A stretch of 64,000 bases of DNA from Bryoerythrophyllum caledonicum (lineage: Eukaryota > Streptophyta > Bryopsida > Pottiales > Pottiaceae), in NCBI GenBank assembly GCA_963971425.1, contig OZ020515.1:12168291-12232290 (forward strand), in the 5' to 3' direction. A program made the translations under genes and the position numbers. The notes beneath the pieces are model-generated. The model searched no databases and had not been told where the DNA came from. It was given only the letters and a program-made list of their open reading frames with translations. Numbering within the stretch: position 1 is the first letter of the stretch; every line of letters begins with the position of its first letter. Shown here one piece after another: positions 1-64,000 of the stretch.

Positions 1-153
1 CTTATATAATGTAGGGTGTCTTTTTAGTATATTAGGCATGGGTCCCGGGTTGGTTTCTATGTCTCCTCCTAGAAGTAGTAGGAGTTTGTGATATGTATGT
101 TTAGTGCTGTATTTTAAAGTTTTTGTTTTATGTATAATTTTTTGAGGCTTTGT
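1..153 (-). pseudogene. LINE ORF2, N-terminal end with 2A motif (cut by window edge)
   Basis: On the minus strand a frame open from 153 to the window edge reads through a leucine-rich run and then GGDIETNPGP, followed by MPNILKRHPTLYK. The second LINE copy at 31767 has the same order: leucines, GGDIEKNPGP, then MPNIIKTHP. The match of both the 2A core and the following residues shows that this is the start of the same ORF2. The downstream endonuclease and RT would lie left of base 1. The frame is closed upstream by TAA at 154-156 and has no Met before the 2A, so the real start codon or link to ORF1 is unclear. This is the 3' continuation of the ORF1 copy at 1398-3526. Family membership is secure by comparison of the two copies; function of this copy is unknown. 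Confidence 0.8.
40..84 (-). other. 2A-like ribosome-skipping motif (LINE copy 1)
   Basis: Codons 84 to 40 on the minus strand read LLLLLGGDIETNPGP, followed by Met at 39-37. This fits the canonical 2A consensus D-x-E-x-N-P-G-P with a hydrophobic leucine stretch before it. In known 2A peptides the ribosome fails to form the Gly-Pro bond, so that two proteins come from one frame. 2A-like motifs are known at the N terminus of some non-LTR retrotransposon proteins (trypanosome L1Tc/ingi, sea urchin elements). Activity here is inferred from the motif only. Confidence 0.85.
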
Positions 154-1397
154 TATGTTATTAAAATCTTGTTTGTTTGGGGGTAGGTGGGTGTTTTTAT
201 TTTGTATGTGGGTAGTGAGTTTTTTTTTGTTCTTGTTTATAGTGGGTGTAATTGTAGTCCTCGTTGACTTTTTTTGTGTCCATGCGTTTATGTGCGTAGT
301 TGTTTTTGTTTTATTAATGGTGTATAGGTGTGTGTATGTTTGTTTGTGTATTTTTGTGGTTGTGTTTGGCCATGTGTGTATGTGATTGTTGTGTTTAAGA
401 ATTTTTTTATGTGAATTAATAATGGTAGTGAAGGAGGTATTGAGGACGTCTTTATATGTAGGTGTGTTAGTGTATATGTTGGGGTTTATATAAGTGTTTG
501 TTTTGATGTTTGTGTTAGTATGTATGTTTTGGTTCAATGTTTTATGTGTATTTTTTGGGTATTCTTTTGGTTTATTGTTTGTGGTTTTAGTGTTTTTGTT
601 GTGGTTAACGGGGGTGGGGTTTGGTTGTAGATGTGTGTATAGTTGGTGTGGTGTGGTGGGGCGGTGTAGTATGTTTGTGGTATATGGTGTTTTGATTTTG
701 GGGAGTATGTGTTTGTGAGAGTGTGTGAGTGGGAGAAGGTGTCTAGCTTTTTGAGTGATGAGTATATGCGGTAGCGTATTTTGTGGTTGGTATTTGGCTT
801 TGCGTGGTGTTTCGATGAGTGAGTTAGTTATTAGTAGTGTTTTGTACTCTATTAGTACTGTGGTGTGAGGGTGTTTACATGTGTCGCTTGTGGTCAATTG
901 CTTTTGTTGTTGGCAAAGTTGTGGTGGTATTTTATGGTTTTTGGCGTGTGGTATGTGTGTGGTAGTGGAAATTTTGGTAGTATGCCAATGCCATTGGCAA
1001 TGACAAGAAGTGTGTATATTATCGTCGTGGTATTGAACATATAACTTTGTCATATGAGTTAGAGGAGCCCACGGGAGAGGTTGTGGCCTTCTCATGGGTT
1101 TATACTCATACCAATGACATGTGTTTACAAAATACCTATTAGAAGCTAAAACAAGTTCTAGAGAGGTAGAAAGTATAGAAAGAATAGGGTGGGTAGTAGG
1201 TGTATAGAGAGACCAATAATAAGTAAATATAGTGAGATATATCACTAACAATACTATTGGAAGGAGGGGGAAAAGGGGAGTGCTAAGGTAGATAGACGAG
1301 GTAATGGAGATAGATGCAACTACCAATGGAGATGTAGCTAGGTAGGTAGGAGTTTGGTGATCGCCATGTTGTTGAAGAGATCGTGGGCGGTCGTTGG
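154..1397 (-). other. LINE inter-ORF region, A/C-rich on the coding strand
   Basis: The interval lies between the LINE ORF1 end and the 2A start of ORF2. On the minus strand it is strongly A/C-rich, like the LINE ORF2 coding strand; on the plus strand it appears as long G/T runs (about 155-960). No minus-strand frame of useful length remains. Either it is a true spacer or a decayed part of ORF1 or ORF2. The plus-strand frames in it are low-complexity Val/Phe/Cys-rich and not credible genes. Confidence 0.5.
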
Positions 1398-3526
1398 TCA
1401 ATCCACGTTTGACGGGTCATCCAAGGAGGGGAGGGATGGCTTTTCACGATTGGATTTGATACCCTTCATCACAGACAGAGCGACACTCATTAGTTTCTCA
1501 ACATCATCAAGTTTCGAGTATACCTCGGCGTTGCGGGCGTCGGTGTATTCTCGAGTCTCTCGAATGATATCCTTCTTGAGAGTGTATAACTCCAAGCGGA
1601 GTTTTCGTGACCATCCGCCACAATAGCAGCCATCTCGTCACGTATGTTGGTGGTGGGAACGATGGTGGGGTTGATGGCGGCAACCGTGTTCACCAAGGCG
1701 GTGTTTATGTCGTTGAATCCCCATTTCTCCACCAAAGTGGTGGAGGGGGGATCAATGCCATCAAGGCTACGGCGGTGGGGTCGAATCTCAACTTGGTGGC
1801 AACCAATGTTGAAGGTTTGGTGAAGGTATTGTCTATAGACAACAGGATTAGCGACTTGCACGTTGGCAGAGCCATTGTGCTTCCCTTTAATCTGCTTGTG
1901 GAACCAAATGTTCACAATGCTCTTGGCCTCCAAAGCTTTCGTGATGGCCTCCGTGGTTTCAACCACGCTCAACAGGATTGGTAATTGAGATAGCGTGAGT
2001 ATGAGCGCATCCTTCTTTGCCCTATCACTGGTTGTAAAGGTTCCAGAATTGCTGGGCTTCGCGGGGATGATCTCATGGAAGGTCGTAATCTGGTGCATTG
2101 CTAGTTTCTTCGCTTGGGTAGGAGTGGGTGCTACAATCCATGCAAATGGCTCCTCGTGTTTCTGGACATCAGTAATTTCAAACTCAAGGTTACGGGTAAA
2201 GCCATTCAGAACCACGTTGTAAAACAATGTATGCGCATGAATACCACATAAATTGTCACTCTTGATGTTGACAGATAAACCTTGTCAGGCCACTACATGC
2301 CGTGTTTTGCAAACTTTCCCCATGGTAACCGGTCCCATAGGGTCGAGTTGCAATATAAAGTATCTTGTTCTTTGAAGTAGGGAGATGGCATCAATTTCCG
2401 GGTAGAGCAAGTGTAGTTTGATCAAGCCTGAGAAAACATGCTTTTGTCCTTCCTTCTTCACTCCTTTGCAATGGATGGCAAGGGAATCCAAGAGGCTAGT
2501 ACCAAGGGGGATATTCATTTTGGTAAGCCTATTTCTAGCAAGCCTTTTGACCTCATCGTGAAACAATGGGGTCTTAGGCAGTTTGAACAAGATGGCCACA
2601 TGGAAATTGTATGATAGGCCAGTGTCAGGGTTCGTGGGGATATCGAATGGGAGTTGTGTGAGGTTGTAGTGTTGCCCTGGGACACCGTCTTCTCTCACCA
2701 TGGGATATACCATTTGTGGGATTCGGGGGTAGGATATTATAGCATTAAGGGTCTCTTCCGCCTCTGCCTTGGGTACTCCTCTGGTCATCATATCCGCTAC
2801 ACTTTCTCCACTAAATAGTGGGTCAAGGTTTGCATCCTTCGCAAGCTTCTCCATGTTGGGGAAGCCCAACCAGAAGCGGGGCGTGGGTTGGTCTAGGGTG
2901 CTACTGCTAGGCTTTGGGTTTGGGGTACTACCTCTTTGTTTCTTTGCAGGGTGTGGTGCTTCTAGAAGGTCAAAGGTGGCGGTTGTGTTGGTAGGGATTA
3001 CCTTGGAGGTGGATTCGCCGTTCTCTATGTCCATGGCTTCGGTGGTAATGCTAGGTTCTCTCTGGGGTTGTTCCATAGTGTCCCTGGGGTCTATGGATGA
3101 AGTTTGTTTTTTGTGGTCAGGTGATGGGGGGAATGAGGTATTAGTCCTCCGCTTCTGGTTTGTTCTAAAGAATGTGAGAGGGGTGTCCTCTTGGTCGTCT
3201 GAGAGGTGTGTTGGGGATTCTAATTGTAGTTGTTGGGGTGGGGTAGAGTTTGCCTCCAAGGTTTTCTTCTTCCTACCTCGTGTTTTAGGAGTGGGGTCGT
3301 GCTTCGGGTTTGGGGTTGTTGATTTCCTCACAGTTGATGGTCTTATCTTTGAAGGTGTGGCTTCAACTCTAGGGGTATTGGTAGACTTGGCTTGTCGTAG
3401 ACGTGGGTTGTTTTTGGGGTTTTCTAATAGCTCTTCACTATTGGTCCTCCGATGTACTTCTACTCCACTATTCTTCTTTTCAATGGTGTTGCGAGGAGTG
3501 GATTGGCACCGTTTTCCAGGACTCAT
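1398..3526 (-). pseudogene. LINE ORF1 (gag-like), interrupted
   Basis: An ATG at 3526-3524 opens a minus-strand frame that runs to a TGA at 2287-2285 and then continues in the same frame to about 1600, where a frameshift moves it to the frame ending at 1398. The first ~220 residues are a basic, Pro/Ser/Thr-rich disordered segment (start MSPGKRCQSTPRNT). A conserved-looking globular part follows (FWLGFPNMEKLAKDANLD, then LHLLYPEIDAISLLQRTR), continuing past the stop as LFYNVVLNGFTRNLEFEITD. The end (MELYTLKKDIIRETREY) looks helical or coiled-coil. No CCHC knuckle or RRM can be recognised by eye. Its place upstream of the 2A/ORF2 start on the same strand makes LINE ORF1, an RNA-binding chaperone in known elements, the best reading. 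The in-frame TGA and frameshift suggest that the copy is dead. Confidence 0.65.
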
Positions 3527-4972
3527 GCAGTTTTGTCGGGCTGTACTAGTGGTGGAGAGGTGGAGGGTTAAGTATATGGAGAGGGAGGTTGGAGAGAGGG
3601 TGGTGGGAGGTAGTAGGAGAAATATTAGAGGAGGGGGGAGGTCGAAAATGGGGGGGGGAGGTCACAACTTGGGGGGGAAGGAGGTCGTAGGAGGAGATAA
3701 AGGAGTCTGTGGAAGGTCGCAGGGGGAGGGGGGGGGTCGTAGGGGTTTAGGAGAAAGGTTGCTAGGGGAGGGAGGTTGGAAAACAGGGGGGGTCGTAGGG
3801 AAGTGGGGGTCGGTAGCGGGGGGGGGGGGTCTCTGGGGTGAGGTAGATTGTCGCGGTCAGGGGGGAGGTCGGGGGCGGGGGGGGTTGTGCTTTCGGCTGT
3901 GGAGGTTTGTTGGGCCTCAAGGTTCGTGGGGGGTCGGTAGGTAGTGAGGGGGTCTGTAGCTAGGGGGGGTAGGTCGAGACCAGGGGGGGAGGTTGGTGCC
4001 AGGGAGTGTCGCAAGTCGTTCCGCGTCTGTGCACCTTCTGTGCGTGTCTGTATTTCTTCTCTGCGCGTCTGCTCTCCGTCTGTGCCTGCTTGATCGTCTT
4101 CGTCTGAGTGGTTGAACGTCTACGTGGTCTTCTTGTTCGTGCTCTACTGTTGTATACCTTGTGCGCGCCTCTCCTTGCCTGTCCGTCTGATCTTGTTCGT
4201 GCTCTTCGGTTGTTCTTCTTGTGTGTGCCTGTCTCGTTTCTTGCTCGTCTATGTTGTGTCTGTGTCTAGTCGTGATTCGTTTCTTGCTCCTGGATCGTGC
4301 CTGTCTCGCTCTTCGTGCTTGTCTATGGGTGTTGGGGTTTACAGGGAGTATAGGGAGCTGGATGGAGTGTGGGGAGGGGGCACCTGTTGCGGTGGAGGAG
4401 AGGTTGCATAGAGGTTGCACGAGTGTTGAGAGAAAATATGACGGTTCTGTAAGAATACTTACTTGGTTGGTCCGTGATCTTGTTTGTTCGTGCTCTTGAT
4501 GCGCTTGCTGCTGTGTTGTTAATATTTGACTGTTGGTCGCCTGTCGCAGGTCGTCTCTAGGTCGATTGTCGCTGCTGTTGATGATCTGTGGGGTCTTGGC
4601 GGTGTTGCAGGTTGTTCGTGAGTGCGCGCGAAGTGATTTTGGGTTGATGTTGCGGGCTCCTCGTGCGCGTTGTGTGGATCTGCAGAAAATTTTCCAGCAG
4701 TGCCGCGTGCAGCGTGTAGATACAAACGTCCTAATGTTGTGCCTAGGGATTCTAGGGTTAGTAGCAGGGTGATTGTGCTTAGTGCTGTGGTTAGTGTGCG
4801 TGAGAGCTATTGTGTTGTGACTAGTGTATGTGGAGATCCAAAATGTGTAAAAGCAATGAGATGAGTAAGAAATAGCCTGGAATGGTGAGAGGTTGTTGCC
4901 GGATACTAGCGTCGCGTTGATCTGGTGCTCAATCTTGCGTGTATGATGCGGTCGTGGATCAAGGAGGATCAA
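3527..4972 (-). promoter_or_regulatory. Probable LINE 5' region with G-run and TCGTG-type repeats
   Basis: This GC-rich stretch precedes LINE ORF1 on the minus strand. The plus strand has many G runs of 4-10 bases between about 3630 and 4000, with recurring GGGGGAGGTCG-like units, and degenerate repeats around TTGTTCGTGCTCTT-like words at 4100-4500. A minus-strand frame over 3917-4972 is Arg/Thr/His-rich and looks like a composition effect, not a gene. A 5' UTR with internal promoter is the simplest interpretation by position. The exact 5' end of the element is not visible. Confidence 0.45.
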
Positions 4973-5457
4973 GGACTAAGTGGTGGGCGCAGATCTCGAT
5001 CTAACTACACTCAATCTGAACAGATCTAAGGTTGAGGAGGGTCATTGAGTTCAGATCTATGCACAACACTAGTTTCCCACGCTTCAAATAAAACTTGCAA
5101 CAATCTCCCTCAAAGACCTGACCACAACCTCTCAAAAAGTCCAGATCTAGTGTTTTGAGCGCTTCCAACAAAAGTGATCTGCCTCCCCAACCTCACCAAC
5201 GTCTAGATCTCGAACAATGTGGGCTCCCAATAAGGCCATCAACCTCTTACTGCACATCCCTCAAGATTATAGACTAGGTCCTTGTGCCTCCCCTCACCAC
5301 GAATTGCGGAGCTCACTCTCTACACATTCTGTTATCCCCGTTCATTCCACCCGGACCCCTGCAATTTCTATATAACTCCGGCCAACCTCTTCCTAGCATG
5401 TTTAAATTTCACACTCCACCTCATCTTCCAAGTCATGAATATGTTCATTGCCATTAG
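4973..5457. other. Unassigned spacer between two LINE copies
   Basis: AGATCT occurs several times (about 4990, 5025, 5055, 5145 and 5205) in a mixed-composition stretch. No coding, RNA or repeat identity was recognised. The LINE homology of the next element begins near 5458. Confidence 0.4.
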
Positions 5458-5970
5458 TCGGACCAGTAATACAAACATTGACAACAAACTCTCCACCAAA
5501 TTTTGGGAAAATCCCATAATCACGGATTCACAAAAAACATGCGTCATCAAATTCCGCACCGGACAATATATGGGAAACGCCCGTAAACAACTCTTCTTTG
5601 GCACAAAAAGAATTCCCCTCCATAACATGTTCAACACTCTGGACTCAAACACATGGTTGCGGGTTTTACTCAAATGCCATAATCCTCATATACACGCCCT
5701 AATTCTCATATACACGCCCTAATTCTCATATACACGCCCTAATTGTTAAACGCCACAACATAGCGGTATGGGCAATCCGCAAATCAATCGTGTCATCAAA
5801 CAAATCCTGTTGCTTCACCCTCATGCATGCCAAAACTTTTAACGACAACCCGCAAGAAAACATGGTTCCCCTATGGTTATTACCATACACATGCGGTACT
5901 CAAAGATGTCATTGTACTGCAAAATTTAAACCCAACCTATTATGTGTTAAAGGGCTACCATACAAAGACA
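5458..5970 (+). pseudogene. LINE ORF2 C-terminal fragment (copy 2, left part)
   Basis: The translated segment matches the C-terminal part of the LINE ORF2 at 37950-38430: shared words include NPxITDSQKTC, TGQYMGN, KQLFFG, LLKCxNxHIH, CGTQRxHC and KGLPYKD. The frame changes near 5722, after a short tandem duplication of AATTCTCATATACACGCCCT (about 5700-5745). The homology stops abruptly after GLPYKD at about 5970 and resumes at 9857, so an element has inserted here. In this family the region follows the RNase H domain and contains a Cys/His zinc-knuckle-like motif. The copy is 5'-truncated and cannot encode a functional protein. Confidence 0.8.
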
Positions 5971-5998
5971 CCATGTGCGACTCCGTTCCCACATGGTG
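5969..5998. repeat. Perfect 9-bp inverted repeat at LINE/insert junction
   Basis: CACCATGTG at 5969-5977 and its reverse complement CACATGGTG at 5990-5998 form a hairpin with a 12-base loop, exactly where the LINE homology ends. It may mark the left end of the inserted element, but no matching end was found near 9856. Confidence 0.5.
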
Positions 5999-8900
5999 CC
6001 GGAAGTTAACCTTAAAATCCGGCAAAAACAAAAAAATTAGTTAAGTAGTTACGATAGTTCGTACCAGAATTCAACTATAGTCATCTTGTAAGAATAAAAT
6101 CGGATGGACCTGACTGCAAACCCTAATTGAGCCTAAAGCTGCTAAACGCGGAGCCGAAGTAGTTAACAAAATTCCGGGTCAGTCAGTTATCCGGAACCGT
6201 CAGCCGGAGCTGTCACCATCAACTGTCATCATAAGCCGTACTAACGGCCAGACTACTTAAGGCTGGGGTTCGGGAGGAAACTCTTTCTTTTGACTTTGTC
6301 TTCGTGTGTTGAGGTTCCGCTCCAGCGCTTTCTCTCTCTCGCTCTCCCTCACTCTTACGGTTTTCTAACTGCTTGCCGTTAGGGTTTGGAGCTTAGACGG
6401 TTAGAACGGACGTGCGTTTGTTAGGGAGGATTTTTGTGAGGTTGGTGCGTGTAGGGACAACGTTGAGAGACTGTGAGGTAATAGGCAGAACTCATGAAGA
6501 CGGTCCCAATGGCAAAGAAGAAGAGAACGGATAGAGATGGGCGCGGCTGGAGAGACGAAGAGCCGGCCGTTGCACTCCCTCCCCTGATCCGCGTTATTCC
6601 GGACATTCCAGCAGACCCAAACGAGTATAACCTGATGAAGGAGAGCCTGAAGACGATGGGGTGCGAAGGATTGCTCGAGGTCGTCTGGGGCATCCGAGAG
6701 GAGGTCTATGTTCGGGAGCTTATAGGCACTCCGGACGAGAAGTACAAGGGGTTGATGAGAGCCCATCCGGAACTTTGGGGAGTTCCGGAATGGTCTTAGG
6801 CGTACGACTTCCGGGACGGTCACACCGAAGTGGTGGAACGGCGGGACGAGTTCCTAGCGGAGGAGTTCGGGGGACCAATGGACCTGAAGGATAGCTACAA
6901 CCTGCAGGACCTTCGGCACCGGGATGCCCAGCTTGTGCTAGGGTTTTTAAACCCTATTTTCCATCCGGAAAAGACGAAGCCAGTGGTGGCGAAGTGGGCC
7001 TGTACTTTTCTCGGAGCACTCTGGGCAAAGATCGTCGTGGACTGGAGGACCTTCATGACCGAAATGATCAACCGGCTGGTGGCTAACCTCTAGAAGGTGA
7101 AGAAATTGGTGACTCCCATAGCCTCCTACATGGTGCATCTCTACTGCCACCACCAATAGCTCACTCCGGCAGAGGTGAGGTAGTACGAGGAAGTGCTCAA
7201 CTTCCAGAAGTATGAGGGGGAAGAATCGGAGGAAGAATCTTGAGGGAATGATCCCGTGCCGGAAGCAACAACCGCGGATACACCAGAAGGCAGGAGGGCT
7301 CAGAAGAGACCTCGAGGAAAGGAGCCAATGCCGGAAAGTCCGGACATCCGCAGCTCCTCTGCATTGTCCGAAGAAGACGAGTCCGGACCCTCAGCGGAAA
7401 CCAGCCGGAAAAAGAGGAAGGTTGACCAGGAAGACTCCAAGGGTCAACTCAAGAAGATGGATGAGCTCACGCGCGAGATCGGCTGGAGAGTTGGCTTCCT
7501 GAAGGAGACCAACTACATCATCACCACCAGCGTAGAACAGATCTTCTGGAGTCTGGAAGTCGACCGGCTGGAGGACGCCATCAACCGGATGGAGCAACTC
7601 CGGAGCAGGGAAACCGACACGAAGGCGCTGCATCTCCAAATCTCCACCATATACAAGGCCAACACGGAGATGGAGAAGAAAGTAAAACATTACCTTTAGG
7701 AGGCAGCTCTGGCGGTGACGGCCCAGTAACTGGCGAAGGCAAAGGCCAATGCCTCCGCAGCTGCCCTAAAAGAGGTCCGGAAAGCCCTGGAATTTTCGGT
7801 TGACATGATCAATCGGAGCCGACTCTTCACCAAACTGGTGGAGAAGAAGGAGAAGGTCACCAGGGCCAACATCATCCGTTTTCTCATAGACCAAACAGAG
7901 AAGATGGGCCACATCTGGGAGCAGTTGAAGTTGTTGGTCGACAACATCACCCATGTGCTTCCAGAAGACCCAACAACACTAGTATCGGAAGGCACCACGA
8001 CCCCAGCACGAACTACGGCCTCTCCGGAACCACCGGCTAAGACAACTCCAGCTCCGGGTACCTCAACAAATCCAGAGTCTCTCTACACTCCGTCACCTCG
8101 GACACCGGCGGAGGGCATTGTACCTCCCAACCCGAGTACGAGTGAGATCCTGAAGAAGCTTCCGGATCTGCTGTCGCCACCTAACATGCACCTGCGAGAT
8201 CCTCCGGCAGAAGGCGACCTCCTGGCACCACCAAAGTCCGTGTCTCGGAGATTGGCGCCCGGACCGAGGAGTCCTTTCGGAAGCTACAGAGACTTGGTCC
8301 GGGAGACTGGGTCAGCTTCCGAGACGGAACCACCAGCACCTCATGTTCCGGAAGGTTCACCGGAACAGCCGCCTCCACCACCGGCCTCCAGAACTCCAGT
8401 GGCAGGGGTCTCTCCAGCGGCCGGACCATCCACCCGAAAGGCCAATCTTTCACCAACAACCTTGAAGAAGGCGAAGGACAAGCAGCGAACTCCGGTAGAG
8501 ATCTCTCCATCTCGCAAAAGTGGGAGAAACCGAGGACCAGGTGCTCCGACTTAGGTTAGTTAGTTTTAAGCTATTTTTGGGTTTAGATTCCGGATCAGCA
8601 GCGATTAAGGATGGGGCCTCGAGTGCGCCCGGCTGTTGACGGAATTGACTGCCAGTTTTGTAGTTAGAGTTGGAATTCCGGAGCCGGAAGTGTTCCAAGA
8701 TTATAGGATCTGAGATCCGATCTAGGACCTATTTGGATTTCTCGGATCTTCTAGATAAAATCTGGCTGATTTTCCGTAGGGGTAGGTAGGAGGAAAGCTA
8801 AGTTTAGAAGGAACTTAGTTAGTACTTAGTAGTAAGGTTTTGGGAAAAACCTTTCATTTTGTTCTTCTCACGTGGAAATATACGTTGCCCTTTGTACTTA

Positions 8901-9856
8901 GACTTGCTATCTTGTACTTGTGGTGTGATGTGTGGAACTTCTTGAGCAACGGATCCATTTTTGTGTGTGTGGTTGCGTAGTATTCTTCTGGAGTGGAGTG
9001 ATACAATTGTTTTGCTAGAGGGAAACTGGTCAGGATTTGTGTCAAGAGATGGCCTGGGAGAGCTGGAGGGCTATTGTAGAGGTGTTCTAGGTAGACTCCA
9101 GGGTCCGGAAGTAGCCAGGAGGGGAAGAAATGAACTGGAGAGGTGTTCCTGGTAATCTCTAGATCACGGAAGAATCCCTTTTAAACTGGATTCCGGTCAA
9201 GGCCGGAGTTTTCCCCCAAGATAGGAAAAAGCCTGATACGTTAATCTAGACAAAGTACCCCATTGCAAATAGTAGCCTTCCTCCGGAGAATCGCAACCTT
9301 ACTTACCGGAATGTCGTTGTAGTCTGGACTTGTCCGTATATGACCGCATCCGGAATGCCTCCCGGGTGTCGTGAGAGACTAAGTCTAGCAGCAGCAATCA
9401 AATCACTAGTTAGCAGTATAGGAAGAGTGGTGTTCGGTCACTATAAGCTCCGGACAGTGGGTGCCTAGCCACTTTAAGTCACAGAGCAATGGAAAATCCA
9501 GCCACTTACACAAAACAAGATCAGTGGAATTCAGCCACTCGCTTAAAAACTCCAGGAGACTCTCTGAGGAGGAACAAAGACAAATCAAACTACCCTCTAG
9601 GCTTCCGGAAACTACTTTCGGAAACCGTTGTACAAAATCTGTACTCCGGAAGGATCCGGATCTACCCTACGTAAGTAAAGATTATAGCTAAGTTGTAAAT
9701 GATTTGTTGTGATAAGTTTAGTAATTCGGAGTATTTGGAAAAGAACATTAGGTCTCTGTGGGAACGAAATCGGAGCGGTTACTTTGGAAGCACTTAGTGA
9801 CGATTGGGTGCATTCCGGAGGGATACTGTCTCTACAAACTGCAACACACTCCATCA
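5999..9856 (+). mobile_element. ~3.9 kb element inserted in LINE copy 2 (unclassified, CCGGAA-rich)
   Basis: The segment interrupts the LINE ORF2 fragment (5458-5970 and 9857-10016), which defines it as an insertion, although about 210 bp of LINE sequence expected at the junction is missing. It has higher GC than its flanks and is full of TTCCGGA/CCGGAA words in both coding and non-coding parts (for example 6190-6215, 8590-8700, 9100-9360, 9600-9660). It carries one long decayed frame at 6494-8554. No LTRs, integrase, RT or clear terminal inverted repeats were seen, so it may be a non-autonomous gag-only retroelement or a DNA transposon with subterminal CCGGAA motifs. Confidence 0.6.
6494..8554 (+). 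pseudogene. Gag-like / transposon-associated ORF with seven in-frame stops
   Basis: From ATG 6494 a single frame of 687 codons extends to TAG 8552 with no frameshift, broken by stops at 6797, 7091, 7157, 7181 and 7697 (TAG), 7241 (TGA) and 7727 (TAA). Residues 1-200 form a folded-looking, acidic region with WGIREEVYVRELIG and YMVHLYCHH. Residues ~250-450 are Lys/Glu-rich with a predicted coiled coil (DELTREIGWRVGFLKE, then INRMEQLRSRE). The last ~200 residues are Pro/Ser/Thr-rich and basic (ending SRKSGRNRGPG). Several stops sit where Gln would read naturally (HHQ-stop-LTPAEVR-stop-YEEVL). No CCHC, protease or RT follows. It resembles lineage-specific plant gag-like or mobile-domain proteins in shape only; the family is not recognised. 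Confidence 0.55.
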
Positions 9857-10016
9857 ACCTAGAGCCACCATCTTTGTCCCTTCAATGACTACTCTTGAAG
9901 AAACATTCAAAATTTCCATTACCTCAATCAAAACCACCTTTACAAATATTAACACTATTGCAATCCAACATGCTATGTCCATACTCTTACACAAAAGGAA
10001 ACTCAAAAACAACTGA
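9857..10016 (+). pseudogene. LINE ORF2 extreme C-terminus (copy 2, right part)
   Basis: The translation reads PRATIFVPSM, then TFTNINTIAIQHAMSILLHK, and matches RARATTFIPSM and TFTKINTIAILLAMFILQHK at 38605-38760 in the longer LINE. It ends in TGA at 10014. It is the continuation of the fragment at 5458-5970 across the inserted element. Confidence 0.85.
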
Positions 10017-10124
10017 CCCTTCCTGGATACGCTAGACCCCCCTAGAAAATCTACTAAAACTTCACTTCATTAGCCCCCCTAGCGTCATCAGTTCTTTGTT
10101 CTTGGTTACTTGTTACGTGGTACA

Positions 10125-10240
10125 TAGTGTCTATCCTCGAGAGGGGGAAGTAGTTCCATACCACTTATCTATGTCCGGTGGACATGGACTTTGTGGTGGT
10201 ATGAACAAATATTTTATTCATATCGGTGTCATATTGAGAG
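10125..10240 (+). repeat. LINE 3' tail with two conserved hairpins (copy 2)
   Basis: Starting TAGTGTCTATCCTCGAG, this is one of three copies of the LINE 3' end (others at 28773 and 38916). It holds a first hairpin (CCTC/GAGG) and a second, ATGTCC-GGT-GGACAT, at 10171-10185. In stringent LINEs the reverse transcriptase recognises such 3' structures. The tail meets the 1.5 kb repeat near 10236. Confidence 0.7.
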
Positions 10241-11790
10241 AATTTGCTTTAGGAAACATAGGGTCTTTTTTGCATTTAGGTAGTTAAGTGCAAGACTTAT
10301 CTTGTATGTATGGTTTCAAAAAACATAAAAAATGGCTACTATGCCTTTCTTTTGCTTCTAGTCTATCTCCATAACACTCTTAATCTAGAAGTTCCCATCT
10401 TCAAACGCTACCCCTAAAAATCCCATCATTAATTTTCACATTACTTTCTATTTACAAGTCCAATGATTCTAGGATTTTGACACAATCTTTACTAGCTTGT
10501 TAAAATACTATGAACTAATTTTCACTACTATTGGATCAATTCTCAACAAGATCCATGGCCTCAAACTCCTCTACCTCTAATTTCAAGCCCCCTTACTTCA
10601 ACTCTTCATCACTCCTATTCTATTACGGACAAAGATCTCAAAATTTATACATAAGTCACCCATATAACAAAAAACACTTCCACAAAAAAAATTAATCCTA
10701 AAGACTCTATCAATAATCTCCGAAAGCGTAGTTTCTTTATACCAAGTTCTGCCTTCGAATCCCTCCCAAAACCCCGATTACAACTTACCTCATAACTTTT
10801 GGATTATAGTCCTAATGCATCTAAGATTGTAGCACAAGTTTTCTAAAGCAATTGCAATACTACCCTCAAAATCTCACCATCAAATTCACAATGATCGCGA
10901 AACACCACTCCTTCAAAGTCTTTCTACATTACTGCCTCAATTTTTAAACCTCTCTTTATTCAAATCCTCACTACGGCTTCATCAGGACTCCAATTGGAGC
11001 GTGTAATACATCACTAGAAAGTTATCAACAAGAGAAACAACACTTTAAAAATTGACAATCAAATTCTAAAAACTCGCGATGCCACAACCAGAAATTCGAG
11101 GGCTATTTGTAGTCTTGGGGAGAAGAGTTCGAGCGGGAGAGAAGAGGAAGAAAGTCAAGGATTAGCATCAGCTCACGCCTTCAAGCCTCCTATTTTGACC
11201 AAAGTTTGGTCACCTAAGTCAATTTACCTCCAATCATTACCCATATCTTCCCACATAAGCCTAGGTTCCTTCTTATCTCTTATGTATAATGTCTACAAGT
11301 AGTTGTCCATATTTTTCTCCATCTAACTTGACTCCAAGCACTAACATTTCTTATTTTTACTACAAATTAAAATACCATAGCACTCCGTTTAAGTTTTTTG
11401 ATCTAAGAAGAGTTAGATACTGGCTAATATATCATTAGAGCCCACATATTCTCATCGACCACAACTCAGTTCGGCTCATTCAGCATTTCGTTGCACCTCG
11501 CCGGTCCGGGTTCGAATCCTTAGCTTGTCAGAGCGGTTGGCGCACGCGTGATCAGGGGGACTGGTGGAATGAGCAGGAAAACCAGCTGGTGGACGCTCCT
11601 AAGCCCTCAGCTAGTGACAAGATGCAGTAAAGATCCTCTAAGATAAAGATGATGTTTGGTGAAGTATGACTGTATAATTGAGAATGAATCCGCTAGTTAT
11701 GTCTTCACCTTCGACCCTAACTATTCACTTTCTCCTCTTTTCCACAATATCAACTAACTTTCTCACGACACCGGCTCTCCTACGGGAATC
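10236..11790 (+). repeat. 1.5 kb direct repeat, copy A
   Basis: The segment starting near GAGAGAATTTGCTTTAGG aligns along its length with 13520-15070 (copy B), with scattered substitutions and small indels. It holds no open frame. The end of both copies contains a tRNA-like module with Pol III boxes. The pair could be LTRs of an eroded element or two insertions of one non-autonomous repeat. Copy A directly abuts the LINE tail. Confidence 0.7.
11456..11740 (+). repeat. tRNA-derived SINE-like module (in repeat copy A)
   Basis: An A-box-like CTCAGTTCGGCTCATTCAGC is followed 30 bases later by a B-box-like GGTCCGGGTTCGAATCC, at spacing typical of a tRNA. The T stem does not pair well, and a non-tRNA body follows (GCGCACGCGTG, AACCAGCTGGTGGACGC). 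It is therefore a SINE-like head and not a tRNA gene. Confidence 0.6.
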
Positions 11791-12059
11791 GTAGTTCTTC
11801 TTCATTACCGGTTCTAGAGAAAATGTTCATCTTCCTCCTTTTTTTCCACCTACTTCATTGCACCTCTAAATATTCAAGTGAAATACACTTTAATTATATT
11901 TGATATACTCAATTGTGCTTTCTCTAAAGTCCTTTTTTTAAAATGAAAGAAAAAATTAGAAAAGGGTGATATTCAAATATGGAATTGAATAGAGCATGAG
12001 AGTTGTCGTATCTTTGTTTGTTTAATAAAATGTATTAATAATAATGGCAATCATACTTC

Positions 12060-12490
12060 TTAGGCTGTACCTAATGCAAGCTAAAGCTCTTCTATAGTAT
12101 TTGAGGAATTGACCGATAGCTCCCTACAGGATCCTGTTAACAACACATGTCAACAATGGGTCGAGAAGCGAGGCTTGGGGAGTGATTGGCTCAACACCCA
12201 ACCCTGCCCGCGACCTGTCCCTGTCCTGCCACCGTGCCCCTCTTGCCACACTTTGCCATAGTGGCCTAAGGTTCTTCATCACCAGTAGTTGTTGGACATG
12301 TTGTGAACGGCTTTAGGATTTCAAAATTGTGAGGTTGTGGAAGGTGTGGGTGAGGTTGTGAGGTTGTGGAAGGTGTGGGTGAGGTTGTGAGGTTGTGAGA
12401 GGTGTGGGTGAAGTTGTGAGGAGGTTGCAGCGGGGTTGTGAGGTTAAGAGAGGTGGTGCATTGAAGCGGTTGTGAGATTTCACGTTTTTA
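12060..12490 (+). repeat. Long inverted repeat, left arm
   Basis: The segment from about 12110 to 12490 is the diverged reverse complement of 15175-15665. Shared words include TAGTGGCCTAAGG, CATCACCAG and GTTAAGAGAGGTGGTGCATT. It contains a short tandem array of GTTGTGAGGTTGTGGAAGG-like units at 12330-12430. With its partner it may form the ends of a foldback or Mutator-like element. Confidence 0.7.
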
Positions 12491-12533
12491 TAGTCCCGAC
12501 AGGTTTAATGAAGTCTTGTATTTCTCTCATTAA

Positions 12534-12776
12534 TTGGAAGTGGCGTTCCAGGGCTTAGGTTGGGGGATTCACTGTCCGGACAAGTTTTGGGATCAGCTCC
12601 TCAACATCAAGGTCAAGGCTGATCCTAGATTCCTTGACCCAACGTCTCAATTGGCATATTTGGATGATGAGATAGATAGAAGCAAGAAATGGAGAAAGGT
12701 TTTCTGCGAATTTGATGGGCGTAGGAAAAGGGCCATGTTCCAGCCAAAAGGCAGGTCTTTGAAAAGGTCTCTATGA
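12534..12776 (+). CDS. Short hypothetical ORF between inverted arms
   Basis: An 80-codon frame from ATG 12534 to TGA 12774 begins MEVAFQGLGWGIHCPDKFWD and ends in a basic stretch (GRRKRAMFQPKGRSLKRSL). It lies inside the inverted-arm element and has a more gene-like composition than its surroundings. No family is recognised. It may be an exon or a remnant of the coding part of that element, or chance. Confidence 0.25.
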   Translation: MEVAFQGLGWGIHCPDKFWDQLLNIKVKADPRFLDPTSQLAYLDDEIDRSKKWRKVFCEFDGRRKRAMFQPKGRSLKRSL

Positions 12777-13519
12777 AAGGAACAGGGAAGGGTGAACAAA
12801 AAAAAAGCCACTAATGAAATGTGAACATATGCATTGCAGCACCCACAATTTCAAATTTAATTTTTATTTATCAATTGTTTTAATTTTTTTCTTGTGAAAT
12901 AAACTCCTAGTAACATACGAGTCTATGATAAGTGCGATGCACAGTAATAAGAAGGAGAGGTGTCTATGAAAGGAAGAGGGAAGAAAGAATGAAGAAAACA
13001 AACTAAGGGAAAGCCAACAGACGCATTGCAACAAACCACAGTTCCAAAATTGTTTTTAATTTTTTATTTGGTTTTACCTGTCCATATTCAAACCGTCCAT
13101 ATTTAGATTTGTCCATATCTTAAATCCTTTCTCAAGATATCAAAACCTACTTTCTATACATATTGATACCGCTAAAATTGCAAACTAGTCCAAGACGCTC
13201 GCGTGCTTGTAGCATGTCCGACCGCGTTCCATGGAAGTGCTCCTACCTCCCGATCGACGATCACCTTGCACGGTCGTACGTCCTTCAAAGTGTCTCCGGT
13301 GTTGCAATTGCCCCACCCACTCTCATATTTGGACGCAGTGTGTCTCCACCTCCCAATTTGTGCCCGCGCAACAATTGTCAGGCCGGATTCTGACCTTTGC
13401 CACCGTTGTCCACAATAGGCGGACGCCGGGCCTTCTAATGACATACGCCTTGTCGCGGGTGCAGCCTCCGCCAAGCTTCTCAACCTCTTCCATCTGCTCC
13501 TACTTGCCGTTGTTGTGTT

Positions 13520-15070
13520 GAGAAACTTTGCTTTAGGAAACACAGGGTCTTTTTTGCATTTAGGTAGTTAAGTGCAAGACTTATCTTGTATGTATGGCTT
13601 CAACAAACATTAAAATGGCTACTATGCCTTTCTTTTGCTTCTAGTCTATCTCCATAACACTCTTAATCTAGAAGTTTCCATCTTCAAACGCTGTCCCTAA
13701 AAATCCCGCCATTAATTTTCACATAACTTTCTGTCTACAAGTCCAATGATTCTAGGATTTTGACACAACCTTTATAATCTTGTTAAGAAGCTATGTACCA
13801 ATTTTCACTATTACTGGATCAATTCTCAACAAGATCCATGGCCTCAAACTCCTCTGCCTCTAATTTCAGACCCCCCCCTACTTCAACTCTTCATCACTCC
13901 TATTCTATTACAAACAAAGATCTCAAAATTTGTACATAAGTCACTTACATAACAAAAAACACTTCCACAAAAAATCAATCCTAAAAAATCTATCAATAAT
14001 CTCTCAAAGCGTAGTTTCCTTGTACCAAGTTCTGCCCTTGAATCCCTCTCAAAACCCCGGCTATAATTTACCTCATAACTTTTAGATTGTAGTTTTAAAG
14101 GATCTAAGATTTTAACTCAAGCTTCCTAAGACAATTATAATACTACCCTTAAAATCTCACTACCAAACTCACAATGATCGCAAAACACCACTCCTTCAAA
14201 GTATTTGAACATTACTGCCTCAATTTCTAAACCCCTCTTTATTCAAATCCGCACCACGGCTTCACTACGACTCTGATTGGAGCGTGTGATACATCATTGG
14301 AAGCTAACAACAAGAGGAACAACACTCTAAAAACTGACAATCAAATTCTAAAAACTCGCGATGATACAAGCAGAAACCTGAGGCTATTTGTAGTCTTGGG
14401 GAGAAGAGCTCGAGCGGAGGAGAAGGGCAAGAAAGTCAAGAATTAACATCAGCCCACGTCTTCAAGCCTCCTTCTTTGACCAAAGTTTGGTCACCTAAGT
14501 CAATTTACCTCCAATTCTTGCCCACAACTTCCCACATAAGCCTAGATTCCCTCTTATCTCTTATCTACAATGTCAACAAGTAGCTGCCCCTATTTTCTTC
14601 CCTCTAACTTGACTCTAAACACTAGTATTTCTTACTTTTACTACAAATTAAACTACCATAACACTCTGTTTAGGTTTTTTTATCTTAGAAGCGTTAGAAA
14701 ATGGCTTAAATACCATTAGAGCCCACATACTGTCATCGACCGCGGCTCAGTTCGGCTGGCTGAGCATTTCGTTGCACCTCGCCGGTCCGGGTTCGATTCC
14801 TTGGCTTGTCAGAGCGGCTGGCGCACGCGTGGACAGGGGACTGCTAGAATCAGCAGGAAAACCAGCTGGTGGACGCTCCTAAGCCCTGAGCTAGTGACAA
14901 GAGGCAGTAAAAGATCCTCTAAGATAAAGATGCTGTTTGGTGAAATATGACTGCGTAATTGAGGATGAATCCGCTAGTCATGTCTTCACCTTCGGCCCTA
15001 ACCATTCTCTTTCCCCTCTTTTTTAATCCTTTTACAACATCTATTGATTTCCTTCACGACACCGTCGCTC
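13520..15070 (+). repeat. 1.5 kb direct repeat, copy B
   Basis: This is the second copy of the repeat at 10236-11790, in the same orientation, beginning GAGAAACTTTGCTTTAGG. It lies between the two inverted arms, whereas copy A lies outside them. No open frame is present. Confidence 0.7.
14738..15030 (+). repeat. tRNA-derived SINE-like module (in repeat copy B)
   Basis: This copy preserves the Pol III signals better than copy A: GGCTCAGTTCGGCTGGCTG as D-arm/A box and GGTCCGGGTTCGATTCC as B box, followed by the same body (GCGCACGCGTGGACAGG). The D stem GCTC/GAGC pairs. It lacks a full tRNA cloverleaf. Confidence 0.6.
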
Positions 15071-15174
15071 TCCACCTCCCTCACCGCAAAACCAAACCAC
15101 CCTAAACCTCGCCGGAATTCAGCAAGGTACTACCCACCGTAAACCTTACAACCCCGCCGCTCACAACCTCACAA

Positions 15175-15690
15175 CCACTTCAATGCACCACCTCTCTTAA
15201 CCTCACACATTCCTCCGCCATCGCGGCTCACAATCTAACCCACACCTCTCACAACCTCACCAACACCTCTTACAACCTCACCAACAACTCTCACAACCTC
15301 ACAATGTCCTGCTCACAACCTCACCCGCACCTCCCACAACCTCACAACATCGATGCTCACAACCTCAGAACCTCAAAATCCTAAAGTTGTTTGCAACCTG
15401 TTCGGCAGCCGCTGGTGATGGGAAACCCTAAAATTGCTCACAACCTATCTGGCACCCGCCGGTGATGGAAAAACCTAGGCCACTGTGGCGAGGTGTCGAC
15501 GTGGTAAGGAGGACACGGTGTTAGGACGAGGATGGGTTGTCGGCACGGTTGGGCGCCTAGCCAATCGCTCTCCCAAGTGTCGCCTCTCAACCCACTGCCG
15601 GCAAGGGTCGTTAATAGGATCTCTCCCTCCACCTTTTCCAAGCCAAGTCATCCTCTCCATGTGGTTGCAATTATCAATATAAGATTATAG
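15175..15690 (-). repeat. Long inverted repeat, right arm
   Basis: This is the reverse complement of the left arm at 12060-12490. It contains the array of CTCACAACCTCAC units (15160-15370) matching GTGAGGTTGTGAG on the left. The open frames in it on both strands (for example 15438-15641) are artefacts of this GC-rich repeat. Confidence 0.7.
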
Positions 15691-18600
15691 AGTACGGGGT
15701 GATATACATGGTCATTCCTCTTCACTTTTAAGGAAAATAAAATATCATTCAAATATTGACACTCCTATAGTATCAAATGGCGTTGAATTCACCCCTACAT
15801 GACCCACCATCCATACTTACAATTATCATCCAAACCTCTTATACTTATTTTCTTGTCAATTAACATTATTCTTATCCATCTATTTTTTAAGATTATTTAT
15901 GTTCTTGCAAATTTTTGTGAAGTTGATTCAAATATTTCAATTAAATTTTTAATTATCAAGTACTAAAATTTTTAGAAGTCTTGCCCCAAGAAGAAGAGAA
16001 GTTGTATTTTTTATAAGAAAAAGAAAAAATCATCGGTTCCAATGAAATTGTATGAGCAGTAGTGATTTTTTTTTCAGGCCTTACCTAATGCAAGCTAAAT
16101 ACTTCTCATAGTATCCATAGATGACAAGTAGGAGATTTTTCTTGAAAGTCTTTCGTGAAGAGAAAGAAATGGAAAAAGCAGGGTAAACTTTAAATACGGA
16201 AAGAAATACAACTAAGAAATTTCATGCTCCATTTTTTTGCACCAATGTAATACATGGCAATCAATTCTCTTGGGCCCTATCCAATGCATGCTAAAGTTCC
16301 TCCATAGTACTCTAAGTTCTCAAAGAGTCAACCAATCGTTCCCCAAAATTGTTGACCAATCCTTTCTCTAGCCAAGTCACCATATCCATTGTGGTGCCAG
16401 TTACTAACATAAGACCATAAAGTAGGGGGTGATATGCAAGGTGACCTCCTTTCACTTTTGAAAAACTCTAATACCTTCACATAGACTTTTCCAAGCCAAT
16501 TCACCCTCTTCATGTAGTCCCAACTAGTATCATAATGTTCTAAAGAAGGAATGACAAATGTTGGTCATGTCTTATGCTTTCAAGAAAATCCTACCTACAT
16601 GAGGGTCAATTTTGGCACTTTGGTGTTGAATAATAAATTGAATCTAAAAATGAGTGTTGCTATTTAAATGTTTCACAAAATTTAAATGTTTTTTATCTAG
16701 CAGTTTGAGTAATAATAATCTTCCATCAAATTTAGTAACATATATTTTAAAATATGACTTGCCAAACTTGACCCTTGGATATTAAATTAAGTCTTGAATA
16801 TTGATTTTTAATTTTAATACAATATGAGCATTGAGGGACTAATGTTGGACGTTGGATGTTGGACCATCAACTTAAGGAATATAGTTAAACGTGGTCAGCT
16901 CCTTCAAAAGGACTTTCATAACAATTATATTGTCAACTTTATCCCTAAAGGGAATTTTGACCTTGGAGAAGGCATGATGATTTCATCTACCGTTTGGACT
17001 TTTGATCCAACTATCATATATTTAAATTAAAAAATAATATTATTGTGCTAAAGAAAACAGTGGGGTCTCTACCCCTAGACATTGCACATTTTTTTCCTTA
17101 TTCTAAACCCCTCCATCACTTATGATTTTTGGCGTACAATGACCTAACACAAGGTGGAATAAAGTTCCATAAAATTTATGTAATGTGTAGTGGAAAAATA
17201 TGCCATTGTTGTGAGTCTAAGTACATTGGCCCTATCCATGTAGGGTAGAAAAACTATATTGCATCCTTCAAACGCATATAACTAACAATCCCCGTGGGTC
17301 AAAGTTTTCAAAAAAAAATTGTCTCTTCTTGTAGAACTAAACTTCAAGATCCTACGATTGAAAATAGTAGATAGTCTCATAATATCTCATTTTAAAGAAT
17401 TTGTTTTAATTTTTAAGACCCACCAACCATTTTTGGATGCGGCGATCACTTTGTAGGAAAGCTTCCCTGCACTTGAATCCTATGAGCGACCTACTAGCGC
17501 TGTGTGAGCCATCAAGATATGTGGGCTATGTATGATATGAGGAATTTTCGTCCATGTGGCTGCAAATCACACCAAAATGGCATAAACAATGGAAAGATAG
17601 TAGTTGATTAGAAAGACTACAACCTTTCAAGAACCAACTATAATCATCTATCAACTGTCTATCCCAATATTTGCGATCCTCGTCTGTACACAAGGCTGCG
17701 CAAGCTGGTCTTGAGGACCGCTATTTCAAACAAAATCTGGACTCTTAAAAGTCTAGATTGGTCAAAGTCCAAATTTAGTCAAGAAATGTCATGGTACAAA
17801 GCGTAGAAATGCTTCAAGGGATCCTCCAGATGGACCGAAGATGGTGAATAAATTTTTGACAGAAAGGAAATTAATTAAAGTAAAATTACAAGAAATGAAG
17901 GAACATGATGATGTAGCTTGCGAACTTAGATCAACCACTAGAAGGATCCATCGATGGGACTCAATCTACGTAGAGAGAAAACAATTTTAGTCCCACAGAT
18001 GTTATTAAGCTCTTTGCAATTAATGACGTACGAAACGTCATGCAAGTAAAAAACATGGAAGTACACCATAGAAGTAGTACACAACAACAGTTTGGCTAGA
18101 TTCGTGGGAACAAAAATGATATCACAGGGTCATAGGATTCTCCGATGCAACGAAATGATAACATTCAAAACATTAGTTGATGTTAAACGGCGAACTGATG
18201 AAATTCAAGGTAGTAGTAAATGTGAGGAGTCTAATGTTGATTCATGCATCATATGTAAGAATCAAATGTAGCATGCATGCAATTGCAATAGGGAGAGAAG
18301 TATCTCAGAAAGGCTAATACATTGTAGACAATCAATAAGATAGCCAAAAATGTTTATGTGTATGCATTAAAAATACAAGACATGTGAGATTCTTACATAT
18401 ATCCAAGCCAGGTAGAACTTCAATCATCGATGGATCCTCTGAACGAATTGGAAAAATCCTATTGGGTACAAGGTCTGCCTTGTTTGTAGTTGCATCGAGG
18501 AATCCTCCGATTGAACTGGAAAACGTCTATGTAGTCATGGGTCCGCCTCGTTTGCAGTTGCAAGGTCAATAATTGTTGCAATTCGGTCCCTTTGTGGAAT

Positions 18601-18816
18601 CGTCTGTGTCTTCAAGTCTCATTTCTTTGACCAAGAAGCAAACAAGACGGCATCAACATGAATGTGCACTGGACATCCATTTTCGGGAACCCACTTCGAT
18701 GTCCAACAATCCTCGTACTTCTTCTTGCGGTCCTAGAATGCATTTCTTGGCTCCTAGAATTGGAGAATGAACTTTCGATATTCTTCTCTATTCACTGCTG
18801 AATGCACTCTTCCTAA
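15691..18816. other. Intergenic, diverged short repeats only
   Basis: No gene was recognised. Two modules recur: CTAATGCAAGCTAAA with a following CATAGTA (near 12070, 16085 and 16280), and TTCCAAGCCAAGTCA with CCTCTCCATG (near 15645, 16370 and 16495). They look like eroded copies of one repeat end. The stretch 17400-18570 has interrupted frames of no clear identity. Confidence 0.5.
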
Positions 18817-21800
18817 CTAGACATGATATATTTTAGGATCTAAAAGACGGAATAGGACCCATGATCCCGGAACGACATCTTGCCATGGATTCAACGACTT
18901 CTTTGGCTTTTCCAAGCGTGGACCATAGTAAAGTTCAGGTTCGCCGTCTTCAAATGTGACATCTTCTCCAGCACCAAGATTTAAGGGAGTTTGAATCATT
19001 GCACTTTAGTCATGGATTGGCCAAAAGCCTTATACCAAGGCCAAAGGAGTGGGTGGAAGCGGATGCTCTAGTTTTGCAAGTATTACATTCTAGTAAGCCA
19101 CATATGATGGAAAATTCCTTCGAAAGCCCTCACATTAGCGCATCCCTTGTTCCCAATATTGTATATAACCTCGAATTCTAGACTTAATGAACAACCTCTT
19201 ATCAAGCCTTTTGGCAGCTTTCTCTCTTGCCTTCACTTGATTGCCGATTGAAGAAAGAACCTCGTCTCCCCACAATCGCCTAAAAGGCACTAGGTTTAGG
19301 AAGCCGGAAGGAATGATGGAATTGACGTCGTTATCCTCCTTCCTAAGACGTGAACCATGCTTGTTTTGAGGTAGCAAGTGCGGATCAATTGCAGGCATCT
19401 AGTAACGCATGACAAGCGAGCCATCTTCATCGACGTAGAATTTGAAGAGGTGCATCTATCCTAGACCAACAAGTCTTTGAGCACCATTACATACATAGCT
19501 AGAGACAAAGGATTTGAAATCGCCAACCTCCTGAACAAACTCGGGCATAAAACTCATCTCTAGCGATTCCATGAAGGACTTCATCAAATCAACGACCAAA
19601 AATTTATTCCGATTCTTCAAGGCTTTGGACAAGTGGCTGAAGTAAGCATCAATATCTTCATGTGTGTGCCCGACTAATAAGAAACCAACTTGGATTTCCT
19701 TGAACACCCTTTGATAAGTCAACATAGATAGGAACTCCATGAGAAACTAATTCTTATTATCCTTTGCAAAGTTGTCTAGCTGCAAATACAGATTGTTTGG
19801 TATTGGGACGGCTGCACTTGAGTGGTTCGATACCACCGTGGATAGAACGTCCATACATCTAGACTTCTCTATAAGCAATGCCTCAAATAATGAGTTTGTC
19901 GGCTCGTAAGGGAAAAGTGGACTTGTGACACAAATGGGTGGTTCCTCAAGACGATGAAGTAATCTTGCAATGGATGAGATGGTGAAATTTAAGTCTCCCG
20001 ACCACAAGTCAGTGGAATAGTGAGCGTAGGCACCGTCTCCATGTCCGTGCGTGACTATGCCAGTGACGTTCACCAGGAGCTAACCAAGAGTTGAATTTTG
20101 TTTTGCGGTAACTTGCATACAAGGGATGGCACTCTTGGCAGTTTCCATTTTATTGTGAATAATACAAATGATTTCCCCCTTCTTACGTTTGAACCCCTCT
20201 CTCTAGGTATGGTACACACGCCTACACAAAGCTTGGTGGTTCAAGTGCACATGTCGTTGTATAATGAATAACTCATACTTGGCGGAGCCCTTCATGGATT
20301 TGCTAATGAACTGCTGGAGAGTGTCAGAGAGGGTGCAATTTGCAAATGAACTACCTACGGGTTTTTCCGCAACATTGTTGAAGAGTTCCTTCTTGATTCT
20401 ACTCACTATAGACCGCAAAACGTTGGGCAACCCGTACTCCAGATTTGTCTGCAAACAGAGCCAAACATGAAGTATCAGCAACATCAATATTGAGGCTAGT
20501 AGTGGCATCAAATGATCCTTTGATCTCATTCAAATTGGTTTTGCTTCTAGTAATAGGGGAGTACTGACATCAGGGTATTTTCTAAAACTAAGCAATCTTT
20601 CAAATATTGAAAATTGCGTAAGGATAATGTGAAGACAATTTTAAAGATGATTATTGGATCATGATTAATGAAGACGGAGAGTGTGAGAGATCTCCGTGCA
20701 ATGGAAGTGGTGGACCAACAAGGATTATCAAGACAATGAGGTGGTTTGCAAAGATGTCTACCTCTGTGGCGTTAGCTTGAATTGTCATCGAGCTATGCCC
20801 TGATGGTAAAAACTTCAGTGTGTCCATCCGCCCTTGTAGTGTTGTCCGCATCTGGTGAGACATGTGATCTACGTTTCCATTAATGATTGCGGAAATCGTA
20901 GCCATTGCTTGCATGGTTCCAAGGCGGGGATGTTTGATACCTCTGTTCCTGTGTGTTGATGACAAGATACCCTTCTTGTATTGGTTGATATAGTTGTGGA
21001 ACGTCGACTTTGGTATACCATGAATTTTATACCGTGTTGTTGTGCAAACACCATGACCAAGCAAAGTGACGTAGGTCCTTTTCTGATTATTGCCCATGTG
21101 ACGTAGTTGCCCGCCCACAACAATTCCATATTCCTGGTGTTCATCAAAGTCCTTCAGAAAGTACCAATGTCGGACAAACAATGTATCTTGGAGCCAGAAT
21201 AAACAAACACACTTGTTAGGGCAGTATGATTGCAAATTGACCGCTTGAACCACATTTTGACTGGTCTTCTTTGAGTACGGACTGAGCTTCTCTTCAGTTT
21301 GCTTCTTGCAAACAACAAACCGATATGGTGCTTTCGGACGACCACCAAGATGCGCATTTGGGTCCGATGCTTGAGGAATTAAGATGAAATGGGCAACCAT
21401 CTCGCTAAGACCACGCTCGCCTTGGAGGCAACATTTGGAGATGGGCCACCTTTGATGACTCATAATGCCATTTTGGTCTCCAATGAATACATCGAACACA
21501 GTGACGCCAATGTTCCCCTCCCCCAAAGTATTGTCTTGGAATGGCTCATTAGGCAGGGAGAGATTGACTCAACCAAAGGCAATAAGATTCCCATCACTGC
21601 CATAGCGCCGAACCACCAATCCTACCTAGTCTGCTTGAGGGACATAAGAAGGGGTGCTAGTGGTTCTGGAAGTACCGTCCACGTCTGGCTCCATCAAAGG
21701 ATCCTTCAATAGTAATGCTACCAGCTATGCCTCCCAAAGAACGGTTCTCCCAATCAAATGTGCCAAGGGAAATATGCCCTTTGGCAACAGCTGAAGAAGA

Positions 21801-22075
21801 AGATTGTGCGCCTCTTGAAGAATCTCAGTAGGTCTTAGCAAAGTCATCGCAACCATAGTGAGATTGATATTGACACCAAGTCAATGCCCAATGGGTATCG
21901 CTTCAATGACAGTTTCATTTTTAACAACGCCATGGTTGGAGTAGCACAAGGAAACTTCCATGCCGGGGTAGAATTCATTACGCCCGTCACTTTTGCCAGC
22001 AACACCGCCGCCATTCATTGGTAAAACAAACTCATCCGGCAATCCACTTGAAAAGGACATCGAAGGAAACTTCAA
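18817..22075 (-). pseudogene. DUF7869-type transposase-like gene, decayed
   Basis: Two minus-strand frames cover the region with one frameshift between 20651 and 20529. The upstream part (22075-20651) holds a Cys/His-containing region and a helix-turn-helix-like segment, KIHGIPKSTFHNYINQYKKG. The downstream part (20529-18817) contains LYLQLDNFAKDNKN and VGFLLVGHTHEDIDAYFSHL, the signature of DUF7869 proteins, whose Asp/His/Glu residues suggest an RNase H-like transposase fold. Both parts carry only in-frame stops, mainly TAG (20203, 19747, 19456 and 19399 among them) with some TAA, plus TGA where Trp fits. Family members are known from transposon-like genes of early plants and animals; the molecular function is inferred and not proven. 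The copy appears inactive. Confidence 0.7.
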
Positions 22076-22194
22076 TCATATTCAAAACCTGGAAAATCTG
22101 CTTGTCTTCTAAGTATCCGAGGATTCCGCAATCAGACCTAAGAGCAAAGGATCATGTGATCAACTTTGAGATTACTTTTGATATTTTTTCACCA

Positions 22195-23270
22195 TATATT
22201 TTGCATGAATCAATACCTCTTGTTCTATCTTTTGTTTTATGATCTCCTCTTTTTTGTACTTCTTCATTCTACTATAAATCATTACATTCAAATTTATATT
22301 TATTTTCATCATCTTTTATATATTATTACTTGTAAAGCAAATCAAACATATTCATGTAAGATAAAAAATAAATATAAGTGAAAACTTACTTGCATTTCTT
22401 ATTAATTTACTAACTCTCCATTTTAAAAAGTAACCAAAACCATAAAAATCCTAAAATTCAATATGATGTATAAATAATAACACAGATTCTATATTCTAAT
22501 GAAAAGATGTAGTACAAACAAATTTATAATAATGTCATATATAGTTTCAAATAATACAGATTGAGATGATTAAAAATCTTCTTATGAAAAATTAGAATCC
22601 ACGAAATAGTTCTTTCTTTATTAGTCTCCTACTTTTGAATTTCAAATGTTGTTCTTCATATTATTTAACTAGGAATATATTGTCCTGATGAAAAGCCTTT
22701 ATTCATTCTTGCATTAAAATATATTTAGTACAAATAATAATTTTCTAAAAACAAAATTTGACATATGAATCAAATATAGACACACCAAAAATTTATAATA
22801 ATAAAATATCTGCTCTTCAACACAAACATCTTTACATTGAGATGAGCTAGGTCCCTTCACAAATAACAAATATAAGATATAGGTAGTATACTAGTATTAT
22901 ACTTAGTTGATCGTTCAAAACTATACACATGACTTTGACAATCATGTCTTTTTTACTACAATTTAACTTCTAACCTTGAACTCTTATGTATTGATATTGT
23001 TATTATTGTCAATTTAGCACTTCTTGTGCATCTCAAATATTTTAAAATGTTATTGGAGAAAAGTTAAGATCAACAAACGTAGATATTTCCAAAAATTTAT
23101 ACTTATTTTAAAATCATTTGAAAATGCCTACACGTCAACAATCAAATGTAAATATTATACTGTGTATTGAATCTTTAATCTTTCATTTCATGAAAGATTT
23201 AACTCACTCTACTCAAATCACTTTATTTTCCATAATTACAATGGATATTGACAAATACTCCAATTTTACG
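22195..23270 (+). repeat. LTR-like direct repeat, upstream copy
   Basis: The segment aligns with 25330-26460. Shared words include CTCTTGTTCT, TTTTGTTTTATGATCTC, TCATGTCT and CAATGGATATT at the 3' end. Position just before copia gag-like sequence in the second copy suggests long terminal repeats, here solo or from an older element. Divergence is high. Confidence 0.5.
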
Positions 23271-24444
23271 CTATATAATTGCATTTGTTAAACATGTTCC
23301 GAGTTTGAAACAAATTAGTCAAACATGCAAATTTTGCTCTATATTTAATCACATTGTTGTAGAATGTCTTCCTTCGTTTGGGAAGTCAATTAAGGAGAAA
23401 AAAAATCTCTTAAGGATCTTATTTATTTGCAGCAGTGTATAGAGGAGCCTATGATAGATTGGGATTTCAATTTAGTGGTCTAAGCTTAAGGTTAATTAAA
23501 CGTTATTGTAGAAATTTGATAGCGTACTCTTAAACGTCAAACAAATTATATTGTCAAAAATTTGATATGATGGTAGCAATTATAATTACTTATCTGTAGT
23601 AAAAAGTAAATTATATTTTCTACTTAAATTACAATTTTTGTTTGCCGAATTCAAAAATTGAATGTCTATACACAATCTATAAATTTCTAAGGCTAAAAAG
23701 CTTGGAATGGATATAAGCTAGAGAAAATAACATGTGTCTTTACGTACAATGAAGACAATTTACAAAGTAAGGCGTTGATTCTTAGTTTCTTGTCTAGAGA
23801 TCCTTACAAACCTCATTCCATAGCTTTTGGGTTGTTTTGTCTTTTTTATATGATAATTTGTGTTGAAAACCTTTGGAGAGTTTTTAATACATATGAGACA
23901 ATTGTTAATAGTTAATGAAGGTATAAAACATAATGATTCAATTTTTTTTTCACTCTTGAAAAAGGAGATTGAACAAATTTGTGTAACAATTAAGAATGAA
24001 TTTGAAAAGGGGTCTTTTGTGAAAGGTGTTATAATTGAATTTAAATATTCTAGAGAAATCCTTTAAGTAAATATTCTAGAAATTTACAAGTATGAACCTT
24101 ATAAATCAACTTTACAATATTCCCTCTTGAAAATATGCCTTCCAAGTTTCAAACACCTTCACTTTTCAAAAACAAATATTTTCCATCTGCTAAAATGTAG
24201 GTTTTGATCTTTTGCACTAACTTCACATAGAGGACAACCTTGGAGGGAACAAATATATATTTTTATATAGTTTCAAAGCCAATTAACTACTTATATGGAT
24301 TTATTTGCTCTTAGTATCCTATGTAGCACTCAATGAAAAAAATCCAATGCCTTTAAATCTTTAAACTTCTCCACATTTATGTTTAACCAATTATTTTTGT
24401 TGTTAGAGCTCTTACATAGTTATATGCTTTATATGCTCTCTTAT
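23271..24444. other. Unassigned AT-rich sequence
   Basis: Very AT-rich with only short frames (for example 23248-23442 and 23860-24066), none of recognisable family. Part may be decayed internal sequence of a copia-type element. Confidence 0.4.
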
Positions 24445-24675
24445 GGTACTATAGAGGATGTGAAGAAACTGACAATGTCATCAAGCCAAATTCTTTTAGA
24501 ATTTTTGAATGAAGTTTTGGTTATCTTTAGTTCAATACATCAAAACTTGGTGTGAAGTTGAAAGGGTATTGCCTTGGATATGGAGATCAACATATATTGG
24601 TATTTGAATATGTGGAAAACAAAAATCTTGCAGAAGCATTGTCATTCCCTATTGATTCATTAACTTCTCCCTTAT
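24445..24675 (+). pseudogene. Receptor-like kinase fragment (captured or relict)
   Basis: Translation gives GTIEDVKKLTMSSSQ, then EFLNEVLVIFSSIHQNLV, and after a frameshift KLKGYCLGYGDQHILVFEYV and ENKNLAEAL. This follows the plant RLK kinase pattern through subdomains II to V (VAVKxLSxxSxQG, EFxNEVxxISxxxHxNLV, GxCxEGxxxLLVYEYxxNxSLAxAL). The ATP-binding Lys is retained in VKKL. No catalytic loop follows, so this is one or two exon-sized pieces inside AT-rich repeat DNA. Origin by transduplication or as a relict gene cannot be decided. Confidence 0.65.
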
Positions 24676-25329
24676 AAATGATATCTTTTTATCATATTTC
24701 ATGGAAAAATATTTAGGTGATTTTGTTATATCATTTAGTTGTATTTTAGAAATTATTATATTTTATATGAAATAATTTATAATGTTTTTAAAAAATTTAA
24801 GCTTTTGAAGTTCGTGATTGAATACGTTTATATAACAATGTTTTATTAATTCATTTAGTAGATGATTACATCTATTAATCATTTGATAGCATTATGGATG
24901 CTCGTTTGAAGTTATGGCCTATTCAATAGAACGAGCATGGTTTGGACATCCATTTTTTTTATAGACTTGGGAAAAACCACAAATAAATATTTTGATCAAA
25001 TAACATACAATCTCTTTAATTTAAACGCCAAATTATGACAAACATATTGCCATTTCTTTCTCTATGTGCGCCATTAGAAGTCATTTGCCCAACAATTTAA
25101 AGGATTCATATAGACTTTGTAATTAGTTGTTCAATAGTCCCAAATATAGTGCCACTCATAAACTTAAAGGATGTAAAATTTTCAATTAAATATCATCTTC
25201 TTTTGCTTTATTTATAAGTATAGTATTCAAATCTTTAAAATAAAATTACCTTTCATCATATTCAAACATCAATTCCTATATTCTCTTCCATAATTCTACT
25301 CTTTATAGTTTTTAGCATATAGCTTTGCA

Positions 25330-26025
25330 GTTTTCAACACCTCTTGTTCTCCCTTTTGTTTTATGATCTCTTTTTTTTTGTTCCACTTGATATAACAATA
25401 AAATATTAAGAAAAAAAACTATACATTCAAATTCTATACTTATTTTCAACATTTTTTCCATATTGATGCTTATAATGCAAATCTAACAAATTCACATAAT
25501 TAAATTTATTTTTGAAAATTCAATATTTACTTTCATTTTTTCTAAATATGTGGTCTCTTCATCACGAAAAGAGTAACTAAAAGCATTAAAATTTGTGAAA
25601 ATTGCTATGATGTGTATGTATTGTAATAAATTATATATTCCAATAATAATCCAAAGTAATGGTTTCAAATAACACCGGATTGAGCTTATTAATCATCTCC
25701 TTATAGAAAGTTACAACATTTTCTTTATTAGTATCCCACTTTTGAATTTCAAATGTTGTTTGTTATATTATTTAATTCGGAACATATTGTCCAAATGAAG
25801 TCCTTTATTCATTTCTACATAAAAATATAATAAGTTTCAAAATAGGATATAATATCATAAAATTTTGTATAAATGACAATTAATAAATTTTTGAAAACAT
25901 ATACAAAAACTTGAATAAAATTTGAGCATTTTTTTTAATAGGAAAAAATTTATTTTCTCTTCAACTAAACGCAAACATCTTTCCATTGTAATGAGCTAAG
26001 TCTTGTGAAAATTGAATAGAAAAAA

Positions 26026-26061
<36 letters not shown>

Positions 26062-26460
26062 TAGCAGTATAATATTTAGTTACTCATTCACAACTATACA
26101 CATGACTCTAACAATCATGTCTCTTCGACTACAACTTCACTTTTAACCTTGAACTCTTATGATTTTTATGATTACTAAAACTATTTAAATAGCACTTCTT
26201 TTTCATCTCAAATATTTCTACATGGTATCAAAGAAAAGTTAAGATTAACAAATGTAGATATTATCAAAAAATTCTATTCATGTATGAAGATTGAAGAATC
26301 ATTTATCATTAAAATCATATGGAAATGCCTACACATCAACAATATAATGTAAAGATTATAATAAGTATTGAATTTCTACTCTTTTATTTCATGGAAAATT
26401 TAACTCACTCTACATAAATCATATCATTAACTATAAACACAATGGATATTAATGAATTTT
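25330..26460 (+). repeat. LTR-like direct repeat, downstream copy (precedes copia remnant)
   Basis: The copy of 22195-23270 with the same orientation ends in ACAATGGATATTAATGAA just before gag-like sequence, consistent with a 5' LTR and gag start. It includes a (TA)n microsatellite at 26032-26058, absent from the upstream copy. Confidence 0.5.
26032..26058. repeat. (TA)n microsatellite
   Basis: About 13 perfect TA units inside the downstream LTR-like repeat. Confidence 0.9.
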
Positions 26461-26899
26461 TATCAAATCTATTTATTTTTCTAAATTTCCTCTTATAATG
26501 GAAATTATGCCACTTATGATGACACACAAGGTTGATATTAACCATGTTTCTAAGTTTTATGGTTCTTATATTAATATTTGACAAGATTGATTATCGTAAG
26601 TTATCAAGGCTGAAAAATTGTCGTCACTATTCACTAATAGTGGAAACAAAGCAATTGCACCAACCGCGGCAGAGATCACTATTGCTAATCTACCTTTGGC
26701 CGCTGCAAAAACAAGAAGTCAAGTTAGTGTCAATTATTCACAATTGCATTAAAAATAATATAATATGTCATATTCAATCATATAAGACATCATATGATGC
26801 ATGAAAATAATCTATAAGTGTATATGAAGCTCAAGATGCAATTGCAAAGATGTATCTATTAGACAATCTACACACCTTTAATATGAAATAAATGGAGGA

Positions 26900-28620
26900 A
26901 TAACAAAACACATTCATGTGTTTATATTACACCTTGAAGAAATGTTTGCAGCAAAGTGTCCAATTCCAGATGCTGAAGCAATTTTGACGTTGATGAGAAG
27001 TCTAGTGCCATCATATAGATCTTTAAATATTTCTCTAAGAAGGCAACCAAGTATAACTTTACAATCATTCATAATTAATTTAAAAAGAAACTTTGATGAA
27101 AGATATTGATATAAAATTTTGAAAGTACATTAGCTCTTAATATAGGAAAGAAGACTTCTAAAAGTAAAGAACATTTTTATAATAAAAAAACCTTTTTTCA
27201 ATTCTCCAATTCAAACAATGAAGTAAACTCTTGTCAATCTTTTAAGAAGAACAAATAAATTTTTGATAAAACATGCTTCTATCTTTAAAAACCTAGACCT
27301 TGTATTCAAGAGTGCAAAGCAAGACATACTGCAAAGAATAGAATACAATATGATATAGCTACAAAACCAAATAAGCTTTATGCAGTTGCCTCAATAGCTC
27401 AAGAAGGTTGTACATCTTGTTAGTATATAGATTTTGGAGCAACACCAGGTATGTGTCATCAATATGGTGCTCTTCAAAATTACACAAATTATTACATACA
27501 ACTTGTATGATTAAGTGATGTCACCACATCCTACAACATAGAAGGACATGGTGATGGCATTGGCAAACTTTCAAATGATATAGAGAAAATTATACATGAA
27601 GTTTTATATGTCCTAGGACTTGCAAAGAACTTTCTACAATACAATTTAATAGAGCCAAAGAAGAAACTTGAGTTAGTTTGGAATTTCAACTTCATTTAAC
27701 AAATTTGGCTAGATTATTTCTACCAACAAATTATAAATCTTGATTTATATGAATTAGGTGTATCCAAAACAAATATCCAAAAACAAAACATTGGTTATAC
27801 CAACAATTACCCCATTAGACAAAGTTGATTTATGTCATCTATGACTAGGCCATATAAATCAACATTATAGACTAAGCCAACTTCAATATATATCCACCCA
27901 AATGAATAATTTGACTCTCAAGACGTCAATTTTTGTCATTCATATGTGTTGAAGGTATTCATTCTGACATATGCAACCCAATGCACGTTCCTATATATCT
28001 CATCACATTTGTTGATGGCTTTTCCAAATATTGTCATGTTCAATATTAAAACATAAATATGAAGCATTTGAAAATTTTATAATCCATAGATTCTTTTTGG
28101 AGAAAATCAAACAAATCACAAAAGCATAGTACCACAATTTGATCTGGAGGTGAATATAAATCAACCTTATTTACTCATTTTTGTAGACATAAAGTTGTCA
28201 AAGAAGAATTTACAACAACATACATACCACGACAAAATGGAGTCTCGAAGAGAAAGTATCGAACCCTGGTGGAGGGGATTTTATCCATGTAAGGTTATGC
28301 TCGTTTGCCCTCAGTGTTTTGGAGTGAGGCACTTATGATCGCTAATCATCTTTAAAATAGGAGTCCCACCAGAGCCAAATTAGAAAATAAAACTTTTTTT
28401 GGAATCATGGTTCAATAAAAGGCCTAATATTTCACATCTAAGAATCTTTGGTAACAAAGCTTATGTCAATATTCCTTAAAAAACTTGAAAAAAACTAGAC
28501 TCGCATTCATTTGAAGCTATTTTTTAGGTTACAGCAAAGAAAGAAAGACTTATGAGTTCCCATTAAAAAATGAATTTATATAGAGACTTCATATTCAATG
28601 AGAGTGATATTTTTTAAAAT
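26900..28620 (+). pseudogene. Ty1-copia gag-protease-integrase remnant
   Basis: Pieces in the right copia order can be read in shifting frames: gag (ILTLMRSLVPSYRSLN, near 26960), protease (YIDFGATPGMCH with VLYVLGLAKN, 27420-27640; the active-site DSG is now DFG), pre-integrase LGHIN (27850), integrase (IHSDICNP and TFVDGFSKY near 27960-28030, GGEYKS near 28145, YIPRQNGVSKRK near 28225), and the integrase C-terminal LRIFGNKAYV near 28440. The RT and RNase H domains are missing; homology ends near 28620, shortly before the truncated LINE tail. Many stops and frameshifts show an old copy. Confidence 0.75.
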
Positions 28621-28772
28621 CCAAAATCCATCTTTGTACAAGATTTAGTTGATTAATTTTATATTAACATCCTTCAATAATTTTCGGCAAGCCTCAGATA
28701 GCTAATCAACAACAATGGGCCACCTTGCTTCCACAAGCATCATCCATTGGTTCTTTTAATGTTGATGATTTA

Positions 28773-28925
28773 AGTGTCTACCCTCGAGAGGGGGAAGTAG
28801 TTCCATAAGTCTACTAATCCTTTGTCTAGTGGGCATTGTTTCAGTGGTGGAACAAACAAACATTTTATTCATGTTGGTATCCTTTGAAGAGTAGTGCTCT
28901 TCTTCTCCTTCTTTATCCCCTTCTT
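28773..28925 (+). repeat. LINE 3' tail, severely 5'-truncated copy 3
   Basis: The segment begins AGTGTCTACCCTCGAGAGG and matches the 3' ends at 10125 and 38916, ending in a TTC/TTCT-rich run at 28897-28925. The second hairpin changes to TGTC/GGCA with a T-G pair, keeping the stem. Copies limited to the 3' end are typical of LINE insertion by target-primed reverse transcription. Confidence 0.7.
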
Positions 28926-29392
28926 TAGCTGGAGATGACTTATCAATTTAATTCTTGAAAATGGTATTTTTCACTAAAGACAAGAATTGTTTTTGACAAT
29001 ATGAAAGGAAATAGTCTTACCGGCTAGAATTTAAAATCTTACATTTAATAGTGTCATAGCAAAGTTTTTTGGAGTTCCAGACATGCCCGCACTAGAGTAG
29101 TTTCTCTTTAAACCCCTAAGTTTAGGGTTTCTTGAAGTTTTGGGCAAGTTCTTGTGTTGTCAATTTATAACATTCTTCTTTGAAATTTTTATAGTAGGTA
29201 GACATCAATAAAAGCTTTGTGTAGGTACAAAGTTTATCCTAAATCCAACACTTAATGAGAAAGTTATATCATCTTAAAGGAAAACTTCACAAAAGCGGGC
29301 ACTTCGGGCAACTCCAAAAACTTATGCTAGGACATTTTGTTACATGTGAGATTTATGATACTAGAAAGTATTATTATTTCCTTTCATATTGA

Positions 29393-31154
29393 TGTAAGGT
29401 TTAAAAAATGGGTCGACTTACAAAACACCCAGGCTACACCCACCGCTAGGTTCGTTCTAGGGGATGATTTGGCGTCTAATCTTAGGTAGTTGTCTCTAAT
29501 TCCACTAATAAATGTGTCAATTGTTGTTGGCTTTAAGGTTTTGAAGGTAAAAGTGTATCTATAACCTACACTCTTAAGGATTTTTACTTATTATTATTAT
29601 ACCCACAAGCATGTGCAAGTATGACGTGAGCCTTGCTCATTGTCATTAATCTGTGAAGTGGACTTCTAACCTATACCCTCATGGGTAAATGGATTCTATC
29701 CATTTAGTACTCATTGCGAGTTCCTTAAATAATTCAAGTTAATCAATCACAATCTAACCTCTAGCAATAAGCTCCAAGCTTCCTTATGTCTTCACTTTAT
29801 GCTTCCCATCATCACACCTTTAAAACACAAGTTAAAGCACAAACAACACACATGTAATAATTAGTACTATTCTTAAAGGTTCAAAGTGTTAGTCTAATTC
29901 TTGTCTCAATTAACTAGATGCACTATTATCTCTTTTAATTAGACTTCCTATACTTTGAATATTTCTTGATAACAAACTTTTATTCCTTTGTTTAATTCTA
30001 ACTTATTTACTACACTATCATCCTTCACATACTATCACACTTTCTAAGGGTAATCTTGTAATATAAGTCTCGATCAATTCTACTTCTTAGCTAGTCTTAA
30101 AGATTAACTTTAAACACAACTAGACTCTTGATCTAAAATTTACAATTTAATTACTAGACTCAAAAGTCAATGTAATTTCCACACTATGTGATCAACTCAA
30201 CCATGTGTTGACCAAACATTAATAATTAAAATTATTAATTCTCAAATTAATATTGCATTTGTAATTGAAACTTCAATTCTCATGAATTCCAATTCCAATG
30301 ATTCTGAATCCCAACCTTCAAACAAACATTAGTTCATCACATACATAATGCATTTTTTATTGAAATTAATTATATGCAATTTAAATTTTATTTTATTTCC
30401 GATTGCAATTAATTTTACTTCACTTCTATGCATCAGTTGTCTTGCATATTTTTGGTTTATATATTTATTTTATTTTATTTTTATATTTTTTACAATTTGC
30501 TCACAAATTGGTACTGTAGATATTCAATTTCTACTCTAACCAATTTCACTTCCAAAATTCACAAATTTAATTTACTTATTATAAATTCTTTGTCAGTGAA
30601 TTTTGTAATCTCATTACAATTCTCCTTCACATATAACTTCCACAATTCATAATTTTGAATTTAATTCTTTACTTAATGTGTCTTATTACACATGAACAAA
30701 TTTCACACAACAATTACAGTTATGTAGCTAACACCCCGTAGACTTACACATAATTCAATAAATAAATATATTTCAAACAAATTTCTTACAAAACACATGT
30801 AAGAATTCTTTACTAGCTTCAATCCAAGCTAGGACTCACATAATTTTCTTCAAATGTGGTGTAATCATTATCACTTTCTATTCACTTATACTATCTTATT
30901 TATGAAAAGGTACCACTTTTCCTAATGACTTTTCCTATCACCTCTTTGGTTTAATTTCAAAACCTTTTCATATCATTAAGAGTTACGTCCTTTTTTCACA
31001 CCTTTCTAATTCTATTTTCTATTTACTTTAGTAATTTCTATTTATTTTTATTTTACTTCTACTTTTACTTTTACTTTATTCTTTTGAAGTTGTTTCTATA
31101 GCTTTTAAGCTCTAATTTTTTGAAATTTAACAACTTTATCATTTTGGCTCTACA
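29393..31154 (+). mobile_element. Solo-LTR-like insert (TG...CA, 1762 bp)
   Basis: Compared with the uninterrupted repeat near 48935, the sequence is interrupted after TTTCATATTG and resumes with ATTGTCAAAAA. The insert begins TG (29393) and ends CA (31154), with ATTG duplicated on both sides. That is the form of a solo LTR of an LTR retrotransposon. It is AT-rich with no gene; frames such as 30348-30539 are low-complexity. The target duplication is 4 bases plus one mismatch. Confidence 0.6.
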
Positions 31155-31766
31155 ATTGTCAAAAAAATTGTGTCTTTAGTGGAAAATAGCATATTAACCC
31201 ATGTCAAACATTTTTACACATTGTCACACATAGTCGGACATGGTACCAAAAAACTTCTTTTCCATATAAAACTTAAGAGGTTTTCACATTTTTTATTTTT
31301 ATTTTTTTCCACAACAATTTGTGATATAACCCTTCTTGTTGACCATTTGGATTATTACTCTAAATCATATCAAGTTCACCAGAAAAAATGTGAATTGACA
31401 ATGTTTTAACCTCTACTACTTGCACAATTGTATTGAACATGCTACACCTCTTTCCTACCTCTGAAAATTGGTGTACAAGGAACTAATATCATGTTCGACA
31501 TGATGGTATTAAACACATACCATATGTAATGTAGAAGTTTGACACCAAGTGGAGTCAAAGTCTGCTGATCCTCTCAACACTAATAATAATGAGTTGTTAT
31601 TTCTACTTCAAATACTATAGTCTTTCAATTTGTGTGGTAAAAGTTTATGAAATTTTGTGATTATGTTCTACATACACAATAGCATATATCTATACTATTC
31701 AAAAAATAATAACAGAAATAAAAAATCCAAAGAAACAACAACAACAACATCCACAACCACAACCAA

Positions 31767-31811
31767 CTTCTAATACTTTTTGGTGGAGACATTGAAAAAA
31801 ACCCCGGCCCT
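31767..31811 (+). other. 2A-like ribosome-skipping motif (LINE copy 4)
   Basis: Codons 31767-31811 read LLILFGGDIEKNPGP, followed by ATG at 31812. It matches D-x-E-x-N-P-G-P with upstream hydrophobic residues. It is in the same frame as ORF2 (ATG 31863), with one TAA (about 31848) between. The frame is closed upstream at 31719, and no Met precedes the motif. Confidence 0.85.
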
Positions 31812-34800
31812 ATGCCAAACATAATAAAAACACACCCCGCAGCCCATTAAAAACACGCAAAAATGTATTTTATACCAAGTACTATAAAAATGCACCTCGA
31901 ATATCAACACCTCGCTAGCATATTTGCCCCCTTGCTAAAAAACACACATAAAATATACAACACATACAACATGACATTTCCACATATAGCACACTACATC
32001 CAACTAAAAAATGCACATTCACCATCACACATTTTCTATGCCTTAATCGTCACTATCCACCCCTCACTAGACGAGTACAACCAAATCTTAACCCTACAAG
32101 ACATCAATACAACACAATGGACTAACACCCTCTTAAACAACCTAGCCACCCTACCCAACCCGCTCAAACGACATATTAATACAAAACATCCGTACACAAA
32201 ATTCCTAGCAAAAAACAAAAATATCATTCTGCATAAAGACTCCATACACAAACAAATATACAACTTCATTCATAGTCAAAACTCACCTCCAACACAAAAC
32301 AAAATCCAACTACACTTTCCATTTCTCCCGCATGAACTAATTAGAGAAACAATAAGATGTTGTGAACCCATTCCAGAATATACACACCCACATCCACCAC
32401 CCCCATACATCCCCTCTCTAAATCACAACACATACACCATAGACATCGACACGTATATCTTAACATGGAACTTCGCATCCCTAAACATTGCTCTTCTATG
32501 CCTCCAAAACCTCATCACATGTACAAACACCCCTTTGGTGGTCATTGCCATACAAGAAATCAAACTCACAGCCATTAAATCTACTAAATACATACAAAGA
32601 ATTTTTCCAAACTATGAACTTATTTTCAACAACATCCATGCATTCACACGTTGCATCCAACAAGGCATGCCATACACAGCAGGTTGTGGTGGTCTTCTTA
32701 CTCTAATACACAAATCCTACGCATTCCCAAACAACATTATTCAAATTCCCACACCCATGCATATATCTCTATTTTTACAAATTCTAAAAATTAAAAACCA
32801 ATCCCTTCAACCATGGCTGCTATTTCATATCTACATGCCAACCCACCTAAAAGACATTAGACTCATTCCAAACATTAAAAACACTATTGCCACCAAAATC
32901 AACAACAACTAAAATCACACATACTTAATGTGTGGTGACTTTGATAGAGACGTTGCTCTAATTGGCAGACAACACGGAGATCACCTCTTCCCTCCACAAA
33001 CCACTGACCACCATTGGCGCACCTTAACTAATAGCCTAAACTTTACATACATTTCCATAGACACAACATACTCTAGACAAGGCGGCTATGACAGTAAAGA
33101 CCTTAGTCTAATAGTTGGTTTTTACATATATAACCCAAACCATACACAATATATCTGCACAACAAAAACAAAAGCTATTCTCAACTCTGACCACTTACCT
33201 ATCCAATTAAACATCCCACAAAACATACTTACTAGTAGAATGTATACAACACCAAATCATGAAAATACCCGGATACTGAACCCCATCCCAAAAACTAACG
33301 CCCAAAATTTCAACACAATGTTCTTTGAAGAAAACTCAATTCTAATAGACTCCCTCATTAACTATCTAAAAAACAATGACCAACTCTCTTAGAATCAATG
33401 GCTTTAAATTTGCAAAACCCTAGACACTCTAATAAATAATATCTCCAATATTCTAAAAAAAACTTGTAAAGCTCCATCCATACTCCAACTAACACCAAGA
33501 GCATCCAAACAAGGAGGTTATCTACCATGAAAACTCTAAAAAAAGTGGAAACAACAATTAACCACCTACCACACAATTTGAAAAACAATTCAAATTATTA
33601 AGAATAACCTACAATGGTTCATCTACTCAATTTGCTAAGAAATACAAACCCTTCAGCATACACAAATCTTGCCTCTACTTCCTTCCCAAACATCACCAGA
33701 GAATGGTTACATGATATTGCAATAATTGCGAAAGAGGCCAATAAACAAGCCAAAAAATTAAGTACCAAATTTGCCAAAGAAAATATCAGAAAAACCATCT
33801 CTAAATTTAGACAATTATGTGAAACTAGCCCAAAGAAAATTAACAGAAGAGTCTTTAAAAACAATGAATCCTCACCGCTAAACTGTATCACCAATCAACA
33901 TAACATTATCTTAACTAGCCCTAAAGACATCGCAAATGAGATATATAACTAGCAAACAAAAAATACCAGACCTATCGTATCCACATGCAACTATTTACTA
34001 GACTACCCACCAACATGTACATGTGTTGTAAGACAATATTCATGCCATAACCTCGACGGCTTGACTATACATAAAAGGGGTGAATCACAAATCCCACTTC
34101 ACACATACTTTAACAAAGCCGCATACAATACATGCCTCAAAAATCTGGGAAACAAAAAAATTCCAGGGCCAGACCGCTCCATATTAAAACTAATGCTCCC
34201 AAAATTCCACAAACTTCTCTCCCTATTTTTCTCATACTGCTACAAACAAAAACAAATCCCCGCCTCATGGAAAACTAGCTCTACAGTGTTACTATATAAA
34301 AAAGGTGACCCCTCAATGCTTTCCAACCATAGACCAATTGCCTTAGCCAACACTATCTATAAACTCTTCACAAGCACAAACACTTCCATAGTATCCTTGT
34401 ACAGAGAAAAACACCAAATCCTACACGACAGTCAAGAAGGCTTTTGTGCGGAAAGAAGTACTGCTAGACAACTCCAAACCATAATAGCCGCACTTGAAGA
34501 CGCACAATTTACAAATTGAGACATATATATTCTATATATTGACTTCAAAAACGCATTTGGCTCCATTGACTAAGAAAGATTACTAGCAATTATGTCTACT
34601 CTTGGATACTCCACAGACGCACTTGCACTAGTTGGAAATATCTACTCTCACTTGTCCACCTCATATGTTGGAGAATATTCCGGAACAACACGTCCCATCC
34701 CCATACAACGTGGAACTATACAAGGGAATACTTTAAGTCCATATTTATTCATTATTTTCTTAGAACCTCTACTAAGGTGGATGCAAAGAGGAAATAACGG

Positions 34801-35697
34801 CTACACCTTTGGAAAATTACAAATCACCATAAACTCGGCCGCTTACGCTGACCACCTTGCCGCTTTTGCTGGTAAACTCAAATCACTACAAATCCAACTC
34901 AATAAAATTGACAAATTTTGCGAGTGGTCCGGTATGGACGTCGGCATCCAAAAGTGTGCCGTCACGAGATGTCCAAACAAATCCAAAATGAACCCCACTG
35001 CATTTAAAGCACTTATGCAAACCGCCAACATCAAATACCGTAACCAACCCATCCCTATACTACATCAAAATGAAGCATACATATGTCTTGGCACAAATCT
35101 TGTTCCCTCAGTAAAGTGGAAAATACAAATTCACATCACTATTGCTAAACTTATTAAACAATGCAAAGAACCAATAAAATGCCCGGCCACTATGAAACAA
35201 AAAATTAAAATGGTAGATACCGTACTTAGACTAGGAGTAGCATATAGCTTCTACGTAGTCCCATACTCCATGCCTGCCAGAAAAAAATTGAACAAAAAAA
35301 TCATAGCCATAGAAATATCCATTTCTGGCCTTCCAAAATGTATGTCAAACGTCATAACTCAACTCCCACAAAATTTATTGGACTAAAAGCCTATTTCCTT
35401 ACAAATGCTTACCTCCGATGTATAGGAGAACAACTTCAAAATGCACTCAACGACAAAGGTAGACCTAGCAAGATCTACGAAGGACTCACCAACTTTATCC
35501 TCGCCAAATATGGTGGTGCTAAAAACATTCCTAGAATTAACAAAAGTGATTGCATTGGATCACCAATCACCCGTACATTTTTTCTACTAAAAAATGAAGC
35601 AAAATTTTACCTAAAAAGCACACTTGAGGATTTCTTCTCAGAACCCTCACCTTTGGAACAAATGTGGCTACAAGAAACCCAAAATGACAAGAATTAA
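31812..35697 (+). pseudogene. LINE ORF2: endonuclease and reverse transcriptase part
   Basis: After the 2A the frame gives an N-terminal extension, then an apurinic-type endonuclease: LTWNFASLN near 32460, IAIQEIKL near 32550, GCGGLLTLI near 32685, CGDFD near 32930 and SDHLPIQL near 33190. Reverse transcriptase follows: KKGDPSMLSNHRPIAL (34300), QEGFCAERSTARQL (34435), motif A YIDFKNAFGSID (34540), motif B GTIQGNTLSPYLF (34715) and motif C AAYADHLAAFA (34845). Motif C is YADH instead of YADD, so a catalytic Asp is lost. Stops (TGA 34517, TAA 34571) and frame changes near 33390-33610 and 35340 break the ORF. The frame changes from 33614 onward are too few to obscure domain order. Confidence 0.85.
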
Positions 35698-37246
35698 CCA
35701 ACACCTCTTCCAAAATAATTTATAAAAACTTTTATCATAAAATATTACGGAGTTAAAACAAATTACACTCCCAAACGGAACACACATTATGAACCACAAT
35801 GACTTCAAAACATATCATGCTACACCGTCCAAACTAGTAAAGAGTGCCCTTAATATTGCCCAACAACTATTTTGCTACCCCACATGCCCTAATGCATGCG
35901 TTTCACTGTGTTCCACACATCCAAACCCCTACACATTTAAAGACACATACATCACCACCAATAACGACATACAACCCAAAAACAACCTTGGCTAACTCAA
36001 GCCCCCCCCAACACTCCGCATCCACTCCTTCCTCCCCCTAACGCACATCCTCAAAAACCCATCCACATACACCATAAATCTCATCCTTGACCATAAACAT
36101 AGAAAGTATATAGACTCAAAACAAAATTATGAAAACTGATACCAAATATTTATGCCAATGGCAACTCAATAACAATACCTACAACAAATGGTTACTCCAA
36201 CGGAACCTCTTCCCATGGCATGACCAAAACACCTCTATCCATAACTCCACACAATTGACACAATATTAATAAAACACACAAAACAAGTATACCACCTCCA
36301 AGCGCAAACTTGTGACTCAATGTCCGTTACCCCATCCTTAATTATTCCCCTCCTCAATATATACACAATTGAATGCAACCCAACAAAGACATTCTCACAG
36401 TACATTATACAATCAATGTTAATGAAGAATACACAAATATTTATGAAGACAACGGGAGGCATCTAATCACTATCCACGCCACTAAACTCGAATGGTTATG
36501 GAAATAATACCATAACAAATTGCAAACCCCCACAAATATAGAGCCATTAATCCAACCATTTAAAACTAAAATAGTTTGGCAATACCAAAGATACAAAGAT
36601 TGCATTCCAAAAAATGACCTCCTTTAACTCGCACATTACACATTACCCACGCCCATTCTAGACTCACTAATTTCATCTTTTAACATCCAACACTCATACT
36701 TCTCATTCCTAATCACATGCCCCACCCAACTTACCAAATTCCACTCACCTTTCAATAGAGACACAATTTTTGGTTCACTAGAAAACGCCTTTGACCACAA
36801 ATGGATTGGAAACAGTATTGCACACCCCCACAATATAGAAGAAACACAACAAGCAATACATTTGGCAAGACTTGCGGCCGAAAAAAACCAAACTCTACTT
36901 CCACTCTTATCATCACATTAGACAATAATTGGTACCAAAACTTTAAGCCACACTTAGGCCCATTCCCCGATTCCCACATCATAGCGCTATTTAAGGCACA
37001 TACAGTACCATATGAAGAAACCACCCAACCACCTGAATTATCAAATAAACCCAGGCTCGAACCATCTATCATGCAAATAATATGCATTCACCATCATTAG
37101 AATAACATTGGTACCTCGGAACAACTTACCACACTTATATCCATAACAAATAACCTCAACATAAGCCAAATATACACAAAAATAGTTCCACCTACACCTT
37201 CCCAAACTCCAGTGAACTGTATGAAAAAAATGGTCAAATCTTAAAC
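35698..37246 (+). pseudogene. Decayed linker of LINE ORF2 between RT and RNase H
   Basis: The sequence keeps the A/C-rich coding-strand composition of the ORF2, but no frame over 112 codons remains on the plus strand. By position it should encode the RT C-terminal region leading to RNase H. Minus-strand frames here (for example 36752-37087) are shadows. Confidence 0.5.
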
Positions 37247-38800
37247 ATGCAAACACAACACAAACCCACCTCGCTACACCACCCCTCCCCATATATCGTG
37301 ACCACACCTCCTTTAAAATTTATCCCTGCATATAGTTACTATACATATGGTTCCTTCAAAGAACCAACAAAAGTCAGTCCAAGACATTGGCATAGAGAAA
37401 AAACTGGATATGGTATATACAACTCAATCAAAGAAATCAAAATATCCAAAACACTCCACGGACTTCAAAATATCCATAGAGCAGAAATGATGGCCCTTCA
37501 TAAAACCCTCCAAATTATCACTACACAATATGCTAATGACCCGCACACACCTTTACAGATTTGTATAAACATATTATACCTATTAAACACACAAATAACA
37601 CACCCTACCCTTAAAAATAACCACCCGAACCAAGCCATACTAACATCTATGGTTCAAATCTTACAAAATTGCACACAAATTACAACCCTCCATAAAGTTA
37701 AAGCACATGTCAATATAGAAGGAAACAAACAAGCGGATAAACTAGCCAAAGAAGGACTAGGTAAATCCCATAGAAATGCCAAGCACCCACATGAATACGC
37801 CCATGCCACCCCATACCACTTTCAAAGAGAAAGTTGGTCTTCTATGGAAGACACTCCGGACAAAGGCCCTATTAGATTTTTGGATAAACACCTCAAAAAA
37901 CAAGATTTAATTAACAACCTCAATCTAATATTAGAAAACTTGTCCAACATAGATAAATGGACCGGTAATAACGACATTGATATTGAACTCTCTACAAATT
38001 TTTGGAAAAATCCGACAATCACAGACTCACAAAAAACATGCATTATCAAATTTTGTACTGGACAATATATGGGAAATGACTGCAAACAACTCTTCTTTGG
38101 GATTGAAAGTTTTCCATTCATAACATGCCCAAAATGCACATCCACAGACCCAGACACATGGCTATATGTACTCCTCAAATGTCAAAACCATCATATACAC
38201 TCTCTAATCGTCAAAAGGCACAATATAGCGGTATGGAAAATCCGTAAACTAATAATATCCTCCAACAAATCACGATGCTTTATACTTATGAACATCGGAA
38301 CCTTCAACAACAAACCACAAGTAAATACGGTCCCCTCATGGCTACTTTCATGCAAATGTGGAACCCAAAGATATCATTGTAATGCCAGATTTAAACTAGA
38401 CATACAATGCATCAAAGGACTACCATATAAAGACCCCCACCCGGACCACATTAATTCAAACCTTACTATCCAATTTATCAAATTCAAATATTGTAATGAC
38501 AAATTTTCTCCAGAAGCAATCAAAAACAAAATGAACAAATACCAACCACTTATTAATGACATTACAGCTCTTGGATGGAAAGTTGACCCCCTTATTGTCA
38601 TTGCCGCTAGAGCTAGAGCTACTACCTTTATCCCCTCTATGAAAAGTCAAGAAAAAACATTCAATGTCCCTAGTAATCCAATTAAAAATACATTCACAAA
38701 AATTAACACCATAGCTATCCTACTTGCAATGTTCATTCTTCAACATAAATGCAAACTAGAAATCAACCAACCTCTCCTAGATTTACATGGTACACCTTAA
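37247..38800 (+). pseudogene. LINE ORF2: RNase H and Cys/His C-terminal region
   Basis: A 517-codon open stretch contains an RNase H-like domain: YYTYGSF (normally TDGS; first Asp lost), AEMMALHKTL with the Glu kept, ICINILYLLN where the second Asp is absent, and HKVKAHVNIEGNKQADKLAK with the terminal Asp kept. The following region has CPKCTSTDPDTW, LLKCQNHHIH and KRHN, a Cys/His knuckle-like motif usual at LINE C termini, then KCGTQRYHCNARF. The same C-terminal region occurs at 5458-5970 and 9857-10016, which confirms family membership. Loss of two catalytic Asp residues suggests that this RNase H is inactive. Confidence 0.8.
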
Positions 38801-39052
38801 AACCTCTCTAAACACACAGTTAATCCTACAAGTCACTTCTTGGAATGGAGCCATGTGGCTCCTGTTGGTCCTTGGTCTCTGGTAACTAGTTACTGGCTAT
38901 TGGTCCTTAGTTACATAGTGTCTACCCTCGAAAGGTAGGAGTAGTTCCATACCACTAAACCTATGTCAGGTAGACATGTATTTAGTAGTGGAACGAACAG
39001 ACACTTTATTCACTCGGCCCCCCTCCTTTGAGGACAAGAGTTCTTCTTCTTC
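38801..39052 (+). repeat. LINE 3' UTR/tail with two hairpins and (TTC)4 end
   Basis: After the stop at 38798-38800 comes a short UTR with TTGGTCCTTGGTCTC-like direct repeats, then the conserved tail from 38916. Hairpin 1 is CTACC/GGTAG (38922-38938) and hairpin 2 is ATGTC-AGGTA-GACAT (38963-38977). It ends in TTCTTCTTCTTC at 39041-39052, directly before the target-site duplication. Confidence 0.75.
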
Positions 39053-39206
39053 TTGTGATTATGTTTCTTAATGATAAATAGTAATTTAGATCCTACAATT
39101 ATAATTAGAAATATAGTTTTTTCTTTTGTTTCTTAATCATTGCAGTGGAATCAACAATTTTGAAGTGTTCTTGATGTAAAATTGTCATAGAAGTTTAGAG
39201 ATTTAA

Positions 39207-42200
39207 ATGGCATAATTTTTCCATAGGTCCAATAAATCTTTTAAATAATATTCCCACATATCTCTTGTCTACTTATTCCAATTATTAAATTTTTGTACAT
39301 CTTTGTACAGAATTTCAAGAATTGTACATATTAATTGCAACCATCGGAGCATGCATGAGATTTGCAAAAGTCCACCTAGAACTTTAGTCATTTTGGGGTT
39401 AATATGTTTCCCTTTGCACAATAGATTTATCTTAAAAATCTAGATAGTACAAGACAAATTGGTCTGAAATTCAAAAATTTAAAAGTACAATAATTCAATG
39501 ATACAACAATATTTATGTTTTCAAAACCTAGCATTATACAAGGACAAGGAAGCCTTACTTGATTTTTAGGTTTGGTACTTTAGTGATGAATAATTATTAA
39601 AATATAAAAATATATTTGATAGAAACTAATATTGTAAAAGTTGTTTTGTTTTAAGTGCAAAGATGTTTTTTCAAAACAATAACTTTAAAAGTCTTGGAAA
39701 TCTATTTTTGGATTGTTGGCCGTACGAGACTCTGTAGTACAACAAGTGTAATCCTTGATTGACCTAGTAATATATGGGCACCATATATACGGTCATATTG
39801 TTTACTTTGTAGCATAAAAAAATCATTTAAATTTAGCAAGACCAAAGAAAAGATATTAGTTGAAGGTATTAGTTGATATTGGTTCAATCAAAAGGTCTTT
39901 GTCTTCAAACATTTTGTATTTTGTAGATAAAAATAAATGATAGTATATATAGTCGTCATGGATTAGTCGGTTGTTTAAGGGTCAAGTTTGACTACCACTT
40001 TTAGAAATCATCTTTCTTGAGCTTTACTCTTCTATTGTGTTTTCCAGATTCCTCAATATTTTTTTTGGTGCAAATTAAACCAAAATTAAATGGCAGAAGA
40101 ACCAGAAACACAAAAGGTTGTGCCAGGACCGGCCACATCTAAGAGGTATCAGAAGATGGTACTCACAACCTAGCCCAAGTAACCATATTGCCCCTTTACA
40201 ACACACAACCTCAAAATGACCTCAATTGGTGTCAAAACCGAAATGGTGGCTTTAATTCTACTTTGGTCAAAGTTGGTTGTGACATCTTCGCCCCAAGCAA
40301 TCGTGCCATCATTGGTGAGACCTTGCCACATGCTCCTTTAAAATTATTGAAGAGGCAAAAGGTGTTGATCAAACACCTAGTCAATACAAGCAATCTAGAG
40401 AGTCGACAATGTGATGCTTCCAAGGAGAAGCCAAATTCTACTAACCGTACCAAATTTCCATGGCATTTTGGCTGCAAAGAAGTATTGTTTCTAATTAGGT
40501 TTACTCTACTTGGCCCCCAAACATTGCCAATGGATTTAAGAATCTAGCAGATGTAGTCCTAAGTCTTCTTAGGATGAGGGCAATTCCAAAAGTGATGAAC
40601 CACACTTTCCTTTTATCCATTACTGCAAACTCAATAGGTGGTGTCAATGAAGGCCTGAGATTTACTCCGCCACAATTGACCGCCACAACTTTGTGCCAAA
40701 CTTTGCCACCTCACAAAATTTACTAATCCGTACCGCATGGATTGAAAGATTATATTGTTTGAAGTGAAGAAAAACTTTTTCTTCTTCCTTGCGTTTCAAG
40801 GTTTACCAAACTTTGACTTCACCTCGTGCTAAATTTTTGCATTACAAGAGTTCCAAAATTTATACCATTATGATTTGGATGATGTTAGTTCTTTGTATAT
40901 ACCAAATTTTAGAGGTATTGGAGAAGTGGAGCATTTTCAGAAAAAAGAAGCAATAAATGGAGGTTCAAAATCCACCAAAGCACATATTGATTTATAAAAA
41001 ATTATATTCATAACAATTCTTGTTTTTGGTTTCACACGGTTGAAACAAATATTCATGTTTGTCACTTGTATTAATAATCTCACAATTAATGGAGGGTTGT
41101 AGCAAAAGTTTTTGAAGTTGCCCAACAAGTCCACCCTTCACAATTTTGCTTTAACTGTTAAACATCATAAGGTGCCATTGGTATGGTGCCACATATATGG
41201 TGTTGTATTTGAACATGATAAGGTTTGTATATTGAAATGACTTTCAAATGAAAGATATTAGTCAAAGAATCTTCATTCTAAAGGTTTAAGTCTTGCTCAC
41301 CTTCATATATTATATTCTACAGAGTAAACTATGGGCTTGTATGTATGTACGGTTCCCGACTGAGGTTTAAAGGTTAAGATTACATTACTTCTTTTCTTAT
41401 AAATCCAATGAGAATAATAATACATTATCTTGTAGCTCACATCTTGATGAGAATTGGAAATATAAATTGCAAATATGGGAACGCGCCCAAAATTTGAAAG
41501 AGCCCACCTTGGGACTTTTGGGTCATAAGGGTTAATCCTTCAACACCTAAGTGGACCACAAGACCATCGGAGAATCTACGAGTGTAATAGATTATGCGGA
41601 CGTCATTTACACAATGGATATTTCATAGCAAACCCAAATCACTACACGCATCGATTGCAAATCATAGAGATGAATTGAAAAGTTCTCGCAGAGCTCCAAG
41701 TGCATTCTTAAGACCACAACGACAATGGCCAATTGACGGAAACGGATAATTATAAGAAAAGTTACAACACCCAAAGCACCAAAACCAACCCTCCCAGGGG
41801 TTTGTAAGAGTTTAGAAAAAAGGATAACAAACCACCTGTCGGATGAACATTGGTGGATAAACACAAAGAGGGTCTTTTAAATGGGTTTTGAATACCAAAA
41901 CTCAGAGAAGGGAATAAGTTACAAATGATACCACTAGTAGAACACTGTGGTTGAAAATGACCCTACACTTTGTGGTTCACAAGGTCATCAGCCGCAAAAA
42001 CCTACGAACCCTAATTTAAGGTACTAAAGTGCTTTTCCAGACACGGAACGAGCGAATAATCAAATTGTTCTTGGAAGCTCATGGGAGATCCACAACCCAG
42101 GATGGATATGGAGCCCAAAATCTTCAAAAAAATTGAACTTGAATTAAGTGAGCTAGGTGCACTCATTCGTGAGCAGAGAGTACGGATAACAATGACACAA

Positions 42201-42250
42201 CAGTCTTGGCTAACACGCAACAAGGAACGCTTACAATGAGCACAACGCAT
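39207..42250. other. Intergenic, no gene recognised
   Basis: AT-rich with many stops. A small frame starts at ATG 40090 (MAEEPETQKVVPGPATSKRY) and ends at about 40170; the region 40188-40547 has one further open frame of no known family. The end near 42250 is probably the 3' flank of the ubinuclein gene. Confidence 0.4.
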
Positions 42251-42318
42251 TCGTCACTATATAAATACAACACTGATAAACAGCTTAAAGGATCAAGCTG
42301 GATCATATCAAACCTTCA

Positions 42319-45300
42319 TCACCTGGATCTCAACAGCGCATCATCCAGAGGCTCGTCGTGTACGATGGGGTCTTCCCTTGGCCCAATAGGTGTTCCAAAA
42401 AGTCGAGGAGATGTAGCGATTTCACCATCTGATCCAGCTCTCGGCTTCTTCCTCTTCTTTTTCAAGAGAGGATTCTTTTCGTACACGAGTTCTTCAGAGT
42501 TCTGCCGCGACCTCTCTTCGTGTTCAACCTTGTTAGCTTTCAAGGAGCTCTTTACAACACCCCCAAAATGTTGCTTGTGCTTGTGGATCTTCTCAGTAGG
42601 GCGCCATGCTTGTTGTGAAGTACCTCGAAGGAAAACGTTTTCATCCTCCGGGGTGCTGTCCTCACCGCGCTTTGGTAACAATTCCTCCAGACTCTGGCCT
42701 CCAGAATATTTAAGGAACCGTCCAACAGACCCGTCTTTGAAGTCTTCCTCGGCTCTCGATGTATCACACGATCCCGCTTTCTTTTTCCTTGGCTCCTAAA
42801 CATGATGATTTAGCATAAGATACATGCTTAGTGTACACACATGTTTCCCAGTGAAATACAGAATCATTAACTTGGGAATGCAAATCTGGCTGGCTACAAC
42901 ACAAGGCACTTGGAGGCTAGGCCTGGGCGTCCAAGACGCAGAATATGGCGCATTACAGTAAATAAGCTTATGCCAATATGATAAACAAAATTGTCCCAAA
43001 CAATTTATCATCGTGTAATACACAAACCAGCGATAGCCAGTATACCACCTGACACAGCAGCTTAATGCAAGAGCGTAACAAACAAAACACAGGCACGCTT
43101 ACTTTGTTCAACTTGCTGAGACGCTTCTTTCGCTCCTTCGCTCGAAAGACCGCAGCTTTAATGCCGTTGTTGTCCATCCAACCTTCTGGCCAGAGCTCTG
43201 CCAACTGCACAGCAAAGATATTACATTTATGATTATCATTGCATTGCATTCGCAGATACTGTTAAGATGAGGTTAATTTTCTAAAACATAGGAATCCTGC
43301 TTCACGAAAGATGACAGCCAAACGTTCATGATGAGGGACTACTAAAATGACTACCCGACCAAACCATGAGAATAAAACTAACCTCGACATAAAGCTTTCG
43401 AATCTGCGGCCCTTTGTGCTCATCCATGCCCTGTCGCACCAATTAATTGAAGCTCATCTCAAAACCAGGCAGAAAAAGTTTGCAAAAAGTCTACTCGAAT
43501 TTCAAATCATATCGTAAAAATACACTGAAACAACCACAGTTAAGAATCCCAAAAAATATTTCATACACTTAATAAACGTATAACGCCGGACTGTGCACGG
43601 ATTACTAATAAATAGATCACTGGTAGAAAAATGAACGGGAATAAACTTGACCTTGTCACAACTAGATGAATGAGAGCCTAAGGAATAGATTAAAGAGAGC
43701 ATGCAGTGTCAACTAGAATTACAAAGGGTCAAGGGAAATACCTCCAAATACTGCTCATAGAGATTGCAAAGAAGATCCTCGATGGCATGGTCCCACTTGT
43801 ACTTCTCAACAGACGTGCTTGCTTTCTTGGATGTCAAAGATCCTGTCTGAAAATCGTCTGAAGATCCCTCCCGTGCCTCAACACCCTGAACCAGGTTCTC
43901 AGTAAGATTCTAAGGCTCTCAAGACGCTAAAAGGTGCAGCCAACGGCTAACACTACATGAAGGTCTACTCTGTAGAGTTGCTCATAAAGGTATCACTAAT
44001 GGTTTTTAAAAGCTGGAAAAAAAAACATCTTAAATAACGGGATAAAGACATTAATGCTCTGGTTGAGTTGATTAAATACCTGAAACTGCAGTGTAGTAAC
44101 TCGATTCCTAACCATTTCTGTAACCTCACGCTTAATGTCCAGCAATCGACCTTCCTTTTCTTGCTTGGCTAAGTTTCCGTGCTCCACCATTTCTTTCAAA
44201 TTTCTCTGTCAAACACAAACATATAATAGATTTTCTCAAGCACGACTGGGTTACTGATAAGGAATAGATGCACCAAACTTTGATACATGAGCCAAAGCAT
44301 CTACTACCTCTCTGAAATGAATATCAGCTTGCAGACACGCCAACTAGAAGTTGTCCTCGAACACATTGAGTAATGCAGTTACCAATAATTACAAAACGTT
44401 ATTCGTATACAGGCAAGGAAGGTCTACCTTCAGAGTATTCGGACGCATGATGTGGCCCAAAATGCCATGGAGCCGCTCGATAAGTTCATCAGGCACCTTT
44501 CCTTGTTTCGCCTGTTGTGTGTTTCACACAACAAATTGTTAAAGCCAACTGGTCTCTACTAATAAAAGCAAAAACAAAATCACAAATATTACCAGAACAT
44601 CTAGAACTTAACATACGAATAAACACTCCATTTTTCTATTGACGTGATGGCAACAGTAGAAGAGTCCAGCAGTGTGCAAGTGTCAGTAACACTGACCGCT
44701 AGCCTTGCAACCTTGGCGAGCCTCGTCTTCACTTCCCTTGGTAAACGCTTTGTCTTTGATCCAGCATTCGATGGTTGCTCTTGCTCTTCACCTTCGGCTG
44801 ACACAGGACAAACTACTCACAAAGCCCATTTCATGTGTCAAAAATAGAACACTAATACTAACATAGAATCTGTGCTAGACGCCAATTCTGTTCTAAATCG
44901 TCACTTTCAATGAGCATGTGGAAAGAGGCCCAAAGAACAGTACACGTTATGAATCTTTAAGAGTTGATATGATGCTTACGCAAAGACACGATCTTGATAA
45001 GGTCTTGGATTGCCCTCTCCATGACTGTGCCCTTGGGCCATCCACGCCTTCCTGGGCTGGGCTCCTTTGGACCTGGTGATAAAGACTTCTGCTGCATGTA
45101 CGCATTCCAGCCAAATTTAACCACATGGGCACAATCGAATAATCAGACCTAAACAATCAAAAATCCGTAAAAGTCAGAGACTCAAGCACACAGAATCAAT
45201 GAAGTTCACAGATCATGCTGATCTATCCACAGCAAATGATATCACGTATGATTAGGACAAAAATACGTGTTTAGCAAATAATGATAATATGAGGATGAGC

Positions 45301-47395
45301 CTTACGTCACTATCTCTCGTCCCATCCTCTCTTGCTGACTGTTGCATCATCTTCATCTTCAAACTGTCCGACACTTTCATCACTCCTTTCGGTTCCCGAG
45401 ATGACTCGTTCCACTTTTTTTCATCGGCGGATGAGCCATACCTGTTCTCTGATCTATGTTGAACGTTCCTGGTTTCGCCGAACAAAGCTTCTGTGTTGAG
45501 CGGAATACTAACTTCTAGATGCCCCTCACCGTTTCCACCGTTCTTCTCGATCCCTAGACAAGATTATGACCACATAATCAGATTCAATGACCTCAGAAAA
45601 CTGCGAGTCCAAAAGAACTGATACCCAGAAAAAACACGTCGTGACTTCGTCATTCCATCCTAACCTTGAAGCTCACGTTTCCCCAGGTTATAGTTCCTAG
45701 AGGAACCACCAGGACCGTCAAGAAAAGCATCACTACCACTAGAGAGCTCTTCTGTCTCACTCGGCTGAATCCTTATCAGAGCATTGTGCTCTCTATTGAT
45801 CTGTACTTCGCTACCAGCAAGCGGATCCAACTGTGAATAGTGCTGTCTCGCAGCAGCTTTTATCCGCCCCTTGATACGTCTTTTCCCTTCCGTTTCATCT
45901 TTCTTGTCTTTCTTGAGTTCCCTGCGCTTCCTTTTCTTGGGTTGCGGGACTGCAACTGGAGTTGGTACATTGCTGCTGAAACAAGCATTAACTTGTGATT
46001 AGATCATGCTAACAGTGTGCAAGCCTTCGAGCAATATTTCTTCCCTATTCACCACATCAACAAGATCATGTTTGCACACTTGAATTCAACCCACCCTTTC
46101 CGTCAATAATCTAGCCAGATTTAGACTTTCAATAGATTGACATAAAACTGCACTACTCTTAAGCAAACCTACTTAGTAAACCCTCCAACAGCCGCTACTC
46201 AAACGGCTAAGACCTCCTAATTTGATCATGTAATACAAAAAAAACATTATTCGATCATGTTTAGGATATGCTTTTCGAATCAAACTCAATCAAGCAGATA
46301 ACATCAATAACAAAGTAAGGGATACTAACACTTTCTCAAGTGCTCCTCTGTTGATGAAAAAGCCGGAGTGTTTCGTCTTTGCATTTTCCACCATGAAATA
46401 CTCATTCTGCACCCATTTGAAGCATCAATCAAAACGCAGTTTAGAAAGAGAAGTAACCCATCACTTTAGATGAGCAAGCTCGCCGAAGAAAAACAACATG
46501 AACTCCTCAGTGACCCGCAGGTGGAAAAACCCTAAACGACCGTGCAACCAGAACCGGTAGCAATTTGTCTTTTGAAATGACCGTTTTAGAACGGCGGAGG
46601 TTTTTAGTTCTGATTTGGTGTTCTCATCAGAGTAACTCAACGTCGGAAACATGACGCACATCGTTTTGAATCCTAGAAACGAATAACAAGCGATCACATA
46701 CCAGTTCTTCATCATCAATAAATGAATCATCCGTGTTGTATTGATCCTCGTCGGGGCTGTCTTCCGCATGGTCATCGTCACTATCTCCTCCCTGACGACA
46801 AACATCCGATCCGATCAGTCCGCTCCATCTTAGCCACCAAGATCGGGTCTCCACCTGCTTAGCAAAACCCTAGCTAGAAACCCTGTCCCAGATTTCCAAA
46901 AATCTAGCAATTACATTACCTTATACAAACGCTCGATCCTCTCGATCACGGAGCTGAACCGATTGGGACCTTGAGACAGCGGATCCTCCTTATCGGCCAG
47001 AGGACCAGCATTTTTCTGTACCACAAAACGCATGCCAACAGTCTCAATAACGAAACCAAACACAGTGAACAGAACATGCAGGCAATACAATATTCCAAAC
47101 GTAATAACGTCAACGAAACTCACAAAGAACACAACTCTATAAACAACTGACAGACTAAAAAGAACCATTTCACATCATGCGAAAAAAAAAACATCGTCGA
47201 GGATGACGCAATCTCCAAAACATGCACTACCTCGGGCGCAATCCGGGCCTCCAACGCAGGATTCGCGCCTGCCGGCGCCTCCGAGGGCACTCCGAAGCCC
47301 TGCGCCCCCTCCGCCTCGAAAACCAGCTTCTTCCACGAAACCACCGTGGTGTCGTCCTCCTTGAGCTCCACGTAAAACCGCTGCCGCGACGGCAT
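42319..47395 (-). CDS. UBN: Ubinuclein (HIRA histone-chaperone complex subunit), 14 exons
   Basis: ATG at 47395; exons 47395-47231, 47015-46920, 46791-46702, 46406-46330, 45975-45665, 45553-45306, 45091-44980, 44797-44697, 44511-44428, 44205-44080, 43885-43742, 43430-43383, 43204-43103 and 42795-42319 (TGA). All junctions are GT-AG and the sum is 2181 bp, a clean 726-residue frame. The N terminus (MPSRQRFYVELKEDDTTVVS) is plant ubinuclein-like. Exon 3 carries the HRD/HUN motif QYNTDDSFIDDEEL that contacts HIRA. Exon 5 has a basic, NLS-like run (PKKRKRRELKKDKK). Exons 8-13 form the UBN middle domain (LPREVKTRLAKVARLA, RNLKEMVEHGNLAKQEKEGR, LAELWPEGWMDNNGIK). Ubinuclein works with HIRA and CABIN1 to deposit H3.3 independently of replication. 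Exon 4's donor could instead be two bases earlier, but only 46330 keeps the frame. Splicing is inferred. Confidence 0.9.
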
Positions 47396-48640
47396 GGCTC
47401 CAAAACCCGCAGATCACCAGCTCCAATCCTAGTACCGACCCGAAAACGCAATTCTACATCACCTCCCCCAAACTCTAGCCACCACGCTCGCTCGACTCAG
47501 CTCAAACGCCTCATCAGAGCCTCCTCCAACGAGCTCATCCCGTCCCTCCACCAAACCCTACATTGATCCGCAAATCCAACCAAAAAACACGCAACAAATT
47601 CCCCTCCCCCGCCTCTTCTCACGTATACCTCCCCCGCATTGCCATCTCCTTCGCCGACCTAAAAGAAAGCGCAAAACCCTGGCCAAACCCTGAGCGCAAA
47701 ATCAAGGTGCGATCAACGTAGTCATCCGGAAGCGAGGACGGTCCGTGTGAACGCCAGCCGAGTGGAACCCTAAGAAAGAGGCCAAGAGCGAAGAGTAGCA
47801 GTAGCAGTGTATTTGTTGTATAAGCGGATGGATACGATAACTGTGATAGAATTGAGGGAGAGCCTTGGTCAGGTGCATGCCGGATTTTCCACGGAGACAG
47901 ACAAGTGCGTGTGTGTGTGCACTTTCCCGGAGAAGAGGGTATCCAACAAGCTATACCCGTAACCGGCAAGTTAAGCATGTGGAGAGAGGAAAGAATTCTA
48001 CCAAGTTATTTTTCGCTAATAGCCAATAGGATTGCGATTTCAACCCACGTGATTTCATATTTTTCTGATGAAATGTGAATTAGTTATGAGTTTTCAAAGT
48101 ATGTTTTCTCGTTGGGTAACCCCCATAAGCGTTGGCCAAAAGTAAGGGGTTGTGAGTGATAGTGAGTCTTTGTTTGGATGGGTGGTTATGGGATGGATGT
48201 AGGTTGGATGTACCCCTATTTTACAGGTATTGGTTATGTATCTTGGTTGGTTCCCTTGGATGGAGTTGGTTGAGGAGTTCATGGATTATATGACTAGCCA
48301 AGGATGGTGGGTGTGGACATGACCTAATTTAAATGATTATACCTTTATTGAGTTTGATTTTTTCAGTGGGAGAAGTGACAACTTAGATGGAAGAAATAAA
48401 GTAATGCAAATTAACCTTTGATTGATTTGTCAATTATCATGTTTTGTCACATGGGAATGGAAGAGGTGGAGTATATAGTATTTGTTGGAATTAGCTTTGG
48501 GAGAAAGGTTGAGTCAATGTGATCATGAATTAGGCAACTAAATGGTGGTTTTGTAGTCATTTCTAGATTGGTACTTTAATGTGTACTAGTTCAAAAGTTG
48601 TAAGATTTGTGTTTGAATAGTTACATGAAATATAGTGGTG
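47396..48640 (-). promoter_or_regulatory. Upstream region of the ubinuclein gene
   Basis: The ~600 bp before the ATG are less AT-rich than the surroundings and contain AGGGTTT/AAACCCTA telo-box-like words (near 47565 and 47690) common in plant promoters of growth-related genes. No clear TATA box was identified. Frames here (47222-47566, 47619-47978) look like composition artefacts. From about 48000 the sequence becomes AT-rich and is probably repeat-derived. Confidence 0.4.
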
Positions 48641-48644
48641 TTAA

Positions 48645-50127
48645 CCCCTAAATTTCCAAGAGTCCCCTCGTGGGACTCTAGAAGGTTTGGGCAGGTTCCT
48701 ATGGTGTAATTTTATAACAAATTTCTTTGATATTTTTAATGTAGGTGTACATTACTAAAAGATTTGTGTGAGTCCAATTTTTTCATAAATCCAACATTTA
48801 ATGAAAAAGTTATAGGGTTTTGAAGTTCAAATGGGGAGAGCAAGCACGTCCGGCAACTCCAAAACCTTTTGCTAGGACACTCTATTGAATGTGAGATTTT
48901 CATTACCACCTAATAATATTATTTCTTTTCATATTGTCAAAAAAAATCTCTTGTCTTTAGTGAAAAAAGCATATAAATCCAAGTCAAACATTTTTCACAC
49001 ATTATTGCACATTGTCAAGCAAGGTACTAAAAACACTCCTTCTTTTCCACATTAAACTTTGAGATCATCATATTTTTATTTTTATTTTTTTCAGCAGCAT
49101 TATGTGGTGTAAACCTTCTTATTGATCATTTGGATTCTCATTCTAAAACATACTAAGTTCACAAAAAAATATATAACGCAAATTGACAATTTTTTAACCT
49201 CCACTCCTTGCACAATTTTTTTGAATATGCTACAACCATTCTCTACCTCTTAAAATTAGAGTACAAGGAACTAAGGTAGAGGCACCCAATTCCAATTACT
49301 TAAGCTAGTTGAGGACTCAAATGACATTGTATGTCAAAAACATTTATGTGGGAAGATACAGAATTAGGAATGAAACTCAACAAATATTTTTTCAAATTTA
49401 ATCTCAAAGATTTGCAATTGATATTGAATTTAGAAGCCCAAAAACCACCGGAGCCCATAACCAAACTAGAGAGTAGGTGAGATTTGGTGCCCTCTCTTGC
49501 CCAATGCCAACAAGTAAGAGTAAATGAAAAGAGAGAAGACATGCTATGGATAACCAACTCATGGTGGTACCCAATGCCCATCGCCCTTGTTCGACTTTCG
49601 AGGCAAGGCCACCAATGAGAGCTCAATTGAGGTGGAGCAACCCAAAATTGCACACTTCATGACCCAATGCGGATAATGACTAAAGTTTTCGGATTTTGAG
49701 TTATCGGTTTTGGGTTGCTTCATGCACCATTCAATGCATTTACCATTTTCATGCACCATTCCATGCATACTCTACTGATTGGAATTGGGTGGCCACTTGT
49801 AATTGGGTGCCTCTACCTTAATATCACGCTTAACGTGATGGAAATTAATTTAGACCTTGTGTAGTGCAAAAATTTGACACCAAGTGAAGTCTAAGTCTGT
49901 TGCTCCATGAAACGCAAGGAAGAAAATGGACCCTTTTTTCCACTTCAAACACAATAATATTACAATCCGTGCTGTCAAATTTTTTATGTGAGCTACTTAA
50001 TAAGTCTTAATTGAGATCCTACCGTTAAAACTAGGAGTAAAAGTTTTTGGTTTTGTCCTTACTCATTGCACTAAAACAAGCAATTTTGAAGTGTTTTTGG
50101 TGTGAAATTGTCAAAGAAATTTAGGGG
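48645..50127 (+). mobile_element. piggyBac-like TTAA element, copy 1 (with nested MITE)
   Basis: The ends CCCCTAAATTTC and GAAATTTAGGGG are perfect 12-bp terminal inverted repeats, flanked on both sides by TTAA (48641-48644 and 50128-50131). The flanks match a nearby paralogous locus at 51530-51760 that has a single TTAA (51595-51598) and no element. TTAA targets with ends starting CCC are the hallmark of the piggyBac superfamily. Without the nested MITE the element is about 0.94 kb and non-coding, so it depends on a transposase elsewhere. Related pieces are at 29112, 60777 and 63769. Confidence 0.8.
49275..49818 (+). mobile_element. Nested 544 bp MITE, TIR GGTAGAGGCACCCAATT
   Basis: GGTAGAGGCACCCAATT at the left end is repeated inverted at the right (AATTGGGTGCCTCTACC). 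The element is flanked by TAA at 49272-49274 and 49819-49821. The other piggyBac-like copy reads AAGGAACTAATATC at the same place (near 31489), giving the empty site. A 3-bp TAA duplication fits the PIF/Harbinger superfamily. The minus-strand frame 49300-49653 inside it is not a credible gene. Confidence 0.75.
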
Positions 50128-50357
50128 TTAAGGTGCCATAAGAATCACACCAAGTGAAGTTTGTTTATAAAATCTAACAACAAAAAAGAACCAAAACATA
50201 TAGAAATTTGATAGTTTAAATTTTAAAGTTCAAGATAGCAAAAGATTTGATCTATATTCTTTTTAAAACATGTTCAAAAGAAAAATCAATTGTATTAAAG
50301 TTGTTTGATGTTCATTCATTGCTAACTTTGAATGTTCAGAAGCATGGAGGAAACTAA

Positions 50358-50890
50358 GGGCGGCTTCACACTTGGTGGCCAAGTCGAGTGGCCGTCGATT
50401 TCCACCAATGAGATTGCTAGAATGACCAAAGTCCGGACTTTGGGCCTTCACACTTGTGCCCAAACTCCAAAGGCCGTCGTCCTACATGGCAACACTTTTG
50501 GGTTGTTTTGGCGCCAAAGCGACGGCCTCTCGAGCAAAACTTGGGTCACCCATTTTAGTTGATCCAAACTACAATCGAGAGTCCGTCGAATTTTTTAATT
50601 AAATAATAAAAAACTGACAAGATCTAGACCGTTAGATGAAAGAGGCTGAATTTTGGGCTGATTTTTTTGGGCTGATTTCTTTTGGCTGATATATTTTTGG
50701 GCTGATTTTTTTGTTGGTTTTTATTGGCGTAATGATATGGGGTTTGGACTATGGACTTGGACTTTGGGGCTTCACACCACGACCGGCCAAACCTTCAATC
50801 TATATTATTTAATGTATTTTTTTGGCAAAAAAATTTGGCCACTCATTTTGATGGACGGTCACTCGACTTGGGCATAGTGTGAAGCGGCCC
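50358..50890 (+). mobile_element. PIF/Harbinger-type MITE, 533 bp
   Basis: The left end GGGCGGCTTCACACTTGG and the inverted right end (read from 50890: GGGCCGCTTCACACTATG) pair, with a second paired block CCAAGTCGAGTGGCCGTC / CCAAGTCGAGTGACCGTC. TAA flanks both sides (50355-50357, 50891-50893). The interior has GGGCTGATTTTTT-like short repeats (50650-50715). It is non-coding. Confidence 0.8.
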
Positions 50891-51479
50891 TAACTACTTT
50901 ATTCATGTCAAACCAAACACAAGTCAATTTAAGGTCCAATCAAACACATTTGTATTAGAATTTGATTTTAAAAATATAAAAATAGTATATTACAAAATCC
51001 TTGTAAACTTGGTATCATACTTTCACTAGCAAGTCATTGAATACCTTGAGCATCTTCAAATTATCTAAACTTAGGCTGACAATATTATTGAGGTTTTACT
51101 CTCTTAATCTTGTCTTCATACAATTTCAACTTAGTCATATTGTTATTTGTTATTTTCTATAAGGTTGCCTTGAAGGTTGAATTCTATGGTAATACATATA
51201 TTGCTTATCTAATGGTCTTATGGGTGAAATGGCTTGTTCTTTTTAATCATACAATAAAATCACTTTAAGGTACTTATTCATAGTAAAGTATATAATATAG
51301 ACAATACTTTTATCTTGGAAATTTTATTGGGACCTTGTTGTATTTATTTTTAATTGTATAGATTTGGTATCATTTTTCAACTTAAATTTAAATAGAATCA
51401 TTTTGTAGATGTTTGATTTGGGGTTGTTCGGATGTGAAAGAATTAAAAAAAAATGAGGAGATGTACTGCTAGTATAAGT

Positions 51480-51760
51480 CATTTCTAGAGTCAATACTAA
51501 AAAATATGAGTCATTTCCAGATTGGTACTTAAATGTGTACTACTTCAAAAGTTATAAGAGGTGCTTTTGAATATTTACATGAAATATAGTGGTGTTAAGA
51601 TGACAATAAGAACCACACCAAGTGAAGTTTGTTTATAAAATCTAACAACAAAAAAGAAGCAAAACATATAGAAATTTGAAAGTTTGAACTCTGAAGTTCA
51701 AGATAGCAAAAGATTCGTTCTACATTCCTTCAAAAGAAAAATCATTTTGTAAATGTTTGA
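51480..51760 (+). repeat. Paralogue of the piggyBac-like insertion site (empty site)
   Basis: The sequence matches the left flank (48560-48640) and right flank (50132-50300) of the element at 48645 as one continuous stretch. At the junction it has ATATAGTGGTG-TTAA-GATGACAATAAG. It thus represents the uninserted form of that locus. A part (AGATGTTTGATTTGGGG) is again repeated at 51415 and 51750. Confidence 0.75.
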
Positions 51761-52365
51761 TATGGGGTTGTTGGGTGTGAAACAATAAAAAATAAAATTG
51801 AGGAGATGTACTACCAGACTAGAAGTTTGAATATACAAATGTTTTTGAGCACCCTGCTCAACTACCATAGCTATTTGAAAAGTTTGTCATCAAATAATTA
51901 TCTTTTGTTTAAAAGTTATGAAGTTATGTGAAACAATAATGGAGTTCTAATGAATCGTGTCAGGTGATATTTTGTCTGCTTCCTAGTCACCAAAATCCAT
52001 TTCTAGTAAATTTCCACAAAAATTAAACTTTGGAAAAATCAATCTTTTGAAGAAAATAATTTCCTTCTCTTACATGAGGAAATCATCAAATTAAAGTCAA
52101 ATTTACTTGGTACTATATTTTTTGTTGTGTTTTATGTTTGGGGAGTAAATGATTTTTGTCAGATGTTTTAGAGTTGAACAGAGACAAGAAACTTCTTTGC
52201 ATTAAAATGAAATTTTCTTTGCAAATGTTCGAATCTATTGCAATTTTGTATGGATCTTACTCACTAAAAAGTTTTTTAGAAAACATCCTCAATGTAATAA
52301 GCTGCTGTAAGAAACTTCTAGAATATTCTAAGAACTTTCAAAGAATATGTCTAACATCACACCTT
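51761..52365. other. Unassigned AT-rich sequence
   Basis: A small plus-strand frame at 52156-52374 has no recognisable family. No other feature seen. Confidence 0.35.
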
Positions 52366-53099
52366 CATGTGTAGTTGTGAGAAACAAAGGGAAAAACCAT
52401 TTTACTACTTCCAACTTTGACACCCTCCCTAGGGCTAAGAGTTTGTTATTTCAACATTAAATTTTTGACACACGGTTATCTTTATGTTGATAACATGTGG
52501 GAATATTTTCAAGGCCAGAAAATGTATTCAAATGAAGATATTCAAAATCTACTATCATGGGGGTTAGCTGTGAGAAAAGTTTCAGAGTTTCCCACTTTGA
52601 CACCCTCCCAAGAATTTCCAAAAACTTATTTTTCCATGAAATTTTGGGTATAAAATCACCTTCACGTCAAATATAGGTGTGGAAAATTTCAAATCCAAAA
52701 GATCTACACAAAAAAACATATGCCAAGTCTACCAACATGTGTTGTGAGAAACAAAGGGGAAAGCTTACCACTACTTCCAACTTCAACACCCTTCCTAGGA
52801 TTGAGTTTTTGTTGATACATAATGAAATTTTGGCCACAAGATCATCTCTATTTCGGTAACATGTGAGATAGATTTCAAAGCCAAAAGATACATACACAAA
52901 AAATAAATATTCCATACCTACCAATGTTTGTAACAATGAAAAACTATATTGAAGGGGCATATTGAGAATGTTGAAATATCTTTGATACCTCGTGCTCCTC
53001 AATGATTTTATTCAAGTGACTTAGCAACCAAATATACATGCTTCTCGAAAAGATCAATAAAATCTACATGTAGAAGTGAAGAGGTGTTTGGTGTAGAAG

Positions 53100-53650
53100 A
53101 ATCCACTTGGTCATAAGGTGTGCATTATGTATATATGACGAGTTTTCTCCTCCAAATATCCAATGAGCACTATGTAAAGGAAATGTTGTGTGTATTTTGT
53201 CATGTGATTTGTGATAGACTGAATGTTGAGATGATATTGAGAGCAAAGAATGTCATATTGTGATGCATGAGTGTTAATTTAGATGTAGGGCACATGGGTT
53301 GAGTGGACATAATACATATGGGTTGAATGTTGCTGATTGATTGAGTCAACATATCTCATATGGGTTGATTCATTGAGTGGATGTATCATTTTTTTGGTTG
53401 AGTGTTGTTGAGTGGTTTACTGAGTGTGGACAAATCACATGTAGCATGGGTATGTCCAAGAGTATTTTCTGGTTCACTTTATTAATGCACATGCCATGGT
53501 GATCACCTAATGCACATGCCAGTGTGAGTATTATGTTGTTGACTGATTTACTTAGTGCACATGCCATGGGCTCAGTCCTTTGTGTTCATTGATCCATATA
53601 ATCCAAATGCCATAGGTTGAGTGTTATATTGACTACTTGTTGATTAGCGT
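53100..53650. repeat. Degenerate GGGTTGAGTG / GCACATGCCATG short repeats
   Basis: Between the left arm and the transposase the words ATGGGTTGA and GCACATGCCA recur irregularly (53295-53600). It is a decayed low-order tandem array with no coding content. Confidence 0.5.
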
Positions 53651-53686
53651 TTAGTATCGTATCAACATCATAAAAAATAGTCAAGA

Positions 53687-54690
53687 ATGACAATTTCAAA
53701 TGAAATTTGTGCTCGCATTATAGGTTTGGGTGAGGGAGGAAATACAAGAGTTCAAATTGCAACCATTATCGGAGTTTCTGTCAGAATAGTTCAGAGGTTA
53801 ATAAAAGCATTTAAAGAAGATAGAATTTACAAGCGCAAACCTTGCGGTGGAAGTCACGCTAAAAACTTAGTGAGAGAGATGTACACAGTATTGTGCGTTA
53901 TGCAAAAACACATCGTTGCTCTTTGGTCTCGAAGATTATTGGTATTTGTCGTACTCAAGTGTGAAGACGTACTATTCAATGGGTATTACATGAAAGCAGT
54001 ATTTTTAGTCGAATAGCAGTCAAGAAACCTTTCTTGACACCTTGTCACATGTCTCAGCGGATAGCTTTTGCTCAAAAGTACCGTGGATAGAGTCTAGAAG
54101 AGTGGAAGCGTATTGTTTGGACAGATGAATCTACTTTTAAGATTGGAAAAAGTTATCGGCAAATTCATGTTTGGAGAAGTGCATATGAGCGCTATTCATC
54201 AAGTTGTATAGATCCTACTTTTAAAAGTGGACTTATATCTTTGATGATTTGGGGTGCATTTGCTCGAGGACGGAAGTTACAACTTGTCTTTCTGCCAAAA
54301 AGTTGACGTTCCGCTGAGGATTTTGTGGAAGTGGCCTACGATAGCGAATTGATTAATTTCTTGGATAGAGTTCAAGAAGGAGTGCTTATGGAAGATGGCG
54401 CACTTGTCCATCGCACTAAAACATGTGAAAAATGGAGACAAACCCACCAACTCGAAAAGCTTAAGTGGCCAGCAAACTCTCCCGATCTCAATCCAACGAG
54501 AATGTCTGGAGGATGCTAAAAGATGTTGCGCAACATGGCAAGGAAAGCCCTAGAAACTTAGAAGTATAAAAGGTAGTTCTTGAAAGAGAGTGGAATTTGG
54601 TCAGTGGTTCAAAGCTCCTTCAACTATGTCATTCTATGCCCTCAAGGTTACAAGCAGTGATTGACGCTAAAGGAAGACATACACGTTGGT
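53687..54690 (+). pseudogene. Tc1-like transposase (DD34E), frameshifted
   Basis: The N-terminal helix-turn-helix is readable from ATG 53687 (ARIIGLGEGGNTRVQIATII, then VSVRIVQRLIKAF). After a frameshift near 53878 come FLTPCHMSQRIAFAQKY, EEWKRIVWTDESTF with the first Asp (near 54125), VWRSAYERY, MIWGAFARG, then LMEDGALVHRT with the second Asp (near 54400), and LKWPANSPDLNP. A one-base loss there hides the expected Glu: the next frame reads ENVWRMLKDV. Spacing from second Asp to Glu is 34 residues, as in Tc1. TAG and TGA stops and two frameshifts show inactivity. The 3' end runs into the right arm. Confidence 0.85.
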
Positions 54691-55600
54691 AGGTATGGAA
54701 TATTTTATTTTTTGTGTATGTATCTTTTGGCTTTGAAATCTATCTCACATGTTACCGAAATAGAGATGATCTTGTGGCCAAAATTTCATTATGTATCAAC
54801 AAAAACTCAATCCTAGGAAGGGTGTTGAAGTTGGAAGTAGTGGTAAGCTTTCCCCTTTGTTTCTCACAACACATGTTGGTAGACTTGGCATATGTTTTTT
54901 TGTGTAGATCTTTTGGATTTGAAATTTTCCACACCTATATTTGACGTGAAGGTGATTTTATACCCAAAATTTCATGGAAAAATAAGTTTTTGGAAATTCT
55001 TGGGAGGGTGTCAAAGTGGGAAACTCTGAAACTTTTCTCACAGCTAACCCCCATGATAGTAGATTTTGAATATCTTCATTTGAATACATTTTCTGGCCTT
55101 GAAAATATTCCCACATGTTATCAACATAAAGATAACCGTGTGTCAAAAATTTAATGTTGAAATAACAAACTCTTAGCCCTAGGGAGGGTGTCAAAGTTGG
55201 AAGTAGTAAAATGGTTTTTCCCTTTGTTTCTCACAACTACACATGTTAGTAGATTTGGGATGTGATTTTTTTGGTGCATTTTTTGGACTTGAAAATTTCC
55301 ACACAAATTCCAACATGAAGATGTTTTCACTCCAGAAATTTCATGGGCAAAAAAAATTTCCTCAATCCTTGGGAGGGTGTCAAAGTTGGCATCTATGAAA
55401 CTTTTCTCACAGCTACCCCACGGTGGTTAATTTTAATATCTTTTGTTAAAATATGGTATATTTTAATAAAAGATATGAGTCCCCTGGACTTGAAATTTGG
55501 TATATATATTTCCAACATAGAGGTGATATTGTCCTCCAAATTTCAGGGTAATTAACAAATTTTCAGCCCTAAAGAGGGTGTCAAAGTTGGCAGCAGTGTG

Positions 55601-56749
55601 GGACACCATCTCTGGAATTGCCCAAACGCCAATTTGAATGTCACCCTACTCTACATTGATGCATGATGACTATACTACATCTACAATCATCCATCTATCA
55701 ACATTCATATGTCTATATTCATCCATGTAGAATAACCATTCATTTACATTCATCCATTTCCTCTTCAAATGGTTAGGCTTTTGGTTTTCAACTCCACAAT
55801 ATTATCTTTTAATCATTTTCCGCGACATGAAAATAGGTCGACCCACCAAAATTAACATTAAAAATGTGGTCATAGAGTTCCTAATTTTATAATATATCAT
55901 AAATCCTTGCCGCTCACTGTTTTCAGCTCACCTGTCACTACAGTTCACATGTTAGCATTCCTGCACTATAATTTTGCAATATAACACTCATGTATGGTTG
56001 AAGTGGACAATTTGTATTTGTAACTTTCCTTGCTAGCTTATCAAACTTCTCTTAGCCCTATCACAATTTCCTTGTGATACATTCATTATATTAAACACAT
56101 CTTACTATTTATGACACAAAATAAGAAGGATGAATTTGTTTAATCCATATGAACACGCAATTAAGCAATTATGCACTTAGCCAAGTGCACTGGTTGCTGG
56201 TAGAAAGCCGCAAGTTATTTGCTCATAACTTTTTTTTAAATCAAAATTTGGCAAAAGTTTAGTATGTTTTTTGTCAAATTTTTTTGGTGTTTGTTGTGTC
56301 ATACCTTGGCATCTTCATGTTCATATCAATAATATATTTTTTACATTTGCTACCTTTTTTTAGAAAATATAAGATTTCTAATCTAGTTTACAAATCCTGC
56401 TACAAAATTATAATCATGTGCCCAAAGAGATTATAAATTTGTTATGAGTTATTATAGGATTTTAGAATAGTGCACTACAAATACAATGTGTAAGAGATAC
56501 AAAAATATATATGCAATTTCCTAAGACAGTGTAAAGTACCTCACTGTATTTTATAATGCAAAAACATACATAATCAAGCAATTCCACACTATTGCCGAGG
56601 AATTCTAAAATCAAACATATCATATGGACCACCCAATATATAAATATATACCACCCACCGAACGATAGACACATCTCTAACTGCATTATACTAACGTACT
56701 TGTCACCTAAACTGCGTGCATGCTCTACTATAGTATATAGCTCCAGGGC
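55601..56749. other. Intergenic, no feature recognised
   Basis: AT-rich non-coding sequence with scattered CATCCAT words (55640-55760). The minus-strand frame 56462-56686 has no family and low-complexity composition. Confidence 0.4.
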
Positions 56750-59700
56750 TCAGAGCTCATCTTCTGGCGGAACGACACCCTCCACGTGTCCAATGGCGCT
56801 ACCTACCATAGCGGACAGTTCATGATCCTGCACTGGACGATCTCCCACACCTTCGATGCCAATAGACGCACACTCAACATATCGGTAATTGCCAAGAACA
56901 CCCTCCCGCGTATGCCTTACCCTATCATCATTGTAGAAAAAGCCATCCTCCGGATTGAAGGACATCTCTCGCTCTAACGAGAAGGCCCCATGAAATGCAA
57001 TGATGTCCTCGGATACGCTAGATCTTGGAACGGAAGGCAAACCTGGTCCGGTATCACTATGAGTACCTCCAAACGTCTCTTGTGTCTCCGATACAGGCTC
57101 TGATTGAGAAGGCATCAAAGGCTGTGGAATCCTCCTATGCACCGAAAAAAATTCCAACGAATCCAATTCTTCTTCCTCCATCTCCAGCCTAGGACCATCA
57201 AATGTACGCCCCCCTTCTGCCCCTGCCGCCAAACCAACATCCACTATATCGGTATCTTGCATCCTCTCTGTAGGTGTTGTAGACGTCTCCCCTAAAGAAT
57301 CTCCCACCGCCCGCTGTGTTGATGGAATCCTCTCTCTTGGAGGAGACTAGTTCACTCCATCTTCATCGGCGTCTGAACCACTGCGAGATGAGAAATCTTC
57401 AGTGGTACCTGAACGTGACAATCTCTCATGTAAACCACCTCCATCCTCATTGTCGTCTTCGTCCCTCACTCCACCAACCGTCTCTTCGGTCTCAGGTACG
57501 ATGTTGCAACCAATACTTGTTCCACCAGTCATGACCAACAGTTGTCCTTCGAAATTGTCGGACAACTCATTGTATAGGAATGAAACTCTGTCTGTACAAT
57601 CGTCAATGATGAAAACCTCAGATCCCTAGAAATCTCCTTCAAGGATCGTGGGAATGGCCGTAGATATATTACACGCCACTAAACCCCAACCACGGGGCAA
57701 GTATGAGCCCACTAGTCTTGCCAGCTCTGATGGAGATCTCTCAAGGGAATCAACTTCAGAGGGTTGGCGTGCCTAACCCTAGTAATCCAAGAAAACAAGA
57801 GGAAGTGGAACATCTCCAGAAACATAGTTCGGGCCAGAAGATGTATCCACAAGGTGCTGCATACAAATCACAACATCGCGAATCGGTTGTACTACTTGCT
57901 CCAGACGCCCATTCTCTGTAAAATCGAGAGCATAGGGATTAACCGAGTTCGGATCAAATGCCCAACATCCACGTCGCATAGTACATCCCTCTGGAAGCTT
58001 CACCTTCGTGAAAAACTCTTCGTTGGCATACACGGCCGCTGGTAACAAGAAGATGACGTTCCATCGTTCAATATTTGCCATCCATAATGTCAGCTGTGCA
58101 AAAATTGCGGATAACTGGGCGTCTCCCCAATGACCATCTCCATGCCTCCCACCGCCACGTCGACAATCATTCACCCACAAACATGGTTTCCCCAACTCTA
58201 CGTAGTCGGTGCGAAATAATCCTCTTCTACACCGAACCGAAAGAAGATTCTCTGTGTCGCTCTGGCCTGGCCTCTTGACTTCCATCTGCAATTCCCAATT
58301 AGCAGTAGCATGTCTTCCCACATCCACGGACAGTCCAATGTATCCACGCCCCCCTGCTACAATGTCACCATAATGAAACCTAATGGAAGAGGGGATGAGG
58401 TAGCCTATGTCTTCCAGTTTAGACACCTTCCCCCGCACAGGAGCAGTCTAAGCTTTTTTCGTAGTAGCATTCAAAAGCTTCCCAAAGGTATCAAGTTGTG
58501 CGTTACTCCTTGGAAAATACTTCCCTATATGGATACGAAAGAACTCCTCCATGGAATCAGGTGTACTTTCCTTGTTCTCCACCATCAACCAACGCATGGA
58601 GTTCATCACAGCTTCTCGTCTCTGATATTGGTCAACCACACCGGCAATCGTACGAGGATGTGGAGACTTGTCTTTTACACCGTCGAAGTAATATGCTTGA
58701 CGTGGTCTTACTCCATCCTCCTCCACCGGCTTCGCTGCAGCAGACTTTGCCAACCGAAGATAATATGGATTCGGAACCCTACCTAATGGCCTCAACCAAT
58801 TCTGGGTCATCTCCTTCCTGGTTGGTCGTACATCCACATTTGGATCCAGCTCTTTCTTCCTCGCCATGTCCTTCCACTTGTCCTCTTCCTCCTTGCTGTA
58901 AAAGAGAATGCCGGCTTCGTAGTCCTTGCATACTTGTATGATAGCTTCGAAGCAATCATTGCTCGGATTCCACACATGATTGGTCAAATCCTCCATGTTT
59001 TTGGCCAACCTCTTCACCGTGACAACTCCATCCCCCTTGGACAATTTATGCACTGCACTTGCCGCACTCACCAAAGCAACAGCCCTGCGTGCATCGTCCG
59101 CACGTATTGTGCTATCCGGCCTCCCGTACAGATCCCAAATCTGACGGAGGTTCCTCAAATCCTCGTCCATGGTAGAATATGATTGTCTCTGAAACTCCGC
59201 CACATTGATCCGTGCAGACTTCTCAATGTAGAACCGGCAATCATCATACACCACAAAAGAGGCCTCCCGCCGCTCGAACGTGTCCAGGTACTCATTTAAA
59301 GGCATAGTACCATCTCTCCATTGCTGTTGTGCAAACTTACAAGCTGCTACTATGTGTTGCCCATCCACCGGTTCCCAAATGATATGATTTTGTAGCCAAG
59401 AATATTGGGATCCCATAGCACCCTATGCAGAAGCACTCCCGTGTACAATGAATATACGCTCAAACTCTCGTGCAGTTCCTACCAACGGAAATGGCAGCTC
59501 CTCATTCTCAACGACACCATCATTGGTGGTAGTATGCAAGATGTATCTGATCGGTCGAAGTACCAATCTAGTCACCCGAGTCGTGGATTCAGGGTCTCTC
59601 AAGCGATTAAATACTTCTCTGACCCTCTTCTGTGATAAAACCCGGTAGTTCGTTTCCAGATTCTCCACAGAGACAATGCGGTCTATGTGTGCCTTAAACA

Positions 59701-60178
59701 CAAAATTCCCCCACACTGATCATTTTGCAATCTCCTCCGTTGTAGGCACTAGTGCTTTTAAATACATTGAAGTTGGAACATCTTGTGGTATCTCCGCATT
59801 GTCTTCAAAATCCTCTGATATACTGTCTGGAAAGTTGTGAAAATCTTCTTCCTCCTGTGCCATAGCTGACAAATCAGCTAAATCTCCCGGTGTAGATGTA
59901 GGGGCCCTACAATGACCATCAGACGTCCTGAGCCTCGACCTAGGAATCCTGCCACCCGATCTTGCACTTCTCCCATTCAACCTCCTCCCGCTTGGATCCA
60001 AACTTGATGGGCATTCTCTTGAACCAGATGCTACATCACTCTCAACACGCCGTGGCCTCTTCGTAGGACGTCTACTCGTTAATGGAGGATTCAGTAATGT
60101 CTGTACCTCAGAAGTTGTGGTAGGATGTTGGCCTCCACTTCCCCTCCCTCTAGTGGTCGCGAATCCAGTTGCAACGGC
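56750..60178 (-). pseudogene. ParB-like DGQH-motif protein, one frame with seven in-frame stops
   Basis: One minus-strand frame of 1143 codons runs from 60178 to TGA 56752 with no frameshift. Internal stops: TGA 59722, and TAG 59425, 58450, 57781, 57775, 57628 and 57349. The N-terminal ~150 residues are disordered and Arg-rich (TSRRPTKRPRRVESD). A ParB/sulfiredoxin-like fold follows: HIDRIVSVENLETNYRVLSQ, then across the TAG VDGQHIVAACKFAQQQW and RREASFVVYDD. A long helical region (58900-58450), a 200-residue segment with WVNDCRRGGGRHGDGHWGD (58120), and an acidic C terminus (LEMEEEELDSLEFF) complete it. The ParB match rests on eye-recognised spacing of NxR and DGQHxxxA motifs. Either a decayed transposon or domesticated gene, or a gene with recoding; decay is more likely. 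Confidence 0.55.
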
Positions 60179-60198
60179 TCAGCAAGAATTCGATAAAC

Positions 60199-60711
60199 TT
60201 ATGTTTCTTCTAGTTCCGCTGGTGGGGCTTGAGTTGTCGCACGTGATGGGTCTCTCTCCCGAAATGCCTCATATCTAATATGTTCCTCCATAATCTTTTT
60301 AGCCTTCAGCACCATCTCCGGTGATAACGCTAAACATGCTAAGACGTTGTTGTGTCTAGGAGTACGTACCGCAAGAGAGATGTTCAACCAAAACGTCTGC
60401 AATGATTTGAGGAATTTCACCTGACCTGGATTTTGAAGAAGATTCAAAGGGACACGTGCAAGAAGCAACTTCTTCGAAAGTGAAGTCTTCACCTCTGATT
60501 GACCAGGACCTACTGCGCAAGTAACGTATACCATATCATCACGTCGAAGAGTGATTGCCTGAATTTTGCCAAAACTCTTCCCCAATGCTGATGTACGCTT
60601 CCCCAACTCAAAGGGATAATCCGTCACCCACAAGAAGGCGTTCGACTCATCTACTTCCGCGATCCACCAACTGTGGCTCTCCCAAATTTTGTCAATATTT
60701 GGTGGTGCCAT
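60199..60711 (-). CDS. Hypothetical protein upstream of the ParB-like frame
   Basis: ATG at 60711 (MAPPNIDKIWESHSWWIAEV) opens a 170-codon frame ending TAA 60199. The sequence looks globular (FLWVTDYPFELGKRTSALGK, VYVTCAVGPGQSEVKTSLSK) and ends in a charged helix (EMVLKAKKIMEEHIRYEAF). The family is unknown. The frame may extend upstream to another Met near 60738. It precedes the ParB-like frame by about 20 bases in a different frame, so the two may be exons of one gene, joined by an intron or separated by one frameshift. Unlike its neighbour it has no internal stop. Confidence 0.5.
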   Translation of the reverse strand: MAPPNIDKIWESHSWWIAEVDESNAFLWVTDYPFELGKRTSALGKSFGKIQAITLRRDDMVYVTCAVGPGQSEVKTSLSKKLLLARVPLNLLQNPGQVKFLKSLQTFWLNISLAVRTPRHNNVLACLALSPEMVLKAKKIMEEHIRYEAFRERDPSRATTQAPPAELEET

Positions 60712-60776
60712 AACGCAACACTCAAAAAACCTGTATATCATTACAAAACGATAGTCACTATTAGTATGGAATAAGA

Positions 60777-61865
60777 ATTTTTGAACCTCCACTCATTGCA
60801 CAATTTTTTTGAACATGCTACACCCCTTGTCTACCTCTAAAAACTTTTGCACCACAGAAGATCTAAATCCAATTATATCATCGTGTTAAGCATGTTGTTA
60901 GTTCTTTGGTGAAATAGCATATTAATCCAAGTCAATTATTTTCACACATTGTCACACATTTTCGAGGAGAGTACCAAAAAACTTCTACTTTTCCACATAT
61001 AACTTTAAGAACTTCGTATGATTCACTTTTGATTTTGCCTACAACATTATGCGATGTAAAACTTCTCATTGACCATTTGGATTCACATTTCAAACGATAT
61101 CGAGTTCAAAAAAAAACATAACGTGAATTGAGAATTTTTGAACCTCCACTCATTGCAATTTTTTTATTAATATGCTACACCCCTTGTCTACCTCTAAAAT
61201 CTTTTAAACTACACAAGATCTACATCCAATACCATCATGTTAAGCATGTTCTTGGTTCTTTGGTGAAATAGCATATTAATCCAAGTCAATAATTTTCAAT
61301 CATTGTCACTTATTTTTGAGGAGAGTACCAAAAAACTTCTACCTTTCCACATAAAACTTTGAGATCTTTGTATGATTCACTTTTGATTTTTCCTACGGCA
61401 TTATGTGATGTAAACCTTTGTATTGACCATTTGGATTCTCATTTCAAACGATATCAAGTTCACAAAAAAACATAATGTGAATTGAGAATTTTTGAACCCC
61501 CACTCATTGCACAATTTTTTTGAATATGCTACACTCTTTTTCTAACTCTAAAAAATGGTATATAGCAAATTAACATCATCCTTAACATTGTGGTAATTAA
61601 TTGAGACCTTTTATAGTGCAAAAATGTGACACCAATTGAAATCAAAGTCTGCTGATCCAGAAAACGCAGTGAAGAAAATGAGGCTTTTCACTACTTCAAA
61701 CATTATAATCTTTCAATCCGTGCGGTGAAAATTTATGAAATTTTGTGAGCATGTTATTTAATTGGTAAGGATTAAGATCCTACGGTTAAAACGACCAAAA
61801 AAACTATACTTTGTCTTCCTTGCTAAATGCACTAAAACAAGCATTTTTAAAGATTTTTGGTTGAG
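60777..61865 (+). repeat. piggyBac-like repeat, partial copy with 355-bp tandem amplification
   Basis: The sequence matches the middle and right parts of the elements at 31155 and 48940. A block starting AATTTTTGAACCTCCACTCA occurs at 60777, 61133 and 61487 (period ~355 bp), whereas the other copies have it once. The right portion (61560-61860) aligns with 49840-50110, but the terminal TTAGGGGTTAA end is missing. The left end is absent. Confidence 0.65.
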
Positions 61866-61879
61866 ATGTTCTCAACATC

Positions 61880-62060
61880 ATTTATGGACCAAGGTATATT
61901 GGGTATCAATAGCGAGGGTATCACCACCAGGGTATGAGTTTGTAGGTACCAATTCCAAGTTATCAACCGAGGTATCTAAGTCGGGTATCAATTAGGGTTT
62001 GCTATTAGGGTTTTGGAAATGTGGGTATCATTGGAGGATATCAATCCTTTGCAAAGTTGG
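61880..62060 (+). repeat. GGGTATCA-rich degenerate repeat
   Basis: GGTATCA/GGGTAT words occur about ten times in 180 bp with irregular spacing (for example 61912, 61925, 61972, 61995 and 62022). Function unknown. Confidence 0.5.
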
Positions 62061-62073
62061 GTAGTCCTACGAG

Positions 62074-62506
62074 GGGGTGTGCGCGCGCACACCCCTGGCA
62101 GTAGTTTGAGGGAGGCTGTGAGTGTTAGAGAGGGTTTGGAGGAGGGTTTGAGAGAAGGGCTTGTGAGGGTGAGGAGAGTAGAGTTGTGAGGGAGAGGAAT
62201 GGAGGGGAGTTGTGAGGGAGAGAAGTAGTGGGCGTCTAGGGTTTGGGAGAGAGGAGAGAAGTTTGGGAGGTGTGAGAAATGCAAGCAATAGTTTGGGAGG
62301 TGTGAGATGAACATGTGAAAGTGATTGGGAGGTGTGAGAGATGGCGCCCACGCCGCGCCTGGCACCCAACGCCCACGCCGCGCCTGGGCAGCCTGTGCTT
62401 GCGCCGCGCCCCAAGGCCTAAGAATTTGAATCGCAGCTCTCGCTGCGGCGGGGCGTTTTTGGATGGATGCAGGAGCAGCAGCAGTTGGGGGTGTGCGCGC
62501 GCACAC
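62074..62506. other. GC-rich patch bounded by Z-DNA-prone palindromes
   Basis: A perfect 22-bp palindrome (GGGGTGTGCGC / GCGCACACCCC) lies at 62074-62095 and a 16-bp one (GTGTGCGCGCGCACAC) at 62491-62506. Between them 62100-62340 is G/A-rich (GTGAGGGAGAGAAG-like) and 62340-62460 is GC-rich with a direct repeat of CCCACGCCGCGCCTGG. Overlapping frames on both strands are compositional. Confidence 0.55.
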
Positions 62507-62554
62507 GTCCAGTCCACGGTTACTCCATTAGGTGTCGCGCGAATTCCGTGGGAC

Positions 62555-62660
62555 CGGCGGCTACGGTTTGGCTGCGGCGGCTAGGGTTTAGTTGCGGCGG
62601 CTAGGTTTTGTGTGCGGCGGCTAGGGTTTGGGTGCCTGGGTGTGGGGGCTAGGGTTTCAG
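62555..62660 (+). repeat. ~20-bp tandem repeat with telo-box core
   Basis: Four to five degenerate units of GCGGCGGCTAGGGTTT spaced about 20 bp apart. TAGGGTTT is the plant telomere unit/telo-box, but the array is not a telomere because GCGGCGG intervenes. Confidence 0.7.
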
Positions 62661-63764
62661 GTTGTGTGGTGATGTGCCGTACTGAGGATTTAGTGCCATA
62701 TTATTAACTTCACATTGACTTCAATTTGTGTGGTGTTGGTGTAATTATTTCAGTTGAACGAAGGTTTAACTTACTAGTTCTTGAGTGTTGTATGTGTATT
62801 CATTCAACGTTACAATTTTGTACATACTGAAGTTGGTGTCCTCATTTGTGTATTCAAAAATTGGTATTGACCTAACTCTATCGTAACTCTGACTGAGCTT
62901 GAATCATCATGTACCTATCCCTGAGTTCCCTCTATGCAAAATTGAAACAAAGTTAGAAGCTTACCAAATTTGCTATAATCTCCTCGATGTGCAAATTTCC
63001 TTCAATCTACACAGTACACAAAGTTGACAAAAATTAGTGAATGGAGTAAAAATGCACATGGCTTAAGGTTTCGAATGCAAGAGAGCTCACCTTAGAAATT
63101 GGGAAGAGAAATGACCTCCAGATTTGCATAGAAACCTTATATCCATATTGGAACCTTGTGCCTCAAGTTTACAAGTCAAAGTTTGACTTTTGAACTTTGG
63201 ACCTTTTGCTTTGTTCCTCCTTATGTTTAAACTTTTTACATATTATATTAAAATTTTGGGGTATATGTAATACGATGATACTTAGGAGGTTTTATTGCAT
63301 AGTTTACCGTATAAATTTTATGCATGTGGTGCAGGTAAAGTGAGAAGGGTTAAAAAACATGTTCAACAACAACGGAATGGTGATTAAATGTTGAACGCCA
63401 TCGAGCATCAGTGTGTATACCGCTAACACCTGCAATGTATCTTGAGGTAAACATTTATTTTTATACAAGTTTAAGATTGATTGTTGATTGATCTTGTATA
63501 CTGTGTTGTTTGTAGAATAACCTTTATGTGGATGTACAAACTTTTTTTTATTAGCGATTGTAATAAGTTCCAATGGTGTCGGTAATAGCAAGTAGACAAC
63601 ATGGTTCATTTTCTTCCCTAAGTTCAGTGGATTCCCTTCGTTTCAGTTCACTTGGATTCAAAAAATCGCATCACACATGATCTAGATTTGTTATCATCAT
63701 GTCAAAAAAAGCCGCAAGTTCCATTTACACCAATGTTTAGGGATGCAGAAGAGGTGTAGCATAT
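62661..63764. other. Intergenic, no feature recognised
   Basis: AT-rich, no convincing frame. The minus-strand frame 63304-63609 has no recognisable family. Confidence 0.35.
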
Positions 63765-63768
63765 TTAA

Positions 63769-64000
63769 CCCCTAAAGGATCAAGTGCCCAAAATGGGCTT
63801 TTTGAAAGTTCGGTCAAGTTCCTATGGTGTCAATTTCCACCAATTCTCTTTGAAATTTTTTCTATAGAAAGGCATTACGAAGACTTTAGTGGGAAAACAA
63901 TTTTGACCTAAATTGGACATTTGATCAAAACAATTTAGGGTTTTGAATTTCAGATGGGGAGAGCAGGCAAGTCGAGCACGTCCAAAAACTTTTGCTAGGA
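63769..64000 (+). mobile_element. piggyBac-like TTAA element, copy 4 (left end, cut by window)
   Basis: TTAA at 63765-63768 is followed by CCCCTAAAGGATC and then sequence aligned with 48660-48880, including CAAGTTCCTATGGTGT and GATGGGGAGAGCAGGCAAG. The right part lies beyond the window. Confidence 0.7.

Follow-up and report, generated by a model that had tools for sequence, protein, structure and literature searches.

A conserved 2A-like sequence ahead of the endonuclease in an APE-type LINE family of the moss Bryoerythrophyllum caledonicum

In work of 2006 Heras is said to have described a LINE with a 2A sequence, L1Tc of Trypanosoma cruzi. This element has a single ORF of the layout APE-RT-RNase H, which begins with the 2A. 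In 2013 Odon reportedly found 2A sequences in APE-type LINEs of multicellular organisms, in this case animals. The available part of a further paper treats 2A in LINEs as known, and names trypanosome and sea urchin (PMC5972666). As far as its accessible text goes, a 2026 survey of viruses (PMC12846837) gives no natural use of StopGo by plant viruses, and describes motif 6, a leucine-rich StopGo example, as active in vitro. Among the literature matches listed we found no account of a 2A sequence in a plant LINE, a result that the Rao 2025 survey could change. While 2A in LINEs is already known, the plant layout described below, in which the 2A follows ORF1 and a spacer, looks new.

The window, that is, the whole stretch of 64,000 nucleotides analysed here, carries the reported motif within a LINE insertion (Table 1). 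An earlier note had placed the motif directly before a Met, and translation indeed gives LLILFGGDIEKNPGP followed by ATG (31812–31814); its DIEKNPGP conforms to the core (D/G/C/N)(V/I)ExNPGP. The insertion bears the signs of a target-primed LINE (13-bp target-site duplications, 5' truncation and a (TTC)n tail), and its homology to five other copies spans approximately 31687 to approximately 39057. The motif had also been claimed to be in frame with an endonuclease-RT ORF. It does share the reading frame of ORF 31863–32912, the first half of the APE endonuclease, but a TAA lies between the two and the RT is in another frame. Beyond this TAA there is one further stop, and there are frame changes ahead of the RT. 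Because of the TAA and the later breaks this copy cannot make a 2A-enzyme fusion and is dead; the skipping and the frameshift entry predicted for the family are both lost from it. Pfam matched neither the endonuclease of the window copy itself (PF14529 matches weakly in the sister copies L008 and L010) nor the RT part 33953–34516, nor was there a Pfam match for the window frame 36795–37097, which overlaps the PCIF1_WW-like segment, or the matching piece of L010. Homology to L009, a close relative, starts only some 60 nt past the ORF1 stop of L009, so that the window copy is without ORF1; given this 5' truncation, its motif merely appears N-terminal. A small extra fragment of the 3' part of the same element lies at 5460–5969 (+) (79% and 74% identity).

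Table 1. Features of the two LINE copies in the window (window coordinates unless a contig is named)
Feature	Position	Strand	Basis or remark
Second, better-kept LINE copy at left window edge	1–4975; C2:12158400-12168390 (L012)	-	
2A-like peptide KLLLLLGGDIETNPGP of left-edge copy	40–87, GGDIETNPGP at 40–69	-	
Spacer frame upstream of left-edge 2A	70–1416	-	stop-free
ORF1/ORF2 junction block TCAAACGTGGATTGA; candidate -1 shift site	1398–1412; ORF1 stop TGA 1398–1400	-	
ORF1 region of left-edge copy	1398–3661	-	one stop and one frame change inside
Target-site duplication, left copy TTGTGATTATGTT	31655–31667		
LINE insertion bearing the reported motif, degenerate, 5'-truncated	31668–39052	+	13-bp target-site duplications; homology
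2A-like peptide LLILFGGDIEKNPGP	31767–31811, core DIEKNPGP 31788–31811	+	translation; Met next
In-frame TAA, 12 codons past motif	31848–31850	+	reading of frame
APE-type endonuclease (ILTWN ... QEIKL ... CGDF ... SDHLPI), broken by a stop	32457–33209	+	motifs by eye
Reverse transcriptase, different frame, broken	33953–35383	+	PF00078 E 8.4e-12 on 34574–35383
Counterpart of PCIF1_WW-like domain of left-edge copy	36628–36918	+	by eye against L012 match
RNase H domain; Cys-rich region at C terminus	37154–38797	+	PF00075 E 4.2e-9
Target-site duplication, right copy TTGTGATTATGTT	39053–39065		

The left-edge copy has no stop in the 472 codons from 1416 to the window edge, with 26 and 29 stops in the other two frames. 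From the Met after its 2A the order is endonuclease (PF03372/PF14529, both below the cut-offs, with Exo_endo_phos at E 1.4e-4, and motifs also by eye), RT (RVT_1, E 2.1e-26), a PCIF1_WW match above the cut-off (E 1.7e-10) and, after one stop, RNase H (E 2.1e-9). Based upon the RT match, the endonuclease match below cut-off with its motifs by eye, and the signs of insertion, the family is an APE-type LINE. Pfam offered nothing convincing for ORF1, nor for the other window ORFs tried. Among PDB sequences the RT of the left-edge copy is nearest to R2 (108 bits), with no L1 match at E 0.01, and that of L010 scores 80 bits with R2 and 45 bits with L1. Membership in the plant L1 clade was rejected, the RT being nearer to R2 than to L1 in this comparison with PDB sequences only. 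A search of PDB with the APE fragment found nothing, and two scans of viral contigs with the RT found no relatives.

The PCIF1_WW domain occupies aa 1584–1716 of the translation of L012:4777-9930 (-). The cap m6A methyltransferase belongs to this domain family and has an NPPF motif; the LINE family has AHPHN in that place, and its PCIF1-like domain may for this reason be inactive. No LINE with a PCIF1-type domain was found among the literature matches listed.

Pattern searches were run on the whole genome (437 Mb in 894 contigs). The strict form GGDIEKNPGP has six matches, including the window motif, against none for its reversed control, and the core D[VI]ExNPGP has 880 + 837 = 1717 matches against two for the reversed pattern; a chance origin of the motif was rejected on these controls. 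The first 30 core matches, which all lie on contig C1 and are not a random sample, were cut out, and in 30/30 the core is followed by MPN and the same ORF2 N-terminal domain. In three of them (L023, L025 and L027) a frame change follows soon after; in L039 the domain is cut off by other sequence. Copies were also collected independently of the motif, with 73–74-aa stretches downstream of it as queries and the best 150 matches per query. The count was confined to the part of C1 that the core-match list covers, below 34.24 Mb (three C1 matches per query, one of them common to both, lie beyond it and were uncounted); there the exact core stands upstream in 15 of 17 copies (7/8 and 8/9), in one of them out of frame. 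That a LINE of a plant carries a 2A-like sequence, conserved in many copies as the earlier note had asked for in support, is thus borne out.

Codon usage was analysed in 34 unique copies (of 37) chosen by a pattern which fixes most of the core, and all 34 have DIE[TK]NPGP, with Thr or Lys at p15. The residues ahead of the Asp are mostly K-L-L-[LI]-L-L-[GSC]-G; p10 is Gly in 22, Ser in seven and Cys in five copies, and p11 is Gly in 33. M-P-N follows the core in 32–33 copies and Met alone in 33. The family consensus is [LI]L[LI]LL[GSC]GDIE[TK]NPG/P, the slash marking the bond presumed to be skipped, or, with the start of the enzyme, [LI]L[LI]LLGGDIETNPGP-MPN. Each core position uses two to five different codons, that is, there is synonymous variation. 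The pN/pS ratio is 0.05 in the core, a value partly forced by the search pattern, and 0.06 in MPN, 0.45 in the hexapeptide before the Asp, 0.53 in the six codons before the hexapeptide and 0.40–0.55 farther on. The agreement with StopGo motifs 2 and 6, in which a leucine-rich hexapeptide ends in (A/S/C)G before the Asp, is partial: the leucines and the Gly at p11 fit, p10 being mostly Gly.

The position of the 2A relative to ORF1 was read in 11 copies which have both an ORF1 end and a 2A; L046 has no recognisable ORF1 end, and L007 and L011 were left out of the count. Relative to the ORF1 stop the motif is in the -1 register in seven, in three at +1 (L008, L009 and L049) and in one at 0 (L057+76); L010, with a different ORF1 end and its 2A in the ORF1 frame, stands outside the 11. 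An N-terminal layout like that of L1Tc/ingi was not found, the 2A lying behind ORF1 and spacer in those seven. Between the ORF1 stop and the 2A the -1 frame has no stops in L053 (366 codons), L048 (395) and the left-edge copy (445), two stops in L052 (518) and L051 (609), and one in L050 (722); in the chimeric L047 the 2A follows at 1022 codons with 89 stops between. The placing of the motif at the start of ORF2 could therefore not be upheld, as it is found 366–445 stop-free codons past ORF1 in three copies bearing that gene.

Among 30 copies with an identified ORF1 end the -1 frame is stop-free over the stretch covered in 21, and the other frames in none. The stop totals in 9080 codons are 140 for the -1 frame versus 498 and 475 for the others, and 118 of the 140 come from L047 and L049. 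The nine exceptions are L008, L009, L047, L049, L050, L051, L052, L057+76 and L061. Since the 30 copies are kin and several are nearly identical, they do not amount to 30 independent tests of the frame. Twenty loci were selected blind to the 2A, from 150 listed, by a long ORF1 frame and a spread of identities. In 19 of the 20 the -1 frame is stop-free over approximately 157 codons, the exception being L061; stops were counted from the junction block except in L057 and L066, which enter from a single-locus count and are elsewhere joined to longer stretches. In one of these, L066+L077, the -1 frame has no stop in 574 codons versus 35 and 49 in the others, and the 2A is not reached. Overlapping frames in the -1 register, as a frameshift layout would have, are thus present.

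The explanation which we favour, with a probability of about 0.6, is that the family carries a 2A/StopGo site which frees the endonuclease-RT protein from upstream translation and which is probably reached by -1 frameshifting off ORF1. We infer skipping from the class to which the sequence belongs, and arrival by frameshifting is likewise deduced. The ORF2 frame would open at the ORF1 stop codon in the -1 register and run through a low-complexity spacer, the Leu-rich 2A/StopGo, endonuclease, RT, the PCIF1-like domain and RNase H. The majority of ribosomes would terminate at the end of ORF1, and some would shift -1 near YCAAAC and then read through the spacer. Skipping of the NPG/P bond would release an ORF1-spacer-2A product, after which the enzyme would start cleanly at Pro-Met-Pro-Asn. 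If active, such a site would explain how ORF2 protein is made separately although no AUG close by is conserved.

The junction carries the block TCAAA[C/T]GTGGATTGA, with variable flanks, in 24 of 30 copies and in 20/20 of the ORF1-selected loci. Different subfamilies (TCAAACGTGGATTGA, TCAAACTAA, CCAAACTAG, TCAAACATGTGA) have only YCAAAC in common just before the ORF1 stop, and this is common to all ten copies in which the end of ORF1 was located by its last residues. Genome-wide, TCNAAYGTNGAYTGA has 366 matches versus 18 for the reversed pattern; among 78 matches listed, 55 are TCAAACGTGGATTGA and five differ from it solely by GAC for GAT. The change from GAT to GAC is double-synonymous and evidently tolerated, so that conservation of the junction may partly be plain coding in two frames. 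Against frameshifting speaks that the slippery heptamer X_XXY_YYZ is not matched at the site, which reads N UCA AAC or N CCA AAC. Downstream, a consensus stem is weak (z -4 versus column shuffles) and folds of single copies are mixed, with z from -7.4 to +1.1 in ten copies.

The main rival to frameshifting is reinitiation: StopGo would be real, and ORF2 would be entered by termination-reinitiation nearby in the -1 frame or by internal initiation at an AUG of the spacer. The available part of PMC5972666 reports termination-reinitiation for the LINEs SART1 and L1, and the type-A junction block ends in UUGA, a -1-frame UUG overlapping the stop; this UUG is missing at the junction in L051 and L053, YCAAAC on the other hand being shared. 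The first AUG of the -1 frame varies among copies from codon 6 to codon 329, which also speaks against this rival, and L053 has none between the ORF1 stop and the 2A, so that ribosomes could reach its 2A only by coming from ORF1 or by starting at a codon other than AUG. L045 and other copies without ORF1 do need some other start. Reinitiation or internal initiation seems to us unlikely.

We consider quite improbable a reading along the lines of the earlier note, in which the 2A would form a short leader at the N terminus, have an AUG of its own nearby and serve as a leader that is cleaved off or as a signal peptide, like those of sea-urchin NLRs. Dual-function N-terminal 2A leaders are published (PMC4981915, as excerpted), and in L004/L009, which is related to the window copy, an ATG in the same frame stands, by eye, 18 codons ahead of the Asp of the core. 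In the three ORF1-bearing copies noted above, however, the motif lies deep inside a stop-free frame, and L053 offers no AUG before it. A signal-peptide role in particular is disfavoured, because the hydrophobic stretch, five to six residues long, lies internally in the copies with ORF1; as the general case, an N-terminal signal peptide was rejected.

Somewhat less credit still is due to the idea that translation of the peptide yields a fusion with no skipping, and that a role within the protein, such as that of a membrane or hinge element, accounts for its conservation. Conservation alone is no proof of skipping, and a leucine run could be structural; against this stand the exact match to the NPG/P core, including the Gly before the Asp, while the region upstream is free to change, and the activity of 2A in plant cells (available text of PMC4981915). 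That ORF2 starts at the Met after NPGP, the 2A being untranslated DNA, would suit the prevalence of that Met but is scarcely credible, as the core codons vary synonymously around unchanging residues, to some extent an effect of the search pattern, and the leucines and Gly before the core are conserved outside that pattern.

Some observations on the spacer speak against the reading that we favour. Over its first 450 nt dN/dS is 0.78 in frame versus 0.88 and 0.75 out of frame, and within one subfamily 0.59 versus 0.79 and 0.68; the ORF1 tail has 0.25 in frame versus 1.00 and 2.01. A codon-position count, muddied by microsatellites, gave no third-position excess upstream of the 2A. The amino acids of the spacer are under little or no constraint. 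We read the spacer as a stretch that would have to be read through and whose product would be discarded, as a 2A at its end would permit; on a sceptical view it might not be translated at all. In some subfamilies (L008, L031, L048 and L053) the spacer is filled by very long trinucleotide arrays, which in the frame of the 2A give poly-Asn, poly-Tyr or poly-Gln.

One might go further and propose that in this LINE family of a land plant each message combines two recoding events, a -1 shift off ORF1 and StopGo before the endonuclease; we hold this combined proposal tentatively, at a little under even odds. In it the spacer would be free to mutate, recombine or be replaced, because the 2A would always give the enzyme the same clean start, and 5' ends, even ORF1, could be swapped or lost. 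The 5' ends of L044, L045 and L047 are chimeric. Ahead of their intact 2A stands another, degraded one, which reads GGDMETNPRP in L044 and L047 and breaks off after GGDI in L045, as would result from the joining of two elements 5' of the 2A.

In 33 of the best 150 copies listed the open frame has the same length, exactly 3087 aa, which suggests a very young burst. The single member read, L045, shows by eye 5'-leader-like repeats and no family ORF1 ahead of its 2A, and L044 likewise shows no family ORF1 there. Judged from L045, this young subfamily seems to lack ORF1 and yet to retain the 2A. Frameshifting off ORF1 could then not be its route, and its ORF2 would start otherwise.

With regard to the assembly itself, intact psaA/psaB are present on two plastid-like contigs, C821 and C894, whose psaB differ by 9%. 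Both psaB have their best PDB matches in chains 7ksq, 6l35 and 8htu, which we take to be photosystem I of Physcomitrium patens, in keeping with a moss or near bryophyte as host. Two chromosomal plastid fragments are 98% and 96% identical to C894 versus 89% and 88% to C821. A second plant seems to be represented in the assembly.

If the sequence is active, the approximately 1700 matches of a conserved core of StopGo type that the genome of this one bryophyte contains would represent natural use of StopGo in a plant, and moss LINEs would then supply 2A variants for plants that have been tested by evolution. Like L1Tc, the moss LINE has its 2A in frame with the LINE enzymes, and like the elements of Odon 2013 it ties a 2A-like sequence to an APE-type LINE. 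Unlike L1Tc, in which the 2A is N-terminal, it carries the 2A behind ORF1 and a long spacer frame, and its host is a land plant. The linkage of a 2A core to a hydrophobic stretch recalls the 2A signal sequences of sea-urchin NLRs, as excerpted in PMC4981915; those are N-terminal and dual-targeting, whereas the moss 2A is internal in copies with ORF1. With StopGo motifs 2 and 6, so far as given in the accessible text of PMC12846837, it shares the leucine-rich hexapeptide, Gly at p11, Asp at p12 and ExNPGP, and it departs from the residues favoured there in having mostly Gly at p10 and Thr or Lys at p15. The combination of both types of recoding in one message has a parallel in the StopGo and -1 frameshift of cardiovirus (available part of PMC5009743). 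There the shift comes after StopGo, whereas in the moss LINE, which would offer two successive recoding signals for experimental test, the proposed shift would come before it.
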